Virus record (IMG/VR): IMGVR_UViG_3300006875_002433
Span: 1-38,349 of that record
DNA: 38,349 nt
Direction: 5' to 3' (one strand)
Source of the DNA: a virus
Translations under genes and position numbers: made by a program
Shown: positions 1 to 38,349 of the stretch, one piece after another
Layout of the letters: each line of letters starts with the position of its first letter
Numbering within the stretch: position 1 is the first letter of the stretch
The notes under the pieces: model-generated
What the model saw: the letters and a program-made list of their open reading frames with translations, nothing else
Told to the model about the DNA's origin: nothing
The model's database searches: none

Positions 1-16
1 CATTGTAGTCAATCAT
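1..16 (-). CDS. Start of a gene running off the left edge
   Basis: An ATG at 16 reads Met-Ile-Asp-Tyr-Asn before the window ends. A purine-rich AGAGG sits about five bases upstream, directly after the stop of the neighbouring gene at 25, which fits the tight operon spacing seen elsewhere. Only five codons are visible, so no function can be given. It lies downstream of the truncated Pol III gene on the same strand and is one place where the missing polymerase part could follow, but nothing here shows that. Confidence 0.4.
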
Positions 17-24
17 AAAACCTC

Positions 25-285
25 TTACTTAATCAAAAAATTTTGCACCAAAAAATATACTAATGTGCAAACAAATCCACCACCAATCGCCCCAACAGCT
101 AAGCCTAGCTTGAATTTACTTTGATCCGGAAGCAAAGGTAAATCTTCTTTGTTTCTAATGGCTCGTTCTTTAGCTGTAATCAATTGATTTGACGAAAACA
201 AATAATCTACGCCCTTATCATCCTTATAATGCCAGTAATACTCTTCAGAACTTGTTTGCTTGTCTTTGTTCTCTACTTTTAGCAT
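25..285 (-). CDS. Small phage protein with C-terminal membrane segment
   Basis: This 86-aa protein has a soluble N-terminal part (residues 1-58) with YYWHY near residue 16 and a segment TAKERAIRNKEDL near residue 37. One hydrophobic, glycine-rich segment follows (about 60-85), so it is probably anchored in the inner membrane with its N-terminus inside. The KERAxxNxEDL segment recurs in the 137-aa protein at 3380-3793, and the YYWH start recurs in the 69-aa protein at 35925-36134, so this looks like a small paralogous family. The function is not recognised. It sits 12 bases downstream of the exonuclease gene in the same operon. Confidence 0.7.
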   Translation of the reverse strand: MLKVENKDKQTSSEEYYWHYKDDKGVDYLFSSNQLITAKERAIRNKEDLPLLPDQSKFKLGLAVGAIGGGFVCTLVYFLVQNFLIK

Positions 286-297
286 AAAATTTCCTTT

Positions 298-975
298 CTA
301 AACATAATAGTTACCATCGGCAAAAGCCTTTTCGAATTTCATGTTTTTATAAACAGCCCTACGGGACTTTTGTAGCTTGATAAATATATTAGCTGTATCT
401 TTAACGTCTTGCAATGCGTCGTGAGCATTATCAGTTTGTATTCCCATTCTTTCTCTTAACGAATCCATACTAATGGACTTAATATTTGGATCGCCCTCGG
501 TCCATAACCAAATATCATCCATAACATCAATCTTATAAATTTGATGAAACAAATTTTGACATTCTCTTTTATTGTCCCATGGTCCGTATTGTTTGCATAA
601 ACGATCCACTATTTTCATATCAAACCCAATTATATTAAATCCACACGGTATTGGCGCGAAAAATGATGTTCCTTGCCAATTATATTTTTCAACGAAGCTA
701 ATAAACTTCTTCCATACTGTTTTAAGTTCTGGCGCTTCAGCTAATTTGTCGCGGGTTTTCCTGGTGATTTTTAAAGCTTCTTCCTGTAGTGGTTCAAGAC
801 CTAAATCTATAGCCTTTTGGTCATCAAGTATTGGTCTAATTTCGCTATTAAATGTTCCCTTTAATTTAAAGTTTCTACCATCTAAAGCTATAGCCGCAAG
901 TTGTGTTGGTTGAGTTTTATATGGATTGCGAGATCCAGTTTCAAAGTCGAAGCAAATTATATCAAGACGAGCCAT
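298..975 (-). CDS. DEDDh-type 3'-5' exonuclease (DnaQ/epsilon-like)
   Basis: The 225-aa protein carries the three exonuclease motifs in order: DFETGS near residue 10 (Exo I, Asp and Glu metal ligands), NIIGFDMKIVDRL near residue 114 (Exo II Asp), and NAHDALQDVKDTANI near residue 182 (Exo III, His and Asp of HDAxxD). This is the DEDDh family, which removes 3' nucleotides and usually proofreads for Pol III. Its place in the same operon as the Pol III alpha fragment at 1667-3322 supports a proofreading role. The length fits a single exonuclease domain with no obvious extra domain. The start ATG is two bases from the stop of the HNH gene. RNase T-like activity cannot be excluded. Confidence 0.9.
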   Translation of the reverse strand: MARLDIICFDFETGSRNPYKTQPTQLAAIALDGRNFKLKGTFNSEIRPILDDQKAIDLGLEPLQEEALKITRKTRDKLAEAPELKTVWKKFISFVEKYNWQGTSFFAPIPCGFNIIGFDMKIVDRLCKQYGPWDNKRECQNLFHQIYKIDVMDDIWLWTEGDPNIKSISMDSLRERMGIQTDNAHDALQDVKDTANIFIKLQKSRRAVYKNMKFEKAFADGNYYV

Positions 976-977
976 GG

Positions 978-1583
978 TTAATTCCTTTGTGAGTGAGAAA
1001 AAGTCTTCATTATTGTTTGTTCTTTATTTTTAAAAGTAATTGCTTCACAAAAATCGAGAAATTCTTGTTCTTCCATATTACCTTTCATTACATTAACACG
1101 TTTGTGTACCCATTGTACATTTCCTTCAATATAGCCTAATGAACTATTAATTCTATCTAATGACGCCGTATAATCACCGTTGATATGCTCTATATTATTG
1201 CGTGAAAAAAATATTTCAACACCAGAATAAGCGCATTTTCTATCTTGTTGAATAAAAAGATTCCAAAGATATTCATAACTTACAGAGAATTCTAGTTTTC
1301 TTCTTTTTGCCGCATTTTTTACCGCCGTAAGATATGCTCCCTGCATTTCTTCATGCCCAGTCCACCTTGGGTTTTTAGCGCCGCTTAAATAGCAATCTTT
1401 TGACCTAAATTCTAATCCACGATTTTTTAGAATTTTTTGAATTTTTTTAGGGTAACTTCCAACTTCTGCTGCGATAGTTTTTATTTTCATCCCACTTTTA
1501 TACTTTTCTATAATTTGATTCTCGTTTAAATCGTGATTATAATTTTTATTTGGTAAAAATCTACCAGTTTGTTTGTCTCTCAT
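978..1583 (-). CDS. Free-standing HNH homing endonuclease
   Basis: This 201-aa protein has an N-terminal helix-turn-helix-like region (about residues 22-57, with KIKTIAAEVGSYPKKIQKIL) and a C-terminal HNH nuclease. The nuclease shows CAYSGVEI, then NIEHINGDYTASLDRINS, then GYIEGNVQWVHKRVN, the usual order in phage HNH enzymes that cleave DNA and spread by copying themselves into homologous sites. It lies between the truncated Pol III alpha gene and the exonuclease gene. An 80-base AT-rich gap precedes it, containing a TATAAT hexamer at 1621-1626 but no good -35 box. I see no group I intron core around it, so it appears free-standing. It may have caused or accompanied the polymerase truncation. 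Confidence 0.88.
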   Translation of the reverse strand: MRDKQTGRFLPNKNYNHDLNENQIIEKYKSGMKIKTIAAEVGSYPKKIQKILKNRGLEFRSKDCYLSGAKNPRWTGHEEMQGAYLTAVKNAAKRRKLEFSVSYEYLWNLFIQQDRKCAYSGVEIFFSRNNIEHINGDYTASLDRINSSLGYIEGNVQWVHKRVNVMKGNMEEQEFLDFCEAITFKNKEQTIMKTFSHSQRN

Positions 1584-1666
1584 GTTTATTTCCTTTTATA
1601 TAAGTAACCAGTTTCAAGATATTATACACAAAAATATTTTAAAAATGGTTATTTATCGCTAATTTA

Positions 1667-3322
1667 TTAATTTATTCTCCCAATTATTCCTTTGTTAATT
1701 TTTTCTATGTACATTAATTTATCTAGTAGAGTTAGTCCCAAGATATCTAATTTAACATGTCCAAGCGCTTCTAGATCTTCCATTTCTAATCCGGCTATTT
1801 TTTCATCTCCGTTCTTTTGATTTACCATGGGGCAAACTTTATTTAGATTGTTAGCAGATATAACAATTCCAGCAGCGTGTTTACCCTGAGTTTTGAATGT
1901 CCCCTCTATTGCTATAGCCTCTTTAAAATATTCCGCATAATCACCATCTAGTTCGCCGCTATCATTTATAAAGCAAAAATCCCTTAGTTCATCTGGCTTA
2001 TTTATAAGTGACCAGCGTATAATAGACCTATCTTCATCGTCCATTTCCTGTAATTGGTCAGATATTGCCGCCTCATCAGGTATGTTCTTGGTTATTTCAT
2101 TCATCTCGCTAAATCCACAAGCCTCTCGAACTCGTAGAACTTCCTTTATAGCACTTCTACCCTGAAGTCTGCCGAATGTCAACATCTGGCTAACATTTTC
2201 ATTTCCATATTTTGTTTTTAAGTATGCAATTACTTCATCCCGTTTATTAGCGGGAACGTCAACGTCAATATCAGGTAGAGATATATGATCCTCAGTATTT
2301 CTACCGGCATTATAAAATCGACTAAACAATAAATCAAACTCGATTGGATCTATTTTTGTTATTCCAATTAAGTATGAAATCAAACAACCACCGGCTGATC
2401 CACGCCCAGGTCCAGCCAGCCATCCATTTTCTGTTACATATTTAATGATGTCCTGTACAATTAGAAAATAACCAAAAAGATTGGCATTCTTTATAACTTC
2501 AAATTCCTCAAGGAATCTATTTAAATAAACTTGCTTTCTCTCTTCGGAAGATACCTTAGTTGATGATATTAAGAATTTTCTCCATCCTTGCCTACAGATT
2601 TCTTTTAGATACTCTTCTTCTGATTCGCCGTTTGGCGTTGGAAACTTTGGTAGCATGGGTTTGTTGAGAATATCATAAGTCTCACACTTATTATAGATAT
2701 CCTCAAATAGATTTACGCTTTCGGGGTCTTGCAGTAAAAATTCAGCTATCTCAGAATTATCTTTCAAGAAAAAGTCTGAGGATTCAAAAAATTCTTGATG
2801 TTGAACGTTTTTACCAGCTCGTATAGCGTCATATACTTTACGCATTGTTGTTTTCATGCCAGAACATAGTATTATTCTATGTAGGTCAGCGTCTTCTCTA
2901 TCTACATAATATGTATTAAAGAATAGCTCTGATTTTAAATAGAAATCATCACCAGTTACCGGAGATGAAGCCGGATTAATACCTACGCAAATGAGATTTT
3001 TTCTGGAGCATACAAAATTTAATAGCTTTACATCTATGTTTTTGTCTGCATCTAGAGATGAGACTAGCTCAATAAGGTCTAGCCAGCCCTGTTTATTTTT
3101 AGCAAATAATGTGAATCCATCAAAAGAGCATCCTATTATTGGCTTGATTTGATTCTCAATGCAAGCTTTATAAAAAGCTACCGCGCCAGATAGGGACTTG
3201 TAGTCAGCAATACCACAAGCTATGTATCTATTTTTAGAACATTTTTCAGTTAGTTCTTTGGGCTTAGAAAAGCCAACCCCAAGACTATAATGCGTGTAAT
3301 TACACAGTGGAAACCACTTCAT
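1667..3322 (-). CDS. dnaE: DNA polymerase III alpha, N-terminal part ending in the palm
   Basis: The 551-aa product matches the first half of bacterial Pol III alpha. It has a PHP-like N-terminus with altered metal-ligand positions (NYTHYS at 8-13; IKPIIG at 59-64), then the palm with GPGRGSAGG (304-312), the catalytic PDIDVD (350-355, Asp351 and Asp353) and the third catalytic Asp in HVKLDILGL (Asp526). The protein stops 25 residues later at GIIGRIN. Full-length alpha is over 1000 residues, so the fingers, beta-clamp-binding and OB regions are missing. No other piece is in the window. The HNH gene lies next downstream. Either the gene is split with its second half elsewhere or it is broken. 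The promoter at 3356-3383 fits this start. Confidence 0.88.
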   Translation of the reverse strand: MKWFPLCNYTHYSLGVGFSKPKELTEKCSKNRYIACGIADYKSLSGAVAFYKACIENQIKPIIGCSFDGFTLFAKNKQGWLDLIELVSSLDADKNIDVKLLNFVCSRKNLICVGINPASSPVTGDDFYLKSELFFNTYYVDREDADLHRIILCSGMKTTMRKVYDAIRAGKNVQHQEFFESSDFFLKDNSEIAEFLLQDPESVNLFEDIYNKCETYDILNKPMLPKFPTPNGESEEEYLKEICRQGWRKFLISSTKVSSEERKQVYLNRFLEEFEVIKNANLFGYFLIVQDIIKYVTENGWLAGPGRGSAGGCLISYLIGITKIDPIEFDLLFSRFYNAGRNTEDHISLPDIDVDVPANKRDEVIAYLKTKYGNENVSQMLTFGRLQGRSAIKEVLRVREACGFSEMNEITKNIPDEAAISDQLQEMDDEDRSIIRWSLINKPDELRDFCFINDSGELDGDYAEYFKEAIAIEGTFKTQGKHAAGIVISANNLNKVCPMVNQKNGDEKIAGLEMEDLEALGHVKLDILGLTLLDKLMYIEKINKGIIGRIN

Positions 3323-3355
3323 GTCAACTCCTTATTCAATGTTGAGAACTCAATT

Positions 3356-3383
3356 ATTATAGGGTCAACTAGGCAAATTTCAA
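3356..3383 (-). promoter_or_regulatory. Sigma70-type promoter for the Pol III operon
   Basis: On the minus strand, TTGAAA (plus 3378-3383) and a perfect TATAAT (plus 3356-3361) are 16 bases apart. The -35 overlaps the stop region of the upstream 137-aa gene, and the -10 lies about 34 bases before the polIII ATG at 3322. Transcription would start near 3349. It would use host-type sigma70 holoenzyme. Confidence 0.7.
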
Positions 3384-3793
3384 ATAAAAAAAACAAAATA
3401 TGAGCAAATTGTTCCAATTATGCCAAGTACGAGACAAATAAGAGAACAATATTTGGCATTAGATATACGCTGGGACAGTTCTTTTAATTCATTTTGTAGT
3501 TGGTAGCAATGGTCTGAGCTTTTCTTTAATCTATTGTGCATGTTGGCTATTTCATTTGTCAATATTGATATATGGTTAGATTTATTTTTTACTTGTTCTT
3601 CTAGAACCTCACATTCTATATGCTTAATTTCTACATTAGATAGATCTTCTATATTTTTTTCTGCTCGCTCTTTCGCCTTATTTATATCAGTTTCAGTGAA
3701 AAGTAAATTTATTGGTTTTTTGTTTTCGCCACACGCTACGATCAGATTGTATTTGTCAGTTTTGTAAATTTGGCCGAACAGTAGCTTTTTCAT
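3380..3793 (-). CDS. Coiled-coil protein with C-terminal membrane anchor
   Basis: This is a 137-aa protein in three parts. The N-terminal domain (1-50) contains LLFTETDINKAKERAEKN followed by IEDL, resembling the KERAxxNxEDL segment of the 86-aa protein at 25-285. A heptad-rich coiled coil (about 55-110, with QVKNKSNHISILTNEIANM) follows, then a C-terminal hydrophobic segment (about 115-137) that should sit in the inner membrane. It probably oligomerises at the membrane, but no function is recognised. It is the last gene before the Pol III promoter, whose -35 overlaps its stop. Confidence 0.7.
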   Translation of the reverse strand: MKKLLFGQIYKTDKYNLIVACGENKKPINLLFTETDINKAKERAEKNIEDLSNVEIKHIECEVLEEQVKNKSNHISILTNEIANMHNRLKKSSDHCYQLQNELKELSQRISNAKYCSLICLVLGIIGTICSYFVFFI

Positions 3794-3806
3794 AAAAATG
3801 CCTTAG

Positions 3807-4358
3807 TTAAATTTTATAATTAAAACTTTCAAAATCTTCTTTTGCCCACAGTTGAATTATTTTTTTGTTATAATTAGACAGCTTAATTTGATTGGATGAA
3901 ACATTTTCTTTTATTGTTGGGGGGTCTAAATCTAGACTTTTTAAATATTCATTCATAAATTCTATTTGTATAAAATTTTCATAACAATTATAACGTGAAT
4001 ATTCAGATAATGAACTATAAAAATTAATATTTTTCATTGACCCCATTAATATTTCTTCTAGGAATGTATCAAAATTTATTGATTTACAATATGTAATATC
4101 TTCATGTAGTAAATAATGATTGTATAGTGATATAGCTCTATTGTATGGGTTTCTAACAAAAATATATTTTTTAAATTTTAGAAATTCGAATGGTATTGCA
4201 TAGGTATGTTTATCTATAGCAATTTTTCCATTTCTTCTATCGAATTGTGGACCTATAATATACTTGTTATTATTTATACAGAAGTGTTTATGTAAAGTGC
4301 TTGACGCACATTTTGGAGGGGTAACAAAGATTATTTCTTTATCAGGTATTGCTATCAT
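3807..4358 (-). CDS. Sulfotransferase family protein
   Basis: This 183-aa protein has the two PAPS-binding motifs of sulfotransferases. TPPKCASSTLHKHF near residue 13 is the 5'-phosphosulfate loop, and FVRNPYNRAISLYNHY near residue 67 is the 3'-phosphate-binding RxPxxRxxS motif. Such enzymes transfer sulfate from PAPS to hydroxyls, often on carbohydrates. It is short for the family, so the acceptor domain is minimal. It overlaps the upstream glycosyltransferase gene, which suggests the two act on the same glycan. The substrate could be a phage surface sugar or a host envelope sugar, and nothing in the sequence decides this. Confidence 0.85.
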   Translation of the reverse strand: MIAIPDKEIIFVTPPKCASSTLHKHFCINNNKYIIGPQFDRRNGKIAIDKHTYAIPFEFLKFKKYIFVRNPYNRAISLYNHYLLHEDITYCKSINFDTFLEEILMGSMKNINFYSSLSEYSRYNCYENFIQIEFMNEYLKSLDLDPPTIKENVSSNQIKLSNYNKKIIQLWAKEDFESFNYKI

Positions 4359-5340
4359 AATTTGACTCTATAAACCATACTGGTCGCCACCCATCATGCC
4401 CACTATTTAATTCCGGATTTGGTGGAGGTAAATATGAATATTTTTTTTCAATTAAATTAGATAATAATTTTAATCTATATGTATGTGGCCTTGACCCATC
4501 AGCATGAATAATATATGCATTATCTAAATATTGCCAAAAGTCATGTCTAATATATTCCCAATTAAAAATTGGATTTAGATTAAAAAAATTATCATCAGTT
4601 AAAAAACAAGATAAATAGTATTGATCAAAACACCATGTTTTATTATAGGGTCTATCCGGCTGTTTATATAAATCGGATAATTTTTGTGGTATAATTAAAA
4701 CCCCACCATTTGGTTGGATATAACAATCATTGTTTATTTGAAAATCAATTCGAACTTTTTTTGATTCAGTTTCCATTTCTTGATAATAGTTTGTTTGCTT
4801 TATTTTATCGTTTATTCTTAAAATTTCATTTTGATCATAACCTGATATTTTATCGTCTGGTGTAATCTTAAAAAGATTTGGACAATCATCTTTAATTATT
4901 ACGTCACAATCTAAATATAATGTTTTTTGATACTTTGATGTTACTTGAAAAAGTCTATATTTATTAAACATTGGATATTCTGGGAATTGATCTCCAGTTA
5001 ATTCAATGTAGTCTGCATTACATTTTTTTGCATATTTTATGATATTATTTTTTGTTATATTTAGTTGTTCTATTGCTATTTTATTTCCAGCGATGACACA
5101 AATAGCTACATCGTGTTTTTGTGGCGATATCTTATCAAAGAAATACCTAACTGGGGCATATCTTTCATCGTGTGATTTAATAAGTATTCTTGGTGTAGTT
5201 AAATCTTGATTAAAAAACCACTCTCTATCTAATGCCGATGTGCCTTTGCACCATTGAAAATTTGGGGGGTTATTAGTCATTTCTTTTTTAAAAGAACTGC
5301 ACCATCCGGCTTGTTCGCACTGACACTTTGAGAAATCCAT
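4342..5340 (-). CDS. GT-A fold glycosyltransferase (GT8-like)
   Basis: The 332-aa protein starts with a Cys-rich stretch (CQCEQAGWC ... CKG, residues 5-33), which may bind metal. A GT-A domain follows with FNKYRLFQVTSKYQKTLYLDCDVIIKD near residue 135, where DCD is the DxD motif that holds the metal and nucleotide-sugar. A later region PNGGVLIIPQKL and WCFDQYYLSCFL is typical of GT8-like enzymes. The ATG at 5340 is preceded by GGAG at good spacing. An upstream GTG would lie inside the terminator hairpin, so I reject it. It overlaps the sulfotransferase gene, pointing to a shared glycan-modifying step. Confidence 0.82.
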   Translation of the reverse strand: MDFSKCQCEQAGWCSSFKKEMTNNPPNFQWCKGTSALDREWFFNQDLTTPRILIKSHDERYAPVRYFFDKISPQKHDVAICVIAGNKIAIEQLNITKNNIIKYAKKCNADYIELTGDQFPEYPMFNKYRLFQVTSKYQKTLYLDCDVIIKDDCPNLFKITPDDKISGYDQNEILRINDKIKQTNYYQEMETESKKVRIDFQINNDCYIQPNGGVLIIPQKLSDLYKQPDRPYNKTWCFDQYYLSCFLTDDNFFNLNPIFNWEYIRHDFWQYLDNAYIIHADGSRPHTYRLKLLSNLIEKKYSYLPPPNPELNSGHDGWRPVWFIESNYDSNT

Positions 5341-5350
5341 AAATATCTCC

Positions 5351-5380
5351 AAAAAAATACCCACCTAAAAAGGTGGGTAT
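5351..5380 (-). terminator. Intrinsic terminator after the 110-aa gene
   Basis: A 10-bp perfect stem (ATACCCACCT / AGGTGGGTAT) with a four-base loop is followed on the minus strand by seven T residues. It lies 16 bases after the stop of the 110-aa gene, so it ends that transcription unit ahead of the glycosyltransferase gene. Confidence 0.9.
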
Positions 5381-5395
5381 TAAACACTTGGTTTA

Positions 5396-5728
5396 TTAGT
5401 TTGATGGTAATACGTCTGGTATTCCAAGTTGAGCAACTAGCGCCGCTTGTTCTGCTGGGCTCAATGCGTCGAACATAGCCAACGCATTCTTCTTCTTAAC
5501 GTCAAGAAGTTGCTTGTAGTAAGAGTCGCAAGCCGACTTGATTACATTCTCAAGATAGGTTTGAGGGGTAAACAATACCTTTAATTCCTTTGGTTCTTCG
5601 CCCTCTGGAAGGTTTGCATTGCTCTGCTCGATTTGAGCATTCTCTTGTTGGATGGGCTTGTTAGCCTCCATGCAAGCATACTCGACACCCCAATTTTGTT
5701 CTTGTGTTAATTCTGACAAATCAATCAT
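5396..5728 (-). CDS. Hypothetical acidic phage protein
   Basis: This 110-aa protein of unknown function is rich in Gln, Glu and Ala. It has a helical middle (KVLFTPQTYLENVIKSACDS, residues 49-68) and an Ala-rich C-terminal helix (NALAMFDALSPAEQAALVAQ). No signal peptide or membrane segment is visible. It is less AT-rich than its neighbours and is followed directly by a strong terminator, which suggests it is made in quantity. It lies 14 bases after the bacterioferritin-like gene. A minor virion or assembly role is possible but not shown. Confidence 0.65.
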   Translation of the reverse strand: MIDLSELTQEQNWGVEYACMEANKPIQQENAQIEQSNANLPEGEEPKELKVLFTPQTYLENVIKSACDSYYKQLLDVKKKNALAMFDALSPAEQAALVAQLGIPDVLPSN

Positions 5729-5742
5729 TTGAAGTCTCCTAA

Positions 5743-6273
5743 TTATACCTGTAAAGTTAAAAAGTTATCTATTCCCATCTGTTCAATCAATTTCAAATAC
5801 GATTCATATAATATAATTCCATCTTCAGAACCTTGAAGTAAAGGAATCATAATATTTGCTGTTATTTCGTCCCCAGTTAATCTGGCTGCGGAAATCGTAG
5901 CCCTTTCAACTACTGAAGCTTGTCTAACAGAATTTAAATTATATTGAATAAGGCCAACCATATTATGCCTCTCCCAACTCGGAGGGGTAATTATCAATGG
6001 TTGATAGTCTACATCAAAAAATTCTAATCTAGCCAAATTAATAGCTGCATGTTCATGTTCTTCTTCTGCATCAGCTTTAATGACGGCGGCTAATTTTTTA
6101 TAGCCCCATCTATCTAAGTGGACAGCCTGGGCAGTTAAAGAAGTTGTTTGTTGCCAGTGTATGTTTAAAGATTGCTTTAAAAGATCAATAACACTAGGCT
6201 CTGTATAGCCATCCACAGATTGTGCAGAGCTTTCTTCGTTTTCTTTAAGTAATTCTTCTATTGGTTTATTCAT
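5743..6273 (-). CDS. Bacterioferritin-like protein with degenerate diiron site
   Basis: This 176-aa four-helix protein resembles bacterioferritin. The first helix pair spans LLKQSLNIHWQQTTSLTAQA to LDRWGYKKLAAVIKADAEEE, with the second-helix EExHE-type motif EEEHEHA (about residues 71-77). The C-terminal helix ends EQMGIDNFLTLQV, close to the MGLxNYLxxQ end of the family. The first-helix Glu ligand is not apparent at its usual place (LNIHWQQ), and the last-helix EExxH appears as SEDGI, lacking the His. Ferroxidase chemistry is therefore doubtful. It may be a structural or partner subunit. It lies between a 538-aa modular protein and the 110-aa protein. Confidence 0.75.
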   Translation of the reverse strand: MNKPIEELLKENEESSAQSVDGYTEPSVIDLLKQSLNIHWQQTTSLTAQAVHLDRWGYKKLAAVIKADAEEEHEHAAINLARLEFFDVDYQPLIITPPSWERHNMVGLIQYNLNSVRQASVVERATISAARLTGDEITANIMIPLLQGSEDGIILYESYLKLIEQMGIDNFLTLQV

Positions 6274-6283
6274 TATATCTCCG

Positions 6284-7900
6284 TTATGTTAAGTCGCTGA
6301 CAGGTTTACTGGACCACATCTTGCAAGACCAATAGTTTGCTTTCCACTTTGGACCTGGATTGTCACAGCCGTGTCTAGCTCTATAGCTTCTTCTTCTGTT
6401 TGGGTCATCCCTTTTGATATCCATATTGGGATCGCCAAAGTTTACTTTTACAACATTACCCTTATCATTTTTTACATATACAGAAAATTTCTTAGGGCCG
6501 CTTGGTGTTCTAAAAGGTTTATTTAATTTTACCTTAGATGACTTTTCTGCTGCCGATGTATTTGTATTTACCTGTATAATATCGTTTTCTAATTGCTGCG
6601 GCGCTAAGTATTCGTGTACCGGATGTGTAATGTGTACATCTTTTCCAGCTAATTCATCTGGATTCATCTTTGAAACTATTGGCGGGTTTTTATCAATTTC
6701 TTCTTGGATTTCTAGCCAAAACATAAACTCATCCTGCGTTTGCCCAGGTATCCAATATTCTCTACCGTCAGATCCGATATGTCTAAAAATTCCATGCAAA
6801 CCAACATGTTGAGCTACTCTCATTGCATCTTCTCGATCAACGAAGATCCAGTCTATTAGTTTAGCTTCACTTTTTTGTTGGGTAGAACCTACATCTATAT
6901 TAAATTTCTTTGCTGCTTGCTTGATTTTTCTCAGAGCAGATTGCTTTGCGGTATCTGAAATATCAGTCAGTGGAAGTCTTGCTAAAGCATTTCTTACATG
7001 GGCCGCATCATGTATTGGAAGGTGGCGCAAAGACCTTGGAACTGTTTTACCCTCAGAATCTTTACTTCCTTTAGGCTCAATATAAGCGAAGTCAGAATCC
7101 GGAAGATTATTCATGCTCTTGCGAGTAATTTGTTTAGCTTCCGACTGCTCCATCATAGCTTCTTCAATTTCTTCCTGAGTTTCACACCATTCGTCTAGCT
7201 CTTCAAAGTCTTTTCCAGGCATCCAGTATGTTTTGCCTTCTGGAGTGGTGTGAGAAAAAACACCATCAAAATTCAAAATGTGAGCTAATTTCATAGCCTC
7301 TTCTTTTGAGTCAAACATATATTCAGTTACATCGCTTTTTGACTTGATAAGAACGAGGCTTCGTCCATCTTTCTTGTATACGCCCTGTCTTTCATAATAA
7401 TAATATTCGCCAGTCTTGGGGTCTTTATACTTGAATTTGCCTTGCGCTTCTTTAAACGACTTTGGATCAGGCCTGTCTTTTTCTCCAGGTTTAGCTGGTT
7501 TATAATTTTTACCAAGTCTTTCTTTCTTCTTTCTAATATTTTCCCATAATCCAGGGCGATTTTTATTAGACATATTTCCCATTAGCCCGTGGCCTTCTTT
7601 GGCAGCATCCCATTCTACCACATCTTCCTCGTCAAATCCACACTCTTCAGCGGTGACGTATTCATTTTCTGCTGGAATATATAAATTTTCTTGATCTACT
7701 TCTTCTTCAGAACCGTGAGTATCAAAGTAAATCTTAAAATCCGCAGCTTCTATATAGTTCATATCTTCAGTGGCTTTTGACATGCAAACCGCCACTCTTT
7801 GTTTGCTATCTGGAAATTCCTTATTCATACCGGAATCACCCATGCAACGCGACATGAACTTATTTTTATCTTCGCCCTTTTTCTTCGATGGAATAGGCAT
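6284..7900 (-). CDS. Modular phage protein with duplicated YW/PG domain
   Basis: This 538-aa protein is built of modules. The N-terminus (PIPSKKKGEDKNKFMSRCM ... DSKQRVAVCMSKA) is a short Cys-containing module common in phage structural precursors. Two related modules of about 50 residues follow, one with GVFSHTTPEGKTYWMPGKDF and one with GIFRHIGSDGREYWIPGQTQ, both followed by a QEEI segment. Between them is an LPIHDAAHVRNALARLPLTD module. The C-terminus (residues about 455-538) has KKFSVYVKNDKGNVVKVNFG and then a Cys/Trp-rich end, RHGCDNPGPKWKANYWSCKM, seen in many phage capsid-assembly proteins. The ATG at 7900 has GAGGAGA upstream. A head-assembly or protease-linked role is likely but no catalytic motif is certain. 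Confidence 0.7.
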   Translation of the reverse strand: MPIPSKKKGEDKNKFMSRCMGDSGMNKEFPDSKQRVAVCMSKATEDMNYIEAADFKIYFDTHGSEEEVDQENLYIPAENEYVTAEECGFDEEDVVEWDAAKEGHGLMGNMSNKNRPGLWENIRKKKERLGKNYKPAKPGEKDRPDPKSFKEAQGKFKYKDPKTGEYYYYERQGVYKKDGRSLVLIKSKSDVTEYMFDSKEEAMKLAHILNFDGVFSHTTPEGKTYWMPGKDFEELDEWCETQEEIEEAMMEQSEAKQITRKSMNNLPDSDFAYIEPKGSKDSEGKTVPRSLRHLPIHDAAHVRNALARLPLTDISDTAKQSALRKIKQAAKKFNIDVGSTQQKSEAKLIDWIFVDREDAMRVAQHVGLHGIFRHIGSDGREYWIPGQTQDEFMFWLEIQEEIDKNPPIVSKMNPDELAGKDVHITHPVHEYLAPQQLENDIIQVNTNTSAAEKSSKVKLNKPFRTPSGPKKFSVYVKNDKGNVVKVNFGDPNMDIKRDDPNRRRSYRARHGCDNPGPKWKANYWSCKMWSSKPVSDLT

Positions 7901-7914
7901 AATTTCTCCTCTAA

Positions 7915-8943
7915 TCAAGCCCCAGGGGCTGAATAAAAACCAATGTTAAATCCAGGTCTGCTACATTTTTCTACGGTTTTTTTAATTCCGTGATTTTTTA
8001 TATGATCCTCTATATAAATACACATATTTTTATCAGTTCCCTCCCAATTGTTTTTGCAAAAATGGCACAATTTAGTGCATTTCCAGTTATCCCTCTTTGG
8101 AGAAATTGGTTTGGGGGCGATATTTTGCCTTATTTCCTGGAATCTACCCTTTAACATATTTAAAAATTTATCTTGATCGCTTTTGTCAAAGCACATGCTA
8201 AAAGGACCGCCATCCTTGATAAAGTAGATAGTCATTATAGATTGTTTGTATTGAGGATACAACTTAGAAATTGCATAATTGTATAATAATAACTGCGGAT
8301 CTTTTGCTAACTTGCTTTCATCCTTTTCCTCGCCAGTGGCCCAGTCTAAACGACGGCCAGTTTTCCAATCTATGACCTCTATTACGTCGTCTGCCACCTT
8401 TGTAACTAAATCTATGGTTCCCTTTATGGCTAAAACGCCATTTATAATCTGGCCGTCTGGTAGCTCGTATGTATACTTGGCCCAATCTTCTTCTATTGGT
8501 ATGTCAAAATGCGGCTCTGGATCTATAATATTCCTGAATCTTGGGTCAAATTGACCATTATTAAACTTTAATGTATTCCATATTAATTTTGTACACTCTT
8601 TTTTATCAGATTGTGTCCAGTCGTGTTTAGACCTAGAAGTATAAGCCTCAAAACTTTTTTCAAAAATGTCATTTACTATTTCGTCTGTAAGTAGTAATGA
8701 TTTATCAATGCGATACTTATCTATTGTGTCGTCAATTACTTCTATGTATTTTTGTCTAGATTTTAAATCCTGTGCTGATTTTTTCAGTCCAGCTAAAACT
8801 TCCAGGGTTTTATGGACTATCGTGCCTAATTCAGCTTTTTTGCCAGAATCGGATTGATAGCCCAAGACATAGGTTAAAAAGTATTGCATTTGACAATAAT
8901 CATAATTATTATAACTACTAGACCTGATATAGGTAACTATCAT
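7915..8943 (-). CDS. PD-(D/E)XK nuclease, RecB/Cas4-like
   Basis: The 342-aa protein has the Cas4/RecB nuclease arrangement: SSSYNNYDYCQMQYFLTYV near the start with an early Cys, GTIVHKTLE (about residue 41, the His of motif I), then the catalytic core DLVTKVADDVIEVIDWKTGR (about 177-196) with the D...EVIDWKTG signature. A C-terminal Cys cluster (CTKLCHFC and a later CSRPGF) could with the first Cys hold a 4Fe-4S cluster as in Cas4/AddB. Such enzymes trim DNA ends during phage recombination and repair. It sits between the modular protein and the dNMP kinase, in a replication-recombination run. Confidence 0.87.
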   Translation of the reverse strand: MIVTYIRSSSYNNYDYCQMQYFLTYVLGYQSDSGKKAELGTIVHKTLEVLAGLKKSAQDLKSRQKYIEVIDDTIDKYRIDKSLLLTDEIVNDIFEKSFEAYTSRSKHDWTQSDKKECTKLIWNTLKFNNGQFDPRFRNIIDPEPHFDIPIEEDWAKYTYELPDGQIINGVLAIKGTIDLVTKVADDVIEVIDWKTGRRLDWATGEEKDESKLAKDPQLLLYNYAISKLYPQYKQSIMTIYFIKDGGPFSMCFDKSDQDKFLNMLKGRFQEIRQNIAPKPISPKRDNWKCTKLCHFCKNNWEGTDKNMCIYIEDHIKNHGIKKTVEKCSRPGFNIGFYSAPGA

Positions 8944-8964
8944 TGTTTTCTCCAGGGAGGGCTA

Positions 8965-9879
8965 TCAAATAGATCTGTATATGGATTTGACATCTTGTAT
9001 GAGATTTTCTATAGTGTAAGAATTATCTTGATTATCTATGATAGCTGCGAAATGCGATTTATCAAAATTATCTAATGCAACTTCGCTCTGATGAGTGTCT
9101 TTATGAATGGCTCTGGTTAATTTAATTACACTGCCACCATTTTCTTTAATTGCATTTATTTCATTGGGAAATCTAACGTCGCATAATATAGCTAATTCAC
9201 TTCCTTCACTTTTAATTCTTTTTATTGTATTGTCTATCCAAATATTTGAATACATTTTTCTCATAATTTCACTGCCAAAGAATTGCATAAATTCGCGAGC
9301 AGTCATTGGGCCGGACTTATGTACAAATATTCCTTTATCTGGAAATACACACCACGTTGGATTATATGGATTAAAGTCTTGGGGCGAAAATTGCGTTTTT
9401 ATTTTCTCATTAAGAATTTTTATTTCTTCTTGAGTTAAATTATGATAATTCCAACTATTAAAAGTATGAAATATTTTCCAGGCGTTTTCCGGTGTAATAA
9501 CGCCAGGCATATTTTCCCACAGCAAATGCGGGATTACTGTGTTCTTTTGTTCATCTGTTCCGTATACGCACTCAGGCGGTATATTAAATAGATCAATACA
9601 TATCCATTTAAGAGTATCTGCAAAGCTATAGAGTTTTACGAAGGGCCAAAGATTGTATTCAGCATAATCTAAAAATTCTTTGTCTTTTCGATTTATATCA
9701 AATTCGCCCCATCCCTCATCGCCAAATCTATTTTTGGTCTTTATGAAGAGTGTTCCATACTGGTCAATATTGAAATCCATTATCATATTTTTATCCATAA
9801 GGACAAAACCGTGAATAATGTTGGCGGTTGTATTTTTCCCAGATTGTTTTCTTCCAGCTATACCAAATATTTTACTCAT
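8965..9879 (-). CDS. Deoxynucleoside monophosphate kinase
   Basis: The 304-aa protein begins with a P-loop, GIAGRKQSGKNTTAN (about residues 5-19), and has the phage dNMP kinase segments SFADTLKWICIDLF, MTAREFMQFFGSEIMRKMY and CDVRFPNEINAIKENGG. These enzymes phosphorylate dNMPs to dNDPs for phage DNA synthesis (T4 gp1 and T5 Dnk are known examples). It fits the dUTPase, ThyX, deaminase and RNR elsewhere in the window. The start overlaps the primase stop as TGATG, which favours the ATG at 9879 over an upstream TTG. The C-terminal region contains a second family-typical helical part. Confidence 0.88.
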   Translation of the reverse strand: MSKIFGIAGRKQSGKNTTANIIHGFVLMDKNMIMDFNIDQYGTLFIKTKNRFGDEGWGEFDINRKDKEFLDYAEYNLWPFVKLYSFADTLKWICIDLFNIPPECVYGTDEQKNTVIPHLLWENMPGVITPENAWKIFHTFNSWNYHNLTQEEIKILNEKIKTQFSPQDFNPYNPTWCVFPDKGIFVHKSGPMTAREFMQFFGSEIMRKMYSNIWIDNTIKRIKSEGSELAILCDVRFPNEINAIKENGGSVIKLTRAIHKDTHQSEVALDNFDKSHFAAIIDNQDNSYTIENLIQDVKSIYRSI

Positions 9880-10922
9880 CAATATAAGCCTTTCACCTGT
9901 GTTAATATTTCCTTTTGTACTTGCTCTATCTTCATATCCCCGATATCTTTTTTGGGCAATCTGGGGAACTTTAAGCTAAACATTCTACTAAATTGTCTTT
10001 GTATTTGAAATTTAGATTCCCTTCCAGATTGATCGTCATCTGTTAATACTACCAGTGTGGTTATGTTCATACTTAATATGTGTTGTTTTTGAATCTCTGA
10101 TATTTCCCTGCCAAATATGCTAACGCAGTTCTTTACTCCAGATTCATACAGCCTCCAAACATCGCCTTGACCTTCAGCTAGAAATAGTGTAGATGTATCG
10201 GAAACTATGTCAATAGCTCTATTGTAGTTATATAGATGATCTGTTTTTTTAAACCCCTTGGAAAATAAAAACTTTGGAGTTATGTAGGGCTTAATTGCGC
10301 GACCAATATAACCAACGACATTATTGTGTTTATCATGAATAGGTATTATTGCCCTATTTTTCATTATTGAGTCTGAATCAAGACAATCTCCAACGCCAAA
10401 GTATTTAAGGGTTTCAGCTTTAAAGCCACGCGATATAAAATAATCACAACTGTCGGATATGCTCAGTTGAGGAATATTTATGTCTGTTATGATTCTTTTT
10501 TGTGGCTCAAAAATCTTTGTTATTTCATATAATTCATTTTCAAAATGCTCAACTTTTGTGTGTGAATTGTCTTTTAAATTTAACTTATAAAGCCTACAGA
10601 TATATTTTACTGTTTTTATAAAGTCAACTTTTTCATTAGATCTGGAGGAGAGTACGCCTTGTACAAAATGTAGTATGTCAGTTCCATAATTTTCATGACA
10701 TCCTCTAGTCCAGCATCTCCAAGTCATTCTATCTTTTGATATTGATATGGCCCTTTTATTGTCGCTACCCGCATGAATGGGACATGTAGAGTAATAGTTT
10801 TTATCAAAAGTCTCATATTTTATACCTAAGTCATCTAGTAATAAATCTAGATTATTAGAAATAGCATTTTTAATTTTCTTTAAATCAAAATGATGCTTAG
10901 TGTTTTTCATTTTGCTTAACAT
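9879..10922 (-). CDS. DnaG-type DNA primase
   Basis: The 347-aa protein has an N-terminal zinc finger, CPIHAGSDNKRAISISKDRM then CWTRGCHE (about residues 47-78), of the CHC2 type. A TOPRIM domain follows in the C-terminal half: TLFLAEGQGDVWRLYESG (about 245-262, Glu ligand) and VVLTDDDQSGRESKF (about 295-309, the DDD metal site). It would make RNA primers for the lagging strand, working with the DnaB-type helicase at 11454-12893. It is short compared with cellular DnaG (about 580 aa) and lacks the long C-terminal helicase-binding domain, as phage forms often do. It overlaps its neighbours on both sides. Confidence 0.9.
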   Translation of the reverse strand: MLSKMKNTKHHFDLKKIKNAISNNLDLLLDDLGIKYETFDKNYYSTCPIHAGSDNKRAISISKDRMTWRCWTRGCHENYGTDILHFVQGVLSSRSNEKVDFIKTVKYICRLYKLNLKDNSHTKVEHFENELYEITKIFEPQKRIITDINIPQLSISDSCDYFISRGFKAETLKYFGVGDCLDSDSIMKNRAIIPIHDKHNNVVGYIGRAIKPYITPKFLFSKGFKKTDHLYNYNRAIDIVSDTSTLFLAEGQGDVWRLYESGVKNCVSIFGREISEIQKQHILSMNITTLVVLTDDDQSGRESKFQIQRQFSRMFSLKFPRLPKKDIGDMKIEQVQKEILTQVKGLY

Positions 10923-11295
10923 GTAATTCCCAGCCTAAACTATTTAGATCTTCAATAACTTCCTGATTAATTAAACCTTCATAACCTGAGCAATACCAAT
11001 CAATGTAGTCGCCTGATTCATTTAAATTTGCAACTATGCCTGATACTACTCTAAAACTATAGCTGCAAATATTATTGTTTTTCTTAAACTTGTTATTACA
11101 TAAAGATGAATATAGTTTATAGCTATATTCTTTTGAGTTCTTGCACTTTTCAGATAAAAGTTTTGAACACCTAAGATCTAACTCTAGATCGTCACAGAAA
11201 TCTGGAATAAGATTTTCAATTTGCATATCGTATAAATTATTGTTTTTCATAAACATGTGCCTATCTAAACTTGCAGCAAAAAATGTTTTATTCAT
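10897..11295 (-). CDS. Hypothetical protein upstream of the primase
   Basis: This 132-aa protein is not recognised. It is Cys- and Asn-rich (for example DLRCSKLLSEKCKNSKEYSY) with a C-terminal part, SGIVANLNESGDYIDWYCSG, that may form a small beta domain. It overlaps the primase start by 26 bases and its own ATG overlaps the stop of the 54-aa membrane protein, so the three are translated together. The position between helicase and primase suggests a replication accessory role, which is inference only. Confidence 0.6.
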   Translation of the reverse strand: MNKTFFAASLDRHMFMKNNNLYDMQIENLIPDFCDDLELDLRCSKLLSEKCKNSKEYSYKLYSSLCNNKFKKNNNICSYSFRVVSGIVANLNESGDYIDWYCSGYEGLINQEVIEDLNSLGWELHVKQNEKH

Positions 11296-11452
11296 TTATT
11301 ATCTTCTTGGTAGTCTCGTACCATATAAAACCACAGTTAGCCAAACCATAACTAAACCATATAAAAGCGTGTGGGAAGTCTTTTTGTCTTAGATTCCCTA
11401 TCGCTGTCAAGAAATAACACATGGTAGATATTATTATCAAATACAAACTCAT
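11288..11452 (-). CDS. Small membrane protein (54 aa)
   Basis: A 54-aa frame starts at the ATG two bases after the stop of the helicase gene and ends by overlapping the next ATG (ATGAATAA). It begins MSLYLIIISTMCYFLTAIGN and has a second hydrophobic stretch, FIWFSYGLANCGFIWY, so it is predicted to have two membrane segments. The tight coupling on both sides is good evidence that it is real. The function is unknown. Confidence 0.65.
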   Translation of the reverse strand: MSLYLIIISTMCYFLTAIGNLRQKDFPHAFIWFSYGLANCGFIWYETTKKIINE

Positions 11453-11453
11453 C

Positions 11454-12893
11454 TCAGTCCTCTTCAAATGGTAAGTCTGAACCTTCTATGGCACCATCGT
11501 TGTTATTGCTAACTTTAAACTCATCTCTAGTTCTCAATTCTTTTAATGAAGATAATTCTCCAAACATTTTCATATTAATATAATTTCCATCTTCCATTCC
11601 AGGTCCATGTCTAGAAACAATGGGTACTAATTTTCTATTTCCAGCATTAGGCCCATCTTCCGCCAATTCTTCTGGAGACTTTATTTTAAAGATAGAAAAT
11701 GATGTACATAACCAAATCAATCTATCTGAACCACTAACGGCATCAGTGCTTTCTTTAGTAATACCATCGCGATTCAATTGAACAAACGATAGGCACGGGA
11801 AGTCATATTTAACGGCTAAGTTATGCAGCGAGGTGATCTGAAAACCTAAAGCTTGATACTCCTGGATATTATTAGTAATTGAACTAGAGGACATTAGTTT
11901 TAGATAATCATAAATTACCACACATTCGTTAGTTCTTCCGTTTTCATCTTGACCTACATTGTGGATTACCCACCTTTTAATAGTGTTCAAAATGCTTTCA
12001 AATGGCGCTCCAGCCACACTAACATATGTATAGGGTATGTTCTTTATTTTATCTATAGCAAGCCTTACTTTCAAAGTCTTTTCTTCATCTTCTGAGAATT
12101 TACCAGTAGATATTTCATTAATGGGCACACCACTAAGATTTGCCAATATTCTATTTAAATGATCCTCTTTTGACATTTCAGTATCTAACATCAATACTGG
12201 AACGCCAGATGAAGAAATATTTAAAGCTACATTATCAGCAAAAACACTTTTGCCAACCTTGGGTCTAGCTGACACAAGGTCTACACACTTTCTTCTAAGA
12301 CCGCCGCCAATAGCTGAGTCATATCTAGGAAAGCCAGTTGGTATACCTATTTGATCGCATTTATTTTCAAGCAAGAAATTGAAATAATCCTCAACATTGT
12401 CACCAATGTTTTGAGGCTTTTCTGATATATCATCTTCTCGTAGAAATCCAACTATGGGATTTTCTACCATGCCGATAATATCATCAATGCTCTCGTCACC
12501 ATTTATGGATTCGATATCTTTAGATATTTTTTCTGCTAATTTTTTAATCTTTCTTGCAAACTCAAACTTCTTAATTTGAGCTGCAAAATTGATTACATTA
12601 TTCTTTTTTATGGGAAACTGCATCAATGAATGAATATATTCTAATTCTTGCTTAGTATTTATTAATTCATAATGCCCCAGTTGTTGGGCTGCGGATAGAA
12701 TAGATGGTAAATCTACCTGAGACTCACTTTGTAGAATCTTCTCTATGCACTTATAAAGAATTTGATTATTATAATGACCAAAAGTTTGGTAATTAATAAT
12801 ATCAGATATTTCTACATACGCTTCAATTCCATATGTGAACAATCCAGCTAAGACTGCACGCTCTGCACCTACATCGGTGAGTTGTAAATTCAT
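11454..12893 (-). CDS. dnaB: Replicative DNA helicase, DnaB family
   Basis: The 479-aa protein has the DnaB layout. An N-terminal helical domain (about 5-130, with AERAVLAGLFTYG) is followed by a RecA-type motor with SARPKVGKSVFADNVALN (about 205-222, Walker A), VLMLDTEMSKEDHL (H1a Glu region), VVIYDYLKLM (Walker B) and SFVQLNRDG (motif H3 Gln). The C-terminus carries SRHGPGMEDG in place of the usual arginine-finger stretch and an acidic tail. It unwinds DNA ahead of the fork as a hexamer. Length is normal. No intein is present. It starts one base after the 134-aa zinc protein gene and precedes the primase group. Confidence 0.93.
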   Translation of the reverse strand: MNLQLTDVGAERAVLAGLFTYGIEAYVEISDIINYQTFGHYNNQILYKCIEKILQSESQVDLPSILSAAQQLGHYELINTKQELEYIHSLMQFPIKKNNVINFAAQIKKFEFARKIKKLAEKISKDIESINGDESIDDIIGMVENPIVGFLREDDISEKPQNIGDNVEDYFNFLLENKCDQIGIPTGFPRYDSAIGGGLRRKCVDLVSARPKVGKSVFADNVALNISSSGVPVLMLDTEMSKEDHLNRILANLSGVPINEISTGKFSEDEEKTLKVRLAIDKIKNIPYTYVSVAGAPFESILNTIKRWVIHNVGQDENGRTNECVVIYDYLKLMSSSSITNNIQEYQALGFQITSLHNLAVKYDFPCLSFVQLNRDGITKESTDAVSGSDRLIWLCTSFSIFKIKSPEELAEDGPNAGNRKLVPIVSRHGPGMEDGNYINMKMFGELSSLKELRTRDEFKVSNNNDGAIEGSDLPFEED

Positions 12894-12894
12894 A

Positions 12895-13299
12895 TTAGTG
12901 TCCTACGCAACGATTACATCTCTGATAATCACCATAAATATATCGAGGATCAACTTGAAATGCTCTGCCACACACATGGCATTCTACTTCTACCTTCTTT
13001 GACTTTTCGCGATTTCTAGGTGTTCGATCCCCTTTAGGAGTTTCTACATCTCTAAATTCGCCTTCGTCTTGCCACTGATTTTTTCTAGCTCTCACCGGAC
13101 TTTTCCCCCTTGATTCTTCTCCCTGTCGTGTTACGAAAAAATTCTCATTAACAATAACTGATTGCCGTTTACTTGGAAGAGTTTTAGCTTCCACCTTTGG
13201 GGTGGGCCTTTCCTCTACTCTTTTTGCCTGTAGGCTTTCCCAGAGCATTTGTTTTTGTTCATCTGATAATGTATCTAAAAAATCATCAAAATTACTCAT
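12895..13299 (-). CDS. Phage zinc-binding protein next to helicase
   Basis: This 134-aa protein has an acidic helical N-terminus (SNFDDFLDTLSDEQKQMLWE), a basic disordered middle with ARKNQWQDEGEFRDVETP, and a C-terminal zinc knuckle, CHVCGRAF then YGDYQRCNRCVGH, with four Cys in two CxxC pairs. I recall similar proteins in marine T4-like phages, always without a known role. Its place right before the helicase suggests a replication or transcription accessory. It overlaps the preceding gene by four bases. Confidence 0.7.
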   Translation of the reverse strand: MSNFDDFLDTLSDEQKQMLWESLQAKRVEERPTPKVEAKTLPSKRQSVIVNENFFVTRQGEESRGKSPVRARKNQWQDEGEFRDVETPKGDRTPRNREKSKKVEVECHVCGRAFQVDPRYIYGDYQRCNRCVGH

Positions 13300-13787
13300 T
13301 TCCTCTTACCCTTTTCTATTAAACAGTCAGCCTTTCTTCTTGAATTATATTCCTTAGTTTGCAATAAGTCAACCCTACATTGAGCAATTATTTTCCATTC
13401 GTTTATTTTTTTCGCTACTTCATTTTCTTTTAGAATAGCGGCAGCTTTTATCTCATGCTTTGTGTACTGCGGCATATTATCCACTTCCGATGCAAGAATC
13501 TTATTTAAAGAATCTTCGCAATACCACACGACAGATTTGTTTTTATTTAATTCAGTGGCTATAAAATCAGCGTATTGGTATAGCATAAAAGCGTATGAAA
13601 AACATTCATCTTTTGTAAGTAAATTTAATTTTTCAAGGTCTAGTTCATCTGCAATTTTAAATTCTTGACTAAATTTTGGACCTATAAAATTTTTAGATTC
13701 TATATATGAATCTATATTTTCTATAAATTTTTGTAAACGCTCAGATGCATTCAAGTTGCTTTCTCCATATTTGGATATCATCTGCAT
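13296..13787 (-). CDS. Conserved-type phage protein of unknown function
   Basis: The protein is 163 aa, mostly helical, with ECFSYAFMLYQYADFIATEL (about residues 84-103) followed by NKSVVWYCEDSLNKILASEV, a pattern I associate with conserved phage hypothetical proteins near helicase and RecA genes. It is charged and soluble. The start is uncertain. The ATG at 13787 overlaps the upstream gene by 47 bases and has no clear ribosome site, whereas a TTG at 13754 follows GGAGAAAG. The function is not known. Confidence 0.6.
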   Translation of the reverse strand: MQMISKYGESNLNASERLQKFIENIDSYIESKNFIGPKFSQEFKIADELDLEKLNLLTKDECFSYAFMLYQYADFIATELNKNKSVVWYCEDSLNKILASEVDNMPQYTKHEIKAAAILKENEVAKKINEWKIIAQCRVDLLQTKEYNSRRKADCLIEKGKRK

Positions 13788-14166
13788 AATTAAAAACTAT
13801 CAAATTTATATTATTTAGTTCACACCAGCTTTCTTTTACTGAGTCTCTTCTTTTTTGATCTAAAAATCCAGCTTTAGTTTTATGGAAAAATTGACAATAT
13901 TCATAATGTTGTCTTCCATGAACTTCTATACCTAGATTAAATGTTGGAACGAGAAAGTCAAGGAATAGGACGGATTTTTTACTGGGGCAGGTGGAACCTG
14001 GAAGTTTAACCTCTTCTAAAATCAAATATCCACAAAAGACATCCTTTAATAAATCCCTTGCCATTATGTGAAATGAAGATCTTTTTTTTCTAGTGTCATT
14101 ATTTTTAATTACATATTTTTTTGAATCAATAATATATACTTTATTATTTAATCCCTTTACTTTCAT
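13741..14166 (-). CDS. PD-(D/E)XK-type endonuclease-like protein
   Basis: The 141-aa protein shows LFLDFLVPTFNLGIEVHGRQ near residue 68, where the Asp and the Glu of EVHGRQH match a PD-(D/E)XK nuclease core of the VSR/DUF559 kind. QKRRDSVKESWCELNNINLI and FNYADD follow. Enzymes of this shape cut DNA, and in phages they serve repair or recombination. It lies directly after recA with an ATGA overlap and before the 163-aa protein, so a recombination role is likely. The family assignment rests on motif pattern only. Confidence 0.65.
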   Translation of the reverse strand: MKVKGLNNKVYIIDSKKYVIKNNDTRKKRSSFHIMARDLLKDVFCGYLILEEVKLPGSTCPSKKSVLFLDFLVPTFNLGIEVHGRQHYEYCQFFHKTKAGFLDQKRRDSVKESWCELNNINLIVFNYADDIQIWRKQLECI

Positions 14167-16313
14167 AGTATCTCTCTGATTTGATTATAAATATAATCTT
14201 TCAAATCTTCATTTTCGGTCAGGAAATCTGTAACTTTTTGTATGCCCTGAAATCTAAAAAACTTTTGAACGGCCTCATCATTATTCAGGTCTATATCATT
14301 TTTAATTAAAATGTTTTTAATGGCTGGATCATCTTTGTTGTCTATCGCAGTAGATATTTCGTACCACGCTCCGCTTTTCTTTATCATACTAAATTGACTA
14401 GCTAATTGAGCTATTTCTTGGGCTTCATCTATACCAACGCCATATCTAATCCATGACTCGGCTGTTGTCATGGGCTTTCCACCTGCGGCAGATGTCTTTA
14501 TTATCCAATTGGCAATTTGTCCAACGTGTGGGCCAGTAGACTTTTCATCTTCATTTACAGACGCCCCAGAAGCTAGCCATTTACCTCTATGTGTAATTAC
14601 CATATTGGTTCCAGCTTGATATTGCATCATATTTCCACAGTCAGCAATTTTTTGTGGCGCGAATCTTGATCCGCTTGTGTTAGCTATATTGTGGGTGATA
14701 AATATTAGAATAGCTTTATTTCTAGCTACATCACCACTTATTCTTTTAAAGAACATTGACAGTAGTCTTGGTAATGAATTTCTAACACCAGTTCTGATCT
14801 CACCGTCTAATTCTTCTTTGGGAACCATATTAGAAGCTGAATCAATTATAGCAACCAAGTCTGGGCTGCTTTTAACATAAATCTCAAGGGCATTCAAATA
14901 CGTTTCAGCGGAAACTAGTGGGCATTCATCGGTTGATTGTACTATTTTTATTTTTGACGGATCTAGTCCCTTGATACCAATAAAATTTTCTTTTGTTATT
15001 CTGCCTTCAGTATTGAAATAAATAACATTCTTGCCTAGAGCTTGTGCTTTTGCGGCAAAATATAAAGCAGTGGTAGTATTATGAGTAACATTAAAATTAT
15101 CAGTTAAATAAAGATGATCTGGATGATCAATAAAAATACATTGAGTTTCTTCTTTTCTGACAAGTTCAACTTTTACTATAGTTTTAAATAGTTCTGGTTT
15201 TATTCGTTTTGTTAAAAACTTTTTACGATTAATTTTAAATAATTGATTAATATCATCTCCAGAGATATACAATCTAAAAGATTTAAACTCTTTTCCGTTG
15301 CATTTTGTCATTCTTTCTTTTATTTTAACCATATAACCAAGTGATCGTAATAATTCTGAAACATGAATACTTAAAGCATAAGACGCAGTGCTATATTCTG
15401 CTGATTTACCATTGTCATTATAACCATCAGTATCCATTAAGCCACGAACTAATTCAAATCTATCATTTATAGATGAATAAAGATAATCTTGTGGAATAAA
15501 TTTTGAATGTGATTTTTTACCCATAAGATTTAATGTTCTTAATTTATTAGTTAAATTATTTATATTTTTTCCATATCCAACTATAGAATAGTCATATTTA
15601 GATTTATGATGAATTTCCAGATCATTATCTTTAGCGTAATTTTTAAAAGCTTCTAAAATTTCATCATCTGCTGTAGTAATAATAGGAGTTCCTTGTGATA
15701 GTCCTCCATCTCCGATTAAACATCCTAGTATATATGGATCTATTTCAAGATTTTTACAGTCAAAATAAACCGGTTTACAAATAGGAATCTTCCATTTTGG
15801 TCTATCGCTATAGAATAAACCCTCTTCTATTATTTGTCTTAAAGGTAAGACTACCCACTCGTCATTTCTTCCATGATAATTTTTACAAACTTTCCATAAA
15901 TGATCTATACCACATTCTGCAAATGTGCCATCGTTAAAAGATATTCTATAAACATCTTTTATACCTTGAGGGTAAATTCCATTTATTCTTGCGGTTTCTC
16001 CGCCATTTGGAGTACAAACTATATCTCCAATTTTTAATGAGCCCATTTTTCTTGGCCCATCTGGAGTATAGACGATTGCTGATAAAGGTTGATCTTTTCC
16101 AGTCTTTGGATCGCCAGTCATTACTACGCAACTTCCCTCTCTTAGCCCACCACCAAGGGCTATATCTAAAGATGGAGATATTCCTATCTTTTTTAATTCT
16201 TGAAGATCTTCTAAGACCTTCTCTCCACTCTCTACGATATTTCCAAATTTAGAATTAATTTGATTGCTAATAACATCATCTTCAAATACTTTACTCTTCA
16301 GTTTCTTCGCCAT
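14163..16313 (-). CDS. recA: RecA/UvsX recombinase interrupted by an intein
   Basis: The 716-aa reading frame encodes a RecA-family recombinase of about 377 aa with a 339-aa intein inside. The recombinase N-terminus reads ISPSLDIALGGGL, and the Walker A P-loop is split: GDPKTGK (residues 67-73) is followed by the intein and then TTTALYFAAK (from 413). Walker B is LVAIIDSA, and LLSMFFKRISGDVARNKAIL and FITHN follow in the usual order. The protein promotes strand exchange in phage recombination-dependent replication. ATP binding cannot occur until the intein leaves, because the insertion breaks the GK-T motif. It is followed by the nuclease-like gene with an ATGA overlap. Confidence 0.93.
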   Translation of the reverse strand: MAKKLKSKVFEDDVISNQINSKFGNIVESGEKVLEDLQELKKIGISPSLDIALGGGLREGSCVVMTGDPKTGKDQPLSAIVYTPDGPRKMGSLKIGDIVCTPNGGETARINGIYPQGIKDVYRISFNDGTFAECGIDHLWKVCKNYHGRNDEWVVLPLRQIIEEGLFYSDRPKWKIPICKPVYFDCKNLEIDPYILGCLIGDGGLSQGTPIITTADDEILEAFKNYAKDNDLEIHHKSKYDYSIVGYGKNINNLTNKLRTLNLMGKKSHSKFIPQDYLYSSINDRFELVRGLMDTDGYNDNGKSAEYSTASYALSIHVSELLRSLGYMVKIKERMTKCNGKEFKSFRLYISGDDINQLFKINRKKFLTKRIKPELFKTIVKVELVRKEETQCIFIDHPDHLYLTDNFNVTHNTTTALYFAAKAQALGKNVIYFNTEGRITKENFIGIKGLDPSKIKIVQSTDECPLVSAETYLNALEIYVKSSPDLVAIIDSASNMVPKEELDGEIRTGVRNSLPRLLSMFFKRISGDVARNKAILIFITHNIANTSGSRFAPQKIADCGNMMQYQAGTNMVITHRGKWLASGASVNEDEKSTGPHVGQIANWIIKTSAAGGKPMTTAESWIRYGVGIDEAQEIAQLASQFSMIKKSGAWYEISTAIDNKDDPAIKNILIKNDIDLNNDEAVQKFFRFQGIQKVTDFLTENEDLKDYIYNQIREIL
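15078..16094 (-). mobile_element. Class 3-type intein with LAGLIDADG endonuclease in recA
   Basis: The intein occupies residues 74-412 of the recA frame. It starts Asp-Gln-Pro-Leu (DQPLSAIVYTPDG), so it lacks the usual Cys or Ser at position 1. It has the class 3 signature: Trp140 at the end of block B (GIDHLW), Cys392 in block F (QCIFIDHPDH) and Thr410 in block G (NFNVTHN), followed by extein Thr413. Class 3 inteins use the block F Cys as first nucleophile. Two LAGLIDADG motifs are present, ILGCLIGDGG (about 195-204) and LVRGLMDTDG (about 288-297), so an active homing endonuclease is likely. Confidence 0.88.
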
Positions 16314-16749
16314 TGTTTTCTATTCCTCTTAATTTATTTATTTTTGATTTCTTGCCGTATGTCTTTTTTCTAGATTCGGGCTTTTCATTCACTTCAAGTT
16401 TTTGATTTTTAGATAGCTCTTGACTAACAATTATTTCATACTTCTTTAGTATTGGCAATACCCTTGGGTTATTTAACGAAAAAATACTAGAGAATTCTTT
16501 AGAATGAATAGCTTTAACGAGAGCCGCCTCTGAATAGTTTTTTAGTAACTTTTGAGCGGCCCATAACTGTTTTTTAAATGTCCAGTCCCAAGGTTTTTTA
16601 CTCCAGAATTTATAAGGTAAAGATCCTAAATTTTTAAATTCTGCGTTTCTCATACACATTATTTCCGCAACGTATGCTGCGCATGTGCAATGATCGCCAG
16701 TGCTTTGGTGTTTATATTTACTTTTCTCTGTTCTTTTTCTTTTTGTCAT
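16291..16749 (-). CDS. Hypothetical phage protein upstream of recA
   Basis: This 152-aa protein starts MTKRKRTEKSKYKHQ, then has a His/Cys stretch, STGDHCTCAAYVAEIMCMRN, that could bind metal or a nucleic acid, then PYKFWSKKPWDWTFKKQL and a helical AAQKLLKNYSEAALVKAI. The C-terminus is basic, then acidic. I chose the ATG at 16749 because the longer frame would start with TTG and overlap its neighbour more. It overlaps the recA start by 23 bases, so expression is coupled. The function is not recognised. Confidence 0.6.
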   Translation of the reverse strand: MTKRKRTEKSKYKHQSTGDHCTCAAYVAEIMCMRNAEFKNLGSLPYKFWSKKPWDWTFKKQLWAAQKLLKNYSEAALVKAIHSKEFSSIFSLNNPRVLPILKKYEIIVSQELSKNQKLEVNEKPESRKKTYGKKSKINKLRGIENNGEETEE

Positions 16750-17140
16750 AGATAATTGCTTCTGAGAAACAGTCTTCAACGTCATCTTCAAATTCCTTTT
16801 CTACAATCAATTCTGGAATTAACCACATTTTTTTATAGACTTTACCTTTGGAGACTTTTCCACTTGTGAAATAGTTCTTACTATCACTTCCCATTTGACC
16901 CATGATGGATCTAATAAGATATACGCCATCACAATCAGATATGTCTATATCTACCTTGTGCGACCTGAATTGAAGTGATAGGCTATCTAAAAATAGACCT
17001 TCATTATCACACCTATCTTTTATTATCGTCCAGCCTTCGAATTCATCGAAGAATAAATTTTCACCATTGGTAAGTTGGCACTTTATCCATATGGCATTTT
17101 TATTTTTTCTATAGGCATTAAGCCATTCTTCTTTGCTCAT
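16718..17140 (-). CDS. Hypothetical phage protein
   Basis: This 140-aa protein looks soluble and beta-rich. It has QLTNGENLFFDEFEGWTIIK and SLQFRSHKVDIDISDCDGVY, and a C-terminal charged helix, ELIVEKEFEDDVEDCFSEAI. I do not recognise the family. It overlaps the gene before it by four bases and the next by 32, in the run of small proteins between phoH and recA. Confidence 0.55.
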   Translation of the reverse strand: MSKEEWLNAYRKNKNAIWIKCQLTNGENLFFDEFEGWTIIKDRCDNEGLFLDSLSLQFRSHKVDIDISDCDGVYLIRSIMGQMGSDSKNYFTSGKVSKGKVYKKMWLIPELIVEKEFEDDVEDCFSEAIIYDKKKKNREK

Positions 17141-17430
17141 TTTATTTTAGTCACACAATTTGAAGGCTTAGATGGAAGTCCACGTTTAATCGTATCAGCT
17201 AAAATGGCGGCACCCTCAGTCATTACGGCTGAACCTTTTCTAAAACCCATTTGATTTGATACGCTCAAAACTTCATTTTTTTCGTCTTCTTTGCGGCATT
17301 TGATTACATGAGATTCTACTAGGCTTTTAGCCCTATTCAATTCTTTGGACAATTCATCTACATCATTAACCTTGTAGTGGTGTTTAATATAAAAGGCTTC
17401 GGCTTTACTAAGTGGTCCCTTTTTAGTCAT
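17137..17430 (-). CDS. Small HTH-like phage protein
   Basis: This 97-aa protein begins KGPLSKAEAFYIKHHYKVND with DELSKELNRAKSLVESHVIK, a helix-turn-helix-like pattern. A loop and GFRKGSAVMTEGAAILADTI follow. I associate this KGPLSK-type start and the MTxxAA segment with a family found in many phages of marine and freshwater bacteria, possibly binding DNA or RNA polymerase. There is no direct evidence for a target. It overlaps both neighbours. Confidence 0.6.
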   Translation of the reverse strand: MTKKGPLSKAEAFYIKHHYKVNDVDELSKELNRAKSLVESHVIKCRKEDEKNEVLSVSNQMGFRKGSAVMTEGAAILADTIKRGLPSKPSNCVTKIK

Positions 17431-17743
17431 TTATAAATCCCCTTTGAGCCTTAGTTAAATAAATAGAATTATTTGTTCCTAGATACATCATGTAAAAATC
17501 AAAAGTATTTTTTGATACTCTGTGCATTTTTGTATCTCTGAATATTTCCCTACGACTATAGGCTCCTAATGGATCGTAAGGCATATTCTGATACGTCCTA
17601 ATATAATAGGACTCAACATTGTCATTTACAACAATTTTTGCGTAATTTTTTTCTTTTCCATCCTCTACCTTTTGTCCATATCTATCAAAAAGTATTTCTG
17701 ACTTATTTTCATTAACAATAAAACTTTTGTTAATATACTCCAT
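17423..17743 (-). CDS. Hypothetical phage protein
   Basis: This 106-aa protein is probably mostly beta, with KNYAKIVVNDNVESYYIRTY and a YDPLGAYSRREIF segment near residue 56. There is no signal peptide, membrane segment or known catalytic motif. Its end overlaps the start of the HTH-like gene and its start abuts the stop of the FmdB-like gene (one shared base), so it belongs to the phoH-recA operon. I cannot assign a function. Confidence 0.55.
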   Translation of the reverse strand: MEYINKSFIVNENKSEILFDRYGQKVEDGKEKNYAKIVVNDNVESYYIRTYQNMPYDPLGAYSRREIFRDTKMHRVSKNTFDFYMMYLGTNNSIYLTKAQRGFIND

Positions 17744-18099
17744 TATTTCTTGCCTTTCATTATATAGTCTTTCTTTTGTTTCTTTGTCATTTTATTTATT
17801 TCCTGCGGGCTCGCCCCTCCAGCATTATGATACCAGGGGGTTTGCTTTTTAGGTTTCTGCGCCTCTATTTCCTGTATCTTACTTTTATTTTCTTTTGAGT
17901 TCTTATCTGCTAGCTGACCTATAGTTTTAACATCTCGAACAGACGAGTAAATATTATCTCTTACATAATCTCTGTATACATTTCTAGAAGTACAGTTTGG
18001 ACATACAATATTTTTCATACGGTTATCGTAATCAGATATTCTACATTCTATTTCTATTTCTTGCAAGCAATCATGGCAATACAAATTATAAGTTGGCAT
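17743..18099 (-). CDS. FmdB-type zinc ribbon protein
   Basis: The 118-aa protein starts MPTYNLYCHDCLQEIEIECR with CPNCTSRNVYRDYV about 25 residues later, giving two CxxC pairs of a zinc ribbon like FmdB-type regulatory proteins. The C-terminal half is basic and Lys-rich (NKMTKKQKKDYIMKG), likely unstructured or nucleic-acid binding. I chose the ATG at 18099 because family members begin MPTY. Three in-frame codons upstream overlap phoH more. It lies just after phoH, a common phage order. Confidence 0.7.
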   Translation of the reverse strand: MPTYNLYCHDCLQEIEIECRISDYDNRMKNIVCPNCTSRNVYRDYVRDNIYSSVRDVKTIGQLADKNSKENKSKIQEIEAQKPKKQTPWYHNAGGASPQEINKMTKKQKKDYIMKGKK

Positions 18100-18772
18100 A
18101 ATCATCACTCTCCAAAGCGTTTAATATCTTTCCTATCATTCCGTGTCTTTGAATATCAGAGTTATCTAAATTTACAATAGATATCCCCTCAATATTTTTA
18201 AGCTTATTCATACAAGACCATAGGCCGCTCTTTCCCTTTAGGTCAGTTTGTCTTGTGTCGCCATTAATTAAAACTTTAGAATTTTGGCCCATTCTAGTTA
18301 TGAACATTTTTATTTGATCAAATGTACAATTTTGAGCTTCATCCAAAATCATATAAGCGTTATTAAACGTGGCGCCACGCATTATTTCTATAGGCTCATA
18401 CCTTATCTTTTTTTCATTTGCATATAAACCATAAAAAGCTTGCCCAAGAAAGAATCTAAAATTTTCTTGCATTGGCATTAAGTATGGATTTATTTTTTCA
18501 GATAGATCTCCAGGTAGTGCGCCTATTTCTTTACCGGTACAAATGATTGGCCTTGTTACTATTATCTGCTCAATATCGCCCCTGTGTAAATGTTCGGCGG
18601 CTATACCAGCCGCAATAAACGATTTTCCACATCCCGAAGGACCAGAACAAAAAATAACTTCATTCTCAATAATTGATCTTATATATTCCTTTTGATTATT
18701 TGTTTTACCTTCTACAATTTTAATTTTTTGATTTGAATGTTGTTCTTGTTGTTTTTCTTTTCGTCTGGTCAT
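18086..18772 (-). CDS. phoH: PhoH-like ATPase
   Basis: The 228-aa protein has the PhoH P-loop FCSGPSGCGKSFIAAGIA (about residues 40-57), the family segment QIIVTRPIICTGKEIGALPG, Walker B-like YMILDEAQNCTFDQIKMFIT and a sensor LINGDTRQTDL. PhoH proteins are ATPases, probably RNA-related helicases, common in phages and often in phosphate-response contexts. No Pho box is visible here. Length is normal for the single-domain phage form. It overlaps the FmdB-like gene by 14 bases and follows dUTPase by 26. Confidence 0.93.
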   Translation of the reverse strand: MTRRKEKQQEQHSNQKIKIVEGKTNNQKEYIRSIIENEVIFCSGPSGCGKSFIAAGIAAEHLHRGDIEQIIVTRPIICTGKEIGALPGDLSEKINPYLMPMQENFRFFLGQAFYGLYANEKKIRYEPIEIMRGATFNNAYMILDEAQNCTFDQIKMFITRMGQNSKVLINGDTRQTDLKGKSGLWSCMNKLKNIEGISIVNLDNSDIQRHGMIGKILNALESDDYANL

Positions 18773-18798
18773 AAAAATCTTTCTATTTAGAAAAGTAT

Positions 18799-19263
18799 TT
18801 AATGTCCTGAACTACCAAACTTTCCTTCTCCGCGAATTGTATTATCTAATTTATCCACCACTTCCATGGTGAATGTTGGCACTTCTTGAAAGAGAATTTG
18901 CGCTATTCTGTCACCACGCTTAATATTGACATCAAAGGTTTTATCGGTATTCAATAAACACACCATTATTTCTCCACGGTAACCAGCGTCTATAACACCG
19001 GCTAATACGTCTATGCCTTTTTTGACCGACAATCCAGATCGCGGCCAAATTAAACCTACAAATCCTTCTGGGATAGCAATAGCGATTCCAGTTCTTACAA
19101 CGCCTCTCATTGCGGCAGGAATTACGGCATCTTCAGATGAATATAAATCCCATCCAGCGTCAGATGAATGTGCCCTTGTTGGGGCTTTTCCATGACTATT
19201 TAATAATTCGCACTTAACTTGCAAAAAATTCAACGTATCGTTAGAGTAACTTAATCCTATCAT
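18799..19263 (-). CDS. dut: dUTPase
   Basis: The 154-aa trimeric-type dUTPase has all five motifs: AHSSDAGWDLYSS (1), WPRSGLSVKKG (2), GVIDAGYRGEI with the catalytic Asp (3), RGDRIAQILF (4) and RGEGKFGSSGH (5). It hydrolyses dUTP to dUMP and pyrophosphate, keeping uracil out of phage DNA and supplying dUMP to ThyX. A TATAAT hexamer lies about 17 bases upstream of the ATG, but no -35 was found. It follows the RNR gene and precedes phoH. Confidence 0.95.
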   Translation of the reverse strand: MIGLSYSNDTLNFLQVKCELLNSHGKAPTRAHSSDAGWDLYSSEDAVIPAAMRGVVRTGIAIAIPEGFVGLIWPRSGLSVKKGIDVLAGVIDAGYRGEIMVCLLNTDKTFDVNIKRGDRIAQILFQEVPTFTMEVVDKLDNTIRGEGKFGSSGH

Positions 19264-19300
19264 ATTGACGATCCTATTTATTGTGATTATAAGAAATTAA

Positions 19301-21580
19301 TTATATATGATTTATACTACAGCCATCTTTACCGCTACAAGACATGGCGCCATATTCTGAAACATCTTTATATTCTGGTTTATTTAGTATATTTCCAAAA
19401 TCAACCTCTTTCATTTGGCGATTGATTGTCTCCCACTTATGGCACAAATGAACTTCCTTCAAGCAGTATACCATTTTCTTCATATCACTCTTGAAATAGT
19501 TTTTAGCAAATTGCTTAGCTCTTTTAAGCCAATATTTCTTTAACATCGTTTGTTCTCTAGTGCCAGAGATTGCTAACTCTGCATTCAATAGATAATCACA
19601 AGCTTGCCAAAGATTATTATCAAAATAGTGAAGACCATCAACGATTAATCCGGATACAAATAAAGCGCCCTTACCATATTGTTCAAATATTTCTTCTGCT
19701 GTTAAGACAGATGTAAATGGCGCTTGATTAAAATCTTTATCGCCATAATCGCTAATAAAGCTAATGGCTGTAAAGTTATCTCGATTAGTCCATATATAAT
19801 CTACGATTTCTTCTTTATTGTCAATAATGACGGTACAGGAACAGTTATGAGTTGTTTCCTTGCATATTCCAAGTTCAGGATTTGTGCCAGGAACAATCCA
19901 ATTTTGTTGAACAAGTTTAATGAGTTCAAGATGTTTTACTCCTTTCATATCTTTTTTAAACAAACCATCTTTGGGATTTACTATCGGGACAAATACGACA
20001 TAATCCGTTTTGTTTGCACTCCACACACTTTCTTCAAGTAAAAATGGCATGTGTTGGCTTAACCAAATTGCGGTATTTGAATCTTTATTTAATTGCATGA
20101 TTCTAAAATATCTTTCGGAATGCTCTGGATGGATTCCAGAAGCTGTTCCTAATATAACGGAAGCATTGCCCGATGGTTTAACGCATGTAGTTCTAGCTGC
20201 GGCATTGATATTAATTTTTCTTGCAAGACTTTGGTTTGTTTCAATCACAACCTTAGCCCCACGACGCAGCAGTTCAGCGTCAAATAGCTTGGGATTATTC
20301 ATCCATCCGGTAATGCTAACACCGAGCAAAGCTTCGCGTTCAACAAGTTGTTCTGTTCTTGAGCCCAAGTATGGGAAATTTGTATAGCCAGCCTGAAGTG
20401 TTCCAAGTATAGCAGCATCTTTACAGGCTTTTAAAAATTGACTTTCATTTTGGCATTTTTCTGCATTTATTTCGTTAAGATTGCACATCTGAACGCCAAA
20501 CTTAGATTTGTTTTTCATTGTCCAAGGTTCAATGTCGTCGTATTCAATCTTGGTCAAGTCTGTGTTTACATCTACAGGGGTAAAACCTATTTCGAAGCAT
20601 GGATTAAATACGTCGAACCAAGTATTGCAGAATACGAAACCAATATCGTTATCACCCTCGTTTAATCCTACGATTTTCTTAAAAAATTTATCATCACTAG
20701 ACTTTCTTGGAATCAATACTGAATTGTTTGATCTTGCTCGTTGTGGATTTTCTTGTCTCCAATTACCAATCTTAGCATGAATCATTTCAGAATCATTAGG
20801 ATCAACTATCATTGACAATGCAGACCTTCTTACGCCACCGCTAAGTACAGCGTCTGATGCGTTACATATAACGTCATATACTAATATTGGTCGCATTGTA
20901 TTTCCTTCAGTTTTAATCCAATGCTCCAATAATTTTTCTATCTTTTCTAGAGATGCCTTTAATCCGTCTGGACCTGGGGCTTTAAAGCCGCCACTAATAA
21001 ATGTACCCTTTTCTCTGATTAATGAGTAATCAAACTTTATTTCATATCCAGCATATTCTGGAAAGGGTTGCTCATCATCAAAATACGAGGACATTAAAAC
21101 ACCAAGGGCGTCAGCCCAGCCCTCAATAGAATCCGGAATTACAAATGTCTTAGTTCCCAAAGATCTAATGTTAATCTTTGGTAAACAGTTTATGAACGGT
21201 TTTAGTAGAGAAGCGCCAACTCCACAACCGCATAATCCTAGATAGAATATTTCTTGAAATACTCTGGGGCGACAAGCATGTACAACGGTGCAATTAAAAA
21301 TTCTAGCATTATGCTGCAACAATTGGGGATATCTAAATTGCAGATTTCTCTGAGAGGCTAGAACAGTCTGCGACTTTAGAGAATCAAGAGTTGAAGATAG
21401 GTATTCTTCAAATTCGTCATCATAATATTGGTCGTAAAACTTTCTATGACCATCAATTATATCCTCACATGCTTCTTCCCAGTTTTCATATCGTTGAAGT
21501 TCATTGTTCCAATTCAAATAGTCTGAATAAAGCTTGAGATCAGACAAAAACTTCTTGCCCATATTCGTATTTTTAGCCAT
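19301..21580 (-). CDS. nrdJ: Class II (B12-dependent) ribonucleotide reductase
   Basis: The 759-aa protein matches the monomeric adenosylcobalamin-dependent reductase (RTPR type). FNCTVVHACRP has Cys97 where the first redox Cys is expected. NPCFEIGF (326-333) gives the thiyl-radical Cys328 with Asn326 and Glu330. QMCNLNEI supplies the second redox Cys, and the C-terminal tail SCSGKDGCSINHI has the shuttle pair of Cys. CGCGVGASLLKPF and VLSGGVRRSALSM line the active site. It turns ribonucleotides into deoxyribonucleotides without oxygen but needs host B12. An 80-base AT-rich leader precedes it. No radical-subunit gene is needed or seen. Confidence 0.93.
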   Translation of the reverse strand: MAKNTNMGKKFLSDLKLYSDYLNWNNELQRYENWEEACEDIIDGHRKFYDQYYDDEFEEYLSSTLDSLKSQTVLASQRNLQFRYPQLLQHNARIFNCTVVHACRPRVFQEIFYLGLCGCGVGASLLKPFINCLPKINIRSLGTKTFVIPDSIEGWADALGVLMSSYFDDEQPFPEYAGYEIKFDYSLIREKGTFISGGFKAPGPDGLKASLEKIEKLLEHWIKTEGNTMRPILVYDVICNASDAVLSGGVRRSALSMIVDPNDSEMIHAKIGNWRQENPQRARSNNSVLIPRKSSDDKFFKKIVGLNEGDNDIGFVFCNTWFDVFNPCFEIGFTPVDVNTDLTKIEYDDIEPWTMKNKSKFGVQMCNLNEINAEKCQNESQFLKACKDAAILGTLQAGYTNFPYLGSRTEQLVEREALLGVSITGWMNNPKLFDAELLRRGAKVVIETNQSLARKININAAARTTCVKPSGNASVILGTASGIHPEHSERYFRIMQLNKDSNTAIWLSQHMPFLLEESVWSANKTDYVVFVPIVNPKDGLFKKDMKGVKHLELIKLVQQNWIVPGTNPELGICKETTHNCSCTVIIDNKEEIVDYIWTNRDNFTAISFISDYGDKDFNQAPFTSVLTAEEIFEQYGKGALFVSGLIVDGLHYFDNNLWQACDYLLNAELAISGTREQTMLKKYWLKRAKQFAKNYFKSDMKKMVYCLKEVHLCHKWETINRQMKEVDFGNILNKPEYKDVSEYGAMSCSGKDGCSINHI

Positions 21581-21662
21581 CTTATCCCTTTGTAATTCAA
21601 TAGTAAGATACTGTTAAGATAGTAAATATAGTATCTAGTAAGCAAATCAAATCCAAGCAAAA

Positions 21663-21953
21663 TTATTCTTTTTCAGCAGGAAACAGCCATTCGTATTTAA
21701 TTGGTATGTCTGGGAAATTATCTAACACAAGTACGCCTGATTCTTCTTCTAGTATGATGCTAGATATTTTTATAGACACTTTTAATATCTTTTTGATTTT
21801 TAATACGGGCCTGTTTCCATCAAATTGAATTATATATCTATTTTCATTTTTAGATATATTTATATTTACAGGATCTGATATGCTTATAGATATGAATTCA
21901 TTTGAATATCCATCGTCGTTAAACAAGACATGTAGTATGTCGTATGGATTCAT
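21663..21953 (-). CDS. Hypothetical protein following the thioredoxin-like gene
   Basis: This 96-aa protein is probably all-beta, with ISISISDPVNINISKNENRY and RPVLKIKKILKVSIKISSII, ending PIKYEWLFPAEKE. I see no catalytic motif or signal. The ATG at 21953 overlaps the upstream stop as TAATG, so I prefer it to a GTG four codons earlier. It is the last gene before the RNR leader. Confidence 0.55.
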   Translation of the reverse strand: MNPYDILHVLFNDDGYSNEFISISISDPVNINISKNENRYIIQFDGNRPVLKIKKILKVSIKISSIILEEESGVLVLDNFPDIPIKYEWLFPAEKE

Positions 21954-22591
21954 TATTGATTCCACATGTCAGATATATTTTTTGCTTTTTGAAATCCGAT
22001 TAATGATTTGGTTTCCTTTTGATTTTCAAATAAAACAAATAGTGGTATTTTTCTAGACTTACCATACATTTTATACAACGTAGCGTCATTGTCAATATTA
22101 ACTAGACGAATATGGTTATCTAATCCTTCTCCTATTTGCCATCCAGCGGTTTTTAATTGCGGGATTTCAGTTTCTTTAAATTGTAAGCATGGCAAACAGG
22201 AGTCAGATGTAAACAATAGTATTTGTTTTGTCAAAAACTTATTTTCAGGCTCATTCAGTTTTTTTTTTAATTCTGCGCCGTAGTATATACCGGCTTCTTT
22301 CTTTACGCAATCGCAGGCTCCATCACCTTCGTTATAGCATTGACATGGCGTTCTATGACCATCGCCATGAACCATCGTTTTTGAGCCCCTACAGTCGCAT
22401 TTAGAGTCATCTGGAAGTACATTTGGAGTAGACTGCGGGTTGTAAGAATTTACTATATGGGCTATATAGCCCTCATTCTTTGCATGATCAAATTGAAATT
22501 TATTCTTTTCTTTAAGATCATTACCAAAAAATTGTAAAGGTAAAAATGTTACTAATAAAAAAACGAGCAATATTAATGTGCTAGTTTTCAT
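21953..22591 (-). CDS. Secreted Cys-rich thioredoxin-like protein
   Basis: The 212-aa protein has a signal peptide (MKTSTLILLVFLLVTFLPLQ). A Cys cluster follows, KCDCRGSKTMVHGDGHRT then PCQCYNEGDGACDC, with alternating CxC pairs and a HGDGH core. The C-terminal thioredoxin-like domain has the active site SDSCLPCLQF (about 127-136, CxxC) and a cis-Pro region KSRKIPLFVLFEN. It would act on disulfides outside the cytoplasm. The CxC...HGDGH...CxC cluster reminds me of proteins from Planctomycetota. It follows the papain-like protease with one shared base, suggesting they act together, perhaps in oxidising or activating the protease. Confidence 0.78.
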   Translation of the reverse strand: MKTSTLILLVFLLVTFLPLQFFGNDLKEKNKFQFDHAKNEGYIAHIVNSYNPQSTPNVLPDDSKCDCRGSKTMVHGDGHRTPCQCYNEGDGACDCVKKEAGIYYGAELKKKLNEPENKFLTKQILLFTSDSCLPCLQFKETEIPQLKTAGWQIGEGLDNHIRLVNIDNDATLYKMYGKSRKIPLFVLFENQKETKSLIGFQKAKNISDMWNQ

Positions 22592-23484
22592 TATATAATC
22601 CTTGTATTTAATTTTCTAGGTTTAAAGCCTTCATAACTACTAAAAGCCCATGAATCACCCTGGCTTAAAATTCTCTTTTCTATAACTTCTGCATCTACCC
22701 AGAAAGATCCGTCAGGTTGATTATTTCTTTTTGGACCACCATTCCATACGCCCCATGAATTTTGAACCAAAACACCTGGGCGCTTATATTCATCATCAAC
22801 ACCGAGTATAGACATTTGGTGAGCCCAGCTTCCTTGAGGAGAGGCAAAGCCTTCTTCGTCCCTTCTAGATGAAAAACCTTGATTACTTGCTATTGTTACA
22901 GCGTATCCATTACAAATCAAATCTCTTGCTTGTTCATATGTATCAACTCTTGATACGACATGAATTGGATGTTGTCTAGCTATTTCTAATAGTTCTTTAG
23001 GAACTCCATTTCTTCCCAATGTGCGAGCAACAGAACCGCTATAATTAGTTAGATCAATGTCTCCGTATTTTTGTCGCGGCAATGCGCCATATGTATTAAC
23101 ATACTTTGCGGCCCATGCACCCACTGAACCATCGCCAGAAATTCTACCGCCACCAATTTGAACTCTACTGCCACCATAAATATCTTCGGTAGCAGTTTCA
23201 GCAACCCATTCTTCAAATTCATTCTTTAGAAAAATATCAACACACTTAACAGCATCTACAGCGTATGCTGCCCCATGTGAAACACAATCTCCAATATCTT
23301 GTTTTCTCATGGGAAAAGTACCAGCAACTTTGCGTATCACTTCGTATAAAAAAATCTTTTTACCTTTTCCACTATCTTTAATTGGTGCCCATACATCATT
23401 AAATATTGGAAATGGTAGAGATTCCATTACTTCTTCAACTTTAGCTGGATCATAAACCCAGCCGAAAAGATTTTCACCACTCAT
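22591..23484 (-). CDS. Papain-like (C1 family) cysteine protease
   Basis: The 297-aa protein has the papain triad in order: KQDIGDCVSHGAAYAVDAVK (about residues 61-80) with the oxyanion Gln and the nucleophile Cys, GSWAHQMSILGVDDEY with the His, and VLVQNSWGVWNGG with the Asn. This is the C1A arrangement without a classical propeptide or signal peptide, though the first 40 residues are extra. The role may be lysis, proteolysis of host envelope proteins, or virion entry. Its neighbours are membrane and secreted proteins. Similar DIGDCVSxG proteins occur, to my recollection, in Planctomycetota and their viruses. The stop overlaps the next ATG. Confidence 0.82.
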   Translation of the reverse strand: MSGENLFGWVYDPAKVEEVMESLPFPIFNDVWAPIKDSGKGKKIFLYEVIRKVAGTFPMRKQDIGDCVSHGAAYAVDAVKCVDIFLKNEFEEWVAETATEDIYGGSRVQIGGGRISGDGSVGAWAAKYVNTYGALPRQKYGDIDLTNYSGSVARTLGRNGVPKELLEIARQHPIHVVSRVDTYEQARDLICNGYAVTIASNQGFSSRRDEEGFASPQGSWAHQMSILGVDDEYKRPGVLVQNSWGVWNGGPKRNNQPDGSFWVDAEVIEKRILSQGDSWAFSSYEGFKPRKLNTRII

Positions 23485-23933
23485 TTTAATTTCTCCGCTA
23501 GATTTTTAAATATAGCCGCAAAGTTTTGTCTGTCTTCTTTCGTTGACAATTTTTTAGGTTCATCATACTTTACGCTTACTAGATATTCTGAAACGGAGGT
23601 TGTGAAATTTGGATATTTTTCCCTATTCCATCCGTATGATGTTTGGACCTTACCAAAAATTGGATCAAACTGCGCAGTTGTTTGAAGATTTTCGGCAACT
23701 TCTAGATATTCACCGGCACCGGCGAAAAGTTTATAGATTAATAGCTTATCTTCTTTAGATTCAATCTTATCAAATTCATCTTTTACTTTTTGAAGTTCCT
23801 TTGAGTCAACACTTGAGGATACTGTTAAAACTTTATTTGTTGATTCCGACGCAATTTTAACTACCATGAAGGTGTTGGAAGCAATCAGGAGACTTACAAT
23901 AGCTCCAGCAAAAAACGATAAATATTTGTTCAT
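23481..23933 (-). CDS. Membrane-anchored periplasmic protein
   Basis: This 150-aa protein starts with a long hydrophobic segment (MNKYLSFFAGAIVSLLIASN), probably an uncleaved anchor, then a charged soluble part. It has DSKELQKVKDEFDKIESKED, YKLFAGAGEYLEVAENL and VSEYLVSVKYDEPKKLST. No known domain is recognised. It overlaps the protease start by four bases and the 123-aa gene by four, so it belongs to the membrane cluster and may be a partner or anchor for the protease. Confidence 0.65.
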   Translation of the reverse strand: MNKYLSFFAGAIVSLLIASNTFMVVKIASESTNKVLTVSSSVDSKELQKVKDEFDKIESKEDKLLIYKLFAGAGEYLEVAENLQTTAQFDPIFGKVQTSYGWNREKYPNFTTSVSEYLVSVKYDEPKKLSTKEDRQNFAAIFKNLAEKLK

Positions 23934-24301
23934 GCCTTTTTTCCTTTTTGTTCAGAAAACAATAGATTGTTCATCTTTATCACAAGTTCTAACATTTCAG
24001 CCGAGTCAATCTCTTTAGCCCTTTTCTTTAGATAGACTAAAGTTTTATAATCCATTAATTCTTTTTCCTCAATTGACAAATCTAATTCTTTCTCATTCAT
24101 ATCTTCGTCCTTTTTCTTTTTGGTTATCAAAAAATCTTTTATTTTAGAGAAATTTTGATATAATAAAAACAATCCACCGCCACCGCTAATAAGCATTTGT
24201 AGCATGAATGTTATTGTATACTCAAAATTATCTTTGAGTAAAGAAAATAATCCCATGCCGCAAAAGAATATTAAAAAAAGAAATCCAATAATGATGTCCA
24301 T
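23930..24301 (-). CDS. Two-helix membrane protein with cytoplasmic tail
   Basis: This 123-aa protein has two membrane segments near the start, IIGFLFLIFFCGMGLFSLL and FMLQMLISGGGGLFLLY, then a highly charged cytoplasmic tail (KKKKDEDMNEKELDLSIEEK and a KRAKEIDSAEMLELVIKM helix). The size and topology suit a holin or accessory lysis protein, but no family is recognised. It sits between the holin-like gene and the anchored protein. Confidence 0.6.
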   Translation of the reverse strand: MDIIIGFLFLIFFCGMGLFSLLKDNFEYTITFMLQMLISGGGGLFLLYQNFSKIKDFLITKKKKDEDMNEKELDLSIEEKELMDYKTLVYLKKRAKEIDSAEMLELVIKMNNLLFSEQKGKKA

Positions 24302-24315
24302 GATTTTTTCCTTGG

Positions 24316-24531
24316 TTATTGTTTGCTATAATCCTTAATCCATCTAACGAGGGTGTTGACCGCCAAAGCTACAACAGGAACTATAAGAGCGCTTGATGGA
24401 CCAATGTTTATATTTGCTAGATTTTCGCCAACAAATGTTAATCCGGCGGCTAGAGAAACAAGCAATGCGTTTTTGGCTAATTTAATTAAATCAGCTTGGT
24501 TTAACTGAAAACTTTTAGAACCTTCATTCAT
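24316..24531 (-). CDS. Holin-like small membrane protein
   Basis: The 71-aa protein has LNQADLIKLAKNALLVSLAA then TFVGENLANINIGPSSALIV and a basic tail WIKDYSKQ. It has two membrane segments and a charged C-terminus, as in small phage holins that open the inner membrane. I recall similar phage proteins annotated as holins. The ATG at 24531 has GGAG seven bases upstream. It lies in the membrane cluster with the papain-like protease. There is no direct evidence of hole formation. Confidence 0.6.
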   Translation of the reverse strand: MNEGSKSFQLNQADLIKLAKNALLVSLAAGLTFVGENLANINIGPSSALIVPVVALAVNTLVRWIKDYSKQ

Positions 24532-24545
24532 GATATTCTCCAATA

Positions 24546-25151
24546 TTAAATAATTAATAAGTGAAACAAAAAACCGTGGTGTTCTTTTTCGTTGATCTTG
24601 TAGGGATATCCTACAAATTTTAATCTTTTATTGTCGCTGGATCTTGTTTCAAATTCAAATTTCCTTCCCATATTTATGCAGGATTGAAATTCTTTTAAGA
24701 AATCTTCTCGTTCTTCATCATGAATATAAGTTATCCAGTCATATCCTTCCATATCTGATTGTGTTTTACCAGTAACTTCATAAAACTTTTCATTAATCCA
24801 GATCAGATTACCGTTTTTATCAACTTCAAATAGGGCTTGGTCGTGATAGTGCAGCCCAGCTTTAGTTCGTTGTTCTATAACCTTTTGCCTTTTTTCCATT
24901 CTTTCGCAAGTTATTTTTAATGAGTTTACACTATCTTTTAAACTTCCGCCACCATTTGGTATTACTTCGCTTTTTATTATTTCTACAGACTTAATTAAAT
25001 TTGAATGATCTTGAAACGCTTGTATTAGAGGTTTAAAGATCTTTTTATGAATAAAGACAAGTACACCAAAAAGACTTCCTAAAATCGGGATTAATAGCCC
25101 GATGTAATCTATTAAATACGAGTACGATGAGATTTGGGCAAAAAATAGCAT
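24546..25151 (-). CDS. Membrane-anchored PAS-domain protein
   Basis: The 201-aa protein has an N-terminal membrane segment (YLIDYIGLLIPILGSLFGVL), a linker with NGGGSLKDSVNSLKITCERM and a C-terminal PAS domain, from LFEVDKNGNLIWINEKFYEV to DWITYIHDEEREDFLKEFQ and FEFETRSSDNKRLKFVGYPY. There is no kinase, HAMP or cyclase domain after it. PAS domains sense ligands or redox. Here it sits two genes upstream of the holin-like region and may tune the membrane event. The ATG at 25151 follows GGGGGT, better than a TTG four codons upstream. Confidence 0.78.
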   Translation of the reverse strand: MLFFAQISSYSYLIDYIGLLIPILGSLFGVLVFIHKKIFKPLIQAFQDHSNLIKSVEIIKSEVIPNGGGSLKDSVNSLKITCERMEKRQKVIEQRTKAGLHYHDQALFEVDKNGNLIWINEKFYEVTGKTQSDMEGYDWITYIHDEEREDFLKEFQSCINMGRKFEFETRSSDNKRLKFVGYPYKINEKEHHGFLFHLLII

Positions 25152-25162
25152 AATTACCCCCA

Positions 25163-25199
25163 ATTAAAAATAGCCCCAACCCAAAATTGGGAAGGGGCT
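25163..25199 (-). terminator. Intrinsic terminator after the 217-aa gene
   Basis: A stem AGCCCC / GGGGCT with an inner CCC / GGG is followed on the minus strand by TATTTTT. It starts 18 bases after the stop of the 217-aa gene and separates it from the membrane cluster. Confidence 0.85.
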
Positions 25200-25216
25200 T
25201 ATTGCCATTTAAGAAA

Positions 25217-25870
25217 TTAGGATTCGTATGCATCTTTTGCTTTATAGACATCGCTCTTTGGAACTGCTCCACCAAAGCGATATGTCAATTCACCAGGAAT
25301 TGCTCTAGTTGGAACTGCTGCATCATCAATTGCTGGAATTCTACCATTGCCGGAAGGTCTTACATAAGCTTCTAATCCGCCAGCGCCAGAACCTCGAACA
25401 AAATTGGGGGTAATTGTTCCGTCTGGTTTAGCGTAGTAATTAAATGTGGTGCTATTGCCAGAGCCAAGATATCTAGTAGTAACAAGTTCATTAATGAAGT
25501 CGCGTGACTTATGATCAAAATCTGAACTTGTGCTTAAAAGAACATTATTAGCAACGCCGCCAATTTTAGTAGCAACGCCGCGAATAATCCATTCATCTGA
25601 CTTGTCCTTGTAGGCAAGAGCTACAGATGACTTAATTCCAGAAATACCAACTGCGTCAGTCGTATCACCAGTTGTGCCGTCTAATGCTACAACTAACGAG
25701 CCGTAAGTTTGCCCCATGTCATCAGCTATTGTATTTAAAGCTAAAATTTTGCTGACAGGACTTCCAGCGGGAACGTTTCCGCCATTAATGACGGTTCCGC
25801 CGTTTTGAACTCTTACAGTCGTTCCGGAGGTAGCATACGTTTTCCAATTTGTAGTAACTTTGTCGTCCAT
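25217..25870 (-). CDS. Probable virion protein (217 aa)
   Basis: This 217-aa protein is rich in Gly, Thr, Ser and Asn. It begins TNWKTYATSGTTVRVQNGGT and includes a SDFDHKSRDFINELVTTRYL segment and GSGAGGLEAYVRPSGNGRIP. It has no signal or membrane segment and looks beta-rich, as phage decoration or fibre proteins do. It is less AT-rich than its neighbours, and it is bounded by a late-promoter-like box upstream and a terminator downstream, which together suggest strong, separate expression. A virion role is inference, as no family is recognised. Confidence 0.6.
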   Translation of the reverse strand: MDDKVTTNWKTYATSGTTVRVQNGGTVINGGNVPAGSPVSKILALNTIADDMGQTYGSLVVALDGTTGDTTDAVGISGIKSSVALAYKDKSDEWIIRGVATKIGGVANNVLLSTSSDFDHKSRDFINELVTTRYLGSGNSTTFNYYAKPDGTITPNFVRGSGAGGLEAYVRPSGNGRIPAIDDAAVPTRAIPGELTYRFGGAVPKSDVYKAKDAYES

Positions 25871-25937
25871 AGTAAACCTCTTCGTAAAAATAGATCATTT
25901 TTGTATGGTCCGACTCCTTTTATAATCCTATTTTCCT

Positions 25938-25945
25938 TATCTATA
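25938..25945 (-). promoter_or_regulatory. T4-like late promoter box (candidate)
   Basis: The minus strand reads TATAGATA, one base from the T4 late consensus TATAAATA. It sits 68 bases upstream of the ATG of the 217-aa gene, within 7 bases of the stop of the sigma factor gene. An AT-rich region with TTATAAAAGGAG follows. It is weak evidence alone, but the sigma factor next door makes it worth noting. Confidence 0.35.
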
Positions 25946-25951
25946 ATACAC

Positions 25952-26428
25952 TTAATTAACTTGGTTTTTAAATTTTTTCAGATTTTTTTTGATTCTTAGC
26001 CTAATTGTTTCGCCGCAGACGTTGTTTTCCTTGGCTATTTCCTTTATGGATTTATTATTAAAATAATAATCATAAATAATATCTGGATGTTCACACTTAG
26101 AAATATAGTCTAAAATATCTATATTGGATATATAATTCCTACCATCCTGTACATTATGAATATGAGGATGGTATTTAAGGTTAGAGTTGAATTTTTGTTG
26201 GGTGAGACACTCCATAATTACGCCGTTGTACAAATATGTAGTAAATTTCGAACCAAAGTTAGGGTCGTATTTCTTAATGGCTTTCCATAGGGCGTTTAAA
26301 ATACAGGTATAGATTTCGTCCTCATTTAATTGCTTATTGAACCTGATAGATGCCTTCCTTGCTATTTTAACAACATTTTGATCACAGAGCAATTCTTCAA
26401 TGGTCTTTTCGTTCTCGTTGGTCAACAT
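25952..26428 (-). CDS. Phage sigma factor (sigma70 family)
   Basis: The 158-aa protein has sigma region 2, EDEIYTCILNALWKAIKKYD then FTTYLYNGVIMECLTQQ, in the middle and a region 4 helix-turn-helix at the C-terminus, YYFNNKSIKEIAKENN then ETIRLRIKKNLKKF. Size and layout suit a phage-encoded sigma of the gp55 or group 4 type, which would redirect RNA polymerase to phage late promoters. Start overlap with the 143-aa gene is 32 bases. The candidate late box at 25938-25945 lies just downstream. Confidence 0.85.
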   Translation of the reverse strand: MLTNENEKTIEELLCDQNVVKIARKASIRFNKQLNEDEIYTCILNALWKAIKKYDPNFGSKFTTYLYNGVIMECLTQQKFNSNLKYHPHIHNVQDGRNYISNIDILDYISKCEHPDIIYDYYFNNKSIKEIAKENNVCGETIRLRIKKNLKKFKNQVN

Positions 26429-26828
26429 AGACTGTTTCCTTTAGCATTAATTTGTTTTCAATATCTTCCCGCACACTTTTAAAATCAAACATCTTGCCGA
26501 TACCTATAAAGAATCTATATCGACTACAAATCTTTAGAACTTCAATCCCTTCTATCTTGTTAAGATGATTTTTTATTTCTTCAGTAAGATTAAAATTTGT
26601 ATGACCAATCCAGCAGTCAAAATTTGCTAAAAGCTGTATTTCATTTGACAAGGATTCTGGCGCTGCCATGAGTATTGGTTCGTCAGTAATTTTTTCGTCA
26701 TCTAAATCTTCGTCTTTATTCATTTCGTCTAAGAATGAATTTATTAGCATACTTGCTAGTGGTGATTTAATTTGACTTTCTATAACGTCTTCATATTTTT
26801 GCCAACCTATTTTCTTGTTTGTTTTCAT
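26397..26828 (-). CDS. Conserved-type phage protein of unknown function
   Basis: This 143-aa protein has a helical acidic N-terminal part (SMLINSFLDEMNKDEDLDDE) and a beta-rich C-terminal part, ANFDCWIGHTNFNLTEEIKN with EGIEVLKICSRYRFFIGIGK. I recall the WIGHTNF ... SRYRFRIGIG pattern from conserved hypothetical proteins in many phages. No activity is known. It overlaps the sigma factor gene, a fixed neighbour that might hint at transcription, but this is inference. Confidence 0.65.
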   Translation of the reverse strand: MKTNKKIGWQKYEDVIESQIKSPLASMLINSFLDEMNKDEDLDDEKITDEPILMAAPESLSNEIQLLANFDCWIGHTNFNLTEEIKNHLNKIEGIEVLKICSRYRFFIGIGKMFDFKSVREDIENKLMLKETVYVDQRERKDH

Positions 26829-26846
26829 GTTAAGTCTCCCTTTGGA

Positions 26847-27227
26847 TTATAACATATCTGAAGGCTTTATGCACGGTTCCTCGTTTTCTTTTCCTAGTTT
26901 ATCTTGATAAGCAAAAACTTCTTCCTTTGAGATTTTTAGAATTTCATTTAATAGATTTTGAAATAAATCTATTCTATCGTTTTCTATGAACCCGTTCTTA
27001 ATTATATTCAATGTCTCTATATGAAAATTAAAGGAAGATATTCCGCATAGTATTCTTGCAAAGTTATTTATAGTTTGTTCATTGTAGTCTTTTATGTCAA
27101 CATCAACAAATATTTCCCCATCCTCATTGCAAGCGTAGCATATGCTAGATTCGTATTGTGGCCCGTCAAATTCTTCATCTGGAGGGGTTTCTTGTTTGAT
27201 AAACAAATTTTTTAACGCTTTAAACAT
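26847..27227 (-). CDS. Hypothetical phage protein
   Basis: This 126-aa protein is soluble and acidic. It has FDGPQYESSICYACNEDGEI near residue 20 and a DVDIKDYNEQTINNFARIL helix, with NIIKNGFIENDRIDLFQNLL further on. There is no recognised family. It overlaps the glycosyltransferase end by 16 bases and precedes the 143-aa gene with a small gap. Confidence 0.55.
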   Translation of the reverse strand: MFKALKNLFIKQETPPDEEFDGPQYESSICYACNEDGEIFVDVDIKDYNEQTINNFARILCGISSFNFHIETLNIIKNGFIENDRIDLFQNLLNEILKISKEEVFAYQDKLGKENEEPCIKPSDML

Positions 27228-28303
27228 TCAATGATCCTTTTAGATGTATTATCCCAAGAAAAAAGATTGGCGGTTTCAATTCCAGAATTATTAACGGTTA
27301 ATTCATTGTTTTGTTTCTTTTTATGAATTAGCTGCATATTTTCTATTATAGCATCCATCTGGTCGTTGTCAAGCTTAGCCCAAGACCCTTGACCAAAAAA
27401 CCACTTATCATCAAAGGCTAGTTCTTTTTCTTTTATTGGTATAAGATGGGAATTATTTTTATTGCAGAATTCAGTATGCGCTGAATGTTCTGTTATGATT
27501 ATGTTTTTACCACAAGCTAGCATCTCTAGAGCTTCTAGGTTCCAACCTTCTGCCCTGGATGGAAATACTCCACAGTCAGTTTGGCTCATTATACTATACA
27601 CTTGATTGTGCGTTGCGACTCTTTGAATTAACTTAATTAATCCATTTTCATAATGTTTTGTTGTATTAAACAAACTATACCATTTAAGATTTTCTTCATC
27701 TGAGTTAAATGGATTATCACACATTAACCAAAGTTGTACATTATCATCTGGGGAAAAAGCTTTGATGAAAGCCTGGATTAGTTCTGGGTGACCCTTTCTA
27801 ACCTCCCACTTGCCGCAATTAAAGAATATTGTATCTTTTCCACCGCTTAAATTTGAAGGTTTAAATATGTTAGTATCAACTCCAAGTGGCACAACATCTA
27901 CATTGTAATAAATTTTATGATATTCAGTAAAGTTACTTTTAACTATTTCTTTAGCCCATTCTGAACAGACAAAAAGTCTATCACAAGAATCTAAATGGTG
28001 AAGTTCTAATTTATTAAATTTATCTAATTCAAAGATTGGAAATCCAATATGCTGACCTTTACCAACAAATTGAGCCATATCATTTTGATGCCATATCTTT
28101 ATACAAGGAGCATTTTTGTCAAACATCTGCGCATTTGAAAGACATGACTTTACTATCTCTGCATCTTCGTTGGTATAAACTTGGGGTTGACCTATCGTGA
28201 ACAAAGAGACTTCAATGCCGTTGGCGTGAAGAGACTTTAGTATATTTAGACCGGTATAGCCATAACCTAAAGTATTTATTGGGCACATTAAATTTAGTTT
28301 CAT
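27212..28303 (-). CDS. GT4-type glycosyltransferase
   Basis: The 363-aa protein has the GT-B glycosyltransferase group 1 layout. An N-terminal domain begins CPINTLGYGYTGLNILKSL and includes CSEWAKEIVKSNF and VDVVPLGVDTNIFKP. The C-terminal domain has CGKWEVRKGHPELIQAF and the nucleotide-sugar site DCGVFPSRAEGWNLEALEML with the E-x7-E pair. It transfers a sugar, perhaps to a phage structural protein or envelope glycan. It overlaps the 167-aa membrane protein gene by four bases. Confidence 0.9.
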   Translation of the reverse strand: MKLNLMCPINTLGYGYTGLNILKSLHANGIEVSLFTIGQPQVYTNEDAEIVKSCLSNAQMFDKNAPCIKIWHQNDMAQFVGKGQHIGFPIFELDKFNKLELHHLDSCDRLFVCSEWAKEIVKSNFTEYHKIYYNVDVVPLGVDTNIFKPSNLSGGKDTIFFNCGKWEVRKGHPELIQAFIKAFSPDDNVQLWLMCDNPFNSDEENLKWYSLFNTTKHYENGLIKLIQRVATHNQVYSIMSQTDCGVFPSRAEGWNLEALEMLACGKNIIITEHSAHTEFCNKNNSHLIPIKEKELAFDDKWFFGQGSWAKLDNDQMDAIIENMQLIHKKKQNNELTVNNSGIETANLFSWDNTSKRIIECLKR

Positions 28304-28803
28304 TTTTTATCCTTATTACTAAAGAATTTTAGTACGAATTCTTCTACAGAGTCAATATCATTATTATTTAAAAAATTCATCGCACTTTGTTTTGCTTGTT
28401 TTTCCTTGAAGCCCAAGGTCACCAATGCTAATGTGCATTCTTTTTGCAGGCTGCTTTCTTCTTTAACCTGAACTTGTGGCTTAGCTGGTTTTGCTGGCTT
28501 CTGCGTAGTTACAACTTTAGGCTGCTTGAATTCTTTTGGCTTTTGCTTTATTTTGTTATTTAATAGTTCAATCTTACGTTCTAGTTCTTTAATGCGTTTA
28601 GAATCAGGGTGATTATTTGACACCCCTACTTTCGTTGCTGGCTCGACACTTCTAACATATCCAATGTCAAACTCATCAGAAATAACCATAGCGCCCTTAT
28701 ATCTGCCTGAGCATCCAGCTAGGAAGCAATATATCCAATACAAAGAGAGCGATATGCTAACGATAGCACTAATAATAGAAGATGTTGCGTCAGTGTATTC
28801 CAT
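28300..28803 (-). CDS. Membrane protein with RuvA-C-like domain
   Basis: This 167-aa protein has an N-terminal membrane segment (SIISAIVSISLSLYWIYCFL, with a Cys after it), a basic linker rich in Lys and Pro (QPKVVTTQKPAKPAKPQ), and a C-terminal helical domain, ALVTLGFKEKQAKQSAMNFL with NNNDIDSVEEFVLKFF. That domain resembles the mobile domain III of RuvA, which binds RuvB or other partners. The ATG at 28803 follows GAGGTGG with ideal spacing. The longer frame would start inside the promoter at 28838-28865, so I reject it. First gene of its transcription unit. Confidence 0.72.
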   Translation of the reverse strand: MEYTDATSSIISAIVSISLSLYWIYCFLAGCSGRYKGAMVISDEFDIGYVRSVEPATKVGVSNNHPDSKRIKELERKIELLNNKIKQKPKEFKQPKVVTTQKPAKPAKPQVQVKEESSLQKECTLALVTLGFKEKQAKQSAMNFLNNNDIDSVEEFVLKFFSNKDKK

Positions 28804-28826
28804 ATGCCACCTCAAAGAGTTAAACT

Positions 28827-28847
28827 GTGATACGGTTATTGTATCAC
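28827..28847. promoter_or_regulatory. Operator-like inverted repeat over the promoter
   Basis: A perfect 7-base inverted repeat, GTGATAC and GTATCAC separated by 7 bases, covers the -10 box and start region of the promoter at 28838-28865. Such placement is typical of repressor binding. No repressor gene could be linked to it in the window. Confidence 0.7.
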
Positions 28848-28865
28848 TCAATTATGCTTTGTCAA
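28838..28865 (-). promoter_or_regulatory. Consensus sigma70 promoter
   Basis: On the minus strand, a perfect TTGACA (plus 28860-28865) and TACAAT (plus 28838-28843) are 16 bases apart. It sits just after the SSB terminator and about 35 bases upstream of the ATG at 28803. Initiation near 28830 would give a short leader. It should be read by unmodified host polymerase, so probably early. Confidence 0.85.
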
Positions 28866-28876
28866 GATGGTCGCAT

Positions 28877-28914
28877 AAAAAAACCCACCCCCCATTTAGG
28901 AGGGTGGGCTTTTT
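28877..28914 (-). terminator. Strong, possibly bidirectional terminator after ssb
   Basis: A GC-rich stem of CCCACCC and GGGTGGG is followed by seven T on the minus strand and by five T on the plus strand. It ends the ssb operon 17 bases after the ssb stop. Confidence 0.9.
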
Positions 28915-28930
28915 AGGTTACAACAACCAA

Positions 28931-29269
28931 TTATTCATTGGGCGTGTTTTGCAATATTTGATCTGGAGATGGTCCAAGAGAAATTTCATCTGCCATTACG
29001 CAGATTGAACTTCGCTTATTCTTTTCAGAATCCTCGTAATTGTCGATCTTAATCTTTCCTTGAATAGAGACTAATCGTCCCTTCACAAGCTTTGATTGAA
29101 GATTTTCAGCCATCTTTCCGAAACACAGAACGTTCAAGAACAGTGTTTCATCGTTCCGCCGATCATTGACAGCAAGTCTAAACTTAGACATAGCTGTTCC
29201 CTTCTTGGTGACAGACATTTCCGCATCCTTCGTCAGTCTGCCACATCCCAACCAACAATTTAAATTCAT
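28931..29269 (-). CDS. ssb: Single-stranded DNA-binding protein
   Basis: The 112-aa protein is one OB fold: MNLNCWLGCGRLTKDAEM, then SKFRLAVNDRR, FLNVLCFGKMAENLQSKLVK and GRLVSIQGKIKIDNYED, matching bacterial SSB. The tail is short (LGPSPDQILQNTPNE) and does not end in the classical DDDIPF tip. It coats single-stranded DNA at the replication fork. The ATG at 29269 is preceded by GGAGAT, while a longer frame would overlap the upstream gene. It is last in its operon, before a strong terminator. Confidence 0.92.
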   Translation of the reverse strand: MNLNCWLGCGRLTKDAEMSVTKKGTAMSKFRLAVNDRRNDETLFLNVLCFGKMAENLQSKLVKGRLVSIQGKIKIDNYEDSEKNKRSSICVMADEISLGPSPDQILQNTPNE

Positions 29270-29270
29270 A

Positions 29271-29591
29271 TTAGATCTCCAATGCTGAACGAATCTTTCC
29301 GCGAACAACTTGTGCATGACCACGATTTGACCTGCTCACAGTAGCCTCATAGAGATGTTCCGTAAAGCTACGGGGCAAACCAAGTGCAGTTCCAGCCTTC
29401 AATGTAGCGCGCTTGTTATTGCCGTCAACGGTGTAGCCATTCAGGCTAGCTACTGCCGTCACTGGATTAAAAAGCGATCCACGATTCTTGCCACGGCTCT
29501 TTGTTGCGACAATGTTATTGTCGTTGTCGATTTGCCATTCATAGGAATTCTTGACATTGGAAAGAGCCTTGTAAAAATCATTACGTTCCAT
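29271..29591 (-). CDS. Hypothetical protein upstream of ssb
   Basis: This 106-aa protein is basic and polar, with FYKALSNVKNSYEWQIDN, VATKSRGKNRGSLFNPVT, NNKRATLKAGTALGLPRSF and a Lys/Arg-rich C-terminal end. It may bind nucleic acid. The ATG at 29591 has a perfect GGAGG upstream. Its stop lies two bases before the ssb ATG, so they are likely co-translated. I recall similar short proteins from Planctomycetota genomes, but cannot confirm. It is less AT-rich than its neighbours. Confidence 0.62.
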   Translation of the reverse strand: MERNDFYKALSNVKNSYEWQIDNDNNIVATKSRGKNRGSLFNPVTAVASLNGYTVDGNNKRATLKAGTALGLPRSFTEHLYEATVSRSNRGHAQVVRGKIRSALEI

Positions 29592-29633
29592 ACTAACCTC
29601 CAAAAAATAAAGCTTAAAACAACTAAACGCCAA

Positions 29634-29816
29634 TTACTTAGGTGTTTCCACCTGTTTATCACCTTGGACTTCCTTGATAGTCTTCACGCCTTCCTCCAAG
29701 TATTGATTCAGCTTTTCTAGATCTGCATCAATTTGCTTCTTCCGTTCATTAAGAGCTACAATCTCCCGTTGAACGTTCAGAAGGTGCGACTCGGCCATCT
29801 CTTGAATACTTAGCAT
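29634..29816 (-). CDS. Small coiled-coil protein at the start of the ssb operon
   Basis: This 60-aa protein is one long heptad helix: SIQEMAESHLLNVQREIVAL then NERKKQIDADLEKLNQYLEE and a charged tail. It should form a coiled-coil oligomer. AGGAGAAG precedes the ATG. It follows the structured RNA at 29840-30217 by about 30 bases, so that RNA could be its 5' leader. No function is recognised. Confidence 0.62.
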   Translation of the reverse strand: MLSIQEMAESHLLNVQREIVALNERKKQIDADLEKLNQYLEEGVKTIKEVQGDKQVETPK

Positions 29817-29839
29817 TCTTTCTTCTCCTGTAAGTTTAT

Positions 29840-30217
29840 AACAAAATTATGTGGATACGCACCACGGGTTTATAGGGTCATATTGCCTTCTTTGTTACTT
29901 GCTGGATTAGGGTTCTAACTATAAAATTTTATCAGCTTTCGCTATGACCCACTAGGTTGCACCTCTGCATTGCCTAGTTTTCATAAAATCTTATAGTTAA
30001 CGGCAGAGCTTGTGAGGCTCATCAGGGTCGGGCTTACTTTCGTAAGCTTGTGCGAGTTTGGCTACTCGCTGGCCTGAACCTTACGATAACTATTGTTACG
30101 TTCCATCTCTTTACCACCTAATCTCACGCTGGTTGTAGGTGAAAACCTGATTGAATCGCTTTTGGCTATCAACCCGATGCCCTTTTTCGGTCAAGATTCG
30201 GTGGAGATCTAGCTTTC
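29840..30217 (-). ncRNA. Large structured RNA of unknown family
   Basis: A 378-base gene-free stretch folds strongly. On the minus strand it has hairpins GCTTAC-GAAA-GTAAGC and AGC-GAAA-GCT, both with GNRA loops only in this orientation. It also has a 16-bp helix of AACTATAAGATTTTAT with ATAAAATTTTATAGTT, an inner CTAGG/CCTAG stem, GCGAGT/ACTCGC, CACCTA/TAGGTG, a TATGACCC/GGGTCATA long-range pairing and a CTCTGC/GCAGAG possible pseudoknot. A perfect TATAAT promoter at 30225-30252 sets the 5' end. A GTGG/CCAC hairpin at 29851-29865 with a T-rich tail may set the 3' end. It does not show the RNase P core or a tmRNA tag, and I do not match it to a known class. Confidence 0.75.
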
Positions 30218-30224
30218 ACGATTT

Positions 30225-30252
30225 ATTATATCCTTACTATGTCTAAATTCAA
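30225..30252 (-). promoter_or_regulatory. Promoter of the structured RNA
   Basis: On the minus strand TTGAAT (plus 30247-30252) and a perfect TATAAT (plus 30225-30230) are 16 bases apart. It overlaps no coding sequence and points straight into the structured RNA, with a start near 30217. Confidence 0.75.
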
Positions 30253-30259
30253 AGTGTAA

Positions 30260-30475
30260 TTATGATTTTTTTGATAAATATTCTAAAAGGTCTTTATGTG
30301 ACCAGCTATCTTTGAAGGCGCCACCTGTAGACACCTCCGCTAATTCGTTATACTGATCGTATAGCTCATTCAATTTAACAGCTAGGTATCTAGTACCATA
30401 GTTGTTTAAAATTGATTCTAGGAGCTTCTCGACGCGATCAACACGTTTGTCGATTTCCTGCTGCGATAATCTCAT
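30260..30475 (-). CDS. Small helical protein
   Basis: This 71-aa protein is mostly helical and charged: LSQQEIDKRVDRVEKLLESI then YLAVKLNELYDQYNELAEV and a C-terminal WSHKDLLEYLSKKS. The ATG at 30475 has AAGGATA upstream and I prefer it to a TTG one codon before. It follows the BON-domain protein by six bases. The function is unknown. Confidence 0.6.
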   Translation of the reverse strand: MRLSQQEIDKRVDRVEKLLESILNNYGTRYLAVKLNELYDQYNELAEVSTGGAFKDSWSHKDLLEYLSKKS

Positions 30476-30481
30476 CAATCT

Positions 30482-31033
30482 TTATCCTTTAGGTAAGACA
30501 GTCAACAAGTCTATAATCTTGTCTATTCCAGGCTCAAGGGCGATAAGCCCCTGTATCAAAAACAAATCCTCGTCTGAATTAACCGTCCCCTGTATTGTAG
30601 CAGTCCTATTGCTGATGTCAATAGACACCTTAACATTTTCACGAGTTATCAGGATTCTAGAAATTCTGTCATATAATTTCTCCTTTAACTCTACTAAATT
30701 AGGCTTTTTATATTCTATATCAATCTTAACTTTTATTCTTAATGTACTTTTTGGCAGTTGAATTTTACTATTTTTATTTATTGTTTGTATGGGCGGCGTT
30801 GGTTGCAACTGTTGTGCCGCAGGTTGACTAAATGGTGAAAAACTCCCAAAATTATAGCTCTCCAGCAGATTTGGTGTCACAAATGTATTTTGTGGCTGCG
30901 ATTGTTGATTTTGATTTTGTGTTTGCTGATTTTGTAATTGTTGACTATAATTAGGTTGAGTGGAGTTCTGTTGCTGTTGCGCAAAACAGATAGACGGAAT
31001 TAAAATTAATATTGAAAAAAGTGAAATTTTCAT
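30482..31033 (-). CDS. Secreted BON-domain protein with Gln-rich linker
   Basis: The 183-aa protein has a clear signal peptide (MKISLFSILILIPSICFAQ, cleavage near residue 19), a long Gln/Asn/Pro-rich linker (to about residue 95) and a C-terminal BON domain, KLYDRISRILITRENVKVSI then SNRTATIQGTVNSDEDLFLI and GIDKIIDLLTVLPKG. BON domains bind membranes or phospholipids and occur in outer-membrane and periplasmic proteins of Gram-negative bacteria. The phage may use it to alter the host envelope. It is followed by the 71-aa protein, and an AAGGAG site precedes the ATG. Confidence 0.82.
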   Translation of the reverse strand: MKISLFSILILIPSICFAQQQQNSTQPNYSQQLQNQQTQNQNQQSQPQNTFVTPNLLESYNFGSFSPFSQPAAQQLQPTPPIQTINKNSKIQLPKSTLRIKVKIDIEYKKPNLVELKEKLYDRISRILITRENVKVSIDISNRTATIQGTVNSDEDLFLIQGLIALEPGIDKIIDLLTVLPKG

Positions 31034-31047
31034 GATTACTCCTTAAA

Positions 31048-31119
31048 GCCAGCGGAGGGAATCGAACCCACGACAGATTGATTACAAATCAATTACTCTA
31101 CCAACTGAGTTACGCTGGC
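31048..31119 (-). tRNA. tRNA-Thr (anticodon TGT)
   Basis: A 72-nt cloverleaf has acceptor GCCAGCG/CGCTGGC (7 bp), D arm ACTC/GAGT, anticodon arm ATTGA-TTTGTAA-TCAAT (anticodon TGT, reading ACA), and T arm GTGGG-TTCGATT-CCCTC with one mismatch. No CCA is encoded. It lies in the gap before the BON gene. ACA is an AT-rich codon suited to this genome. Confidence 0.93.
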
Positions 31120-31124
31120 ATTTT

Positions 31125-31637
31125 CTACATTTTATCCATTAAGGAAAGTGGCACTACATAATTTTTTGGCAAATTCTTACCGTACTGCTTTTCTACTTTT
31201 ACTTTATCAAAATTTTCCCTGGTTATTTTTCCAAGTATTTCAATCTCATCGCGGTCAATAGAGACTCTAGCTAAAACGTATAGCTTGGGCGGCTTGCGTT
31301 TATTATATTCTTTTTGAGTAATTTTTAACTCTGGCTCGCCAGCCCCAAAATATGTAATAGTTTTTATTTCTGTCCCCTCAAAGTCTTCACCAGAATCTCT
31401 GACACTATATATATTCTCATCAATGCTTAGGTCATTGGCTATAGCCCAACCAAGTTCACCCAAGACACCAATATAGTGCGGCAGATATTCAGATTTAAAA
31501 CTTAATTTCTTATTTTTTAATCCATGTTCGCACTTCCACCTATCCCTGTTTCTAAAGCTTATATCTTTCGCGTCGTGCCTTTTCATAGCTATTTGTATAG
31601 CGTAATTTGTCTGATTTTCATTCAATTGGATTTTCAT
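31125..31637 (-). CDS. PD-(D/E)XK-like nuclease or restriction-type protein
   Basis: The 170-aa protein shows HYIGVLGELGWAIANDLSID (about residues 54-73) and then DSGEDFEGTEIKTITYFG (about 81-98), where the Asp, Glu and Lys of GEDFEGTEIKT form the usual PD-(D/E)XK signature, with VLGELGWA as the upstream Glu helix. IEILGKITRENF closes the core. A DNA nuclease role in phage recombination or host defence is likely. It overlaps the deaminase gene by 20 bases. Confidence 0.68.
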   Translation of the reverse strand: MKIQLNENQTNYAIQIAMKRHDAKDISFRNRDRWKCEHGLKNKKLSFKSEYLPHYIGVLGELGWAIANDLSIDENIYSVRDSGEDFEGTEIKTITYFGAGEPELKITQKEYNKRKPPKLYVLARVSIDRDEIEILGKITRENFDKVKVEKQYGKNLPKNYVVPLSLMDKM

Positions 31638-32052
31638 ACATCAGTAACTCCACACCTGCTTCGTTGAACATGTCCATAGTAATTGCAAAATCGTCTATCC
31701 ATCTCTTATTGGTAGTATGATAAGAAACAGCACGCTTTATACCGCTTTGTATTATCATGCCAGCGCAAGCTGAACATGGCATAAAAGGGTATGTATATAT
31801 TGTACATCCAATAAGGGGTCGCTGTGCAAAGATGATAGCGTTCCTCTCTGCATGTACTATCATTTTATACTTGATTTCTCGATTGTCAAGTCTTTCTGAC
31901 GAATCATTAATATTAATTGGGAATCCATTATACCCAACTGACACTATTCTTTTTTTATCATCCACTATCACTGCGCCAACCTTGGTGCTTGGATCTTTAC
32001 TCCATTCTGAAATATGCTTAGCCAATTTAAGAAATCTAATTTCCCATTTCAT
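31618..32052 (-). CDS. dCMP deaminase
   Basis: The 144-aa protein has the zinc site HAERNAI (His and catalytic Glu) and PCSACAGMI (two Cys ligands), plus STKVGAVIVDDKKRIVSVGY and NGFP, typical of deoxycytidylate deaminases. It turns dCMP to dUMP, feeding ThyX. Length fits the single-domain phage form. It overlaps its neighbours by four and 20 bases. Confidence 0.92.
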   Translation of the reverse strand: MKWEIRFLKLAKHISEWSKDPSTKVGAVIVDDKKRIVSVGYNGFPININDSSERLDNREIKYKMIVHAERNAIIFAQRPLIGCTIYTYPFMPCSACAGMIIQSGIKRAVSYHTTNKRWIDDFAITMDMFNEAGVELLMYENPIE

Positions 32053-32252
32053 TTGCTTGTAGATCTTTGTAATAGTTCAGATATTTGCTCCAACTCCATT
32101 GGTGATAGACCGTTTAAATACGGCTCATCACACAGTTCCGCCTTGTTATTCTTTTTTCGAAAAACTTGGCAAAATTTACCGTCAACAAAATACCCAACTT
32201 TACTGCCAAAGAAATCTTTAATTACCATCTTATCATCAGATAGATAAAACAT
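32049..32252 (-). CDS. Small hypothetical protein
   Basis: This 67-aa protein has KMVIKDFFGSKVGYFVDGKF, a small beta hairpin pattern, then a helical tail, MELEQISELLQRSTSK. No family is recognised. It overlaps the deaminase gene by four bases, which supports it being real. Confidence 0.55.
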   Translation of the reverse strand: MFYLSDDKMVIKDFFGSKVGYFVDGKFCQVFRKKNNKAELCDEPYLNGLSPMELEQISELLQRSTSK

Positions 32253-32261
32253 ATATTTCTC

Positions 32262-33167
32262 CTATTCATAGTTGGTTTGACGTAAAATGTTATCAACACG
32301 CTCTTTCAAATTGGTCTTATAATTATAATACCATGTACCTATGATATTTGCAAGTTTTTTTTCATCAAAATTTTTAATTTTCTGTAACAAACCTGGAAGT
32401 TCGTGCCATGAGTCAATTCTTGGGATGGGGTTTAGTTTACCAAATACTTCTTCGTGATAAGAAAATCCGTGGTAATTCTTAACTACAGGTATACCTCCCG
32501 ATTCTAATACCTCGCAAATTCTAAAACTATCAGGGTGGCAGTTACCCGTTGGGCATGGAGAAATAATAGACGTTCTATAAAGCCTAATTTGCTCCTCTAT
32601 CGGTGCTGATTTTTTATCATTCCATCCATCTATTTCATAAACATACGAACCCCCCGATAGAGTTTTCATAACATTTACCATTTCTAATCTATCGCTTTTC
32701 ATTTGCCCGAAGAAGCAGGCGTCAAATACTGGATTGTATCCTATATCCTTAGATGCTCGCATAAAGCCTGTTTTCCATCCCAGCGGAATTGTAGTTACAT
32801 TATCATAACATGCTAGCGGTTGCCAATATTGCCTCCACACATGCTTAGCCGTCGTGTACACCTTGTAACTACGAATATTCTCCTTATACATTCTTTCAAT
32901 TTCCGCATAATGTGAGTATGCCCATTCATTTGATAAATGTACAATATAATAACCGTAATTTTTATTTTTGCATTTCTGCATATAGTAATAGTTTTTTTCG
33001 TCTACGTCACCATTCATACATGAATAGATTAGTATTGCATTATCAATTGGCTCGGTATCATCATTTAAAGGATAAACTTCCCTTTCATAATCAGAAAAAA
33101 GAAAATCCATTAAATATTCGTATTCCCAGCAAGAATCACTAATGTTTGTAACAAACTTCAATTTCAT
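32262..33167 (-). CDS. Exostosin-like glycosyltransferase
   Basis: The 301-aa protein resembles the exostosin (GT47) family: SPCPTGNCHPDSFRICEVLE with SGGIPVVKNYHGFSYHEEV (about residues 203-240) is the typical nucleotide-sugar binding and selection motif. The N-terminal half has IYSCMNGDVDEKNYYYMQ and VTTIPLGWKTGFM. It likely transfers a sugar to a glycan, and it joins the GT4 and GT8-like enzymes and the sulfotransferase. There is no signal peptide. Its ATG overlaps the upstream stop by one base. Confidence 0.8.
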   Translation of the reverse strand: MKLKFVTNISDSCWEYEYLMDFLFSDYEREVYPLNDDTEPIDNAILIYSCMNGDVDEKNYYYMQKCKNKNYGYYIVHLSNEWAYSHYAEIERMYKENIRSYKVYTTAKHVWRQYWQPLACYDNVTTIPLGWKTGFMRASKDIGYNPVFDACFFGQMKSDRLEMVNVMKTLSGGSYVYEIDGWNDKKSAPIEEQIRLYRTSIISPCPTGNCHPDSFRICEVLESGGIPVVKNYHGFSYHEEVFGKLNPIPRIDSWHELPGLLQKIKNFDEKKLANIIGTWYYNYKTNLKERVDNILRQTNYE

Positions 33168-33640
33168 TATTTTTCTCCAGGTATCAGGGATATTGGCTTT
33201 TGCCTATATTGTTCTTCTAAAACTTTCTTATTCAGTCTTTCCGGATCAGACTCAGATGTTGTTTGACTGTATATTAAGTTTTTTGTTTTAAATGTTAGCG
33301 TTTTGCTATACGGCTTATTGAGTGTGAACATTCTCATTACAGTAACGATATGATATTCCCCAACCTTGCGCACTACATATTCATTCTTATATCCGTATTC
33401 ATCTTTTAAGATAGTCCAGTGCATAGCCTCGTATCTAACATATTCTTCGTTCCACCGCCACAATATCATTTGTGTATATCTAGGAAATATTTCCAGTACA
33501 CGTTCTTTGTTATCTTTATTTTTAATTTCTTTACAATCCATCACGGTGTTAAATTCAATCATATCTATTTTTTCACAGATGGGACTATCTTTTTTCTCGC
33601 TGTACAATGCTAATAAGATCAGTAAAAATTTAATCATCAT
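33167..33640 (-). CDS. Secreted or anchored hypothetical protein
   Basis: This 157-aa protein starts MMIKFLLILLALYSEKKDSP, a signal-like segment, then has CEKIDMIEFNTVMDCKEIKN and RVLEIFPRYTQMILWRWNEE, followed by a RYEAMHWTILKDEYGYKN stretch. I recall similar Trp-rich WxxxxxxYExxxW proteins from Planctomycetota but cannot confirm. The start is uncertain. The longer frame would begin within a terminator hairpin, so I chose the ATG at 33640, which has AGG six bases upstream. The last base overlaps the next gene. Confidence 0.6.
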   Translation of the reverse strand: MMIKFLLILLALYSEKKDSPICEKIDMIEFNTVMDCKEIKNKDNKERVLEIFPRYTQMILWRWNEEYVRYEAMHWTILKDEYGYKNEYVVRKVGEYHIVTVMRMFTLNKPYSKTLTFKTKNLIYSQTTSESDPERLNKKVLEEQYRQKPISLIPGEK

Positions 33641-33650
33641 ATTCATCCTA

Positions 33651-33683
33651 TAAAAAACGCGACTACTAAAAAGTAATCGCGTC
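33651..33683 (-). terminator. Intrinsic terminator after the 101-aa gene
   Basis: A 10-bp stem, CGCGATTACT/AGTAGTCGCG, with a four-base loop is followed by TTTTTTAT on the minus strand. It ends the transcript of the 101-aa secreted protein gene 26 bases after its stop. Confidence 0.85.
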
Positions 33684-33708
33684 ACTGATTTTTAAAATTG
33701 TATATAAC

Positions 33709-34014
33709 TTATTTAATTATAAATGTTGGATAGTCGTAGTATGTGACACTACTAAAATTTACGTTTAGTGGAATCCTAACGGTGCGGTGATATCTATCAA
33801 TAGAAACCCCATTTACAAATAAACTAGCACCATACTGTGGATATACAACCACCGGCGCATAATAAATCTGCGTAGGTGTATATGTGTAGTAATAACCCTG
33901 TAGAGGGGGATAGTATTGTATGTTTGGGGCGGGTACAAATGGAACTACTGGAAATTGTGCATTAGCAGAAGTAACTAAAAACAAAGAAACAATTAAACCA
34001 ATAACACTTTTCAT
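33709..34014 (-). CDS. Small secreted Tyr/Pro-rich protein
   Basis: The 101-aa protein has a classical signal peptide (MKSVIGLIVSLFLVTSANA, then QFPVVP) and a mature part rich in Tyr, Pro and Val (NIQYYPPLQGYYYTYTPTQ, IYYAPVVVYPQYG). No enzyme motif is seen. Such sequences are usually surface or periplasmic proteins. It has its own terminator and lies 22 bases after ThyX. The function is unknown. Confidence 0.68.
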   Translation of the reverse strand: MKSVIGLIVSLFLVTSANAQFPVVPFVPAPNIQYYPPLQGYYYTYTPTQIYYAPVVVYPQYGASLFVNGVSIDRYHRTVRIPLNVNFSSVTYYDYPTFIIK

Positions 34015-34036
34015 AATTTTTCTCCTGAATTAAAAT

Positions 34037-34696
34037 TTAATATCCCCACGCTTCTAACGTATGCTTAAACGGCTGTCCTTCAATATTCTTAACACACTCT
34101 AGCATTTTAGCGGCGATTTCGCGGATTTCAAGCTGTGCGTGTTCTGAATTACGAAGTTTTTGAAAGTTTGCAAAGCTACGCATGTTAAACATTACGTCTG
34201 CCTGAATCTGGCTATTATATGTCTTAAAGAAACGGGCAGACTCTTTGGCTCGCTTGCGTCCCAATACCGGTTCAAGGTCTGCGATACACTGGTGATAAAG
34301 CATATTACCCTGTTCTACATACCTTTCTAGTATAGTAGACCAAGATTCTCCACAATCACCATATGGTAAAAATTTACTACATTCTATACCATTCCAATCC
34401 TTTGGAATATAATACTTATCTTCCTTCAACTCTTTATATCGGGCAGATTCGGCGTTGAGACTGCTAATTCTATGCTTTAGCAAATGAATATGGCTTGCAA
34501 TATCGCAGTTGACAAGGAAATGAACCATGCCCTTTTCAAATGGGGTATGGTGACCTTCTGACCACAGCATATTGATTAACTTGCCAATCCTTTTCTTTTT
34601 ATCTTCATTTAAATCACGACTTGTACTAGTCCAAGCTGAACACGCAATAATTTCATCTGAACCATAATAACCTAAAAGCTCAACTGTGTTTTTCAT
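34037..34696 (-). CDS. thyX: Flavin-dependent thymidylate synthase
   Basis: The 219-aa ThyX has the signature HRISSLNAESARY (family RHRxxSxNxxSxR, here preceded by Lys rather than Arg) at about residues 80-92, and SEGHHTPFEKGMVHF with the FAD-binding His region. QADVMFNMRSFANFQKLRN near the C-terminus contributes to the substrate site. It makes dTMP from dUMP using methylene-tetrahydrofolate, FAD and NADPH. It completes the pathway from dCMP deaminase and dUTPase. Confidence 0.95.
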   Translation of the reverse strand: MKNTVELLGYYGSDEIIACSAWTSTSRDLNEDKKKRIGKLINMLWSEGHHTPFEKGMVHFLVNCDIASHIHLLKHRISSLNAESARYKELKEDKYYIPKDWNGIECSKFLPYGDCGESWSTILERYVEQGNMLYHQCIADLEPVLGRKRAKESARFFKTYNSQIQADVMFNMRSFANFQKLRNSEHAQLEIREIAAKMLECVKNIEGQPFKHTLEAWGY

Positions 34697-34739
34697 CTTT
34701 TATCCTTTCCCATCTGTTGCCAAAAATAATTATTATAAT

Positions 34740-34812
34740 AGGGCTAGTAGGACTCGAACCTACAATCGACAGATTAGAAATCTGTAGCTCTTTCCAATTA
34801 AGCTATAGCCCC
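34740..34812 (-). tRNA. tRNA-Arg (anticodon TCT)
   Basis: A 73-nt cloverleaf has acceptor GGGGCTA/TAGCCCT (one G-T), D arm GCTT/GAGC, anticodon arm ACAGA-TTTCTAA-TCTGT (TCT, reading AGA), and T arm GTAGG-TTCGAGT-CCTAC. No CCA is encoded. It begins three bases after the tmRNA coding piece, so they are probably cut from one transcript. Confidence 0.93.
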
Positions 34813-34814
34813 AT

Positions 34815-35089
34815 ATGCCAGTTTGGGCGATAGGGTACTGGCAAACCCCAGACAGCTTACGCTGCCAATGCGAGAACTTCGTCTGCACTTACAATTTAAT
34901 CGAGTTTTTAAGTGGCCTCTCGATCAACCACTACATGCAGTTACTACTTACGCAAGCAATCGAAACTTTTCAGGCCCGTCAGGAATATACTTGGTTAAGT
35001 ATACTTTTGGTGGACCTGCCGATCATTGCAAATCGGGTCTTGCTCTGTTTCAATAATAACATCTACATGTTTATCTGGCAATGCCAGAG
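34815..35089 (-). ncRNA. ssrA: Circularly permuted two-piece tmRNA
   Basis: The gene has the acceptor piece first (about 35089-35008) and the coding piece second (34977 to about 34815), with a 30-base spacer (34978-35007). The acceptor piece ends CAGGTCC-A-CCA and pairs with GGGCCTG at the start of the coding piece, seven pairs including G3-U70, the alanine identity element. A T arm, CCGAT/ATCGG with an 8-base loop, precedes the acceptor. After GGGCCTG comes AAAAGTTTCGATTG, like the tmRNA GATTCGAC region. Pseudoknot PK1 (AGTGG/CCACT with ATCGAG/CTCGAT) precedes the tag. The tag stop sits in a GGCAGC-GTAA-GCTGTC hairpin (P5). P2 can form from TTGCT and AGCAA. It rescues stalled ribosomes with SmpB, which is not in the window. 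Confidence 0.9.
34857..34886 (-). other. tmRNA tag reading frame (ADEVLALAA)
   Basis: Within the tmRNA coding piece, GCA-GAC-GAA-GTT-CTC-GCA-TTG-GCA-GCG-TAA encodes ADEVLALAA and stop, with TAAGT before the resume codon (compare TAGTC in E. coli). The ending LAA is the ClpXP-type degradation signal. With the alanine from charged tmRNA, the tag would be A-ADEVLALAA. The stop codon lies in the P5 hairpin loop. Confidence 0.9.
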
Positions 35090-35090
35090 T

Positions 35091-35190
35091 GGGAAAGGCT
35101 GGACTCGAACCAGCATCAGGTTCCGACTCAGGAACGTAACGGCCATTGTCACTTATTCTGTTGATACAGCGTCTTTATCATCACTTTCCC
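35091..35190 (-). tRNA. Atypical tRNA-like gene, identity unclear
   Basis: A 100-base RNA has a perfect 7-bp acceptor stem GGGAAAG/CTTTCCC and a perfect T arm GCTGG-TTCGAGT-CCAGC. It also has a 5-bp arm GTTCC/GGAAC that would serve as a long variable arm. The anticodon-like hairpin GTGAC-AATGGCC-GTTAC (putative TGG) lacks the expected U33, and about 31 bases lie between acceptor and this hairpin instead of about 19. It ends directly before the tmRNA. It could be a damaged or unusual class II tRNA, a tRNA-like element, or part of the tmRNA precursor. Confidence 0.5.
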
Positions 35191-35244
35191 GTCGCCGTTT
35201 TTTTATTTTAAATGGAGAAACGGTTCGGCATAAAACTCCACCAA

Positions 35245-35928
35245 TTATTTACCCATAATACTAACTAGATTACCATTTGATACCTTCTCACCGTCATCAC
35301 TTATTACAGAACCATTACTAAAAATTGTGTCAATATTTGGCAATATCTTTAGGCCGGAATTCATACATTCTCTATTATTATGAATATGTCCGAAGCAACA
35401 TAGCTTTGGATTAAGTTTAAATATTCTTTTCTTTAAACTTGAGCATCCACAATACTCCAACCGAGATGATTCGTCATATGACAAATCTAAAATCCCCTTT
35501 GGTGGCCCGTGTGTTATTATAACATCTACATCATCAGGAATCAAGCCCCACACGCGATTTAATTTATTTCTTGCCATATTCCAAGACCAATTATGTCCAA
35601 AACATGGTGTATATGGACTCCCCCATATTTTTAGTCCCCCAATAACCGTGGAATCATTCTCTAGGTAAACGATATCCCTAGATAATAAATCGCTTGGCTC
35701 TATAAGTTTACGCTCAATAGAAACATCATGATTACCAGCTACAAAGATTTTTTCCCTAATAGGCAACTCTGTAAACCAATCAATAAATGATTTTACTTGA
35801 TTTACATTTATTGCCGAATCATTACTGTTGCTACAATCACCAGAAAAGATTACTAAATCTACTTCTTGGGGCACTTCTAAAGAATCATGTCTTCCATGAG
35901 TGTCACTTATATGCCAAATCTTAATCAT
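35245..35928 (-). CDS. Calcineurin-like metallophosphoesterase
   Basis: The 227-aa protein has the metallophosphoesterase motifs: HISDTHGRHD (motif I, DxH), FSGDCSNSND (GD), VAGNHDVSIE (GNHD), IITHGPPKG (motif IV) and CCFGHIHNN (GHxH) near residue 180. It hydrolyses phosphate esters, perhaps nucleotides or an RNA or protein phosphate. Its size and motifs resemble the family of small phosphoesterases. Its ATG overlaps the upstream stop by four bases. Confidence 0.9.
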   Translation of the reverse strand: MIKIWHISDTHGRHDSLEVPQEVDLVIFSGDCSNSNDSAINVNQVKSFIDWFTELPIREKIFVAGNHDVSIERKLIEPSDLLSRDIVYLENDSTVIGGLKIWGSPYTPCFGHNWSWNMARNKLNRVWGLIPDDVDVIITHGPPKGILDLSYDESSRLEYCGCSSLKKRIFKLNPKLCCFGHIHNNRECMNSGLKILPNIDTIFSNGSVISDDGEKVSNGNLVSIMGK

Positions 35929-36134
35929 TGTAACCTTTCATCATAATCAATTACTTTAGGCTGATTTAAATTATTACAAAATTCCTTCGCCGGATCTTCT
36001 TTTATAAATGTGGCTAGAGCATAATTGGCAAATTCGTATGGTTGACCATGTTCATCTACAACTACATAAAAATGCCAATAGTAAGCTGGATTTCCATCAA
36101 GCGGATTAGAATGATGATGTTCCACACGATACAT
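35925..36134 (-). CDS. Small phage protein of the YYWH family
   Basis: This 69-aa protein has NPAYYWHFYVVVDEHGQPYE near residue 15 and a helix, ATFIKEDPAKEFCNNL, then NQPKVIDYDERLQ. The YYWH segment is shared with the 86-aa protein at 25-285, suggesting one family. I chose the ATG at 36134, since the longer TTG frame overlaps the 49-aa gene, whose stop is one base upstream of it. The function is not known. Confidence 0.62.
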   Translation of the reverse strand: MYRVEHHHSNPLDGNPAYYWHFYVVVDEHGQPYEFANYALATFIKEDPAKEFCNNLNQPKVIDYDERLQ

Positions 36135-36135
36135 T

Positions 36136-36285
36136 TTACGCCCTTTCTTGTGTCGATGATTTTCCAACAAAGTAACCAGACGCAAAAATTAGCACGGCGC
36201 AGGATATAGACTGCACAGGGAACATCTCAAAACACACTTTCATTAATTTACCAGCCTGTTCAGTTTCCATAAGGAACTCATACAT
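36136..36285 (-). CDS. Small membrane protein (49 aa)
   Basis: A 49-aa frame runs from the ATG at 36285 to a stop one base before the next ATG (TAAAATG). It starts MYEFLMETEQAGKLMKVCFE and has a hydrophobic segment SISCAVLIFASGYFVG, so it is likely a single-pass membrane protein. Tight coupling on both sides supports it. The function is unknown. Confidence 0.58.
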   Translation of the reverse strand: MYEFLMETEQAGKLMKVCFEMFPVQSISCAVLIFASGYFVGKSSTQERA

Positions 36286-36288
36286 ATA

Positions 36289-36444
36289 TTAGTCTCCAAT
36301 TAGATTATTTTCCACTTTATTTCTGTACTGTTCTATGATTTGATTGAGGGCTTTAATTTCCTCTTTCAAATCTTTAACTCTTTCTTTTAATTCTTCATTT
36401 TGATCGAAAATAAAATCCATGATTCTATTATCAATGCTGTTCAT
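36289..36444 (-). CDS. Short coiled-coil protein
   Basis: This 51-aa protein starts MNSIDNRIMDFIFDQNEELK and continues as a heptad helix, RVKDLKEEIKALNQIIEQYR. I chose the ATG at 36444, which overlaps the upstream stop by 14 bases, because the earlier start overlaps it more. There is no recognised function. Confidence 0.55.
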   Translation of the reverse strand: MNSIDNRIMDFIFDQNEELKERVKDLKEEIKALNQIIEQYRNKVENNLIGD

Positions 36445-36748
36445 TATCTTCTTTCGTTGGAATAAAATAAAATTCACCATCATCACCAACCAATAAATCT
36501 AAATATCCAGCCTTGAATAAATGTTCGATATCCATACCAATATCATCATTGTCGTTATCAACAACCATATCAACCGGCATTTGCTTGACTTCGTAGAATA
36601 CAGTGTCTGTATCTTTAAGATCTTTTGTCATTTCATTTAATTTTTCAATAGATGTAAATACGCCTATAACATCAGTAAAGCATATTGTTTCATCCTCATT
36701 GTCGCCGTTTACTAGTATCAACTCATTTTTCATCAATGTAAATACCAT
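36431..36748 (-). CDS. Hypothetical acidic protein
   Basis: This 105-aa protein is very acidic. It has LMKNELILVNGDNEDETICF, then VFTSIEKLNEMTKDLKDTDT and VVDNDNDDIGMDIEHLFKAG. I chose the ATG at 36748, nine bases after GGAG. There is no recognised domain. It overlaps the coiled-coil gene. Confidence 0.55.
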   Translation of the reverse strand: MVFTLMKNELILVNGDNEDETICFTDVIGVFTSIEKLNEMTKDLKDTDTVFYEVKQMPVDMVVDNDNDDIGMDIEHLFKAGYLDLLVGDDGEFYFIPTKEDNEQH

Positions 36749-36765
36749 TTCAATACTCCAATAAA

Positions 36766-36924
36766 TTATTCTTTTACTAAAACACAATTAATAGGATCAA
36801 TATCTATAGAATCTAAATTCTTATAACATTCATCGCACAATATCATTGTCGCATCGCCAATCGTCTGTATAGTGGTCTTAGCAAAAACTCCGCAACATTC
36901 GCAATGGAATATTATGTAATTCAT
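36766..36924 (-). CDS. Small zinc-binding protein (52 aa)
   Basis: A 52-aa frame begins MNYIIFHCECCGVFAKTTIQ and continues with MILCDECYKNLDSIDIDPIN, giving a CxCC and CxxC pair that could hold a zinc ion. The gene lies four bases after its upstream neighbour and 18 before the next. Its coding nature is supported by the paired Cys. Confidence 0.6.
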   Translation of the reverse strand: MNYIIFHCECCGVFAKTTIQTIGDATMILCDECYKNLDSIDIDPINCVLVKE

Positions 36925-36927
36925 AAT

Positions 36928-37194
36928 TCAACCTTCAGGAACTACTTCCACAACTTTTTTATTTATAGTTTTTCTACTTGAATAACGATTTGGATCTGCT
37001 AGCCCGCTATCAATTCTATTTTTTAGTGTTACATATACCCCTTTCTCATCTTCACAAAGAACCTGTTCATCATTGATTATAACATCGTAATCGTCTTTGT
37101 CAACTACCATTTCCAAATGAGAGCCATATGGCGTCTTCGTGGTTATAACTTTGGCTGTATCGTGTTGTTTCTTTGATGTAGTACTTCTTCTCAT
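36928..37194 (-). CDS. Hypothetical basic protein
   Basis: This 88-aa protein starts MRRSTTSKKQHDTAKVITTK, then has HLEMVVDKDDYDVIINDEQV and LKNRIDSGLADPNRYSSR. There is no recognised family. I chose the ATG at 37194, after GGAAGGG, over a longer TTG frame that overlaps its neighbour. Confidence 0.55.
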   Translation of the reverse strand: MRRSTTSKKQHDTAKVITTKTPYGSHLEMVVDKDDYDVIINDEQVLCEDEKGVYVTLKNRIDSGLADPNRYSSRKTINKKVVEVVPEG

Positions 37195-37205
37195 TTTGCC
37201 CTTCC

Positions 37206-37406
37206 TTACCAATTTTCCCAAGATTTATGAATAAATAAACTATTAATAACATTCTTTAAATTAATTGTATCAGTTTTTCTAACTTCCCCTAACTCATCGT
37301 CAACCTCGCTATTATGAACCTTATAATAATCTCTTAGATAACTATAAATCTCATTAAAAGCCTTTTCTGATTCGTCAAAAGAATAATCTGGTCCATGAAC
37401 TTCCAT
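37206..37406 (-). CDS. Small hypothetical protein
   Basis: This 66-aa protein is soluble and helical: YSFDESEKAFNEIYSYLRDY and then KTDTINLKNVINSLFIHKSW. No motif is recognised. It starts four bases after the stop of the 52-aa membrane protein. Confidence 0.5.
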   Translation of the reverse strand: MEVHGPDYSFDESEKAFNEIYSYLRDYYKVHNSEVDDELGEVRKTDTINLKNVINSLFIHKSWENW

Positions 37407-37410
37407 TTGA

Positions 37411-37569
37411 TCACCAGTGCCTTATGCAGTTCGCTATAATAAATATACATGTGATAACATTCAAAATCCAGTAGAATGTCCTAATAATTGCGGAAATATC
37501 TGACTCAGTATCACAGTCGCTAATTCGACTGCCCATTGTTTTACACCAAATTCTCCACAGTTTCATCAT
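37411..37569 (-). CDS. Small conserved-type phage membrane protein (52 aa)
   Basis: A 52-aa frame reads MKLWRIWCKTMGSRISD after a second possible Met, then IIRTFYWILNVITCIFIIAN and a short CIRHW tail. It has one membrane segment, an amphipathic N-terminus and a conserved-looking IRHW end. I recall this K-L-W-R-x-W ... IRTF ... IxHW pattern as a small phage protein in marine cyanophages, of unknown role. Only nine bases separate it from the DUF1501 stop upstream. Confidence 0.7.
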   Translation of the reverse strand: MMKLWRIWCKTMGSRISDCDTESDISAIIRTFYWILNVITCIFIIANCIRHW

Positions 37570-37578
37570 TATTATCTC

Positions 37579-38349
37579 TCAAATTAAAATATCTTTTATA
37601 ACTTTACCGTTATCCACTATCTCAACGGGCCTTTCTCCAGGCGCCATTAACTCTTTATCCGCCACAATACCTAATAGGTGGTACATTGTATACGCAAAAT
37701 CTTCCGGTGATACTGGGTTATTTTCCGGCTCTGATGCGGTAGAATCCGTAGCCCCATAGATTAATCCACGTTTCACACCGCCACCGGCCAGTAGCGTGCT
37801 AAACGCTTTGGGCCAATGATCACGCCCTGCGTCTGCGTTGATTTTGGGCGTTCTCCCAAATTCACTACTTACCATGATTAGAGTCGTGTCTAATAAGCCG
37901 CGCTCATCTAGATCGCTAATAAGGGCCGTTAAAGCCTTATCTAGAGGTGGAGCTTGAGTTTTCATCGCACCATTGATCCCTTGGTGCATATCCCAGCCGC
38001 CATAAGTTAAAGTTACCATTCTAACGCCAGCCTCAACTAATCTCCTAGCCATTAACATTCTTTGACCGGCTTGATTTTTACCATATCGTTCTTTAATTTT
38101 TTCATCTTCTGCTTTTAAATTAAATGCTTCCCTAGCTTTTGGCGAAGTAATTAAACTAAAAGCCTGATCATAAAAACTATTCATAGCTTTCATTTTATCA
38201 GCATGGGGATTTTTATAAAAGAAATCTTGATTGACTATAGCTAGGGCGGACTTCCTTCTTTCAAATCTATCTAGATCAATACCTTCTGGCAGAGACAGGT
38301 CTTGCACCTGGAAATTCTCATTTGCAGGGTCTGAACCAAGACTGAACGG
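37579..38349 (-). CDS. DUF1501-type protein, 5' end outside the window
   Basis: The open frame runs to the right edge (256 residues visible). It begins PFSLGSDPANENFQ then VQDLSLPEGIDLDRFERRK and contains AGVRMVTLTYGGWDMHQGIN, LDERGLLDTTLIMVSSEFGR and a TPKINADAGRDHWPKAFSTL region, ending in VEIVDNGKVIKDILI. This matches the C-terminal part of DUF1501 proteins, which are abundant in Planctomycetota and related to alkaline-phosphatase-like or sulfatase folds. The N-terminal part, usually with a twin-arginine signal, is missing. It is nine bases from a phage gene, on the same strand. Confidence 0.87.
   Translation of the reverse strand, partial: PFSLGSDPANENFQVQDLSLPEGIDLDRFERRKSALAIVNQDFFYKNPHADKMKAMNSFYDQAFSLITSPKAREAFNLKAEDEKIKERYGKNQAGQRMLMARRLVEAGVRMVTLTYGGWDMHQGINGAMKTQAPPLDKALTALISDLDERGLLDTTLIMVSSEFGRTPKINADAGRDHWPKAFSTLLAGGGVKRGLIYGATDSTASEPENNPVSPEDFAYTMYHLLGIVADKELMAPGERPVEIVDNGKVIKDILI

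What the first reader, a model, noticed from the sequence alone, without database searches (positions are those of the whole stretch)
978..3322. Pol III alpha stops after the third catalytic Asp, next to an HNH endonuclease
The 551-aa product contains all three catalytic aspartates (Asp351, Asp353, Asp526) but lacks the fingers and all later domains. The HNH gene follows directly. Mobile HNH genes are known to break or split phage genes. If the C-terminal half exists elsewhere, the polymerase may work from two polypeptides. The break point is not a known split-intein junction.
Basis: partly seen in the sequence, partly recalled or inferred. Interest (0 to 1): 0.75.

Follow-up and report, generated by a model that had tools for sequence, protein, structure and literature searches.

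The report
Phage replicase split at palm/fingers
A widespread, uncultured group of large phages encodes its only detectable DNA-copying enzyme as two separate proteins with a proofreading-nuclease gene between them; the mobile HNH gene beside the break in this window is a late passenger and did not cause it.

Summary
The 551-aa DnaE-N (3322-1667, minus) holds PHP, thumb and palm with D351, D353 and D526, and no fingers. It is neither broken by the HNH gene nor mis-assembled. The window's first 16 bases (minus strand) read ATGATTGACTACAATG, which gives MIDYN, the conserved start of a separate DnaE-C gene cut off by the contig edge. In 158 non-identical related viral loci the order is always DnaE-N, DEDDh exonuclease, DnaE-C, and no ORF spans both halves. 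The split proteins form one branch of the tree (SH-aLRT 99). All three genes are under strong purifying selection, and catalytic residues are kept. AlphaFold models of the halves match E. coli alpha residues 4-578 and 588-1073, so the break falls in the palm-fingers linker and loses about ten residues. No intein or intron lies at the junction. Fifteen large contigs carry no family A or B polymerase. The HNH gene sits in the gap in only 9 of 158 loci. Most likely a non-covalent two-polypeptide Pol III alpha with its own epsilon-like exonuclease; no biochemistry exists. Other split polymerases, including a different split minimal Pol III alpha in jumbo phages, are known, so this is a new variant.

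The parts
1667..3322 (-). dnaE-N: PHP, thumb and palm of DNA polymerase III alpha, 551 aa, catalytic D351/D353/D526; ends one helix after the palm
   Evidence: AlphaFold pLDDT 91, VIA Z 28.9 to E. coli alpha residues 4-578
978..1583 (-). free-standing HNH/endonuclease VII-like gene with an N-terminal helix-turn-helix; optional, patchy insert between dnaE-N and the exonuclease gene
298..975 (-). DEDDh 3'-5' exonuclease (DnaQ/epsilon-like), present between the two dnaE halves in every complete relative
25..285 (-). small protein with one apparent membrane segment (read from the sequence); the same gene lies just before dnaE-C in L005 and L006
17..26 (-). Shine-Dalgarno-like AAGAGG (26-21) and spacer before the dnaE-C start codon
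   Evidence: sequence read directly
1..16 (-). start of dnaE-C (ATG ATT GAC TAC AAT G = MIDYN...), the fingers half, cut off by the contig end
   Evidence: matches MIDYKDEK, MIDYTDEK, MIDFNDKK and MIDLNDEK starts of the relatives

Best explanation
The gene pair encodes a two-polypeptide family C DNA polymerase. DnaE-N supplies PHP, thumb and palm with all three catalytic aspartates; DnaE-C supplies fingers, the region that follows, and the OB fold. They assemble without a covalent link, together with the epsilon-like exonuclease encoded between them, to form the phage's replicase core. The break lies in the palm-fingers linker, so both halves keep whole domains. It happened, as far as the sampled relatives show, once in the ancestor of a broad group of large phages and has been kept since. 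The HNH gene is a later mobile insertion into the intergenic gap. Shown: gene order, conservation, selection, complementary folds, absence of another family A or B polymerase in the contigs tested. Inferred: physical assembly, activity, and the exonuclease's partnership.
For: Window bases 16-1 (minus) encode the conserved DnaE-C start. 158 non-identical complete loci all have N..EXO..C on one strand, no fused ORF. Split rows form one side of a branch, SH-aLRT 99, one change. Median dN/dS N 0.043, EXO 0.023, C 0.033; N-C distance correlation 0.93. Catalytic Asp 156/156; exonuclease DEDDh residues 158-159/159. N model matches E. coli alpha 4-578, C model 588-1073; sequence alignment places the same junction. 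One palm domain in each of 15 contigs and one fingers domain in each of the 11 scanned for it, on separate ORFs; no family B or A polymerase in 15.
Against: No biochemical data. The complex could not be modelled here. All split loci are metagenomic and most contigs may be incomplete. Searches started from split queries and kept the best 80 hits each, so close unsplit relatives could have been missed. The window itself shows only five residues of DnaE-C.
Confidence: 0.85

Rival explanations
1. The HNH homing endonuclease gene (or its insertion) broke an intact dnaE here, leaving a fragment.
For: The HNH gene lies directly after the truncated frame. Homing endonucleases often sit beside essential phage genes (PMC10448857). 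Split inteins with a separate gene between their halves do break dnaE further in L011 and L013.
Against: The same break occurs without this HNH family in 149 of 158 loci; the exonuclease gene is also always between the halves. The halves are under strong purifying selection.
Confidence: 0.03
2. The halves are joined after all, by a split intein or by RNA trans-splicing.
For: Cyanobacterial DnaE is split by an intein (own knowledge; mentioned in PMC3919608). L011 has split inteins at two other dnaE sites. Phage G dnaE is interrupted by an intein and by what look like introns.
Against: The N tail after the third Asp is 15-43 aa (median 21), too short for an intein N half; in the window's close relatives C starts about 15 aa before the fingers motif. 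No intein family matches P0001 or P0006. No intron family matches in the window. Each half has its own start and stop, and some gaps span up to 6 kb.
Confidence: 0.04
3. DnaE-N and DnaE-C have separate functions (for example a PHP/nucleotidyltransferase repair enzyme and a DNA-binding protein) and the phage uses the host replicase.
For: No activity has been shown; some phages use host Pol III (own knowledge).
Against: All catalytic residues and the fingers residues tested are kept; N and C co-occur in all complete loci, their distances correlate (0.93), and the window places them near primase, DnaB and RecA-like genes.
Confidence: 0.06
4. Assembly or sequencing error at 1583-1667.
For: Metagenomic contig of 38 kb.
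Against: Independent contigs from many samples end dnaE-N within a few residues of the same point, and L005 and L006 have the same HNH family at the same place.
Confidence: 0.01

Closest known systems
Bacterial DNA polymerase III alpha (DnaE), e.g. E. coli alpha
   Same: Domain order PHP-palm/thumb-fingers-OB; catalytic residues; separate DEDDh exonuclease (epsilon); fold match Z 28.9 and 21.8
   Different: Two polypeptides; no linker residues around 579-587; DnaE-C ends at the OB fold and lacks the region after about residue 1073
Split minimal Pol III alpha of group 2.2 jumbo phages (Iyer et al. 2021, PMC7824862)
   Same: A phage Pol III alpha catalytic module split into two standalone proteins, proposed to reconstitute the enzyme
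   Different: There: minimal module without the other Pol III domains, distantly located genes, alongside a family B replicase. Here: PHP and OB present, a compact N-EXO-C cluster, no family B or A polymerase found
Cyanobacterial split DnaE with split intein
   Same: DnaE made as two polypeptides
   Different: No intein here, so no ligation; from memory, the break point also differs
Fractured genes / split-intein phage polymerases (Dassa et al. 2009, seen only as a citation; MIJ3 PolB, PMC6892783)
   Same: Phage polymerase gene in pieces with an HNH gene in between; L011 has split inteins with a separate gene between them at two other dnaE sites
   Different: The palm-fingers break has no intein halves, and its HNH gene is optional
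Cellulophaga phage phi13:1 gp038/gp039
   Same: Cultured phage with dnaE in two adjacent genes, both annotated as Pol III alpha
   Different: Broken just before the catalytic DxD, not at palm-fingers; no exonuclease gene between

Membership tests
Family C DNA polymerase (DnaE type) | Pol-beta-like palm with DxD plus third Asp; PF07733 | tested here: met
   PF07733 E 3e-67; D351, D353, D526 invariant 156/156; Z 28.9 to 2hnh
Family C DNA polymerase (DnaE type) | Fingers domain PF17657 | tested here: met
   Met by the separate DnaE-C of relatives; in the window only its first five residues are present
Family C DNA polymerase (DnaE type) | Single polypeptide (usual, not required for the family) | tested here: not met
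   No ORF spans both halves in any split-clade locus
Family C DNA polymerase (DnaE type) | Polymerase activity | not testable with these tools
   needs purified proteins
Split-intein DnaE | Intein N half after the N part and intein C half before the C part | tested here: not met
   N tail 15-43 aa; no intein model in P0001 or P0006
Split minimal Pol III alpha of group 2.2 jumbo phages | Lacks the other Pol III domains and accompanies a family B polymerase | tested here: not met
   PHP and OB present; no PF00136 in 15 contigs
Replicase proofreading exonuclease (DnaQ/epsilon-like) | DEDDh active site | tested here: met
   D, E, D, H, D conserved in 158-159 of 159; PF00929; PHROG DNA polymerase exonuclease subunit
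Replicase proofreading exonuclease (DnaQ/epsilon-like) | Binds the polymerase and proofreads | not testable with these tools
   inferred from gene order only
Free-standing HNH homing endonuclease | HNH/endonuclease VII-type nuclease with patchy presence at a fixed intergenic site | tested here: met
   PHROG 3322/1035; 9 of 158 loci at the same gap
Free-standing HNH homing endonuclease | Cleaves the allele without the insertion and drives homing | not testable with these tools
   needs a cleavage assay

The most novel reading that the evidence does not exclude
A whole group of phages replicates with a family C polymerase whose palm and fingers sit on different polypeptides held only by non-covalent contacts, with the exonuclease encoded between them acting as an obligate third subunit that bridges the halves, so that the replicase core is an N-EXO-C heterotrimer.
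Probability: 0.3. Interest if true: 0.75.

Novelty: new variant of a known kind. Interest (0 to 1): 0.6.

Why it matters
Separating palm and fingers, the two parts that close around the incoming nucleotide, without covalent repair tests how tightly a replicative polymerase must be built. The phages are large and diverse, and no family A or B polymerase was found in the contigs tested, so the split enzyme is probably their replicase. It gives a natural two-part Pol III alpha for biochemistry. It also shows that single-contig or single-gene annotation would miscall these polymerases as truncated, and that HNH genes next to a break need not be its cause.

Tried and rejected
HNH as breaker: rejected by the HNH-less majority. 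Intron or ribozyme: Rfam finds only tRNAs and a permuted tmRNA in the window. Intein at the junction: none. Frameshift-made N-EXO-C polyprotein: rejected because gaps vary from overlaps to 6 kb. Phage G as an isolate precedent for the same break: rejected, because its third Asp lies in gp339 with the fingers and gp329 carries an intein, so the gene looks intron- and intein-interrupted. Bacteroides phage DAC19, which has a related exonuclease: its fingers domain lies in a 1276-aa open frame, so not split there. A search for unsplit relatives in IMG/VR with L096 found none. The genome-contig scan gave one close relative, on a contig binned as SAR202 bacterium (L097), which is weak host evidence. 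Literature searches found no description of this palm-fingers split; the library lacks most subscription papers. Joining N and C into one chain for structure prediction was not tried because the tool does not allow altered sequences.

Full report
WHAT IS THERE. The window is a 38,349-bp IMG/VR virus record. On the minus strand, dnaE-N (3322-1667, 551 aa) is followed by an HNH-type gene (1583-978), a DEDD exonuclease gene (975-298), a small gene with one apparent membrane segment (285-25) and the contig end. DnaE-N has a PHP domain and the DNA_pol3_alpha domain with Asp351, Asp353 and Asp526, and nothing of the fingers. The first-stage observation is therefore right.

THE MISSING HALF STARTS IN THE WINDOW. 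Read on the minus strand, bases 26-21 are AAGAGG and bases 16-1 are ATGATTGACTACAATG, which translates as MIDYN. In relatives the separate fingers gene starts MIDYKDEK, MIDYTDEK, MIDFNDKK or MIDLNDEK, and in L005 and L006 it directly follows the same membrane-protein gene. The contig ends 16 bases into dnaE-C. This rests on five codons plus synteny; the rest of dnaE-C is not in the window.

THE SPLIT IS GENERAL AND OLD. Searches of IMG/VR with both halves and with diverged members gave about 320 loci. After removal of loci with identical protein ends, 158 contained all three genes; all have the order N, exonuclease, C on one strand, and no ORF matches both the N and C profiles (110 of 110 in the earlier set). 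A deeper set (L012-like, contigs up to 230 kb) has the same arrangement. In a tree with 11 unsplit DnaE proteins from phage records, the 53 split representatives are one side of a branch (SH-aLRT 99) and need a single change.

THE BREAK POINT. Sequence alignment to E. coli alpha runs to residue 574 for the N part and starts at 589 for the C part. AlphaFold models (pLDDT 91 and 88) align to residues 4-578 of 2hnh (Z 28.9, 503 residues, rmsd 3.4) and 588-1073 of 5fku (Z 21.8, 447 residues, rmsd 7.9, over several domains). The break thus lies in the palm-fingers linker and costs about ten residues. Both halves keep whole domains.

BOTH HALVES ARE FUNCTIONAL GENES. Median dN/dS is 0.043 (N), 0.023 (exonuclease) and 0.033 (C) over up to 25 pairs; pairwise distances of N and C correlate at 0.93 (shared ancestry alone would also give a high value). 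The three palm aspartates are invariant in 156 of 156; the exonuclease DEDDh residues in 158-159 of 159; the fingers residues that could be tabulated are invariant or nearly so (whose last rows were not computed because one motif string was absent from the reference). Each of 15 contigs of 122-229 kb has exactly one palm domain; the 11 contigs scanned for the fingers domain (110-173 kb) have exactly one, on a separate ORF. None of the 15 has a Pfam family B or family A polymerase. The contigs may be incomplete, so this absence is strong but not final.

NO SPLICING AT THE JUNCTION. The N tail after the third aspartate is 15-43 aa (median 21), too short for an intein half. P0001 and P0006 match no intein model. 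The window has no intron family match. Gene gaps range from overlaps of 4-20 bases, which suggest translational coupling, to several kilobases.

THE HNH GENE. It matches phage endonuclease families (PHROG 3322, 1035) and carries a weak N-terminal helix-turn-helix match. A gene of this family sits between dnaE-N and the exonuclease gene in 9 of 158 loci, scattered over the group; a different small HNH family sits between the exonuclease gene and dnaE-C in 13. It is a mobile passenger near an essential gene, as is common in phages (PMC10448857), not the cause of the split.

COMPARISON WITH WHAT IS KNOWN. Iyer et al. 2021 (PMC7824862) describe a split minimal Pol III alpha in group 2.2 jumbo phages, encoded by distant genes and accompanying a family B polymerase. 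The system here differs in the respects tested. Cellulophaga phage phi13:1 splits dnaE before the DxD motif. Phage G dnaE is interrupted by an intein and apparently by introns. Cyanobacterial DnaE and phage MIJ3 PolB use split inteins. Unsplit DnaE is the rule in the other named phages examined. I found no paper describing this palm-fingers split, within an incomplete library.

MECHANISM. Most likely N and C fold separately, dock as palm on fingers, and work with the exonuclease as the replicase core. The domain anatomy, conservation and selection are shown; the docking, activity and the role of the exonuclease are inferred.

Noticed in passing
window 34857-35070 (-): Permuted (two-piece) tmRNA, Rfam RF04321 at 68 bits against a threshold of 47; matches over the family threshold also in 5 of 15 large related phage contigs, so these phages probably carry their own permuted tmRNA.
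   Followed up: partly
window 37579-38349 (-): DUF1501 protein at the right contig edge; 8 of 15 related phage contigs carry full-length DUF1501 genes, up to four copies, so it is probably a phage gene rather than host sequence.
   Followed up: partly
L011 748-7826: In this relative dnaE-N and dnaE-C are each broken again by split inteins with a separate gene between the intein halves, so the polymerase is encoded in four pieces: two trans-splicing sites plus the intein-free palm-fingers break.
   Followed up: partly
L064 9062-11416, L010 5090-7246, L013 12410-15846: Inserts within dnaE-C after about residue 48 (intein-domain matches in L064 and L013, an HNH match in L064; L010 not scanned); L013 also has a split intein further on in the fingers half.
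   Followed up: partly
window 14163-16313 (-): RecA-like protein of 716 aa with a LAGLIDADG endonuclease domain before the RecA match, i.e. an intein-like or fused insertion.
   Followed up: no
L012 12739-13055, L190 8745-8860: In the deeper clade DnaE-C has an extra N-terminal lead of about 30 residues with a CGC motif before the fingers; unknown role, possibly part of the interface.
   Followed up: no
L098 7944-11848 (Pelotomaculum propionicicum contig) and L327: dnaE in two ORFs broken just before the catalytic DxD, the same place as in Cellulophaga phage phi13:1 (L327); suggests a second recurrent break point.
   Followed up: no
L097: A relative with the split locus lies on a 152-kb contig binned in a SAR202 genome (VFHP01000007.1), a weak hint at the host or a binning artefact.
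   Followed up: no

Follow-up and report, generated by a model that had tools for sequence, protein, structure and literature searches.

A predicted mobile class 3 intein bearing a LAGLIDADG homing endonuclease at the Walker A site of a phage recA/uvsX-like gene

The locus examined in this study raises the question of what interrupts the P-loop of a phage recombinase, and whether the insert is a mobile intein, a decaying one, or a switch that controls the protein. The window, i.e., the whole stretch of viral DNA analyzed (38,349 nucleotides; IMG/VR record IMGVR_UViG_3300006875_002433), contains a recA/uvsX-like gene whose reading frame runs through the insert. The best explanation, which can be given with high confidence, is a mobile class 3 intein of full length that carries a LAGLIDADG homing endonuclease, lies between the Walker A Lys and Thr of a phage RecA/UvsX-like protein and is predicted to splice and to home. 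The features of the locus are as follows:

14163..16313, minus strand: recA/uvsX-like gene, 716-residue precursor (N-extein, intein and C-extein), open reading frame without internal stop
16095..16313, minus strand: N-extein, 73 residues, its C-terminal end being the Walker A sequence GDPKTGK
15078..16094, minus strand: probable class 3 intein, 339 residues, Asp1 to Asn339 (precursor residues 74-412)
15894..15896, minus strand: Trp67 of the intein (block B:12)
15189..15761, minus strand: LAGLIDADG homing endonuclease domain, intein residues ~112-302
15138..15140, minus strand: Cys319 (block F:4), predicted initiating nucleophile
15078..15086, minus strand: block G, Thr337-His338-Asn339
15075..15077, minus strand: Thr413, the C-extein +1 residue and P-loop Thr, predicted second nucleophile
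14163..15077, minus strand: C-extein, remaining RecA ATPase core and C-terminal domain, 304 residues plus stop

With the insert removed, the host protein has a RecA ATPase core and a Walker A motif, as indicated by PF00154 (precursor residues 412-581, plus a RecA_C match), the UvsX-like PHROG 97 (residues 413-576), and the uninterrupted alleles described below. Since the match to TIGR02012 (75.9 bits) is well below the cut-off for true cellular RecA and the PHROG match is UvsX-like, "phage RecA/UvsX-like" is a more exact name than "RecA". The P-loops of PhoH (18086-18772) and DnaB (11454-12893) in the same window are intein-free. Elsewhere in the window, Rfam identifies a permuted (two-piece) tmRNA at 34857-35070 on the minus strand (RF04321, 68 bits, cut-off 47), which adjoins a tRNA-Arg at 34738-34813; ARAGORN makes no tmRNA call at 34857-35070. 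At the end of the record (37579-38307, minus strand) lies the coding sequence for the C-terminal portion of a DUF1501 protein (E 2e-81), a family that is cellular rather than phage-like, and this fragment is possibly a host gene, cargo, or a chimeric contig end.

Both intein borders are fixed exactly, as proved by empty-site relatives. The N-junction reads TGDPKTGK/DQPLSA and the C-junction FNVTHN/TTTALY, placing the insertion between GDPKTGK and TTTALYF, while natural empty-site alleles carry an uninterrupted GD(P/A)KTGKTTTALYF. The nearest of these (L051), which is 78% identical over the C-extein and the sister of the window sequence on the extein tree (support 98), reads GDAKTGKTTTALYF, where the window has GDPKTGK-(339 residues)-TTTALYF. 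The preliminary description, made from the window sequence, had placed the intein at 15078-16094, between GK and T of the P-loop, and had named Trp140, Cys392, Thr410 and Asn412 of the precursor as its key residues; the empty-site alleles confirm the insertion point, and the borders and residues proved exact, the latter being Trp67, Cys319, Thr337 and Asn339 in intein numbering. Viral contigs were also searched with the C-extein alone, a query that favors neither intein state, yielding 90 loci. An uninterrupted Walker A motif was found in 83 of these by script and in two more (L061 and L138) by reading the printed sequence, so the intein is absent from 85 of the 90 nearest RecA loci, a ratio valid for near relatives only because the C-extein profile search covers the best 80 of more than 590 relatives. 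An intein is present at three of the 90 loci, namely a duplicate of the window sequence itself, the contig of L004, and L112; of the remaining two, one is truncated and one unreadable.

The residues of the insert are those of a class 3 intein. Position 1 is Asp rather than Cys, Ser or Thr, so the Cys1 or Ser1 of class 1 is lacking, and the class 3 set is present as Trp67, Cys319 and Thr337, together with His65 (two codons upstream of Trp67), His338, Asn339 and Thr+1. An alignment of 23 viral-contig inteins shows Cys319, Thr337, His338 and Asn339 to be invariant and Trp67 to be present in 22, with Asp, Glu, Leu, Ala or Met at position 1; a motif set this constant is not due to chance. In a larger set of 46 inteins, comprising those of viral contigs plus those of named phages, plasmids and bacterial genomes, Cys occupies F:4 in all 38 inteins without Cys1 and in none of the eight with Cys1, which have Asp or Gly there. 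Class was assigned by residue 1 alone; therefore, the link between Cys1 and F:4 is not built into the comparison. The class 3 residue set is nevertheless not absolute, since two relatives deviate from it: L031 has Phe in place of the Trp, and a RecA P-loop intein (L112:1720-3951) has Ser1 and Ala-His-Asn but keeps the Trp and the block F Cys, and is a natural variant of the set at the same RecA site.

The splicing-domain tree was built from 104 columns, with the diagnostic positions 1, 67, 319 and 337 removed. The window intein falls inside the class 3 set, in a clade of 15 rows that are all RecA-site inteins (97/94), and a forced grouping with class 1, the outcome that the preliminary description had named as counting against its assignment, is rejected (p-AU 0.0019). 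Class 3 is not strictly recovered as one clade, since the unconstrained tree places L238 with class 1; monophyly of class 1 versus class 3 in the strict sense is neither recovered nor rejected (p-AU 0.36), and the backbone of the 104-column tree has modest support. It is extremely improbable that the insert is instead a class 1 or class 2 intein in which the F:4 Cys is incidental and splicing starts by another first step (in class 2, direct attack by the +1 residue): a residue 1 other than Cys, Ser or Thr is shared with class 2 and some Cys1 inteins likewise have THN as block G, but class 2 inteins belong to KlbA orthologues and combine Ala1 with Ser at G:6, Asp at F:4 and Cys+1 (PMC4031507), whereas the window has a RecA host, Asp1, His338, Thr+1 and Cys319, the F:4 Cys tracks the absence of Cys1 in 46 of 46 sequences, and class 1 and class 2 identities are rejected on the residue pattern together with the tree test. 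A possible split class 1 intein was observed elsewhere, at L224:1762-2691 and at L227 (on the record of L020), where a C-terminal half with its own frame start precedes a DNA ligase-like C-extein in one fusion and an N-terminal match lies ~1 kb upstream; the 223 kb phage contig also carries the RecA intein.

The structural model agrees with the class 3 reading. An AlphaFold2 model of the intein, built from the 23-row alignment, has a mean pLDDT of 93.9 and matches PI-SceI over its whole length (residues 1-339; Z 28.2 over 319 residues). The closest intein without an endonuclease domain is the class 3 Msm DnaB intein (6bs8; Z 19.4, rmsd 1.7, 123 aligned residues), followed by MchDnaB-1 (Z 18.7), and the M. 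tuberculosis RecA intein is a weaker match (Z 15.9). Because matches within 1 Z were treated as tied, the structure supports the class 3 placement without deciding it. The preliminary assignment to class 3 thus draws support from sequence, structure and phylogeny, and alignment to class 3 inteins bears it out in that the F:4 Cys and the Trp/Thr set are shared by the window intein and its relatives.

The endonuclease domain was originally described as apparently complete, and the data agree. Its LAGLIDADG motifs are LGCLIGDGG at intein residue 123 and LVRGLMDTDGY at 215, the acidic residues Asp129 and Asp221/Asp223 are retained, Pfam LAGLIDADG_3 matches precursor residues 286-356, and the full modeled fold is that of a pseudo-dimer, as seen from the PI-SceI match (Z 28.2) and the Pfam match. 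Comparison with L003, L004 and L008 gives dN of ~0.07-0.09 versus dS of 0.6-1.4 in both domains; the LAGLIDADG and splicing domains are under purifying selection. Decay behind an open frame, with splicing or the endonuclease already dead, is a rival reading of the insert, and decay has taken place in this group. A sister group at the RecA site (L033-L043, L045 and L049; ~310 residues) has a recognizable LAGLIDADG domain that has lost its acidic residues (IGDG changed to LGAG, MDTDG to LKVAG) and keeps its splicing residues, as is usual late in the homing cycle; in addition, L014:850-2962, whose recA gene is near-identical to that of L004 in other respects, has a frameshift within its intein, and may be either a pseudogene or an assembly error. 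For the window copy, however, decay is very unlikely, and it was rejected on the basis of intact motifs and purifying selection: all catalytic residues, both acidic motifs and the frame are intact, dN/dS is low in both domains, and a second contig carries a 100% identical copy.

The intein is mobile and has been transferred between divergent recA genes. Between L008 and the window, the inteins are 85.5% identical in amino acids and 66.6% at third codon positions, compared to 43.1% and 33.1%, respectively, for the C-exteins. Overall, L003, L004 and L008 share 84-86% identity with the window in the intein but 66, 65 and 43%, respectively, in the C-extein, and third-position identities to the same three are 67-70% in the intein and 33-49% in the C-exteins. 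Intein similarity thus greatly exceeds C-extein similarity, which argues that the intein moved between recA genes, as homing predicts, and the extein tree forces at least five changes of intein state. At least 33 viral contigs besides the window carry an intein at the RecA site, with 21 distinct intein-bearing RecA sequences. No counterpart was found in cultured phages, as 80% coverage of the precursor is reached by no protein of the phage collection; the RecA-like proteins there are ~25% identical and, among the matches listed, are single-piece matches. Plasmids likewise hold no counterpart of the precursor, and none of 80 genome-contig loci holds a RecA matching the C-extein profile, i.e., a cellular RecA host.

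All residues needed for class 3 splicing are present in the precursor. In the published class 3 mechanism, the F:4 Cys, aided by His65 and the Thr at G:5, makes the first attack, at the N-junction, the N-extein is then transferred to the +1 Ser or Thr, and the Asn cyclizes (PMC5222942, PMC7664689, PMC6195587). Following this mechanism and the window sequence, Cys319 would attack the Lys73-Asp74 peptide bond to give a block F branched thioester, the N-extein would be transferred to Thr413, and cyclization of Asn339 would release the intein, leaving a ligated RecA with GDPKTGKTTT in which ATP binding would be restored. The P-loop Ser of MsmDnaBi1 acts as the +1 residue in splicing and also coordinates Mg (PMC6195587), and Thr413 would serve in both roles. 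Because the P-loop Thr is the +1 splicing nucleophile, it can soundly be inferred that RecA is disabled, and the precursor without ATPase activity, until splicing occurs. The endonuclease, in turn, is predicted to cut the empty P-loop codons of an intein-less recA during co-infection, and recombination would then copy the intein into the cut allele.

Class 3 inteins are themselves well known, with a 2020 census listing 1,701, of which 82.5% had LAGLIDADG motifs (PMC7891396). The window intein resembles the Msm and Mle DnaB class 3 mini-inteins in its Trp/Cys/Thr set and the absence of a position 1 nucleophile (PMC5222942, PMC6195587), as well as in its insertion between GK and the P-loop Ser or Thr and its +1 hydroxyl nucleophile; unlike them, it has a RecA rather than a DnaB host and is not a mini-intein lacking an endonuclease. 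Block B residue 62 is Asp in M. smegmatis DnaBi1 (PMC6195587) and Thr in class 1 inteins but Gly here, as is usual across the relatives. The P-loop Lys/Thr position has been termed "classic" and is also used in a phage protein by the TerL1-a mycobacteriophage inteins (PMC5050341), which differ in their terminase host and lie on a distant tree branch. The preliminary description held that class 3 inteins occur mostly in DnaB, other helicases and terminases; SF2 helicases and TerL are indeed among the hosts (the TerL intein of Minerva groups within the class 3 set), but the range is wider, including PhoH, an RNA ligase gene and an RNA polymerase beta gene. At three loci (L046, L047 and L230) a class 3 intein interrupts the P-loop of a phage PhoH, and in a Pseudomonas phage (L239; PQ287644.1) class 3-type C-terminal blocks (Cys, THN) lie in the RNA polymerase beta subunit gene, which is annotated as broken pieces. 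Mycobacterial RecA inteins (M. tuberculosis, M. leprae) have the RecA host in common with the window intein, with insertion sites elsewhere in RecA. The M. tuberculosis intein also differs in having block F Asp422, a class 1 arrangement (PMC6195587). No inteins in UvsX or phage RecA, and no class 3 intein in RecA/UvsX, were found in the literature searched, which excluded the main 2011 class 3 census (Tori and Perler); therefore, this is a known kind of intein at a RecA host site that is new for class 3 in that literature and may have been cataloged earlier.

The nearest functional parallel is the RadA intein of P. horikoshii and T. sibiricus, which also occupies the P-loop of a RecA-family recombinase (PMC5790916); it differs in being archaeal, with Cys1 (not class 3) and no endonuclease, and has been shown to be gated by ssDNA and heat (PMC5790916). 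The window intein could likewise be a switch as well as a parasite, its splicing within native exteins gated by ssDNA or by oxidation of Cys319, so that recombinase would be formed on demand. The P. horikoshii RadA intein is activated by ssDNA (PMC5790916), oxidation of the catalytic Cys pauses splicing of the class 3 Msm DnaBi1 in the DnaB P-loop (PMC6195587), Cys27 and Cys61 are conserved among RecA-site inteins, and some lineages have lost the endonuclease while retaining the splicing residues. However, most close RecA relatives are intein-free, and sporadic distribution with transfer fits a parasite, making such a role unlikely; were it real, ssDNA or the reducing state would gate production of phage RecA through the intein, an independent class 3 counterpart of the archaeal RadA switch.

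As a mobile class 3 intein, the element extends the host range of its class to a phage RecA-family recombinase, and it represents one lineage that has spread at a single site through recA genes of many uncultured phages, with identities down to 43%, and with the P-loop Thr put to dual use in splicing and ATP binding. Homing in T4-type phages depends on a recombinase (PMC2988022), so the intein interrupts the kind of protein needed for its own spread, and the gap must be covered by fast splicing, host RecA or a resident uninterrupted recombinase. The intact, decayed and empty alleles form a good natural series for the homing cycle, and the main value of the finding lies in this rich natural allele set together with a testable counterpart to the RadA switch.

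Follow-up and report, generated by a model that had tools for sequence, protein, structure and literature searches.

Phages are described as lysing double-membrane cells by means of a holin, a peptidoglycan hydrolase and a disruptor of the outer membrane. The holin-released CHAP and NlpC/P60 endolysins use the Cys-His catalysis of the papain-like superfamily. In phage Mu, the SAR endolysin gp22, a peptidoglycan hydrolase, carries an N-terminal membrane anchor, and the releasin gp25, a membrane-tethered cytoplasmic protein, is needed for endolysin release (PMC9239132). Peptidases can also lyse cells, as methanogen phages encode the pseudomurein endoisopeptidases PeiW and PeiP, enzymes that cleave peptide bonds in an unusual wall (PMC4592898).

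We analyzed a stretch of viral DNA of 38,349 nucleotides (a 38.3-kb record, hereafter called the window) that contains replication and nucleotide genes. Six nearly gapless minus-strand genes occupy positions 21953-25151, with intergenic distances of +2, +14, -4, -4 and -1 bp (Table 1). The initial annotation had described here a tight run of six membrane or exported proteins, and all six are indeed found at these positions and on this strand. In the order of transcription, they encode a protein with a transmembrane (TM) segment, a coiled coil and a PAS domain, a 75-residue two-TM hairpin, a second two-TM protein, a member of a family that we call A4, a papain-type protease and a member of another family, A6. 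Topologies were deduced from hydropathy and motif patterns only, and open reading frames were called mechanically. A sigma-like gene (25952-26428; PHROG 351, 3e-15) lies upstream of the cassette and a ribonucleotide reductase gene downstream.

A parallel can be drawn with lambda-type holin/endolysin/spanin cassettes, which likewise combine a small membrane protein, a signal-less envelope enzyme and exported accessories, and the terminase gene adjoins the cassette in prophage-type relatives as well. Unlike in these cassettes, the enzyme is a papain-type protease and not a recognized peptidoglycan hydrolase, and the accessory families are unnamed. The window protease shares papain-like superfamily catalysis with CHAP and NlpC/P60 endolysins, but it matches neither these nor any other lysin family in Pfam or PHROG and displays instead the pattern of the C1 branch. 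The TM-coil-PAS protein resembles Mu gp25 in topology only, and the N-terminal anchor on the protease of some relatives recalls gp22, which is however a peptidoglycan hydrolase. As for PeiW and PeiP, they are also phage-encoded peptidases, but of a different family and directed against pseudomurein, and we know of no holin-, A4- or A6-type partners for them.

Table 1. Features of the cassette and of its 3' neighbour in the window.
Feature	Position	Strand	Basis
N-terminal TM, coiled coil and PAS protein (releasin-like topology)	24546..25151	-	PAS_3 9.4e-8; neighbour conserved in relatives
Holin-like two-TM hairpin with basic C-terminus (A5 family)	24316..24531	-	A5 alignment, hydropathy
Two-TM membrane protein with helical tail	23930..24301	-	Sequence; kept in close relatives
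A4 family: predicted membrane-anchored exported helical protein	23481..23933	-	A4 alignment
Papain-type cysteine protease, 297 aa, no signal peptide	22591..23484	-	A1 alignment, PF00112 in relatives
Catalytic Cys67 codon	23284..23286	-	Also intein insertion point in relatives
Catalytic His222 codon	22819..22821	-	Inteins just downstream in L016 and L034
A6 family: predicted exported protein, thioredoxin-like domain	21953..22591	-	A6 alignment
CxCxGxG..HGDGHxTPC motif of the A6 protein	22337-22399	-	A6 alignment
SCLPC of the A6 thioredoxin-like domain	about 22187-22201	-	Sequence
Small conserved seventh gene at the 3' end of the cassette	21663..21965	-	Neighbour in many relatives; closes the overlapping run

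Several other genes of the window deserve mention. Just 5' of the cassette, a minus-strand gene (25217-25870) encodes a Gly-rich conserved protein whose relatives end in a conserved TRA(I/V)PGELTY.FGG motif. The UvsX/RecA-like recombinase (14163-16313, minus strand) has 716 residues and an intein-like insert in its P-loop region, the relatives without insert having about 366-381. A DNA polymerase III alpha-like gene (978-3322, minus strand) encodes an apparently partial enzyme of 551 residues, for 894 in the version of the related phage G014, and is adjoined by an endonuclease VII-like gene (978-1583). The minus-strand gene at 37579-38307 encodes a protein that presumably resembles DUF1501 planctomycete proteins. 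Two large related phages, G003 (at 95326 and 96534) and G014 (at 139632 and 140981), each carry its homologues (36-65% identity) as a tandem pair, so it looks like a phage gene of this group rather than host contamination.

The papain-like nature of the signal-less protease, already proposed in the initial annotation, is supported by the comparison with its relatives. In the alignment of the family (A1), C67, H222, N242 and W244 are invariant and Q62 is nearly so. Among the 66 aligned homologues, the catalytic cysteine is present in all 62 covering the site, the histidine in 66/66 and the asparagine in 61/64, with glutamine in the other three. The hallmarks of family C1, namely the Cys-His-Asn triad, the oxyanion Gln and the NSWG motif, were thus all found. 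No Pfam or PHROG family matches the window protease directly. Peptidase_C1 (PF00112) is matched by 3 of 20 relatives (best E-value 2.3e-5); one relative, L025, scores above the cut-off (22.6 bits versus 20.7), and the A1 profile reaches papain/cathepsin-type chains among PDB sequences at weak E-values only (0.18-0.44). Altogether, the Cys...His...Asn-Ser-Trp-Gly pattern and the Pfam matches point to the C1 (cathepsin-like) branch. Conserved active-site motifs are favoured sites of inteins, and we found inteins directly before the catalytic cysteine in five distinct cases (L028, L012, L115, L112-L114 and L134) and within a few residues after the catalytic histidine in two others (L016 and L034); Pfam recognizes intein and homing-endonuclease domains in L016, L028 and L034. 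Because of this preference, the seven cases provide independent support for a real enzyme. Judged from its sequence, the protease is a real and conserved enzyme. To our knowledge, no C1-family enzyme cuts peptidoglycan.

The window protease possesses neither an N-terminal signal nor a TM anchor, which is consistent with passage through a holin. Its relatives use other means: 7 non-redundant ones display Tat-type N-termini (M[DE]RRxFLK-like), one A1 member matches the Pfam TAT_signal family, and the copies from planctomycete prophages bear N-terminal TM anchors, a type found in 12 of 128 loci. One enzyme family would thus reach the periplasm by three routes, and these export signals argue that the protease works outside the cytoplasm.

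Concerning the membrane proteins of the cassette, hydropathy gives the 75-residue protein as a two-TM hairpin. It aligns with 14 relatives (A5 family, 34-49% identity), and in non-redundant loci none of the 38 A5 matches is more than 3 kb from the protease. With no holin match in PHROG or Pfam, it is called holin-like on the grounds of its topology, its context and the conservation of its family. The holin-like protein of the initial annotation is therefore retained as a small two-TM protein conserved beside the protease, as a lysis cassette would have by topology, but not as a member of a recognized holin family. In L099, a hairpin of this kind is fused to the N-terminus of a protein of another family, A7 (A5 profile, E=8.7e-7), and similar two-TM N-termini were seen by eye on the A7 proteins of L050, L098 and L100. 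The PAS assignment of the first protein, also made earlier, stands with a PAS_3 match above the Pfam cut-off, and in L042, L044, L039 and L015 the same slot is filled by TM-coil proteins without PAS; the timing of lysis by the PAS protein, as first suggested, is speculative.

The A7 family consists of an Ig-like domain, a Pro-rich linker and a helical domain, and takes the place of A4 in other phages. We do not claim homology between A4 and A7, as hhalign gave a probability of 1% and iterative HMM searches did not overlap. What looked like a fusion of A7 to the protease in L119 turned out to be an artefact of the reading frame. A4 and A6 are joined in a single protein in L042 and L043. Lipobox-like motifs are found in several A4, A6 and A7 members, including the A4 proteins of L009, L014, L028 and L096, making A4 a putative lipoprotein in some relatives, and suggest that the three families are located outside the inner membrane. 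The A6 protein of the window contains an SCLPC motif and gives a sub-threshold match with Thioredoxin (E=0.015), while 10 of 20 relatives match this family (best 3.1e-13). Several A6 relatives lack the thioredoxin domain, some keeping only the HGDGH part, whereas the exported CxCxGxG..HGDGHxTPC motif is usually kept; from its pattern, one could guess that HGDGH binds zinc. The thioredoxin-like assignment thus applies to half of the relatives tried and is tentative for the window protein, and the idea that the CxxC protein activates the protease by redox chemistry is weakened by the relatives devoid of the domain.

With the window protease as query, 34 related loci were found in viral contigs, and a profile scan raised this number to at least 588. 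By contrast, three different queries failed to detect the protease in 50,697 annotated phage records, in which PhoH, used as a positive control, was found in 3,527; the holin-like and PAS proteins had no match in annotated phage records either. A literature search brought up no account of a cassette of this kind. In 93 non-redundant loci (proteases less than 90% identical), 184 of the 192 matches of the A4, A5, A6 and A7 profiles lie on the same strand and at most 3 kb from the protease, for about 24% expected by position alone; as these profiles were built from proteins picked near the protease, the count gauges the extent of the arrangement and the absence of the families elsewhere in the loci, and is not an unbiased discovery. 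Among the 63 loci with enough flank, A4 or A7 is present in 55, A6 in 45 and A5 in 29, and only two Mucilaginibacter copies have no partner nearby. The gene order recurs across dozens of distinct phages, far beyond chance.

The place just upstream of the terminase is a classic one for lysis genes. TerL was found in 23 of 94 non-redundant loci examined, and in all 23 it follows on the same strand, at a distance of 0.8-5.6 kb. In L024, for example, the order is two-TM protein, A7, Tat-protease, thioredoxin protein, TerL, portal and coat. On the other hand, 18 loci of a group of large phages, the window among them, have ribonucleotide reductase downstream instead of TerL, and in the large phages the cassette lies amid nucleotide-metabolism genes (ribonucleotide reductase, dUTPase), apart from the structural genes. 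The late or packaging position is thus that of relatives and not of the window's own group. In a 158.5-kb record whose ends share a 122-bp repeat, no member of this holin family was found beside the cassette, and in L098 and L099 the protease gene lies amid head-tail genes.

The initial annotation had considered that a standard endolysin elsewhere, together with a protease acting in the virion or its maturation, would speak against a lysis role. Our searches did not bear this out. In 13 related viral records, none of six lysin families searched singly (NLPC_P60, Amidase_2, SLT, Phage_lysozyme, Peptidase_M15_4 and CHAP) was detected, many related records being fragments, while each gave matches in control genomes; a GH108 search, which matched no control, was not counted. 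Pfam scans detected no lysin in the contig of L024, in the unannotated late half of a 121.8-kb record or, among the first 25 of 36 Pfam families, in the 77 unannotated ORFs of the 158.5-kb record. The window protease itself falls in no known peptidoglycan hydrolase family. The 121.8-kb relative encodes, at the end of its structural strand, a C92 permuted papain-like amidase (L071, G003:62080-62406), which is a possible alternative wall enzyme; the C92 match is above the cut-off in this record only. We also observed trypsin-like proteases (Pfam Trypsin_2) in two related phages, one in a G014 ORF and the other at L053:15097-15933. The latter ORF, likely the Trypsin_2 match as assigned by eye, has a signal-like hydrophobic start. 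They are possibly further envelope proteases.

The gene is carried by 13 of 392 Planctomycetota genomes, with three copies in the complete genome of strain Pan216, and we apparently deal with a large family of uncultured phages, many of them infecting planctomycetes. Relatives were also found on MAG contigs labelled SAR202, Lokiarchaeota and Flavobacteriales, which could be phages placed in the wrong bin. In two Mucilaginibacter genomes (L037 and L038), the protease gene (45-46% identity) stands alone on the chromosome without the cassette, at one shared locus beside glycosyltransferase and deacetylase-like genes. A protease lysin had been thought to suit planctomycetes because of protein-rich envelopes. 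However, planctomycetes possess peptidoglycan (PMC4432640), so a protein-only wall does not explain it, and the argument is further weakened by the occurrence of relatives in Mucilaginibacter and MAGs from other phyla.

What, then, could the cassette do? That the protease would be the lysis enzyme is supported by its conserved partners, the export signals of relatives, the pre-terminase position in relatives and the lack of a recognized endolysin in the related records searched, whereas the host rationale and redox activation that accompanied this proposal are weakened. We favour a lysis cassette in which a C1-type protease serves as the enzyme, with a probability of roughly 0.6. Against it count the position in large phages, the 158.5-kb record in which no A5 protein was found beside the cassette, the head-tail context of L098 and L099, the lone Mucilaginibacter copies, the C92 amidase, the peptidoglycan of planctomycetes, which no C1-family enzyme is known to cut, and a holin assignment without database match. 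Alternatively, the protease could be a lysis accessory, a proteolytic counterpart of spanins stripping proteinaceous outer layers or outer-membrane links, with the peptidoglycan cut by an enzyme too divergent to be recognized. The exported, membrane-anchored and lipoprotein-like partners, the host peptidoglycan and the C92 amidase of one relative would all fit, but with a single C92 record and no peptidoglycan hydrolase family in 13 records we find this unlikely. It is less probable still that the module remodels the envelope or excludes superinfection by cleaving host surface proteins or receptors, without any role in lysis. The nearby ribonucleotide reductase and dUTPase genes of large phages, the membrane anchoring in prophages and the solitary Mucilaginibacter genes would agree with such a function; the 23 loci in which the cassette opens the packaging/late region, the conserved holin-like partner and the failure to find other lysis genes do not.

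Phages commonly need a maturation protease, and the surroundings of the gene in L098 and L099 would suit an enzyme of the prohead or virion. Yet the Tat and TM export signals of relatives led us to reject the prohead-protease reading, and a maturation role of any kind appears highly improbable given the co-located holin-like genes, the P22-type coat on the contig of L024 and the separate prohead-protease-like genes seen by eye in L050, L040 and L048. Finally, the missing signal peptide of the window protease could indicate a cytoplasmic enzyme of host takeover that merely neighbours an unrelated membrane operon, but partners conserved across very divergent phages and, here again, export signals make this very improbable too.

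If the cassette is indeed one for lysis, we infer the following course of events. The two-TM protein would act as the holin and the protease as the envelope-weakening enzyme, crossing through the holin in the window's phage and by Tat or an N-terminal membrane anchor in relatives. The TM-coil-PAS protein could be a membrane-tethered partner, possibly tuning timing or release, and A4 and A6 could be anchored or lipoprotein accessories beyond the inner membrane, spanin-like in position. Once outside, the protease would cleave proteins of the envelope or, possibly, peptide cross-links, and the cell would burst. A bolder version, in which the main lysin of this widespread, uncultured phage lineage is a papain C1-type protease that leaves the cytoplasm through a holin, by Tat or on a membrane anchor, depending on the phage, and in which there is no peptidoglycan hydrolase at all, is advanced here tentatively, as a possibility that we ourselves rather doubt. 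If true, a C1-type protease in place of a recognized hydrolase would represent a new class of lysis enzyme. It would also offer a first handle on how phages escape from planctomycetes, and supply proteins with which to probe what keeps the envelopes of these bacteria intact.

Follow-up and report, generated by a model that had tools for sequence, protein, structure and literature searches.

A circularly permuted tmRNA gene with a planctomycete-like core in a lineage of uncultured aquatic phages

Circularly permuted tmRNAs, in which the acceptor piece is encoded before the coding piece, have been described from three bacterial clades and from some organelles. How a one-piece tmRNA becomes a two-piece tmRNA has so far been guessed from ancient events. 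Phages also carry such genes: in 18,146 phage genomes, 53 of 133 unique phage tmRNA structures were two-piece, with 50 from marine or aquatic samples (PMC9004378). One example is Melnitz, a phage of OM43, whose ssrA was described as alphaproteobacterial (PMC9004378).

We analyzed a 38-kb virus record from IMG/VR (IMGVR_UViG_3300006875_002433; all 38,349 nucleotides, hereafter the window). As in Melnitz and its pelagiphage and cyanophage relatives, the tmRNA is encoded by a marine or aquatic phage, is permuted, and lies near tRNA genes. The lineage of the window differs from those phages in having a planctomycete-like core, tags of 9 amino acids, a CCA that is mostly unencoded, and near relatives with one-piece tmRNAs. 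The original prediction, which was made from the letters of the window, held that it is unusual for phages to carry permuted tmRNAs. Given the 53 published structures and the many permuted genes in IMG/VR, that was overstated: phages with permuted tmRNAs are already known, and what is new is this lineage. The prediction also missed the planctomycete-like core and the one-piece forms in close phage relatives. The combination worth attention is a permuted tmRNA that looks planctomycete-like and close phage relatives that have one-piece forms.

The permuted gene and its structure

The minus strand of the window encodes a circularly permuted, two-piece tmRNA at 35089-34816 (Table 1). Positions 35070-34857 match Rfam's model of permuted tmRNAs (RF04321, tmRNA_permuted) with 68 bits (E = 3.4e-11), as compared to a cut-off of 47 bits, and the match covers the whole model. 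The sequences behind RF04321 are alpha, beta, and cyano, with no planctomycete among them (PMC11915505). The window gene shares the acceptor-before-coding order with the alphaproteobacterial model (RF01849, alpha_tmRNA) as well, but its match to that model (35088-34849) scores 49.4 bits, slightly below the cut-off of 50. The fold of the precursor RNA beats 200/200 dinucleotide shuffles (z = -4.4). When run on the window, ARAGORN made no call for the permuted tmRNA; the T loop of 8 nt and the divergence of the core may explain this.

Table 1. Features of the tmRNA locus (positions in the window)
Feature	Position	Strand	Basis
tRNA-Arg(TCT), directly downstream of the tmRNA	34738..34813	-	ARAGORN; Rfam 70.3 bits
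Permuted tmRNA gene; precursor = acceptor half + intervening segment + coding half (34977-34816)	34816..35089	-	RF04321, RF01849, covariation
5' hairpin TCTGGC-ATT-GCCAGA, opening the acceptor half	35074..35088	-	sequence
Acceptor half: AAACATGTAG, P2 3' strands, T arm, acceptor 3' strand CAGGTCC, A73, CCA (35010-35008)	35008..35073	-	
Intervening segment, 30 nt, predicted to be removed	34978..35007	-	between CCA and G1
5' end of coding half: G1 (34977), acceptor 5' strand GGGCCTG, D-loop-like part, P2 5' strands	34933..34977	-	
Pseudoknot PK1, AGTGG/CCACT + TTGATCGAG/CTCGATTAA	34896..34932	-	helices 7 and 8
Tag frame ADEVLALAA (codons 34886-34860) + stop TAA (34859-34857)	34857..34886	-	sequence; relatives' tags also 9 aa
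P5 hairpin GGCAGC-GTAA-GCTGTC, stop in loop	34851..34866	-	helices 9 and 10
3' pseudoknot PK2, GGG/CCC + GCCAGT/ACTGGC	34817..34849	-	helices 11 and 12
tRNA-like element, directly upstream of the tmRNA	35091..35190	-	fold, -28.8 kcal/mol

Most of the anatomy in the original prediction holds up. The acceptor piece does precede the coding piece on phage DNA, and the acceptor stem (GGGCCTG/CAGGTCC) has 7 base pairs including G3-U70, followed by an encoded CCA. In the coding half, PK1 precedes an open tag frame whose last residues are LAA and whose stop lies in P5, with PK2 after that; PK1, the tag ADEVLALAA, and the P5 hairpin with the tag's stop were all predicted and are borne out by the sequence and by covarying helices. 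The region where a cut was expected lies between the CCA and G1, in agreement with the results from the tools. There is a T arm, as predicted, but its loop (TTGCAATG) has 8 nucleotides instead of the 7 found in most relatives; 7 is the usual length but not a strict one. As for the checks that accompanied the prediction, Rfam's permuted model scored above its cut-off, ARAGORN missed the window gene, and a search for SmpB was run (see below).

To see if the structure is conserved, we aligned 12 permuted genes, including the window's, with the intervening segments taken out. For the structure named in the window, 88.5% of cells are paired, and 42 of the 67 pairs have changes on both sides. None of 500 shuffles reach the observed covariation values, and if the partners are slid by one base, pairing falls to about 40%. 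(The tested structure was drawn from the window's row of the alignment, which biases the test somewhat in its favor, but this bias does not explain the changes on both sides.) The acceptor stem is 100% paired, with G3-U70 invariant in 12/12 genes. In PK1, helices 7 and 8 are paired in 100% and 91% of cells, and 11 of their 14 pairs changed on both sides. The 5' hairpin resembles hairpins in most relatives (by eye), and only 59% of cells are paired in this part, where the alignment is poor. ARAGORN called seven of the relatives as permuted tmRNAs, with the same tags. Together, the RF04321 match and the covariation rule out chance or artefact as the source of the window's tmRNA.

The gene was also predicted to sit between two tRNA genes. 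The downstream neighbor is a clear tRNA-Arg(TCT), while the upstream neighbor is tRNA-like but is not called by ARAGORN or by Rfam's tRNA model. It folds into acceptor, D, anticodon, variable, and T arms; the anticodon loop, AATGGCC, lacks U33; and the best we found was a weak match to tRNA-Sec (19.4 bits, with a cut-off of 47). From its fold, this element is probably a degenerate class II tRNA.

Permuted and one-piece genes in one phage lineage

The window encodes a DNA polymerase, DnaB, primase, RecA with an intein, ribonucleotide reductase, PhoH, dUTPase, ThyX, and more. Searches by DNA, tmRNA, or a lineage protein (A3) found no close cultured relatives, but searches with DnaB and A3 found hundreds of related contigs of up to 192 kb, and the window phage is a member of a lineage of uncultured aquatic phages. 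We dropped a metallophosphoesterase as a lineage marker because its relatives (L084-L093) are other phages without a tmRNA. The RecA/UvsX-like gene (14163-16313, minus strand) has a LAGLIDADG intein (PF14528) in the Walker A motif, as does a relative (L095, 5810-7855). The intein starts with Asp and keeps the W, C, and T residues of class 3 inteins, a class that we assigned by eye.

RF04321 scored above its cut-off in 9/50 and 2/42 of the related contigs that we searched, and contig L020 (G011) adds one more. The lineage's permuted genes comprise 11 contigs above the cut-off and 3 split ones. The intervening segment varies from 5 to 596 nucleotides among relatives. G092 and G093 have 596 nt between the acceptor piece and the coding piece that follows it, a gap that holds a gene for an HNH-type endonuclease (PHROG 3322, E = 2.3e-21); G098 has the same coding piece. 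In G093 (L412, 4401-5100; G092 is alike), the HNH-type open reading frame overlaps the start of the tmRNA's coding piece, and genes for tRNA-Gln and tRNA-Leu lie just upstream of the split tmRNA. In L266, the intervening segment (about 123 nt) includes a T-arm-like stretch, GAGGTTCAAATCCTC, which is perhaps the remnant of a tRNA gene between the halves. We saw no tmRNA in many related contigs, most of which are fragments.

Other members of the lineage have one-piece tmRNAs: RF00023 scored above its cut-off in 11/48 related contigs. Nine of these genes are full-size (351-358 nt), and two (L377 and L383) are reduced, at 268-270 nt. The modules of the reduced genes are those of the permuted genes, arranged the opposite way: G1-PK1-tag-P5-PK2, then a linker, then hairpin-AAACATG-P2'-T arm-acceptor. 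Their tags have 10 amino acids. Thus, permuted and one-piece tmRNA genes coexist in one phage lineage. In the DnaB tree, the short pair L377/L383 (support 100/99) falls inside a 20-member clade (100/98) in which seven permuted genes occur; the full-size one-piece clade is the sister of this clade; and permuted genes reappear on deeper branches. The tree requires at least three changes of tmRNA form. It was midpoint-rooted for drawing, and genes may move between phages, so the direction of change cannot be read from it.

We also looked for similar genes across IMG/VR. A single core pattern matched 82 stretches, about 49 of which ARAGORN called as tmRNAs, while a tag pattern found nothing. Elsewhere in the analysis, we set aside L270 and L273 as false or weak matches. 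In L002, L010, and other permuted tmRNAs from IMG/VR, a 3' PK2 element of the GTCCTTATTATCCAA or GTACCTGGCAACAGAA type recurs across unrelated phages. This recurrent PK2 element may correspond to the glutamine riboswitch that was described for the 3' domain of Melnitz ssrA. An Rfam search found no glutamine riboswitch in the window or in eight related loci.

Planctomycete affinity and the origin of the permuted order

We initially assumed that the core was of alphaproteobacterial origin, but blastn, tag-free profiles, and a tree test all rejected this. With blastn, the coding segments of 11 phage genes score 55-100 bits against one-piece tmRNAs from the Pirellulaceae and at most 34 bits against alphaproteobacteria. 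Using profiles without the tag codons, planctomycete profiles were the top match for 11/12 permuted genes; the exception, L020, was tied with other permuted phage genes. Alphaproteobacterial profiles gave scores of 4-31 bits, versus 42-96 bits for planctomycete profiles (22 for the window). Among these genes, the window's diverges most and has a small margin (22 bits on the Pirellulaceae profile versus 11.9-16.5 on others). In AU tests, placing the phage and alphaproteobacterial genes in one clade was rejected (p = 0.0066), a clade of phage and planctomycete genes was not rejected (p = 0.37), and a clade of all permuted genes was narrowly not rejected (p = 0.061).

The tags and ends of the genes show the same affinity. 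The phage tags have 9 amino acids (ADEVLALAA, ADESLALAA, ADASLALAA, AKPSFALAA, AEPSFALAA, VEENFALAA, GVENYAMAA, and DVGNCVLAA). Pirellulaceae tags mostly have 9 as well and at times begin with Val, or with Gly elsewhere in the Planctomycetota, so Val and Gly as first tag codons are common to the phages and the Planctomycetota. The alphaproteobacterial tags that we sampled have 10-13 amino acids, and almost all begin with AN. The acceptor half carries TAARCATGTAGACG or close variants in the phages, as in the Pirellulaceae. CCA is unencoded in 27/27 Pirellulaceae genes and in 9/12 phage genes; the window's gene, which encodes it, is an exception. For example, the one-piece tmRNA of Pirellulaceae (L274/L276) aligns with the coding segment of phage L262 at 79% identity across 128 nt, has the tag ADESLALAA that is found in several phages, and shares the acceptor motif and the unencoded CCA, but it is about 360 nt long, in one piece, and has other pseudoknots past the tag. 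Overall, the window's gene has its best core match, its 9-residue tag, and TAARCATGTAGACG in common with the Planctomycetota type but not the one-piece order, while it falls short of the alphaproteobacterial type (RF01849), both in score and in the rejected clade.

Planctomycetota themselves have one-piece genes. A one-piece tmRNA scored above the cut-off in 47/60 Pirellulaceae, and just 1/294 Planctomycetota genomes had a permuted match above the cut-off. That match (L286) lies on a contig of an unrelated phage in a Planctomycetota MAG, so we rejected it as a planctomycete tmRNA. A search for the tag-coding stretch in genomes from 84,980 species matched only two contigs, one of them from a phage (L275) and the other from a Pirellulaceae MAG that has a one-piece tmRNA with the tag ADESLALAA. 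L275 was binned with an Aliivibrio MAG. Phage contigs with permuted tmRNAs in bacterial MAGs, such as L286 and L275, are a source of false records there. A clue to the host that is independent of the tmRNA comes from another gene in the window: the gene for a DUF1501 protein (37579-38349, minus strand) is 61-63% identical to its best matches in the Planctomycetota and had no match in 60 Pseudomonadota genomes, in a search that lacked a positive control. DUF1501 is rare in phages: a search of 50,697 phage records gave a single weak match. L020 has a relative (4422-5645). Given the planctomycete-type core (acceptor half, P2, PK1, and tag style), the sequences suggest that the host is most likely a planctomycete with a one-piece tmRNA of its own.

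Our main reading, to which we give a probability of about 0.75, is that the core derives from a Planctomycetota-type tmRNA, that the order changed within the phage lineage, and that the gene works. The order could have changed by permutation of a one-piece gene, or host-like sequence could have moved into a permuted frame. The first route is a permutation that arose independently of those in the three known bacterial clades, within one lineage of planctomycete phages: there, a planctomycete-type one-piece tmRNA would have been captured, reduced to two pseudoknots, and permuted, with the full-size and reduced one-piece relatives persisting and an HNH gene lodging in some intervening segments. 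We put this version at somewhat less than even odds. The second route is a candidate of about the same weight, also at less than even odds: the frame and PK2 would come from another permuted phage tmRNA, recombination would have swapped in planctomycete-like sequence for the acceptor and coding core, and the short one-piece genes would have been re-joined. The window's PK2 does resemble that of other permuted phage tmRNAs (scores of 17-20, with shuffles at 11 or below), is less like that of the reduced one-piece genes, and is unlike that of full-size one-piece or planctomycete genes, which suggests that the gene may be a mosaic. The nesting of the short pair within a permuted clade and the AU result for all permuted genes fit recombination as well. 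But both halves of the core are planctomycete-like and in permuted order, so a mosaic needs two replacements. Also, two-piece tmRNAs generally retain only PK1 and PK2 (PMC3985003), so the likeness of PK2 could be convergent. Re-joining has a precedent in the mitochondrial tmRNA of Jakoba libera, which was re-permuted (PMC11915505). (That is an organelle gene, and mitochondrial tmRNAs seem to have no tag frame.)

A straightforward capture of a permuted gene from an alphaproteobacterial host would account for the identical gene order and for the RF01849 scores, which are almost at the cut-off for the window and above it for L020, L261, and L266. However, the AU test, the profile scores, and the tag length, TAARCATGTAGACG motif, and unencoded CCA, which are unlike those of alphaproteobacteria, largely refute it, and we consider it very unlikely.

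Proposed function and significance

By analogy with known tmRNAs, the window's element is most likely a working tmRNA that uses the host's alanyl-tRNA synthetase and SmpB and carries a host-style degradation tag. The transcript would begin with the acceptor half. The 30-nt segment would be cut out by the host's RNase P and 3'-end processing. This would yield two pieces, an acceptor piece with CCA at its end and a coding piece with G1 as its first nucleotide, which would stay joined through pairing in the acceptor stem and helix P2. Alanyl-tRNA synthetase would recognize G3-U70 and charge the tmRNA, SmpB and EF-Tu from the host would deliver it to stalled ribosomes, and ADEVLALAA would be appended so that host proteases remove the product. 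During infection, the phage's tmRNA may supplement or replace the host's and free ribosomes from damaged mRNA; the benefit may be the recycling of ribosomes while mRNA is being broken down. We found no match to SmpB (PF01668) in the 38-kb window or in 39 other contigs with permuted-tmRNA patterns, which are mostly fragments, so the host's SmpB is presumably used. Tags in the style of the likely host suggest that the phage employs the host's adaptors and proteases, rather than evading them. L020, which has a permuted tmRNA, also encodes a ClpP-family protease (12083-12772; PF00574, E = 8.5e-20), which could serve in head maturation or in tag-directed degradation.

Two other readings start from the divergence of the window's copy. 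The RNA might be a decoy that is charged or bound by SmpB and mainly blocks the host's trans-translation, as was suggested for the tmRNA of mycobacteriophage DS6A, which has only the tRNA-like domain (PMC4131195). The T arm and core are divergent in the window, and that phage inhibitor is a precedent, but a decoy would not need the tag frame with its stop, PK1, or P5, all of which are intact in 12/12 genes with compensatory changes, so we view a decoy as quite unlikely. Or the gene might be decaying and without function in this phage: no other gene of the set has diverged as far, and the tRNA-like element upstream looks degenerate. Yet all of the named pairs (67/67) form in the window's copy, and the acceptor stem, CCA, tag, and stop are intact, which makes decay very unlikely.

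If the gene works as a tmRNA, infected cells would contain two kinds of rescue RNA, since the likely host phylum has one-piece tmRNAs: the host's own and, from these phages, a two-piece RNA bearing a host-style tag. The tag and core also provide a host marker that covers a large set of uncultured phages from aquatic samples. And because both forms occur in one phage lineage, along with a reduced one-piece form that has the same modules, the steps of the rearrangement can be compared at high similarity.
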